A DNA stretch of 22,167 bases. Origin: a virus. The first letter of the stretch is position 1. Each line of letters begins with the position of its first letter. Of this stretch, positions 1-22,167 are shown one piece after another. The position numbers and the translations under genes are program-made. The DNA lies in IMG/VR virus record IMGVR_UViG_3300046425_000521, positions 1 to 22,167 of that record; one strand, written 5' to 3'. Below the pieces are notes generated by a model. It saw nothing but the letters and a program-made list of their open reading frames with translations. It was not told the DNA's origin and ran no database searches.

Positions 1-76
1 GTCGAATTTTAAATCACTTTTGTATAACCATATATATGATATAGTCTGTGGCATAGAGTATTTAGGTATATGAAAT
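1..76 (+). other. AT-rich leader before terS
   Basis: This stretch is much richer in A and T than the genes that follow and has no convincing reading frame. It holds hexamers resembling a -10 box (TATAAC at 23-28, TATGAT at 35-40), but I see no -35 partner at the right distance inside the window, so a promoter is only possible. AGG at 64-66 could act as a weak ribosome binding site for the ATG at 77. Packaging sites often lie near terS in such phages, but nothing here identifies one. Confidence 0.3.
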
Positions 77-517
77 ATGGCCCGTGTAGCGCAGCGGCAC
101 CGCCAGGATTCGGTTATGGGAGCGGTTGCCCAGTTCCAGCGAAGGGAAGTAAGCATCCCGCCATCGATGGAAAAGGTGCTTGAACAAGACCCTGCACTGA
201 AACAGATGTTTGCCGAGTACACGAGCTTACGCACCGCGGATAACTGGCGTGACGTGGAGTTATTCATGGTTTTCGATGCGGTTAAGTTGCGCCGGAAGCT
301 GGATAACTTAGATCTACAGCTGGCAGTTGAGGCCGATGTATTGTCCGATGATAAGGGCAAGGGTGCGATCAATCCGCTTTGGACTCACTGGCAGAATCTG
401 CACAAGCTGCATGACTCTAAGCTTAGGGCTTGTGGGATATTCGATGTTGCTCAGCAGGCCAGGACCAACGGTTCGATAGCGATTAAGGACATAGATCCAG
501 ACGATGACACAATCTGA
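77..517 (+). CDS. terS: Terminase small subunit (P27-like)
   Basis: Probable small terminase subunit, which recognises the phage packaging site and loads DNA onto the large subunit. The 146-residue length is usual for the family. The layout fits P27-type TerS: a basic N-terminus, a DNWRDVELF helix start near residue 55, a long helical middle with KLRRKLDNLDLQL, then KGKGAINPLW followed by a helix, as in the family's G-x-x-x-NP element. The C-terminus is acidic (DIDPDDD). The strongest support is position: it ends 14 nt inside the start of terL. The ATG at 77 has only a weak AGG upstream; an in-frame ATG at 116 is an alternative start. The family call is from pattern recall, not a search. Confidence 0.75.
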   Translation: MARVAQRHRQDSVMGAVAQFQRREVSIPPSMEKVLEQDPALKQMFAEYTSLRTADNWRDVELFMVFDAVKLRRKLDNLDLQLAVEADVLSDDKGKGAINPLWTHWQNLHKLHDSKLRACGIFDVAQQARTNGSIAIKDIDPDDDTI

Positions 518-2039
518 TCTGCTGTCCGATAAGATTATTGAGTTCATTACCCGCCATATCAAGGTGCCGGAAGGCGCCAAGGTTGGTGAGCCGATGGAGT
601 TGGCTCCATTCCAGATTGAGTTCATTCGTGATGTCTATGACAACGAATCGAAGACTAGGCGAGCCATTCTCAGCATGGCTAGGAAGAACGGCAAAACGGC
701 GCTAATCGCCGCTTTGTTGCTGGCTCATCTGTGTTCAACCGCATTACGCCGGCCAAACGCCAGCATTGTGTCTGCGGCCGCTACCCGGGATCAGGCGGCA
801 TTGGTGTTTGACCTTGCCGTTAAGATGATTCAGCTGAACCCGGCTCTGTCGACGCTCACACGCATCATACCGTCGAGTAAGACGATCATAGGGCTGAAGG
901 CCAATACTACGTACAAAGCCCTGTCAGCGGACGCACAGAGCGCCCACGGGCTTTCTCCTGCCGTACTCATCTCAGATGAGGCTGGTCAGATCGTGGGCCC
1001 GTCGAATAAGTTCATCGACGCATTGATTACGTCCCAGGGCGCACATGAAAATCCGTTACAGATATTTATCAGCACTCAGGCCGCTAATGACGCTGATTTG
1101 CTGTCATCCCTGATTGACGATGCGATTAAGTCGGATGACCCGAAAACGGTTGTTCATATCTATCGGGCCGATGATGACTGCGATCTGATGGATCGAGAGC
1201 AGTGGAAGAAGGCCAATCCAGGTTTGGGGCTTTTCCGGTCGGAGGAAGATCTGGCTGAGCAGCTGCACCAGGCCAGCAGATTGCCGTCAATGGAGGCGAT
1301 GAGCCGCAATTTGCTACTCAATTGCCGCATTTCGCTAGAGAGGCAGGCTTTTGCACCTAAGATTGTTGCGGATAATAACGGTGAATCTGATTGGGCTGTG
1401 TTCCGCAGTAACACTGTTTATGCGGGCCTGGACCTGTCCAAGGTCAATGACCTGACCGCTTGTGTGCTGGCGGCGGATGATGGTGAGCATATCCACCTGA
1501 AGACGCTTTCGTTCACGCCATTGGGCGGAATCAGGGAGCGGGCCAACCGGGATAGGGTTCCTTACGATGTTTGGGCCGATCAGGACATACTGTATGCGCC
1601 TCCCGGTGAGACGCTGGATTACGAGATGATTTGCGAGTGGCTTACGATGCTACTTGATGATCAGGGTGTTGAGGTGTCTGGCGTATATTTTGACCGCTGG
1701 AGGGCAAAGGAGTTCTTTAAGGCGGCTGATGAGAAAGGGTTTGCCACTCTGGCGCATCGAGAGGGTATTGGTCAGGGCTATCAGTCTATGTCTCCGCGGC
1801 TTGAGGCGTTTGAGACTGCCTTACTGCAGAAGCGCCTGAAGATGGATAATAACGCCGTGCTGAATATGGGTCTTGCTGCCGCCATTGCAGTGTCAGATCC
1901 TAGTGGCAATCGCAAGCTGTCCAAGCCAAAGGAGCACGGGCCGAAAATTGATGCGGTTGTTGCTGCACTGATGGCAGTTTACCCCTGTGTTCACAAGCCG
2001 GAAGAAATGGGTAGCGACCTAAGCTTCTGGGTTGCTTGA
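504..2039 (+). CDS. terL: Terminase large subunit (ATPase-nuclease)
   Basis: DNA packaging motor: an N-terminal ATPase pumps DNA through the portal and a C-terminal RNase H-like nuclease cuts the concatemer. Residues 57-65 (SMARKNGKT) form the Terminase_1-type Walker A. Residues 153-159 (AVLISDE) form Walker B with catalytic E159. IFISTQA (187-193) fits the coupling motif. In the nuclease half, D310 (YAGLDLS), D397 (YFDRW) and D483 (KIDAVVA) sit where the metal-binding acidic residues are expected, and GQGYQSMSP (424-431 region) is a typical family signature. The length of 511 residues is normal and every key motif is present, so the protein looks functional. It overlaps terS by 14 nt, suggesting translational coupling. 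Its stop codon lies inside the TTGACA of a candidate promoter. Confidence 0.95.
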   Translation: MTQSDLLSDKIIEFITRHIKVPEGAKVGEPMELAPFQIEFIRDVYDNESKTRRAILSMARKNGKTALIAALLLAHLCSTALRRPNASIVSAAATRDQAALVFDLAVKMIQLNPALSTLTRIIPSSKTIIGLKANTTYKALSADAQSAHGLSPAVLISDEAGQIVGPSNKFIDALITSQGAHENPLQIFISTQAANDADLLSSLIDDAIKSDDPKTVVHIYRADDDCDLMDREQWKKANPGLGLFRSEEDLAEQLHQASRLPSMEAMSRNLLLNCRISLERQAFAPKIVADNNGESDWAVFRSNTVYAGLDLSKVNDLTACVLAADDGEHIHLKTLSFTPLGGIRERANRDRVPYDVWADQDILYAPPGETLDYEMICEWLTMLLDDQGVEVSGVYFDRWRAKEFFKAADEKGFATLAHREGIGQGYQSMSPRLEAFETALLQKRLKMDNNAVLNMGLAAAIAVSDPSGNRKLSKPKEHGPKIDAVVAALMAVYPCVHKPEEMGSDLSFWVA

Positions 2040-2064
2040 CATACCCATATCTTGTGGTTATCTT
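2036..2064 (+). promoter_or_regulatory. Candidate sigma70 promoter for the head genes
   Basis: A perfect TTGACA at 2036-2041 is followed, after exactly 17 bp, by TATCTT at 2059-2064 (four of six matches to TATAAT). Transcription would start near 2071, ahead of the protease and capsid genes. It lies at the only sizeable gap between terL and the head genes. It is the best -35/-10 pair I found by eye; other TTGACA hits in the window lack a -10 box. No expression evidence is available. Confidence 0.5.
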
Positions 2065-2086
2065 CGGCCTATCCGGGCTAATACCA

Positions 2087-2096
2087 CTACATGTAG
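2087..2096. promoter_or_regulatory. Perfect 10-bp palindrome, possible operator
   Basis: CTACATGTAG is a perfect palindrome about 16 nt downstream of the predicted transcription start of the candidate promoter. Its position would suit a repressor operator or a small mRNA structure in the leader. A 10-bp palindrome can occur by chance, and no second copy was noticed, so this is only a candidate. Confidence 0.2.
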
Positions 2097-2104
2097 AAGT
2101 ATAT

Positions 2105-2230
2105 ATGTCAAGGGAAAGGCCAACAAAGCAGGTTCGTAAACCAGATCGAGGCAACGGTTCTGGGGCTAGTTCACGCCCAGTTAATACCGGTCGGGCCTGG
2201 TCTGATGGATTTGCAATGCCTTTGGCTTGA
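2105..2230 (+). CDS. Possible 41-residue basic peptide
   Basis: A short frame starts at ATG 2105 and ends 26 nt inside the protease gene. The product is rich in Arg, Lys, Gly and Ser, with no recognised motif. There is no convincing ribosome binding site, only AGAAG a few bases upstream. The protease frame is also open across this stretch back to 2097, and that reading has a more protein-like composition, so this peptide may not be real. A longer TTG-started version from 2036 would add a hydrophobic N-terminus but has no ribosome binding site either. Confidence 0.2.
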   Translation: MSRERPTKQVRKPDRGNGSGASSRPVNTGRAWSDGFAMPLA

Positions 2231-3023
2231 GGCCGATTTATATACCCAAGAAGCAGCAATTGATTGGGCAATAGAGCACGGGTTTACAGCAGACAACATT
2301 CGACAGCGTGAAGTCGAAGGTATCGTCACTCATCACATCATCGTTCAGTGGGAGCCTGACCAGGCTATCCCAGGGACATTTCGTTCTAACTACGAAGGCT
2401 GGCCGAAAGGCATTTCTGCCACATTTGCGGAGCGTGGATCTATGGATCAGGAAAGCACTAAAGCTTATTCAACCCTAACCATTAAGAAGCTTGATAACGG
2501 TAAAGATCATTTTACGATCACCGGCATCGCTTCTACGCCAACCCCTGACCGGGATGGTGACATTGTTGAGCCAAAGGGAGCCAAGTTCAATTTACCGTTC
2601 CCGCTGCTGGCGTCACACGATCACGATTTGCCCGTGGGCCAGGTAACCAAAGCTGAAGTTACGCCTGTCGGCATTGAGATTGAGGCAGAGCTGCCGAAAG
2701 ACTCAGGTCTTGAGTATGTAGACCGTGCCATCAAGCAAGTTAAGGCCGGTCTTATCCGGGCATTTTCTATCGGCTTCCGGCCGTTGCAGTCAGAGCCACT
2801 TAAGTCTGGCGGCCGGCTTTTTAAGCAGATAGAGATCTTTGAGACATCATTAGTGGCCATCCCGGCTAATGCAGATGCTGGGATTGCGACCATTAAACAG
2901 TATTCATCCACACCCTTAGACTGTGACGAAGAGCTCTTCGACTATGAGTCTGAGCGTGAGGACAGAATGAAGCGCGCGGCCGTTGCGCTTAAGAAAGCAG
3001 ATGCCTTCCTCTCTAGAGGCTAG
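2205..3023 (+). CDS. HK97-family prohead protease
   Basis: Maturation protease that is packaged in the prohead and removes the scaffold part of the capsid protein before DNA filling. The core begins near residue 86 (KAYSTLTIK) and shows the family hallmarks: GIASTPTPDRDGDIVEP (108-123 region), ASHDHDLPVGQ with H138, AFSIGF with S188, and FETSLVAIP with E213. These fit the expected His, Ser and Glu catalytic positions. Residues 1-79 are an extra N-terminal segment (AAIDWAIEHGF and onwards) resembling domains seen ahead of some phage proteases. A second start, ATG 2442 (M80), has GGAG at 2429-2432 and would give a classical core-length protease, while ATG 2205 has no clear ribosome binding site. 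The C-terminal 40 residues are charged and helical. The capsid gene follows after 34 nt. Confidence 0.9.
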   Translation: MDLQCLWLEADLYTQEAAIDWAIEHGFTADNIRQREVEGIVTHHIIVQWEPDQAIPGTFRSNYEGWPKGISATFAERGSMDQESTKAYSTLTIKKLDNGKDHFTITGIASTPTPDRDGDIVEPKGAKFNLPFPLLASHDHDLPVGQVTKAEVTPVGIEIEAELPKDSGLEYVDRAIKQVKAGLIRAFSIGFRPLQSEPLKSGGRLFKQIEIFETSLVAIPANADAGIATIKQYSSTPLDCDEELFDYESEREDRMKRAAVALKKADAFLSRG

Positions 3024-3045
3024 GTGATTTTTACACACTAATATC

Positions 3046-3051
3046 AAGGAG
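3046..3051 (+). promoter_or_regulatory. Strong ribosome binding site of the capsid gene
   Basis: AAGGAG ends 6 nt before ATG 3058. It is one of the best sites in the window, matches the need for hundreds of capsid subunits, and fixes the start codon of the capsid gene. Confidence 0.8.
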
Positions 3052-3057
3052 ACGATA

Positions 3058-4377
3058 ATGTCTACCGCAGAAAAAATCGTAGCGGCCGAAGCAAAGGCCA
3101 TTGAGTTGAAGGACGCTCTGACTGCAGAGTCGAAGTCCTACGAAGAAGGCAACGAAGAGTCAGCCGTTGTCATTGATGAGTTGATCGAAGGTATCGACGT
3201 TGCTGAAGCAGAGGTTAAGCGCCTCCGCGGCATCGAAGAGCGCCTGAAGACTAAGGCTGTTGCAGTAGAATCTACTCCTGTACAGGCTCCTGGTGTTCAC
3301 ACGATCAAGCGCATTGAGCCAGTTGATCGTTTGGTAATGAACGCTGCAGCGAAGTTTGAGTCAGTTATCACTGGCCGGCCTATTGATCAGGTTATCGATC
3401 GTTATGCTGGTGCTGATGACACTGTTAAGGCTGTTGCTTCTATCGTCAACAAGGGTGCAGCAGCTCCCGCGATGACGAATGTTGAGGGCTGGGCAGCTGA
3501 GCTCTGCAGAGAGTCAATTGCAGAATTCATGGAGCTCCTTCAGCCAGAGGCTATCCTGCCTAACATGGGTCTTACGCCTATTGATTTTGGCAACTCTGCC
3601 AGCATCAAGATTCCATACCGTGAGCAGTCGCCAAACTTGGCTGGTGCTTTCCGGGCGGAAGGCGCACCTATCCGCGTTGGACAAGCGGCATTGGGTAGCA
3701 AGACTCTGACACCTAAGACCATCGCTGTAATCTCAACCGCGTCAGAAGAGATCGTCCGTCGATCAACTCCTGCCATTATGGGTGAGTTCCGACGTTGGAT
3801 CGTAGAAGATACTTCGGTTGCCCTTGATCAGGCATTCCTGAGTGCCTTCGCTGGTGATGATGTTACTCCTGCTGGATTGCAGGCGATTGCGGCTACTCCG
3901 CACATTGATGCTACTGGCAAGGATGCTATGACTGTCTTGGGCGAAGCTGTAGTCGCTCTGACGGCTAACAGCATGGGCCGACGTGCAGTATGGGTAATGT
4001 CAGAATCTAACCGTATGGCGCTTCTGTGGGCTACCAACGCTGTTGGTGCTCCTATGTTCCCAGAGCTTGCTCAGGGCACTTTGCGCGGCTACCCAGTTGT
4101 CTCTTCGGTCACTGCACCGAATGACAAGGTATGGTTGGTAGACACTGCGAACTTTGTATTGGCGATGGATCCGCCTGAGTTCATGGAGTCAACTGAAGCG
4201 ACTGTCCACATGGAGCAGACACAAGCAGACGTATCGCCTATCGTTGATGGCACTGCAGCTGATCCCGTGCGTAGCTTCTATCAGACGTACACTCGCGGAA
4301 TTCGCATGGTGCTCTTTACCGACTGGGCCGAATTGCGAAGTGGATCTGTTCAGCAGATCGACAACGTTGCATGGTAA
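3058..4377 (+). CDS. HK97-fold major capsid protein
   Basis: Forms the icosahedral shell. The first 67 or so residues are highly charged and predicted helical or coiled-coil (EKIVAAEAKAIELKDAL and onwards), as expected for the delta domain that acts as a built-in scaffold and is removed by the upstream protease. A linker rich in Pro, Val and Thr (about 68-82) may hold the cleavage site. The shell domain follows, with typical family text: the N-arm region, FRAEGAPIRVGQA (198-210), TLTPKTIAVISTASEEIVRRS (217-236 region) and a C-terminal GIRMVLFTDWA. The length of 439 residues fits a protein carrying its own delta domain. No separate scaffold gene is seen. The gene is closed by an intrinsic terminator. 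The fold call is firm; the exact cleavage point cannot be read from sequence. Confidence 0.94.
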   Translation: MSTAEKIVAAEAKAIELKDALTAESKSYEEGNEESAVVIDELIEGIDVAEAEVKRLRGIEERLKTKAVAVESTPVQAPGVHTIKRIEPVDRLVMNAAAKFESVITGRPIDQVIDRYAGADDTVKAVASIVNKGAAAPAMTNVEGWAAELCRESIAEFMELLQPEAILPNMGLTPIDFGNSASIKIPYREQSPNLAGAFRAEGAPIRVGQAALGSKTLTPKTIAVISTASEEIVRRSTPAIMGEFRRWIVEDTSVALDQAFLSAFAGDDVTPAGLQAIAATPHIDATGKDAMTVLGEAVVALTANSMGRRAVWVMSESNRMALLWATNAVGAPMFPELAQGTLRGYPVVSSVTAPNDKVWLVDTANFVLAMDPPEFMESTEATVHMEQTQADVSPIVDGTAADPVRSFYQTYTRGIRMVLFTDWAELRSGSVQQIDNVAW

Positions 4378-4385
4378 AAATGAAC

Positions 4386-4407
4386 GGCGGCCTTCGGGCC
4401 GCCTTTT
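4386..4407 (+). terminator. Intrinsic terminator with UUCG tetraloop
   Basis: GGCGGCC (4386-4392) pairs perfectly with GGCCGCC (4397-4403) around the loop TTCG, giving the extra-stable C(UUCG)G closing arrangement, and is followed by TTTT at 4404-4407. It starts 8 nt after the capsid stop. The short U run may allow partial read-through into the genes downstream. Confidence 0.85.
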
Positions 4408-4412
4408 CCGTT

Positions 4413-4418
4413 AGGAGG
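4413..4418 (+). promoter_or_regulatory. Consensus ribosome binding site AGGAGG
   Basis: A perfect AGGAGG lies 4 nt before ATG 4423, directly after the capsid terminator. It supports the start of the small gene at 4423 and its strong translation. Confidence 0.75.
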
Positions 4419-4422
4419 AATC

Positions 4423-4668
4423 ATGATAGCTGGTGAAACACTGTGGGTTCATAAGCGAACCATAGAATTAAATGGCAAGACGGGTTTTCAGCAGGTTATG
4501 GAACCTGTTTATACCCAGCTTGTTGACGGTGATGCGGCTCAAGACCCAACTGGATTGAGCGCAAACAGCCTAGAGGTATTCGATTACTTCGCAGATCCTG
4601 TATCTGTTGCCCCAGGGCCTGACCCTGAGCCAGAGCCTGAGCCTGAGCCAGAGCCTGAGCCTGAGTAA
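4423..4668 (+). CDS. Small head-region protein with Pro-Glu tail
   Basis: An 81-residue protein of unknown function. Residues 7-58 form a small domain beginning LWVHKRTIELNGKTGF. The last 16 residues are PD followed by seven Pro-Glu pairs, a stiff and strongly acidic tail. The domain is clearly related to the product of the next gene: both share W-V-x-KRT-x-EL-x-G-x-TGF near the start, a DP-x-G in the middle and F-x-x-PVS at the end. The position between capsid and portal genes and the strong ribosome binding site suggest an abundant virion or head-assembly protein such as a decoration protein, but nothing in the sequence proves this. Confidence 0.75.
   Translation: MIAGETLWVHKRTIELNGKTGFQQVMEPVYTQLVDGDAAQDPTGLSANSLEVFDYFADPVSVAPGPDPEPEPEPEPEPEPE
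4624..4665 (+). repeat. Seven 6-bp units coding Pro-Glu
   Basis: Seven consecutive CCTGAG or CCAGAG units run to the stop codon. They can also be read as two identical 18-bp blocks (CCTGAG CCAGAG CCTGAG) plus one extra unit. Because the unit is 6 bp, gain or loss of copies by slippage would change tail length without breaking the frame. Confidence 0.85.
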
Positions 4669-4680
4669 GGAGAGATTATT

Positions 4681-4971
4681 GTGGCTAAAGTGATGTGGGT
4701 GTATAAGCGCACCGTTGAGCTTAAGGGGCAGACCGGATTTATTGAGGTTCCCGATGAGTTGGTTGACGCAGCCGTTAGTAAGGACTGCGCTGAAGACCCC
4801 AAAGGTAAAACGTCCTATGCGCTTAAGCGCCGGGATCTGTTTACCAAGCCCGTCTCATTGGCGGAGAAGAAGACACGCAAGAAGAAAGCAATCGATAGCG
4901 GCTCGTTAGAGAAGGGCGCTCCCATTCAAATGGACGTAGAGTCGGTAGATGAGCCTCAGGTCGAAGATTAA
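4681..4971 (+). CDS. Small head-region protein, paralogue of preceding gene
   Basis: A 96-residue protein of unknown function with a GTG start, supported by AAGGAG ending 8 nt upstream; it begins 12 nt after the previous stop. Residues 5-60 align by eye with the preceding gene product (MWVYKRTVELKGQTGF at the start, F-x-x-PVSLA at the end), so the two genes look like a tandem duplication. The tails differ strongly: here the domain is followed by a basic stretch (EKKTRKKK, about 62-69) and then an acidic end (VDEPQVED). It overlaps the portal gene by 23 nt. A role in head assembly or decoration is inferred from position only. Confidence 0.75.
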   Translation: MAKVMWVYKRTVELKGQTGFIEVPDELVDAAVSKDCAEDPKGKTSYALKRRDLFTKPVSLAEKKTRKKKAIDSGSLEKGAPIQMDVESVDEPQVED

Positions 4972-6286
4972 GTCATGGATGCCCTTCGGTGGTGCCGAGG
5001 GGAGTAACAGGGGGCCGTTCGCAGGGTATGGCGAGTACGGCACCAGGTTTCCCTTAGGTAGCATAGAAGACGGCTACCAGCGCAATCTGACGATGCCTAA
5101 ATCGGATGGTAGAGAGATACCTACCGCTTACGCTTGTGTCATGGCTACTGCCAGAGCGGTAAGCCAGTGCCGGCCTGTACACAAAAGAATGGTCGGCAAC
5201 GATGAGTGGCAGACAGTAACCACTAGTGCTGCCTCCCGTATTTTCCGCACCCCTAACTCATATGAAACTTGGTCACAGTTCATCATGAACTCAGTGGCCG
5301 GGCTTATGTTTGACGGTGAAGCGTTTGCCATGGCATCGCGTAACAACCGTGGTGAGATTGTTAGTCTAGATCGAGCGGACAGCAACTCCTGCTCGCCTTA
5401 TGTTACGCCAGAGGAGAAGGAGCTTTTCTACGGTGTAGGCGGCAGCAACCCGTTTCTGAGCAATGAAGTAACTGTGTTGCTCCCTGCTAGAGATATTCTG
5501 CACTTGCGCACTCATTGCCCAAGGCACCCGTTAATTGGTGAGGGGCCATTGCGCAGTGCGGCATTAGCGGCCGGTGTTAACGTTGCGCTGTCTAACAGCC
5601 AGGCCCACTTCTTTTCGCAGATGAGCCGACCAAGCGGCATATTATCTACGGACAACGTATTGAACCGCGACCAGATTGAGAGCTTACGTGAGGCATGGAC
5701 AAAGCAGTCTCAGCGTATTGCCCAGGGGCATGTGCCAGTTCTCAGTGGCGGGCTTAAGTTCTCTTCTATGCATGTGACATCGCAGGATGCGCAACTTATA
5801 GAAGCGCAGCGCATGTCGATTGAGGAGATCTGTAAGGTCTACGGTACGCCATTGCCGATCATCGGTGACATGAGTCACGCAACGCTGTCTAACGTTGAGC
5901 AGATGATCTCTCTGTGGCTCTCAGTGTCTCTGGGTAGCTTCCTGGAGAACCTTGAGCAATCGTTCACGAAGATTTTTGACCTACCGACTAATGAGCGAAT
6001 AGATTTTGATACTCAGCCGTTGTTGCGTGCGGACTTTGAGGCAAGGATCACAGGCTTAACTGCGGCCATTCAAGGCGGTCTATACACAGTTAACGAGGCC
6101 CGTAAGAAGGAAGGACTGCACCCAGTTGCCAACGGCGAAGATCCCATCGTTCAGCAGCAGATGGTTCCGTTAGGCTATCAGCCACCAGAGCCCGTAGCCG
6201 CCGCGCCAGCACCCGCTGCCATAACTGAGCAGACAGAGGAGCGAGCGTTTAACGCACTGGACTTTAGGAAAGCATTGCGCAAATGA
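4949..6286 (+). CDS. Portal protein (HK97 family)
   Basis: Forms the dodecameric ring at one capsid vertex through which DNA passes and to which terminase and the connector bind. The 445-residue length is usual for HK97-type portals. Signatures include IPTAYACVMATARAVSQ (57-73), SVAGLMFDGEAFA (115-127), the DILHLRTHC strand (182-190), GEGPLRSAALAAG (197-209) and the stem/crown helices around IEEICKVYGTPLPIIGD (291-307). The C-terminus is a Pro/Ala-rich tail (about 412-428) before a short basic end. The start at 4949 (MSLRSKIKSW) is typical of the family, though it has little ribosome binding site and overlaps the previous gene by 23 nt, suggesting coupling. It stands after the capsid gene, where the usual order places it before the protease. 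Confidence 0.93.
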   Translation: MSLRSKIKSWMPFGGAEGSNRGPFAGYGEYGTRFPLGSIEDGYQRNLTMPKSDGREIPTAYACVMATARAVSQCRPVHKRMVGNDEWQTVTTSAASRIFRTPNSYETWSQFIMNSVAGLMFDGEAFAMASRNNRGEIVSLDRADSNSCSPYVTPEEKELFYGVGGSNPFLSNEVTVLLPARDILHLRTHCPRHPLIGEGPLRSAALAAGVNVALSNSQAHFFSQMSRPSGILSTDNVLNRDQIESLREAWTKQSQRIAQGHVPVLSGGLKFSSMHVTSQDAQLIEAQRMSIEEICKVYGTPLPIIGDMSHATLSNVEQMISLWLSVSLGSFLENLEQSFTKIFDLPTNERIDFDTQPLLRADFEARITGLTAAIQGGLYTVNEARKKEGLHPVANGEDPIVQQQMVPLGYQPPEPVAAAPAPAAITEQTEERAFNALDFRKALRK

Positions 6287-9135
6287 AAGATACCGACTTA
6301 GACATTTTAGCGGGCGAAATAAACGCATTCGTTACCGAGAAGACTGAACCGTTACAAAAGGGTTTGGCAGAAGTAGTAGAGCTTGTCGATGAGTTGATAC
6401 AGCAACCTGCGCCCGTAGAGGGCAAGGATGGTGCTGATGGCGCTGTCGGGCCCAAGGGTGATCAGGGCGACCAAGGCGAGCAAGGATTGACCGGGGAGAA
6501 AGGAGAGCAAGGTGAGCAAGGACAAGAAGGCCAGCCGGGAGAAGCCGGCGAGCAAGGCGACCAAGGCGAAGTCGGCCCCCAAGGCGAAGCGGGTGAGCAA
6601 GGTGAGCAAGGCGAAGCCGGCCCCAAAGGCGAAGACGGAGCCCAAGGTGAAGATGGCGCCAAAGGCGAAGAAGGCGCCCAAGGCGTCGGCATTGAAGTCG
6701 ATGTATGGGAAGATCGAGTCTACCGCGAAGGGGACCTGGTCCAGTATCACTTCGGCCAGTATTTCCGTGCTACGAAAGATACAGCGCAAAACCCAGACAA
6801 CGAAGATTGGGAGCGAGTAGGCAACCTTGGATTCAGGTTCGCTGGCGCTTACTCTCCCGAAGCTAAATTTCTACCCGGTGATCTTTACGTAAAGGACTAC
6901 GGCTGCTTCCTACAGACTGATGATGAGGCCAGGCTTATTGTCGGCCGCGGGCCAAAGGGACTGAAGGGAGCCAAAGGCCGTGACGGTACTGACGGCAAGG
7001 ATGGCATTGATGGCGCCCAGGGCGACACCATTGTCGATGTTGAGGTTGAGGGCGATCAGTTAATCGTATCGACCAAGACTGCCAAGGGAGAGACCAAGAC
7101 CTTTGGTGCTGACCTGGGCCCGGTGATGTTTGCTGCCGCCGAGATCACTAAGTCATATCACGCCTCAGAAGAGGATAAGATTTTCGATCGTGTTGAAGAG
7201 ACGGTCAAATTTCTAGTCGGCAATTACATGCACCACGCCGAAGACCAGAAGGCAGTTCCGGTCAGGTTCTATCGCGGACTTTACGAAGTAGGAGCCAGCT
7301 ACTCAGCCGGCGATATGATCACCTTTGGCAATGAGATCTATATTGCTCACAGGGCCAACAAAGGTCATTACCCGAAGGGCTCTGCCTTTGAGTCAGGCAT
7401 TGATTACTGGTTCCTGATTGGTGGCGCATCGTCCATGGGTAGCGGCAGCGGCTCTGGTGGCGGTGGCGGCGGAACAGATGGCGGCCCCATATTTACAAAC
7501 AATGTATTACTGACTAATCCGCAGAGAGAGACATCGGACATCCAAGGTCAGTACAACACTCAGCAAGATTTCAACCAGTATGTTGGCAACATCGTTGCAG
7601 ATCTAGAAGATCTCACTACAGACAAGGTAGCGACCCGGCCGGACATCCTTTTCCGGGATACGAAAGGCCGCTTTAGGGCTACGCCTGAGGAGATTGATCA
7701 GCTTACCAATCAGATGGAAGTGAACCGCTTTGTGCTCCAGCAGATAGAGGACATTGAAGCTGGTGAGATACCACCCGGGACGATCGTTGCTGAAGATCCG
7801 CCAGAGAATCCCGAGGAAGGGCTGTGCTGGTACGACACCGGCAGGCTTGAGCTTTTCGTGTATGCAAATGATGGCTGGTTTCCTTGCTCCCCGTTGGGCG
7901 CCCGGGTGGACGCTGGCGAGGCGCTACAGGCGCAGATACTGGGCCGCGTTGAAGCAGGCGAAGCAAAGCAAGAGATCATCGCCGCTGAGATCGTTCACGC
8001 ATTAGGCGAGCAGAGTGCGATTGAGGGCCGAGTCAAAGTTGGCGAAGGCGTGCAGCAGGAGATCAAAAGCGATCTAGTCACTCTTGAGAATAAGGTGAAG
8101 CAGATTGAGGGTGCGGTCGGTGAACATACGCTCAACTTCACTCAGAGCAATCAGACTCCGAGGCATGGCGAGTTCAACCTTCTCGACGATACCATGCAGA
8201 TGGTCTACAAGATCGAAGAGGCGGCGCACATTCAGATCAGCAATGTCGACGCTGACGGCTCGCCTGTCGATATTGACCGAGTCGGGGTTGGCGATGTCAT
8301 CCGTCTAGCGCATGGCGCTATGGGCATGGCCGAGTTGCGAGTTACTAGTGAGTCGCAAGGCTTCTTCAGTGTCACCAAGATCAACGGCGATCTAAACGAA
8401 ATGTTTGTCGGCCCATACGGGTTCGTCATGTTGTCGCAGTATGACCCGGCTGGCATAGCGACTATCGCCTACGTTGACCAGCAAGATGAAATCCTGCGTC
8501 AGGACACGCTGACTCTTAACGCCTACTTCGAGCGCGTCACTCTGAAAAACGAAGGCACCAACCAGCTACCTGATGAAACTGATTGGAAGATCAAGCAAGA
8601 GATAAACGGCAGTAGCAAAACCCTGCTGCATGTTCAAAACGGCCAGCTTGGCGCTTACAACCTCAAGACGCCAACCAGCGGTCATCACGCGACTCCGAAG
8701 AGTTACGTCGACGATGAAATAGCAAGAAAGTTTGCTGAGTTACAAGATCGGTTGGATGCGCCGCCCGGTCAGCCATTCACCTATCAGTCCGGCAGTAGCG
8801 GCATGAGTGAGAAGTGCTTTCAGTATTACAACTCTGACAGCAGGAACAAGATCCGCATCAGCACTAAGTCTCTCAACGTCGATTGGGCGAGCCAAAACAT
8901 TAGCGGAGACAGGTTCTGGGAGGGCAATGAAGGCCCACTGTTCTACACGATCTGGTATTACCCCGCGCTAGGCGCTGACGAAACCAGACGGAAGTGGAAG
9001 CAGAGAGCGCACGGCAGTATCGACAGGATCGATTGGCACGTCGCCGATGTCGTTTGCTACATCAAATCGCACCACACCAAAGAGAGCTTCACAGCAGACG
9101 CCATCTATTACATAACCATCTCAGGGATCTTTTGA
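6283..9135 (+). CDS. Large collagen-like fibre/adhesin
   Basis: A 950-residue modular protein, probably trimeric, starting with an ATGA overlap with the portal gene. In order: a helical N-terminus (1-44); 30 unbroken Gly-X-Y triplets (47-136) rich in Glu, Asp and Gln; a Tyr/Trp-rich module ([10 protein letters not shown], about 143-182) resembling small carbohydrate-binding folds; a second collagen run of nine triplets (223-249) richer in Lys; another Tyr/Trp module (about 332-380); a Gly/Ser hinge (386-397); a coiled-coil-prone segment (about 540-615); a beta-rich domain (about 616-720); a YVD fibre element (808-822); and a C-terminal domain (831-950). The 616-720 and C-terminal domains resemble parts of the next protein. 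It most likely projects from the virion and binds host or surface sugars. The exact attachment point is unknown. Confidence 0.85.
6421..6690 (+). repeat. Collagen-like repeat, 30 Gly-X-Y triplets
   Basis: Codes residues 47-136 of the large fibre with no interruption of the Gly-X-Y period. Positions X and Y are mostly Glu, Gln, Asp, Lys, Ala and Pro, so the rod is strongly acidic. At DNA level the 9-bp period is imperfect (GGCGAGCAA, GGCGACCAA and similar units). The regular composition also creates long open frames on the opposite strand, which are artefacts. Confidence 0.9.
6949..7029 (+). repeat. Second collagen-like run, nine triplets
   Basis: Codes residues 223-249 of the large fibre ([19 protein letters not shown] and onwards). 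It is rich in Lys and Asp, unlike the Glu/Gln-rich first run, and is separated from it by a globular module of about 85 residues. Confidence 0.85.
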
Positions 9136-9137
9136 TT

Positions 9138-10676
9138 ATGAGCTTACCAGAGAAGCCTTGGGCAGAAGGCGCTACCTTCACTAATGAAGAGACAGGCGTT
9201 GAGTACACCTTTGATGGTCAGAAGTGGCTGGCGTCTGGTGGAGCCGAGGCTGATGACGCAACACTGGCACTGATTAATGAAGTTGATCGCACTAGCCAAA
9301 TGCGCGATGAAGTCCTCGACGCGAAGATAGACCAAGAGTCCAATTTAAACACTGTCGCCCATATTAAGTTCGAGGATCAGATTCTGCGTTGTTATGCTTG
9401 GTCTGAGGGTGACAATGAAAGCCTTGAAAGAAAGCTTACTAAGGTCGATGAAGGATTACAGGCGCAGATTGATGATCTGCCCACTACTGAATACGTAGAC
9501 ACTGGCGACCGGCAACTGCAAGCAGAGATCGACCAGGTGGCGCTCGCGCTCGAGACGTTATTAGTCCAGCGGGAGCACGGTAAGTGGAAGTATGTTGGGT
9601 TCTCTGGCGATAACATCCCGCGCAATGCTGGCGAGTTTGCGTTGATCTCTGATGATCTGTCAGCAAACGATAACATCATCACGCTGAACACAACGGACTT
9701 GGACGGAACGACTCACGGCTTCGGCGATGTCGACGTCGGTGATTACGTTGAGATCGTCGACCTTGATGAGCCTGCTAATTACGTTCTGTTTGTGGTTGCG
9801 AAGAAGCCAGATGGAACGGGCATCGTCAACGTCGAGGTGGCGCTGAAGGACAAGGGTCAGAACATCCTGATCGGTGAGACTTGCGAGATACGCTTCTTCC
9901 AAGTCAACGAGCAAGACCTGCAATTAACGGATCTGGACGCGCGCTATCTGAAGAAGACCGGCGGCAATCTGACCGGCGGCATCAACATGGGAACAAACCC
10001 CATTATGTCGGTTCAGTATTTGGGGATGACCGGCGCTAAGTGCATCCAAGAGGCCCAGACAACCAGAATCAAGTTCGACGGAAAAGTGACCATTGCCAAG
10101 ACAGGCACAAACAAGGATGGCTTTGTACTAAAGGGCGCGACAGCCGATGGACCCGACAAAGATTTGCTTAGTGTATATCACAACGACACTGGCCTTGATG
10201 CGATCAACTACAAAGGCAAGCAGGACAGCGAGACCAATCTAGCGACGGTCGGTTATGTCGACAACGCGGTCGGGTCTGCATCGCAAAGCGCAAACATTGT
10301 GTCCTATTTCCAGATCAAGGGTGCGGGTCTCGATGAGGGTTGCTTCAATATGCTGGATATAGGCGGCAGAGTCTGCTCCAAGTCTAAGGACGCAAGGTTC
10401 CTTGAGTACCACATTATTGAGGGCTTTGAAGACTGCGAGTGGATGGGGTATGACCTAACAGGCAAGGGCCAAATACACCTTACGAGCATGGATGGAAAGA
10501 TCCACCTGTCGAAGTTTATAACGGGCGCGTCGAGGCGCGACGGGGAAACCGGAGGCGACGCTACCACAGGTGCAGTGTGGACGTTTGACCTAGAAGAATA
10601 CGGCCATACAAACGATCAGACTTTGAGTGGTAATTACTTCCTGCAATTTGATCGATGTCTGAGGGAGCCGTCTTGA
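9138..10676 (+). CDS. Tail-fibre-like protein related to the large fibre
   Basis: A 512-residue probable fibre. I chose ATG 9138, 2 nt after the previous stop; the frame is open back to 8994, but that part lies inside the upstream gene and looks non-coding. Residues 1-35 (PWAEGATFTNEETGVEYTF then W30) form a short Trp/Tyr module seen in variant form in other proteins of this window. Helical, coiled-coil-prone stretches follow (about 40-145). The domain at 150-258 (PRNAGEFALI, DVDVGDYVEI) resembles residues 616-720 of the large fibre. ARYLKKTGGNLTGGI (268-282) is a classic fibre repeat signature and TVGYVDNAV (370-378) a classic YVD element. The C-terminal 120 residues share an EGCF motif with the large fibre's end (EKCF). 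Role: adhesion, inferred. Confidence 0.8.
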   Translation: MSLPEKPWAEGATFTNEETGVEYTFDGQKWLASGGAEADDATLALINEVDRTSQMRDEVLDAKIDQESNLNTVAHIKFEDQILRCYAWSEGDNESLERKLTKVDEGLQAQIDDLPTTEYVDTGDRQLQAEIDQVALALETLLVQREHGKWKYVGFSGDNIPRNAGEFALISDDLSANDNIITLNTTDLDGTTHGFGDVDVGDYVEIVDLDEPANYVLFVVAKKPDGTGIVNVEVALKDKGQNILIGETCEIRFFQVNEQDLQLTDLDARYLKKTGGNLTGGINMGTNPIMSVQYLGMTGAKCIQEAQTTRIKFDGKVTIAKTGTNKDGFVLKGATADGPDKDLLSVYHNDTGLDAINYKGKQDSETNLATVGYVDNAVGSASQSANIVSYFQIKGAGLDEGCFNMLDIGGRVCSKSKDARFLEYHIIEGFEDCEWMGYDLTGKGQIHLTSMDGKIHLSKFITGASRRDGETGGDATTGAVWTFDLEEYGHTNDQTLSGNYFLQFDRCLREPS

Positions 10677-10677
10677 A

Positions 10678-10902
10678 ATGGCAAGTGACCCTATACAAAT
10701 TGGTGGTATCACCTGGCAGAACGATTTTCAGCGCCCTACTGGCGTTGTCGCTGGTGCAGCAAACCCGGCAATGGATCCTATCAATATTGCAAACAGTCAG
10801 ATACCTGCGGATTCGGCCAAGATGCCTTACACCGCTAAAGGGGTTGACACAGTTCCCAGTACAGACAGTACGCGCGGAAGAATCATCGACGTTCGGGTGT
10901 GA
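10678..10902 (+). CDS. Small protein of the fibre cluster
   Basis: A 74-residue protein of unknown function. It starts 1 nt after the preceding stop, with GGGAG at 10663-10667 as ribosome binding site. It is rich in Ile, Pro, Asp and Thr (IQIGGITWQNDF near the start, RGRIIDVRV at the end), with no membrane segment and no recognised domain. The spacing to both neighbours is 1-3 nt, so it is part of the fibre operon. A structural adaptor or fibre-assembly role is possible, but only from position. Confidence 0.6.
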   Translation: MASDPIQIGGITWQNDFQRPTGVVAGAANPAMDPINIANSQIPADSAKMPYTAKGVDTVPSTDSTRGRIIDVRV

Positions 10903-10905
10903 ATT

Positions 10906-11202
10906 ATGAGTAAGAATATAGTTTCAGATTTACCGCCACCTCCAGAGGATGTCGAAGTCGGTGACTTCTGGACTGACACTGGAGGAACTGGTGGTAATCA
11001 GCTGTTTGTATGGCAGGGAGATTTTTACGTATCTGCCTCTGGCTATGCTGAGCAAGTAACAACAACGGCTGATGTGCAGCTGACCAACCCGATTGCGCGC
11101 GGAGCTAACACTCAGGAAGACGCAAACAGTTTAATCGATGAACGGCTATCAGCATTAGAGACTGAGATTGTGGCCGGCAACTATCAAGTAGCGAGGAGCT
11201 AA
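10906..11202 (+). CDS. Small fibre-associated protein
   Basis: A 98-residue protein. Residues 8-46 (PPPPEDVEVGDFWTD then LFVWQGDFY) form a short Pro/Trp module like residues 505-540 of the large fibre ([15 protein letters not shown] then LFVYANDGW). VQLTNP (57-62) followed by an acidic, Gln/Asp-containing helix also recalls VLLTNP at 408-413 of the large fibre. The last residues, EIVAGNYQVARS, closely match the end of the next protein. It looks like a cut-down piece of fibre architecture and may be an adaptor between fibres. It has a weak ribosome binding site and a 3-nt gap from the previous gene. Confidence 0.65.
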   Translation: MSKNIVSDLPPPPEDVEVGDFWTDTGGTGGNQLFVWQGDFYVSASGYAEQVTTTADVQLTNPIARGANTQEDANSLIDERLSALETEIVAGNYQVARS

Positions 11203-11205
11203 ATA

Positions 11206-12066
11206 ATGACTACCATGATCCAGAAGATCGGTAACGGAGCACCCGCTGCGGGGCAATTGAAGCGTGGTGAGTTAGGTTTAGATCTAAGCTCAAACGTAAT
11301 CTACTCAAGCTCTAACGGGACGGACATTCTCGTGATGGGTATTAGCGAGGTTAAGTGGGACGAGATAACTGGCCTGCCCGACTTCATCTTGACTATCGAT
11401 CCTAGTAATCCTGATTACATTGATATTACTGAACTTGAGGGAAGGGTTGAGGTCAACGAGGAAGCCATTAGTAATAACGCTTCTGCCATTAGCAGTAACG
11501 CTTCCGACATCCTGCAGAACCAAAATGATATTAAGGCTTTGCAGATCACTGTAGACGGTGACCCAGACGATGGAGACGATGACGGTCTGTCTGGTCAAGT
11601 TGCAGTTAACGTAACAGAGATTGCCAACCTTTGGGCTGCACTGGGGGATGCCGTTACCGGGCTGGTCCTGGGTGGAAAGTACGACGCCGAAAATAATCAG
11701 GTGCTCGATGTTACCCCGGACGGAACTTCAGCGGGCCTGGTTGACGGTCAAAACCTACCAATTAGCGAAGATACTAAAGGGGTTTACGTCATTGTCACGG
11801 TTGGCGGGACGTTGGAAGGCACTCAGGTGCAATCTCCCGCCACCGGCGACCACCGAGCGGATGGGAACCAGGCATTCCCAGGGGATTGGCTTTTGTCTGA
11901 TGGTCAGCATGGATGGATCTTGATGGATTTCCACACTGATGCGACAGAGTGGGGAACTATCGGTGGGACGCTTGCTAATCAGACCGACCTTATGACTGAG
12001 TTTGCCAACTACATCAAGAAGACTGACACGATTGATGCCGGCAATTACACTGCAGCACGTAAATAG
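11206..12066 (+). CDS. Fibre-like protein with coiled coil
   Basis: A 286-residue probable fibre. GAGGAG at 11193-11198 is a strong ribosome binding site. The N-terminus (QKIGNGAPAAGQLKRGELGLD, within 6-26) is the common fibre start in which a basic strand is followed by GEL-x-x-D; the next gene has a related start. Residues 73-115 are a probable coiled coil (ELEGRVEVNEEAI, SNNASAISSNASDIL). An Asp-rich loop (117-127) could bind divalent metal. Residues 155-245 form a beta-rich domain ending GDWLLSDGQHGWILMDF, a motif frequent in phage fibre proteins. The C-terminus, DTIDAGNYTAARK, matches the end of the preceding protein. Role in adhesion is inferred. Confidence 0.7.
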   Translation: MTTMIQKIGNGAPAAGQLKRGELGLDLSSNVIYSSSNGTDILVMGISEVKWDEITGLPDFILTIDPSNPDYIDITELEGRVEVNEEAISNNASAISSNASDILQNQNDIKALQITVDGDPDDGDDDGLSGQVAVNVTEIANLWAALGDAVTGLVLGGKYDAENNQVLDVTPDGTSAGLVDGQNLPISEDTKGVYVIVTVGGTLEGTQVQSPATGDHRADGNQAFPGDWLLSDGQHGWILMDFHTDATEWGTIGGTLANQTDLMTEFANYIKKTDTIDAGNYTAARK

Positions 12067-12080
12067 TTAGGAGATTTCTG

Positions 12081-14252
12081 GTGTCTAACACTATCAAGAT
12101 TAAGCGAGGGGTCGGTAAGCCTGACAGTCTAGAGGCGGGCGAGCTTGCTATAGACACAGATACCGGCGCACTTTATTCGTTGGTCGGTAGTGTTGTAACT
12201 GAGATAAACGAGCCGCCAGAAGGCGTCGACCTGTCTAATTTAATCGACAGCACGAAGAAGAACGACGTAGTCGAGGGTTCGTTTCAGATTGTATGGGATG
12301 ACTCAGCAGATGCAGACTTCCCGTTCAACGGGCGCATTGGCTACAACAAAAACTCAAACGATCCCAATTCACTAGACGGCTCCTTCTTGTACGTTAACGG
12401 TAATCGCGGCACGTTCAGCATAGGCCGTGATGGTGACGTTGAGTTACATGGCCCTTCAGAGATACTGGGCATTGCTGACCGACTGACAAGCGAGCGCCCT
12501 TGGATTACCGGGTTCTCTTATGTGCAGGCGGCTGACTTCTTAGACGCTGACGGCAACAGCATTGTCGGTGGCGGTGGTGCAAGCGATTGGGCAAGTATCA
12601 CAGGTAAACCAACAGAGTTTACACCCGAGGCTCACACCCATGAGATAAGTGAAGTAAATGGACTTAAATCAGAGCTTAATCTCAAGCTCAACATTGACCA
12701 GCAAGTTTGGAAGTACTACCCCGACGAATATAGATTCGTTAGCCTCGGCTTTGGTGGATACACCAGAGGTGAGTTCTGGGCGCTAAGTGTGGAACCCTTG
12801 TCCAACTTGGCAGGAGAACTCAGCCGGTTAGAAGAAACGGTGATGGTTGACAAATTGGAAGCAACCGACATTTTTGGGCCATATCTGAAAATAACCGCAC
12901 CCAATATAGAGATTGGTATTGACGGGCAGGATGACCCCGGAAGTCTTGTTGCCAAAGCCCCGGCGTATTTTCGGAATGCTTTCTCTGTTGAACACACGAT
13001 CTTGGGCGGTCTCAATATTACCGCCGCTGATGCAGACCGACCTGATGAATTGCCTTACGGCGCAGATGAGAAGTCTGTCCAGTACGCCCTGTCCGTAACC
13101 CATCAAACCCTTGGTCGAACGGTAGAGATTGACAAAGACGGTACGATCCGCGCTCGCGCCTTTACCGACATGGACGGTAACGCTATCGGTGGTGGCGGTT
13201 CACTTCCAGACGCCGATGTTCAAGGTTCAATTTTGGTGTGTCAGAGTGGCGGGTGGGAGGCATCCCAGAACTTCATCGTCGACGATGACTGTGACTTTGA
13301 GTTGCGTATGACTCACGGTGAGTTGACATACTCTCGCGCGGAGTATGGCGTCGACCCAGAATACCCTTGGAGTGAACACGAGCCGTTTTTTATGCTTCAT
13401 GGTGTTAATGATCAGGTCGTTATTGGTGATCTCAAATATAGCCCACATATTGAAATTAGGGCCGGAGTAGATCCAGACGAAGATCGACGTGCGCGGGTGA
13501 CTGTTGAGGGAACCATAACGGCAGATGATTACCTCGACGCAGACGGCAACAGCATCGTCGGTACTGGCGGTGGTGGCGGTGACGTTGATCTCTCCGAGTA
13601 TTACACCAAGACCGAGTCAGATGGTAAGTATCAGGTTCAAGGGAACTACGCTGTAGTCGGCGCGTCGTATACCAAGGCCGAGTCCGACACCAAGTGGCAA
13701 CCGAAAGGAAGCTATCAACCGGCTGGCAACTATGCGGCGTCCAATCACAACCACAGCGGTGTCTACCAGCCAGCAGGAAGTTACGCGGCGTCCAACCACA
13801 ATCACAGCGGCGTTTATGCTCCTGCAAGCCACAGCCACAGCTACGCCGCTGTGGGCGCTTCCTACACCAAGGCTGAAAGTGATGCCAAGTACGAGTTAAA
13901 GGGCGCAGGCGGCGGCGGTGATTTTGTTCCGCTGTCGGGTAACTCAACTATCGCAGGGACGCTCACAGCGACAGACTTTGTTGCTACAAGTGACGTGCGT
14001 CTAAAGAGAAACATCATAGACGCTCCTTTGGGCGTCATAGAGCAGTTAAACGGCAGGGAGTGGGAGTGGAACAAGACCGGCGCTAAAGGCTCTGGCGTGA
14101 TCGCACAGGAGCTTGAGCAGGTGCTACCCCATCTTGTCAATGAAGACTCTGAAGGGATGAAAGCAGTTTCCTACAGCGGTTTGACGGCTTACTTGATTGA
14201 GGCTGTTAAGGAGTTATCAGCGAGGGTCAAGGATCTGGAGGGGTCTAAGTAA
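12081..14252 (+). CDS. Long tail fibre with S74 chaperone
   Basis: A 723-residue fibre with a GTG start and AGGAG at 12069-12073. The N-terminus carries the GELAIDTDTGALY motif. There are three D-x-DGN-x-I elements followed by Gly-rich hinges (L154, D363 and L485 regions). HTH at 185-187 and later NHNH (555-558, 572-575) and HSH (584-586) give paired histidines of the H-x-H type that bind iron in trimeric phage fibres. Residues 545-578 are two 17-residue repeats. The C-terminal 90 residues are a peptidase S74 intramolecular chaperone: SDVRLKRNI (637-645) holds the expected Ser and Lys, followed by the GVIAQELEQVLP helix and a terminal coiled coil. In this family the domain drives trimerisation and then cuts itself off, so the mature fibre should end just before S637. 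Confidence 0.9.
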   Translation: MSNTIKIKRGVGKPDSLEAGELAIDTDTGALYSLVGSVVTEINEPPEGVDLSNLIDSTKKNDVVEGSFQIVWDDSADADFPFNGRIGYNKNSNDPNSLDGSFLYVNGNRGTFSIGRDGDVELHGPSEILGIADRLTSERPWITGFSYVQAADFLDADGNSIVGGGGASDWASITGKPTEFTPEAHTHEISEVNGLKSELNLKLNIDQQVWKYYPDEYRFVSLGFGGYTRGEFWALSVEPLSNLAGELSRLEETVMVDKLEATDIFGPYLKITAPNIEIGIDGQDDPGSLVAKAPAYFRNAFSVEHTILGGLNITAADADRPDELPYGADEKSVQYALSVTHQTLGRTVEIDKDGTIRARAFTDMDGNAIGGGGSLPDADVQGSILVCQSGGWEASQNFIVDDDCDFELRMTHGELTYSRAEYGVDPEYPWSEHEPFFMLHGVNDQVVIGDLKYSPHIEIRAGVDPDEDRRARVTVEGTITADDYLDADGNSIVGTGGGGGDVDLSEYYTKTESDGKYQVQGNYAVVGASYTKAESDTKWQPKGSYQPAGNYAASNHNHSGVYQPAGSYAASNHNHSGVYAPASHSHSYAAVGASYTKAESDAKYELKGAGGGGDFVPLSGNSTIAGTLTATDFVATSDVRLKRNIIDAPLGVIEQLNGREWEWNKTGAKGSGVIAQELEQVLPHLVNEDSEGMKAVSYSGLTAYLIEAVKELSARVKDLEGSK
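13713..13814 (+). repeat. Two 51-bp repeats coding H-x-H units
   Basis: Two copies of a 17-residue unit, Y-Q-P-A-G-(N/S)-YAASNHNHSGV, code residues 545-561 and 562-578 of the long fibre. A degenerate third unit (YAPASHSHSYAAV) follows. The DNA copies differ at several third codon positions, so the duplication is not very recent or has been under protein-level selection. Confidence 0.85.
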
Positions 14253-14893
14253 TGGCTATTGGATCAAATCTTGCTCAGGCCGCTCTTGATATAGGCTTGC
14301 CGGGATCTCCCCTGACCAGTGTGCATTTTAGGGCTAGGATAGCTGGCTTCCAAACAGGTCCAATTGGGCTTGCCCAGTTAAAAGGCGCAACAACCGCAAT
14401 GTGTTACAGCCACAACTCCAACTACGGCTTGGCACCCGCTAACCCTTATACGAGTTATTGCAAAGAACAAAACAGCAATCGTAGAGACATAACTTTTCCG
14501 ACCGGAGATAAAACTGAGCAGGTTTTAGTAACTTGCTCTTGCAATACTGCAAATGTAGACGCTTTTGCTGAGATCAGGTATCCGGGTTACTCCGAAGCAG
14601 GCACCTACAATGTCTCAGGTCAGGCAGATCTTACAGGGATATACCAAGCTCCGTCTGCGCCTTGGTCTATGTCCGCTGTTGCCAATAGCAATGGGTGGCT
14701 GAGTGGGTCACAGGTCGTACCTTGGAACTTAGAAGGGCAGTCGAAGACAAATATCAATGCTAATTTTTCTGTCCCTGCTGGGTATCCCTATATAACTTTA
14801 ATTTGCTATCAGTTAGTTCGAATATCTGAAGGTGCCAGATATAACACTGACTACAACAGCGTCTTTACCAACGTCAGATTAAGGAAACTTTAA
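14252..14893 (+). CDS. Putative fibre tip or fibre companion protein
   Basis: A 213-residue protein with no firm family match. The start shares 1 nt with the upstream stop, and GGAGG at 14237-14241 is the ribosome binding site. The N-terminal part (PLTSVHFRARIAGF, then GPIGLAQLKGA, about 20-46) resembles the element 'ISFSDIR...G...ISLS' common near the ends of phage fibre proteins. The rest is beta-rich, with many Asn, Ser and Tyr residues and cysteines at 51, 70, 95 and 97, which is unusual for these proteins. It has no signal peptide or membrane segment. Placed right after an S74-containing fibre, it may be a receptor-binding tip or accessory, but that is inference. Confidence 0.6.
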   Translation: MAIGSNLAQAALDIGLPGSPLTSVHFRARIAGFQTGPIGLAQLKGATTAMCYSHNSNYGLAPANPYTSYCKEQNSNRRDITFPTGDKTEQVLVTCSCNTANVDAFAEIRYPGYSEAGTYNVSGQADLTGIYQAPSAPWSMSAVANSNGWLSGSQVVPWNLEGQSKTNINANFSVPAGYPYITLICYQLVRISEGARYNTDYNSVFTNVRLRKL

Positions 14894-14895
14894 GA

Positions 14896-15162
14896 ATGTA
14901 TCTCGCCATAATTCAAGATCCGTTCAGTTTGATAAGGGCTGTTGAGATTGACGCCTCTGCTGAAAAAGACGCCTTATCTAAGTGTGTGAATATCGAAGAG
15001 GGAAATAAGTCACTTCAAGTTCACTTTTTGATTAACAAAAAGGACGGAGACATTAAGCGGGTTTATAAGAATGAAAGTGGTTACCAGATCAACGAATCCG
15101 CATTTGAGTATTTAGGTGTGGAAACCGACCATACGTATTTTGATACGGAGAAAGCAGAATGA
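14896..15162 (+). CDS. Small hypothetical protein after fibre genes
   Basis: An 88-residue protein with no recognised family. AAGGA at 14881-14885 is a reasonable ribosome binding site, and the gene begins 2 nt after the previous stop. The product is acidic and mixed helix/strand (MYLAIIQDPFSLIRAVEID at the start, EYLGVETDHTYFD near the end). Small proteins placed directly after a fibre gene are often fibre-assembly chaperones in phages, but no motif here confirms it. It is the last gene of the adhesion island before the neck genes. Confidence 0.55.
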   Translation: MYLAIIQDPFSLIRAVEIDASAEKDALSKCVNIEEGNKSLQVHFLINKKDGDIKRVYKNESGYQINESAFEYLGVETDHTYFDTEKAE

Positions 15163-15175
15163 AGGGTCGCAAAAG

Positions 15176-15910
15176 ATGACACAGCTTAGAGAGATTCATT
15201 GGCCAGAAGGGCCAGAGCAGGGCGACATACATAGTGAAGGTGGCCGTACTTGGGAATACACGTTACTGCCACCGGGCTCAAGCGTACCCGGAGTATGGCG
15301 CGATGTGGGCTGTCAGGATGTTGAGGCTAATGGGCCTGGTTGGGATCTGGAAAGCATTAAGGATTTGCTGGGTATAGAGGTGCCGGATCATGACGATCAG
15401 GTGCTTGCAGCAATGAAGATAGTTATGGGATTTCTAGAGCGTTACTGCAACCGACTGTTTGAGTGGCGCGATAACCATCAGGAGCTCCAGGTTCCGGTGA
15501 AGGGCAAGGGATGGCAGTTACACCTATGGCCTGTCTCTGGCGACCTGTATATCGATGAGACCAAGAATGAGTATCTGGTCGATAACGAGCGAGGCATAGT
15601 CTGGTTCCCCAATTACAATTACACCAATTTTCACATGCTCCAATACTCAGGTGGATATAAGTCCGATGAGTGGCCGGCAGATTTATTGTACGTGCTCTAT
15701 AACGCTATAAAGGTTCAGTGGGAACTGACCAGTAGCGGAGGTTCCGCTTCCAGCCAAGATATAAGCAGGATTACGATACCTGATGTGGGTACAATCACAT
15801 ATGCTAATAACAGTGGCAGTAGCTCCAGCATAGGATTGGGTGCAGATTTTGGGCCGATCTCTCAGGCAGATCAGATACTTCTGGATTTGTATAGGTTGCA
15901 TGAATGCTAA
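15176..15910 (+). CDS. Head-tail connector (gp6-like) with N-terminal extension
   Basis: Predicted to form the ring under the portal that joins head and tail. I start it at ATG 15176 (with AAGGG upstream), giving 244 residues; the open frame reaches 15116 but that part lies inside the previous gene. Residues about 72-185 fit the HK97 gp6 / QLRG family: a helix with VLAAMKIVMGFLERYCNRLF (76-95 region), a beta hairpin insert, then EWPADLLYVLYNAIKVQWE (165-183), the hallmark 'WPADL' helix. Residues 1-45 are extra, with a Trp/Tyr pattern (HWPEGPEQGD, TWEYTL, VWRDVG) like the start of the fibre at 9138. The C-terminus is Ser/Gly-rich. Typical gp6 proteins are about half this length, so the extension is notable. 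Confidence 0.75.
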   Translation: MTQLREIHWPEGPEQGDIHSEGGRTWEYTLLPPGSSVPGVWRDVGCQDVEANGPGWDLESIKDLLGIEVPDHDDQVLAAMKIVMGFLERYCNRLFEWRDNHQELQVPVKGKGWQLHLWPVSGDLYIDETKNEYLVDNERGIVWFPNYNYTNFHMLQYSGGYKSDEWPADLLYVLYNAIKVQWELTSSGGSASSQDISRITIPDVGTITYANNSGSSSSIGLGADFGPISQADQILLDLYRLHEC

Positions 15911-16227
15911 GTAACTCTGACAAGCAGTATTTGTTTAAGCAATGGAACGAGGGCGTCAAGGCGCTTGGAGTTCCTGCTAGGCATGTCAGCACCGAAGGCA
16001 TCGAGACTGAGTGCATCGTTGGGTTTAAGACTACCAAGGATGAAGAAATAATTAACTCCTGGGGCATCGGAGCTAAGATAATAACCATCCGGGCTGCCGA
16101 GGTAAGTCCGGTAAAGAAGTTGGATCGTGTCTTTATTATGGATCAGGTTTACACGCTAGATTTCTGCGATCCAGTAATGCTTAACGATTTATTTTGCGGT
16201 TGGCGTTGTTACGTCCGGGGTAATTAA
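15904..16227 (+). CDS. Probable neck / head-closure protein
   Basis: A 107-residue protein overlapping the connector by 7 nt. It is a compact alpha/beta protein with a helical N-terminus (SDKQYLFKQWNEGVKALG) and a beta-rich remainder ending LFCGWRCYVRGN. No family motif is certain. Between a gp6-like connector and a tail terminator, phages of this type normally encode a small head-tail joining or stopper protein, and size and fold pattern fit that. The function is therefore assigned mainly from gene order. Confidence 0.55.
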   Translation: MLSNSDKQYLFKQWNEGVKALGVPARHVSTEGIETECIVGFKTTKDEEIINSWGIGAKIITIRAAEVSPVKKLDRVFIMDQVYTLDFCDPVMLNDLFCGWRCYVRGN

Positions 16228-16635
16228 ATGTCTGCTCTTTATGTTCGACAGACTGTTCGTGAGTGGCTAGTGAAGGCAGAGATAGATGTGCCTTTCTATG
16301 ACACCATCAATCGGGATCAGACCCCTACTGACGATATATGGGCGACAGCTTCATTTGACGCTACGTTCAGAGAGCGCCTAACCTTTTGTAATAGTTCTTG
16401 GCAGGAAGAAGGCGACGTTAATGTCGTTTACACCGGCCTGCCGGGGATTGGAGATGCTGTTGTTTTGGCCGCAGCGGAAAAGGACATGCAGACGCTCATG
16501 TCCATTCGCGACCCTAATGACAAATTACGCCTCACTGCGGTTGACCCACCCAGGGAGGCAAGTGCCGGGTCTACAAATCAGGGTTATCAGGTTTCTTATT
16601 TAGTTGAATACGAGTATCAGGAGGGAACACCATGA
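16228..16635 (+). CDS. Probable tail terminator (DUF4128-like)
   Basis: A 135-residue protein that would cap the finished tail tube and bind the neck. The start is directly after the previous stop, with GGGG at 16217-16220. The N-terminal helix (SALYVRQTVREWLVKA), the segment with an aromatic strand and TFRERLTFCNSSWQEEG, then a VVYTGLPGIGDAVVLAAAEKD helix, fit the terminator-like DUF4128 pattern, in which 'LG/NS...G..NV.V..P.G.G' is typical. The C-terminus is a strand ending YLVEYEYQ. It is followed by the tail tube gene with an ATGA overlap, the usual order. Family recognition is by eye only. Confidence 0.65.
   Translation: MSALYVRQTVREWLVKAEIDVPFYDTINRDQTPTDDIWATASFDATFRERLTFCNSSWQEEGDVNVVYTGLPGIGDAVVLAAAEKDMQTLMSIRDPNDKLRLTAVDPPREASAGSTNQGYQVSYLVEYEYQEGTP
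16619..16625 (+). promoter_or_regulatory. Strong ribosome binding site of the tail tube gene
   Basis: AGGAGGG ends 6 nt before ATG 16632, inside the end of the preceding gene. As for the capsid gene, the strong site suits a major virion component. Confidence 0.75.
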
Positions 16636-17276
16636 CTGCTCAATCCACAGAAGATGTGTCCATTTGGATTACCACTGGTGATCCTTCTAAGGACACCGTA
16701 ACAAGCGCCAGTAAGGCGTCACCATCCGTAGTTACAGTTCAGGCTGCAACTGAGGCTTATGAGGACGGGGATCTTGTATATATTTACGATACTCAGTCCG
16801 ATAATCTCAATGCCGCTTGGGCTGCAGGCAATGCACAAGGCACTACGTTTACTGCATTAAGCTCAAGCACGGTCAATGACACTGTAACCGTCAGCGAAGG
16901 ATTTGTAGATCATTACAAGCAGTCCGATCTGACCAAGCTGTGTCTGTCTGCTATCAACATTAACGGAACGGAGCCGAATACAATTTCGGTGGCTACGTTC
17001 TGTTCTCCAACTGCGACAATAAACAGCCAGGTCCAGGAAGCTGGAACGGTATCCATGGAAGGATACGTAGACGTGACAAGCCCTGACTATCCTGCGTTGT
17101 ACGACGCATGGCAGGTTGGCGATGAGCGTTTACTCAGAGTAGACCTTGGCCCGGACCAGGGTTGGTTGGTTGCTAGAGGCCGTGTGTCTAGCGTCAACTG
17201 GCAGGTTCCTATCGACGGTGCCATCGCCTACACATTTACCATGACCTTAACCGAAGCATTTAAGCACTGCTTCTAA
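16632..17276 (+). CDS. Major tail tube protein
   Basis: A 214-residue protein predicted to stack as rings forming the non-contractile tail tube. It is beta-rich, with Thr, Val and Ser throughout (VSIWITTGDP at the start, ASPSVVTVQAATEAYEDGDLVYI), and its second half (TINSQVQEAGTVSMEGYVDV, then ALYDAWQVGDERLLRVDL, then VPIDGAIAYTFTMTLTEAF) follows the tube protein pattern, in which a long beta-hairpin and a short helix alternate. Order supports it: tail terminator before, chaperone pair and tape measure after. It has the strong AGGAGGG site and is followed by a strong hairpin, as the capsid gene is. No sheath gene follows, which supports siphovirus morphology. Confidence 0.85.
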   Translation: MTAQSTEDVSIWITTGDPSKDTVTSASKASPSVVTVQAATEAYEDGDLVYIYDTQSDNLNAAWAAGNAQGTTFTALSSSTVNDTVTVSEGFVDHYKQSDLTKLCLSAININGTEPNTISVATFCSPTATINSQVQEAGTVSMEGYVDVTSPDYPALYDAWQVGDERLLRVDLGPDQGWLVARGRVSSVNWQVPIDGAIAYTFTMTLTEAFKHCF

Positions 17277-17280
17277 ACTT

Positions 17281-17310
17281 GATGTCGCCATGCTCATGTG
17301 TGGCGGCATC
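17281..17310 (+). terminator. Hairpin after the tail tube gene, possible terminator
   Basis: GATGTCGCCA (17281-17290) pairs with TGGCGGCATC (17301-17310) over all 10 positions, with one G-T pair. Further weaker pairs leave a TCAT loop. The hairpin starts 4 nt after the stop codon. The following bases (TTCATACCTT) are T-rich but broken, so termination may be partial, or the hairpin may protect the upstream mRNA end. Confidence 0.55.
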
Positions 17311-17337
17311 TTCATACCTTCGACGCCGAGGTGATTT

Positions 17338-17595
17338 ATGTCAGTACAGAAGAAAGTAGTTAACGGAACCGAGTACGAAATTCATACGCTTAAGATGGGG
17401 ACTATGAGGAAACTCATGCCTGCCCTACAGGGTGAGGCGCCACAACAGGCTGCAGCTCATGAGCAGATGGTTGCGGAAAGTGTCTACAAGGATGGTGTTC
17501 AGCTTAAAGAGATCATGGATGATCTTGAGTTTGCTGATTACCTTGAGTTGTCCAGCCTGATTGTGGAGATCAACGGCTTGGGAAACGTCGAATAA
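17338..17595 (+). CDS. Tail assembly chaperone, short form (G-like)
   Basis: An 85-residue protein equivalent in role to lambda gpG, which coats the tape measure during tail assembly and is not kept in the virion. GAGGTGA at 17328-17334 is the ribosome binding site. The product is mostly helical and acidic (KKVVNGTEYEIHTLKMGTMRKL at the start, IMDDLEFADYLELSSLIVEINGLGN at the end). The evidence is context: it lies between the tail tube and tape measure genes and ends in a slippery heptamer that gives access to a downstream overlapping frame. The stop (17593-17595) lies 7 nt after the heptamer. Confidence 0.85.
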   Translation: MSVQKKVVNGTEYEIHTLKMGTMRKLMPALQGEAPQQAAAHEQMVAESVYKDGVQLKEIMDDLEFADYLELSSLIVEINGLGNVE

Positions 17596-17807
17596 CGCCT
17601 TTTGAGGAGGGTCTATATCATATAGCGACTGAACTGGGCATGCTGGTGGAGGACATAGAAGCCAGAATGTCAGTTCATGAATATATGGGTTGGATAGACT
17701 TCCTCGAGAAGCGTTCTAAGAAGGAAGCTGACTCAATGAGCGGCAAAAGCAATCTACTCGCTGGTTCTAAGGGCGACTTGATTAAGGGGTTAACCGGTGG
17801 TCGCTAA
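17338..17807 (+). CDS. Tail assembly chaperone, frameshifted form (G-T-like)
   Basis: A -1 shift at G-GGA-AAC (17580-17586) would join the first 83 codons to 73 codons of the overlapping frame and give a 156-residue fusion ending at the TAA of 17805-17807. After the shift the protein reads RRITPFEEGLYHIATELGM, then EDIEARMSVHEYMGWIDFLEK, and ends IKGLTGGR. 'Y-x-GWIDFLE' is typical of T-like chaperone extensions. The -1 frame is open from 17547, just upstream of the heptamer, and has no ATG until 17640 and no ribosome binding site for it, so frameshifting is the only plausible route to the full extension. In lambda the T part recruits tail tube subunits onto the tape measure complex. Confidence 0.85.
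17565..17568 (+). promoter_or_regulatory. Internal GGAG upstream of the slippery site
   Basis: GGAG lies 11 nt before the heptamer. In E. coli dnaX an internal Shine-Dalgarno-like site about 10 nt upstream stimulates -1 shifting, so this element may do the same. The short motif could also be chance. Confidence 0.35.
17580..17586 (+). promoter_or_regulatory. -1 frameshift slippery heptamer GGGAAAC
   Basis: In the G frame this is read G GGA AAC, a perfect X-XXY-YYZ heptamer. Lambda uses GGGAAAG at the same place. A weak AT hairpin (17613-17625) lies downstream, but no strong stem or pseudoknot is obvious. Confidence 0.85.
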
Positions 17808-18651
17808 AGTTAAAGGGCCACTGGATCTCTTTGATCTGGCCGTGCCGCAGACAAAGGTTGTCGATGTTGGCTTGTACGCTCAGAAAGGAGTTCGGGAGAC
17901 GTTCAGCCTTGCTGATGACGTGATACTTGTGTCCAAGGAAGATGCCCGTGACATGATCCAGTTGGTCACGGTTGAGGCAATCAACGAGCAGCTTAAGCTA
18001 GACAACGAGCCCACAAGATTTCTAGTAGATGGCAGTGACGCCAAAAACCTAAGGGATGTCAGGCAAAAGACTGAGACATTCTTTGGCGACGTTGTTGATC
18101 AACTTCTGATCACTAACTTTGAGCGCACTCTGCGCAAGATGATATTAAAGAATACTACTCCTCAGACGGGCAAGCTGTCCGATATGAGGAACTGGGATTG
18201 GTATTACCTACCGTTTAGTGCGGACAGGAAGCGTGGTAACGCAACGAAGCTAAATGATCCTAGAGAACTAAAAGAGTGGCAGTATGGCGACAGGCTATTG
18301 ATCCGTCCTAGCCAGAGAATATTTAACTCAAGGGGTAAGGGCTACAACTACGCCTCCATGGTCAACTCTAGGGTTGCTCAGCGTGGTCAGAACTACACCC
18401 CTAAGCGCGGTAAGAACAAAGGCGTAACGTCAACCAACAATCACGGTTACGCAAGGCAGACTATCAAGGCGCTTAAACGCCGCACTCAATTTTCGGGGCT
18501 TACCATGTACGCCTCATTCACACAGGCATTCGCAGACCCAAACGAAGTCTATTGGGCTGGCCCAGGGAAGGGGCCGTTCACCTTGATCTTTGTGATACTT
18601 AACAGGGGTAAGAGAACTGCCGGCCGCGGATATAGGAATAAATTCAGATGA
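17797..18651 (+). CDS. Hypothetical basic tail-region protein
   Basis: A 284-residue protein I cannot assign. It has a GTG start with AAGGGG at 17784-17789 and overlaps the frameshifted chaperone by 11 nt and the tape measure by 4 nt. Residues 1-125 are mixed helix and strand with many acidic and hydrophobic residues. From about 128 the protein becomes aromatic and then very basic (RNWDWYYLPF, RGKGYNYASM, YTPKRGKNKG, IKALKRRTQF), ending RGKRTAGRGYRNKFR. It has no membrane segment or signal peptide. The basic second half could bind nucleic acid, the acidic chaperones, or the tape measure. The coding call is firm because of spacing and composition; the function is open. Confidence 0.7.
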   Translation: MVAKVKGPLDLFDLAVPQTKVVDVGLYAQKGVRETFSLADDVILVSKEDARDMIQLVTVEAINEQLKLDNEPTRFLVDGSDAKNLRDVRQKTETFFGDVVDQLLITNFERTLRKMILKNTTPQTGKLSDMRNWDWYYLPFSADRKRGNATKLNDPRELKEWQYGDRLLIRPSQRIFNSRGKGYNYASMVNSRVAQRGQNYTPKRGKNKGVTSTNNHGYARQTIKALKRRTQFSGLTMYASFTQAFADPNEVYWAGPGKGPFTLIFVILNRGKRTAGRGYRNKFR

Positions 18652-20366
18652 ACTTAGCTCCCGTCAATCGGCTGTACAAGATCACTGTCATGCAGGATTC
18701 CAAGAATAATGCAGTGGCGCAGTCTCTTAACAATAGAATGGGCGCAGTGGCCGCCTCAACGGGGAAGGTAACGAAGAACGCTCGTGGCGCCGCGCTCGCT
18801 ACACGTAACTTAGGTTACGTTGCGCAGAACGCCTCTTATCAGATCGCTGACTTCTTCGTTATGATGCAGGGCGGTGTTGGCGTAGGCCGAGCTCTTGCCA
18901 CGCAGCTTCCGCAGTTACTTGCTGGCTTTGGCGCCTTTGGTGCTGTGCTGGGCGCGGTTGCGGCGATTGGTGCATCTGTGGTTGTAATGCTTCAGCAGCA
19001 AGCTAAAGCGACCAAGCAAAATACTGAGTATGTAGAAAAATATGGCGTTGAATGGGAGAAGTTCAATGACGCCCAGGCAGAATATCTAGAAGAGGCTACT
19101 TATGTAAATGCGAGGTTGCTGGATGCCGCTGTTTACGCGGAGCGACTTGCCGCCGTAGATTTGCGAAAGGCTCTGCAGCCACCCCCGGTTACAGGATGGG
19201 ACGCAGTTGTCGGGATTTTGGGTAAGGCTTTAAGCACGGCTAAAGAAGTAATCCTTACCAGGTTTCCAATAGGTAGATTCTTCGATGATGACCAGATTGG
19301 TGGCGCAGTCGCTGGCGCCTTAATAGAAATACAGGAGGCCAACGACGCGGCGGCAAGATCATTTCAGTCAACTCTGGCAGACCTTGCTGCGGCCACACGA
19401 GGGACTGATGAATTTTTCTCGCTACTGGAGCAGTCTGGCAAAGAACTTGCGGCATTAGCTGAGAACCCGGCGCTTGACCGATTCATTTTCGCATTTACTG
19501 ATCTTGAGCAGGCCGAAGAGCAGTTAAGGCGTCTCAAGGAAGGGTTAACCGAAGTCCTTGGCGAGAACCCTAGTTCCTGGGGCGATGTCTGGGTTGAAAG
19601 AATCGGGCAACTTGAGGCAGGAGTTGAGCAGGCTAGGGCTACATTCAAGAAATTCGATGACCAGGTAAAAGCCCTTACTACTATCAATCCACAGACGGGT
19701 TTTCTTGAGGCTCTGACCAAAAGATCGCCTCTTGAGGAATCTATTAATAGGATCAATGCGGCAATGGATGCGCAGATCATCCTATTTGATGAGGGTAAAA
19801 GAGCGATTGCCGGGCTGATTGAAATAGACCGTTGGGAAGATCTGCAAGATATTATCGTTGATATTGGCAAGTCATTTGAGGACAACATTATCAATGCGAT
19901 GAAGACAGGCAAGTTTGCCGTCAAGGACTTCATCAACTTTGCGCTAGAGCAGTTCGCCCGATTGGCCCTTAGTAAAGTATTTGAGCCTTTTTTCTTGCTG
20001 CTTGCTAACGCAATACCGGGCCTGGGCGGCCTTGGAGGAACTGGCTCACCCTCTCCCTCAACTGGGGTGAACCCCCTGCAGTTTAGGGCAATAGAGCCCC
20101 CGCCATCTGCCGCCCCGATGTACAATTACGGTGAGTCTATTAGCAGGATTCCGGGCGCCTCCAGGAACTTAGACGGTGGCAGTGGAAACGTGACTGTTAA
20201 CGTCAATAACTACGGCAAGGATGAGGTAGAGGTAAGGCAGGCTAATACTGATAATGGGATTGAGATTGACGTGCTGATTAAAGAGACAGTCAAGCAAGGG
20301 TTTGGCGGTGGGGATTTCGATAGCTCTTTGGCCACCACGTTCGGACTTAGGAGGCTTGGTTACTAA
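18648..20366 (+). CDS. Tape measure protein
   Basis: A 572-residue protein that spans the tail lumen and sets tail length. The N-terminal part (LGYVAQNASYQIADFFVMMQGG, about 55-76, then RALATQLPQLLAGFGAFGAV, 81-100) is the lambda H-like element found in many tape measures. A hydrophobic segment follows (about 96-115), then long helical regions (about 120-350) and a C-terminal part with VKDFINFALEQFARLALSKVFEPFF (425-449 region), typical of the family's end. After it comes a Gly/Pro linker and a beta-rich terminus (NVTVNVNNYG). At the usual rule of about 0.15 nm per residue, the tail would be near 86 nm, shorter than lambda's. The ATGA overlap with the preceding gene suggests coupling. Confidence 0.9.
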   Translation: MNLAPVNRLYKITVMQDSKNNAVAQSLNNRMGAVAASTGKVTKNARGAALATRNLGYVAQNASYQIADFFVMMQGGVGVGRALATQLPQLLAGFGAFGAVLGAVAAIGASVVVMLQQQAKATKQNTEYVEKYGVEWEKFNDAQAEYLEEATYVNARLLDAAVYAERLAAVDLRKALQPPPVTGWDAVVGILGKALSTAKEVILTRFPIGRFFDDDQIGGAVAGALIEIQEANDAAARSFQSTLADLAAATRGTDEFFSLLEQSGKELAALAENPALDRFIFAFTDLEQAEEQLRRLKEGLTEVLGENPSSWGDVWVERIGQLEAGVEQARATFKKFDDQVKALTTINPQTGFLEALTKRSPLEESINRINAAMDAQIILFDEGKRAIAGLIEIDRWEDLQDIIVDIGKSFEDNIINAMKTGKFAVKDFINFALEQFARLALSKVFEPFFLLLANAIPGLGGLGGTGSPSPSTGVNPLQFRAIEPPPSAAPMYNYGESISRIPGASRNLDGGSGNVTVNVNNYGKDEVEVRQANTDNGIEIDVLIKETVKQGFGGGDFDSSLATTFGLRRLGY

Positions 20367-20734
20367 TGCCATATAACGGAGACATCGGCGATAGGCCGGA
20401 TGAACTAGATGGTTGCTGGTCAACTTGGACTGAGCAGCAGACAGACAACGTAGTCCGTAACACCATGGACAAGGGAAACGTAAAGACCCGCCGCAGATTT
20501 ACTGGTATCACCAGAGCAGTCACTTGTTCGGTCAAGCTAACCTCAGACAAGTACATACCGTTCAAGGATTGGTTTAATCGAGATCAGAGGCAGGGGACGA
20601 TACCGACATACGTCAAGACCCCTTACGGGACTACTGAGCTATTCCTGTGGACAGGGCCGCCAACTATAAATTGGATAGATTCCAATCACTTTGAGGCTAG
20701 TGTCACAATGTATCAGGGGTCTAACTGGACGTGA
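20366..20734 (+). CDS. Minor tail protein (tail-tip)
   Basis: A 122-residue protein. The start shares one base with the tape measure stop; AGGAGG is at 20349-20354. The pattern, a Pro/Asp-rich start, then RNTMDKGNVKTRRRFTGI, then a strand ending in DKYIPFKDWFNRD and a hydrophobic strand with TELFLWTGPPTINW, follows a family of small tail proteins with the shape 'R-T-x-M-x-x-G-x-x-x-R-R' found just after tape measure genes. It may act as a distal tail or tip protein like lambda gpM. I am confident it is a tail protein, less so of the exact role. Confidence 0.65.
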   Translation: MPYNGDIGDRPDELDGCWSTWTEQQTDNVVRNTMDKGNVKTRRRFTGITRAVTCSVKLTSDKYIPFKDWFNRDQRQGTIPTYVKTPYGTTELFLWTGPPTINWIDSNHFEASVTMYQGSNWT

Positions 20735-21210
20735 GCGTTACTGTCGAATTTGAGAACGAGCTCTCTGCCAATCATTCCGATGAGGCATTGCTGTTCCTTA
20801 TGACGATAACGTCTGAGGAACTAAACGAAGAGATTTACTGCGTAAACAACAATGAGGCAGTTGTCTCACGCGGTAGGACTTTTGAGGCGTTCCCGTTTGA
20901 GATAAGGCTGCCACCGGAAGATGGTGGCACGCCTAAAGACCTGAAGCTGGTCACTTACAATCTATCTGATGAATTCATGGACTTGGTCAGGCAGGCACAG
21001 TCCCCTCCTGAGGTGAAGCTTGAGCTAGTATCGACTAGAGACCTTGATGAGGTTGAGAAGACAATAGACTTTATGTCTGTTGGCGGTGCTACCTACGACG
21101 CACTGACCATCACGTTTACGCTTATCGCTAATAACTTTTCCGCCCGCAAGACCTTGCAGGCCACATACAACCAGGCCGAGTTTCCCGGCTTGTTCTTTGC
21201 GCTCCAATGA
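20731..21210 (+). CDS. DUF1833-family tail protein
   Basis: A 159-residue protein with a GTG start, overlapping the previous stop by 4 nt; AGGGG at 20715-20719 serves as ribosome binding site. The sequence follows the DUF1833 layout: a strand with LLFLMTITS, then IYCVNNNEAVVSRGRTFEAFPFEI, then the loop LPPEDGGTPKDLKL, an acidic YNLSDEFMDLVR helix start, and a final NQAEFPGLFF. This family is commonly placed between tape measure and NlpC/P60 genes in lambda-like tails and is thought to belong to the baseplate-like tail tip. Its biochemical activity is not known. Confidence 0.8.
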   Translation: MSVTVEFENELSANHSDEALLFLMTITSEELNEEIYCVNNNEAVVSRGRTFEAFPFEIRLPPEDGGTPKDLKLVTYNLSDEFMDLVRQAQSPPEVKLELVSTRDLDEVEKTIDFMSVGGATYDALTITFTLIANNFSARKTLQATYNQAEFPGLFFALQ

Positions 21211-21590
21211 ATAGTTATATCGGCATCCCGTACACGAACCGCGGCCGGGACAGGGACGGTGTTGACTGCTGGGGCCTGGTCCAGCTTTGGTATCAGGAGC
21301 AACTCAACATAACTGTTGATGATTATCTTTATGCCTACACTGCAGCAAATGACTTTGAGTCTGTATCCGACGCAATAAAGAAGCACAAGAAGGAATGGAC
21401 ATCGGTCGATGAGCCGCAGTTCGGTGATGTGCTGGTATTTAAGATTGCGGGCTACCCGATGCATGTAGGCATCAAAATGCACGGCGATGATTTTTTGCAC
21501 GCCTTCCAAGGAACTCAATCCTGTCTGGAGCGGTTGTCTGGTATTGCATGGAATAGGCGCCTTCACGAGGTTTACCGATGGGCGAATTAA
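21207..21590 (+). CDS. NlpC/P60 tail-tip peptidase (lambda K-like)
   Basis: A 127-residue cysteine peptidase domain of the tail tip, expected to cleave the peptide stem of the cell wall or to assemble the tip, as lambda gpK does. The active-site Cys is C21 in GVDCWGLVQLWY, and the His is probably H86 in YPMHVGIKM. H98 (FLHAF) is a candidate third residue. FGDVLVFK (72-79) is the strand usual before the His. The length is that of an isolated domain, without lambda K's N-terminal zinc peptidase half. An ATGA overlap with the previous gene and a 13-nt overlap with the next indicate coupled translation. Confidence 0.88.
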   Translation: MNSYIGIPYTNRGRDRDGVDCWGLVQLWYQEQLNITVDDYLYAYTAANDFESVSDAIKKHKKEWTSVDEPQFGDVLVFKIAGYPMHVGIKMHGDDFLHAFQGTQSCLERLSGIAWNRRLHEVYRWAN

Positions 21591-22167
21591 TTGAGCGGAA
21601 TACAGACAGTAACGTAGTGATCGGAATTGATCCCGGTCATACTATTGCTGAGATATTAGAGAAGGCCAACATCCCTGCCGGGGTGATGCCATTTGTTGTT
21701 GTCAGTGTTAACGGCACGAATCTAGCCGACGATCAGTTCCCGTTCTTTGTGCCACGAGACAATGATCATATTGGCATCTGGGTTCGCCCAGCCGGAGGTG
21801 ACGGCGGGAAGCAAATTCTTCGGTTAGTCGCCACTATTGTTGTTGCAGTTATTGCAATCAATGTTGCACCTTGGGCCGTTGAGAAACTTGGCTTTGCCGC
21901 ACTTAATGCGGCAGGTACGGCGGCATCAACCGCGACCATTGTTGCTACTGCTGTGATCGCTACGGTAGGTGCGTTGGTGGTCAATGCCCTCATACCTCCT
22001 CCCTCAATCAACCTACCTAATAGTGGCTTTGACACCGGCGAGAGTTACTTCATCACCGGGCAGCGGAACGCCGCTCGACCCTATGAGCTTGTGCCTGTTG
22101 TGTACGGCACCACCAAGATTGTTGCAAACCTGGCCTCCTCGCCTGAGATATTTTCTGCCGGGGACTC
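21578..22167 (+). CDS. Tail-tip / host specificity protein J-like, 5' part
   Basis: An open frame from ATG 21578 (GAGG at 21567-21570) to the end of the window, 196 codons and two bases, so the gene is cut. The N-terminal part (about 15-70) resembles the beta-grasp start of J and I-type proteins, with VVVSVNGTNLADD and FFVPRDNDHIGIWVRP. Two hydrophobic stretches follow (about 81-98 and 118-138). From 156 the text (FITGQRNAARPYELVPVVYGT) is a hallmark of the J-like central tail-tip family. Such proteins form the tip hub and contact the outer membrane receptor. The position after NlpC/P60 matches the lambda K-(I)-J order, here apparently with the I-like segment fused to J. Confidence 0.85.
   Translation, partial: MGELIERNTDSNVVIGIDPGHTIAEILEKANIPAGVMPFVVVSVNGTNLADDQFPFFVPRDNDHIGIWVRPAGGDGGKQILRLVATIVVAVIAINVAPWAVEKLGFAALNAAGTAASTATIVATAVIATVGALVVNALIPPPSINLPNSGFDTGESYFITGQRNAARPYELVPVVYGTTKIVANLASSPEIFSAGD

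Follow-up and report, generated by a model that had tools for sequence, protein, structure and literature searches.

A portal-adjacent block of eight open reading frames as a possible neck whisker module in an uncultured long-tailed bacterial virus

The neck passage structure (NPS) of lactococcal phages consists of fibres that combine coiled coils with CBMs, which have been located at the neck by immunogold labelling (PMC4759559, PMC6669499) and modelled at the interface between portal and adaptor (PMC10747895). Neck-fibre genes may lie far from the portal gene, as observed for ORF51 of TP901-1, which follows the baseplate genes, and for gp80-82 of A-1(L) (PMC4493119, PMC10966104). The marine Alteromonas siphophage vB_AcoS-R7M exhibits visible whiskers at its head-tail interface, and the gene next to its head completion adaptor on the upstream side is the large ORF28, the suspected whisker gene (PMC8265664).

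Here we analysed an uncultured long-tailed bacterial virus represented by an entire IMG/VR virus record of 22,167 bp, hereafter the window. Relatives were gathered via the portal, the connector, the capsid and the core of F1, the first ORF behind the portal gene; these loci are metagenomic and partly redundant. A search of genome contigs for prophages that would point to the host gave no match. We favour, with a probability of roughly 0.55, the reading that the eight ORFs between portal and connector constitute a conserved, recombining whisker module of the neck or portal vertex of an HK97-like siphophage, with an auxiliary role in adhesion.

The eight-ORF block and the connector

The window encodes, in this order, TerS, TerL, a protease, the major capsid protein, two small paralogues, the portal, eight ORFs and the connector, which is followed by three neck or tail genes, two small genes, the tape measure, tail-tip genes, NlpC/P60 and J. 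The eight ORFs, F1 to F8, are consecutive on the plus strand (6283-15162) and are flanked by the HK97-type portal gene (4949-6286, plus strand; Pfam PF04860, E=9.8e-69; PHROG 12) and the neck adaptor gene (15176-15910). From portal through F1-F8 to connector, the intergenic distances are -4, 2, 1, 3, 3, 14, -1, 2 and 13 nt, and the portal stop codon overlaps the F1 start (ATGA). The preliminary description had counted eight consecutive fibre or fibre-like genes here. The eight ORFs and their positions stand, but a fibre nature for all of them was an overcount: at least four large ORFs are clearly fibre-like or carry fibre modules, and F3, F7 and F8 are left without an assignment.

F1 (6283-9135, plus strand, 950 aa) is a portal-coupled stalk or fibre protein, as indicated by the Pfam Collagen family (E=7e-17), hhalign and blastp. 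It comprises an N-terminal coil, collagen tracts of 30 and 9 GXY triplets, two core modules, one of which is CBM5/12-like, and an exchangeable C-terminal tip at residues about 772-950. F1 exhibits a triple-helical or coiled stalk and a carbohydrate-binding-like module, the CBM_5_12 match (0.0076; 3e-4 in the homologue of locus L037) being below the Pfam cut-off in both proteins. Comparison with solved structures returned only collagen and weak CBM matches, with PDB deacetylases sharing a matching stretch at E=0.006, and the AlphaFold2 model of the core is of low confidence (pLDDT 52). Residues 1-45 form a short coil with no Pfam, PHROG or PDB match, and the BppU-like N-terminal ring domain of the NPS was not found in F1 in the same three collections.

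F2 (9138-10676, plus strand, 512 aa) is a fibre-like protein with no Pfam or PHROG match; in two relatives, L037 and L027, it forms a single fused protein with F1. F3 (10678-10902, plus strand) is a candidate ORF of 74 aa whose reality is uncertain; no homologue was found outside its own phage species. F4 (10906-11202, plus strand, 98 aa) shares a module with the middle region of F1 (hhalign P=90%, E=1.7e-6), and the fibre-like F5 (11206-12066, plus strand, 286 aa) shares an Mtd_N-like N-terminal motif with F6 (P=94%, E=2e-7). The modules previously suspected to be shared within the block are thereby corroborated. F5 is conserved in four relatives (G003, G002, L034 and L027). F6 (12081-14252, plus strand, 723 aa) is a fibre with HxH motifs and a C-terminal Peptidase_S74 domain of the endosialidase-type chaperone kind (PF13884, residues 637-686, 42.1 bits against a cut-off of 22). 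F6 also matched 9d93, "tail collar fibers gp4", over 40 residues; this is a common fibre motif and was given no weight. F7 (14252-14893, plus strand, 213 aa), which is possibly a tip, has a divergent homologue in G002 only, while F8 (14896-15162, plus strand, 88 aa) is identical in L011 and 35% identical in G002; neither matched a Pfam or PHROG family. No annotated phage with similarity to F2, F5 or the connector was found.

The head-tail connector, or adaptor (15176-15910, plus strand), was recognised by its fold match to phage neck adaptors, its sequence match being weak (PHROG 442, head-tail adaptor, E=0.005). The top 16 PDB fold matches of its AlphaFold2 model (pLDDT 69) are all phage neck or tail adaptor entries, as are most of the top 28, with a best E-value of 6e-4 and TM scores of 0.39-0.59 of the target for the best five. 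These matches include phages 812, Mycofy1, 7-7-1, Milano, DT57C and P1 as well as T7 gp11, and the product is predicted from this model to adopt an adaptor fold. Codons 1 to about 55 form an extra N-terminal stretch in the group with large blocks, which is absent in the alignment from relatives with simpler blocks (L036, L037 and L032). The possibility that this extension is a copy of the F2/F4 module was rejected, as no profile match was obtained.

A conserved slot behind the portal gene

The F1 core was found in 40 viral loci, 37 of which extend upstream. The portal stop lies 96-879 nt before the core in 36 of these 37 informative loci, F1 being directly behind the portal. In the 37th (L080) the core shares one ORF with the portal C-terminus, a read-through that may be an indel error in a metagenomic contig. 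The linkage is therefore kept in 37/37 loci, an arrangement far beyond chance. In a set of 18 phages that includes D3-like isolates, the start of the next gene overlaps the portal stop by 4 or 8 nt in 15. Where both genes are visible, the interval between portal and connector ranges from 0.64 kb, holding one gene, to 8.9 kb in the window, which is the longest. Apparent fusions of F1 to the connector in L077, L081 and L031 were discarded as wrong-frame ORFs in GC-rich contigs or as ORFs in which no connector domain was found.

In the portal phylogeny, the D3-like outgroup and several further lineages have blocks of a single gene; blocks of more than one gene are found in the clade of the window (support 1.0) and in one second clade. 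Given this spread, a single gene is the likely ancestral state. The position of the block thus proved conserved, as had been anticipated from synteny, and nothing resembles a recent random insertion: the slot persists at portal identities of about 57% and even lower, while its content has been recombined. The layout is nevertheless not unique to this virus, since D3-like phages have one-gene versions of it, as do many prophages of E. coli.

With regard to these one-gene versions, F1 can be regarded, on the basis of homology, as an enlarged relative of the portal-adjacent stalk of D3-like siphophages, exemplified by PAJU2 ORF007. F1b matches the ORF7 family (hhalign P=97.5%, E=6e-12), and blastp links F1 to the stalks of JLK-2012 (E=3e-5) and of Stenotrophomonas phage SOVA965 (E=2e-5), the latter being a 303-aa collagen protein encoded behind the portal. 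The family comprises the SOVA965 protein, PAJU2 ORF007, JLK-2012 PP_58, SP-016, RHph_X2_26 and EBPR siphovirus 3 gp5, whose stalks consist of coiled coil or collagen and bear a CBM5/12-like module at the C-terminus; the simplest are mostly coiled coil. Except in the EBPR record, which has no annotation, the flanking genes are annotated as portal and as connector or adaptor. Like these stalks, F1 follows the portal and precedes a gp6-type connector, has an overlapping start and carries a module homologous to their C-terminal CBM5/12-like one. PHROG 1289 was not among the best 25 of the 41 families matched by F1; the collagen form of SOVA965 matches it at 1e-12. PAJU2 ORF007 carries no structural-protein annotation, although other PAJU2 genes do.

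Many prophages of E. coli carry the stalk fused to the portal C-terminus in an 861-aa "phage portal protein" (RefSeq WP_000267294.1, WP_096096223.1); the genes behind it bear the annotations head-tail connector and head closure. PHROG 2271 (859 positions) represents this fused form and spans portal and stalk. Other E. coli copies are split or flagged as frameshifted, and the one split and one fused copy compared differ in a tract of five or six G immediately ahead of the portal stop. Of 5,426 complete E. coli genomes, 1,235, about a quarter, contain the portal-stalk DNA. The fusion shows that both parts can work as one chain; it does not tell whether the stalk is external or internal to the head.

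Exchange of tips and block, and a second fibre locus behind J

Locus L003 is 99.7% identical to the window up to nt 8597, after which the F1 tip is replaced. The tip of L003 shares 86-89% DNA identity with those of L035 and G003, despite portals that are only 57-62% identical. This swap is one between phages with identical portals. F1 tips are thus exchanged in the manner of receptor-binding proteins. At the other end of the block, identity between the window and L011 is 100% over the stretch 14769 to about 15250, which covers the end of F7, F8 and the first connector codons, and then drops to about 50-70%. G002 and G003 share connector cores and tail-tube genes at 99-99.9%, whereas their fibre blocks and connector extensions differ. 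Two independent pairs show the extension being exchanged together with the block and separately from the connector core, with identities of 85% for the extension against 51% for the core in one and of 40% against 100% in the other. In view of these separate identities, the extension belongs to the block by history. Sequence comparison thus indicates that F1 tips, and the block together with the connector extension, are exchanged by recombination, as would be expected for adhesins.

The 5' part of J, the central tail-tip fibre, lies at 21578-22167 on the plus strand (PHROG 31, E=1e-14) and is cut by the contig end. The near-identical contig G001 (35.3 kb) extends J to 1811 aa; behind it come an S74 fibre of 534 aa, a Gly-rich protein of 358 aa and a Phage_tail_APC tail-fibre assembly chaperone of 200 aa. 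A comparable set follows J in G003 and likewise in G002. F6 and the fibre behind J have only their S74 ends in common, which are 27% identical. The J-like gene noticed earlier is thus confirmed by its PHROG 31 match, and the second fibre locus to which it pointed by a post-J set with its own chaperone.

Location in the virion and comparison with known systems

From these observations we infer a virion location, an order of trimeric assembly and receptor binding. F1 would be co-translated with the portal and attach through its N-terminal coil at the portal/adaptor vertex, its collagen rod and CBM-like modules holding the exchangeable receptor-binding tip outward. F2 and F4-F8 would join F1 as further trimeric fibres or joints, including the S74-matured fibre. 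The resulting whiskers at the head-tail junction may bind glycans on the host surface and so serve as an auxiliary system of adhesion, primary attachment presumably being left to the tail tip with J and its S74 fibre.

The proposal of an assembly at the neck, collar or head vertex had been drawn from gene position, tight spacing and shared modules. Gene order by itself proves little, since the neck fibres of TP901-1 and A-1(L) are encoded far from the portal. The conserved start/stop coupling, the portal-stalk fusions and the connector extension moving with the block argue indirectly for attachment to portal or neck. The same misleading order in TP901-1 and A-1(L), together with the lack of an NPS ring domain in F1, limits our confidence in the neck and leaves some weight on the tail tip and less on the head. 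F1-F8 could be ordinary side fibres assembled at the tail tip or baseplate, their gene position reflecting mosaic history only. The S74, collagen and Mtd_N-like modules are of kinds commonly seen in tail fibres, gene order and location can be uncoupled as just described, and mosaicism around the block is extensive. We nevertheless consider this unlikely, as the F1 core is linked to the portal across deep divergence in every informative locus, the translational overlap is conserved and fusion to the portal occurs, and a fibre set with its own chaperone already exists behind J.

Alternatively, the stalk may be located at the portal crown, either on the head or within it, as an internal extension resembling the P22 barrel or as a capsid decoration, only F2-F8 being external or accessory. 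Portal C-termini usually point into the head, so that the E. coli fusion, which is to this terminus, is no proof of an external position and rather favours such a placement, as do the mostly coiled-coil simplest stalks and the existence of a collagen-like capsid decoration, SPP1 gp12. CBM5/12-like modules, collagen rods with as many as 30 triplets, the S74 fibre and the exchange of tips better fit an exposed adhesin, which makes a head-associated stalk rather improbable. That the block is partly decayed or accessory, with no role in the virion, might be suggested by F3, which is private to its species, and by F1 and F2 of G003, which are split by indels. Those breaks look like single-base indels of assembly, however, ORFs are intact in many loci within a tight operon, and conserved cores of 86-136 aa are 92-94% identical in the nearest species; we regard decay as highly improbable. 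We advance only tentatively that the portal vertex of this phage group carries a branched, multi-fibre adhesion organelle whose tips are swapped as a cassette, providing on portal and adaptor a second host-recognition system apart from the tail tip.

The NPS of 936 and TP901-1 phages resembles F1 in its stalk with carbohydrate-binding modules and its exchangeable C-termini, and that of 936 phages is also encoded in or near the head-neck genes. In contrast, it is a single gene, located before mtp in 936 phages or after the baseplate genes in TP901-1, and no BppU-like ring domain was found in F1. ORF28 of R7M is likewise a large gene before an adaptor gene, but it follows the capsid gene rather than the portal gene, and its role as whisker gene is a suggestion of its authors; homology to the block proteins was rejected, as no sequence similarity was found. 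The gp80-82 proteins of the Anabaena myophage A-1(L) form a multi-component fibre anchored at the neck, as proposed for the block, although A-1(L) is a myophage with fibre genes distant from the portal and with unrelated proteins. F6 shares PF13884 with S74 tail fibres, including the one behind J, and differs from them by its location between portal and connector.

The closest relatives are the portal-adjacent stalks, namely PAJU2 ORF007, PHROG 1289 and the "second portal protein" of Marienburgvirus JLK-2012, which share the slot, the overlapping start and the CBM5/12-like module with F1. This "second portal protein" represents a widespread, mis-annotated family, which is here identified as a portal-linked stalk. 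Should the neck location be correct, an adhesion device at the junction of head and tail would have been overlooked in many HK97-like siphophages. The contents of the slot form a graded series, with one short gene at one end and a fibre block of eight genes at the other: the portal-adjacent stalk is a single gene of 0.9-1.2 kb, whereas the window devotes eight genes and 8.9 kb to it, with long collagen and fibre tips added and the portal not fused.

The portal-adjacent stalk and its surroundings

The second 'portal protein' of many E. coli prophages is the portal-adjacent stalk, of the family related to fibre-block ORF F1, and not a portal; the name is a mis-annotation, found in PHROG 1289 and in GenBank records such as AFB75461.1. 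At the portal/stalk junction, two E. coli prophages (L042:3600-3720 and L046:3600-3720) are distinguished by a G5/G6 run, one copy being split and the other forming a single 832-aa ORF, and PGAP flags a frameshift in some copies of this gene. It is possible that the portal-stalk fusion in E. coli prophages is under frameshift control. In the window, a pair of tandem small paralogues (4423-4971), 42% identical to each other, lies between capsid and portal; relatives carry comparable small genes, as one copy or two.

Neck and tail genes

A 3.5-kb tract of one relative (L018:4659-8167), spanning the connector core to the start of the tape measure, is 99-99.9% identical to L020/L021, whereas the two phages are otherwise about 70% identical. 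This disparity indicates that the neck/tail-tube module was exchanged very recently. Within window positions 17338-18651, a small gene (17338-17595) sits between the major tail protein and the tape measure, and may encode a gpG/GT-type frameshift chaperone.

Fibre loci and known systems

In G001, a contig near-identical to the window, the locus behind the tail-tip gene J (L016:5018-6709) encodes, beside an S74 fibre, a 358-aa protein rich in glycine and a chaperone of the Phage_tail_APC type. In the whiskered Alteromonas phage R7M, the gene of the suspected whisker protein ORF28 (L056:16928-20392; 1154 aa) immediately precedes the head completion adaptor gene; no similarity was found between ORF28 and F1-F8. 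Ahead of its S74 domain, F6 carries the HxH motifs HNH, HNH and HSH (13641-13900), which are reminiscent of the metal-binding needle tips of T4 gp37.
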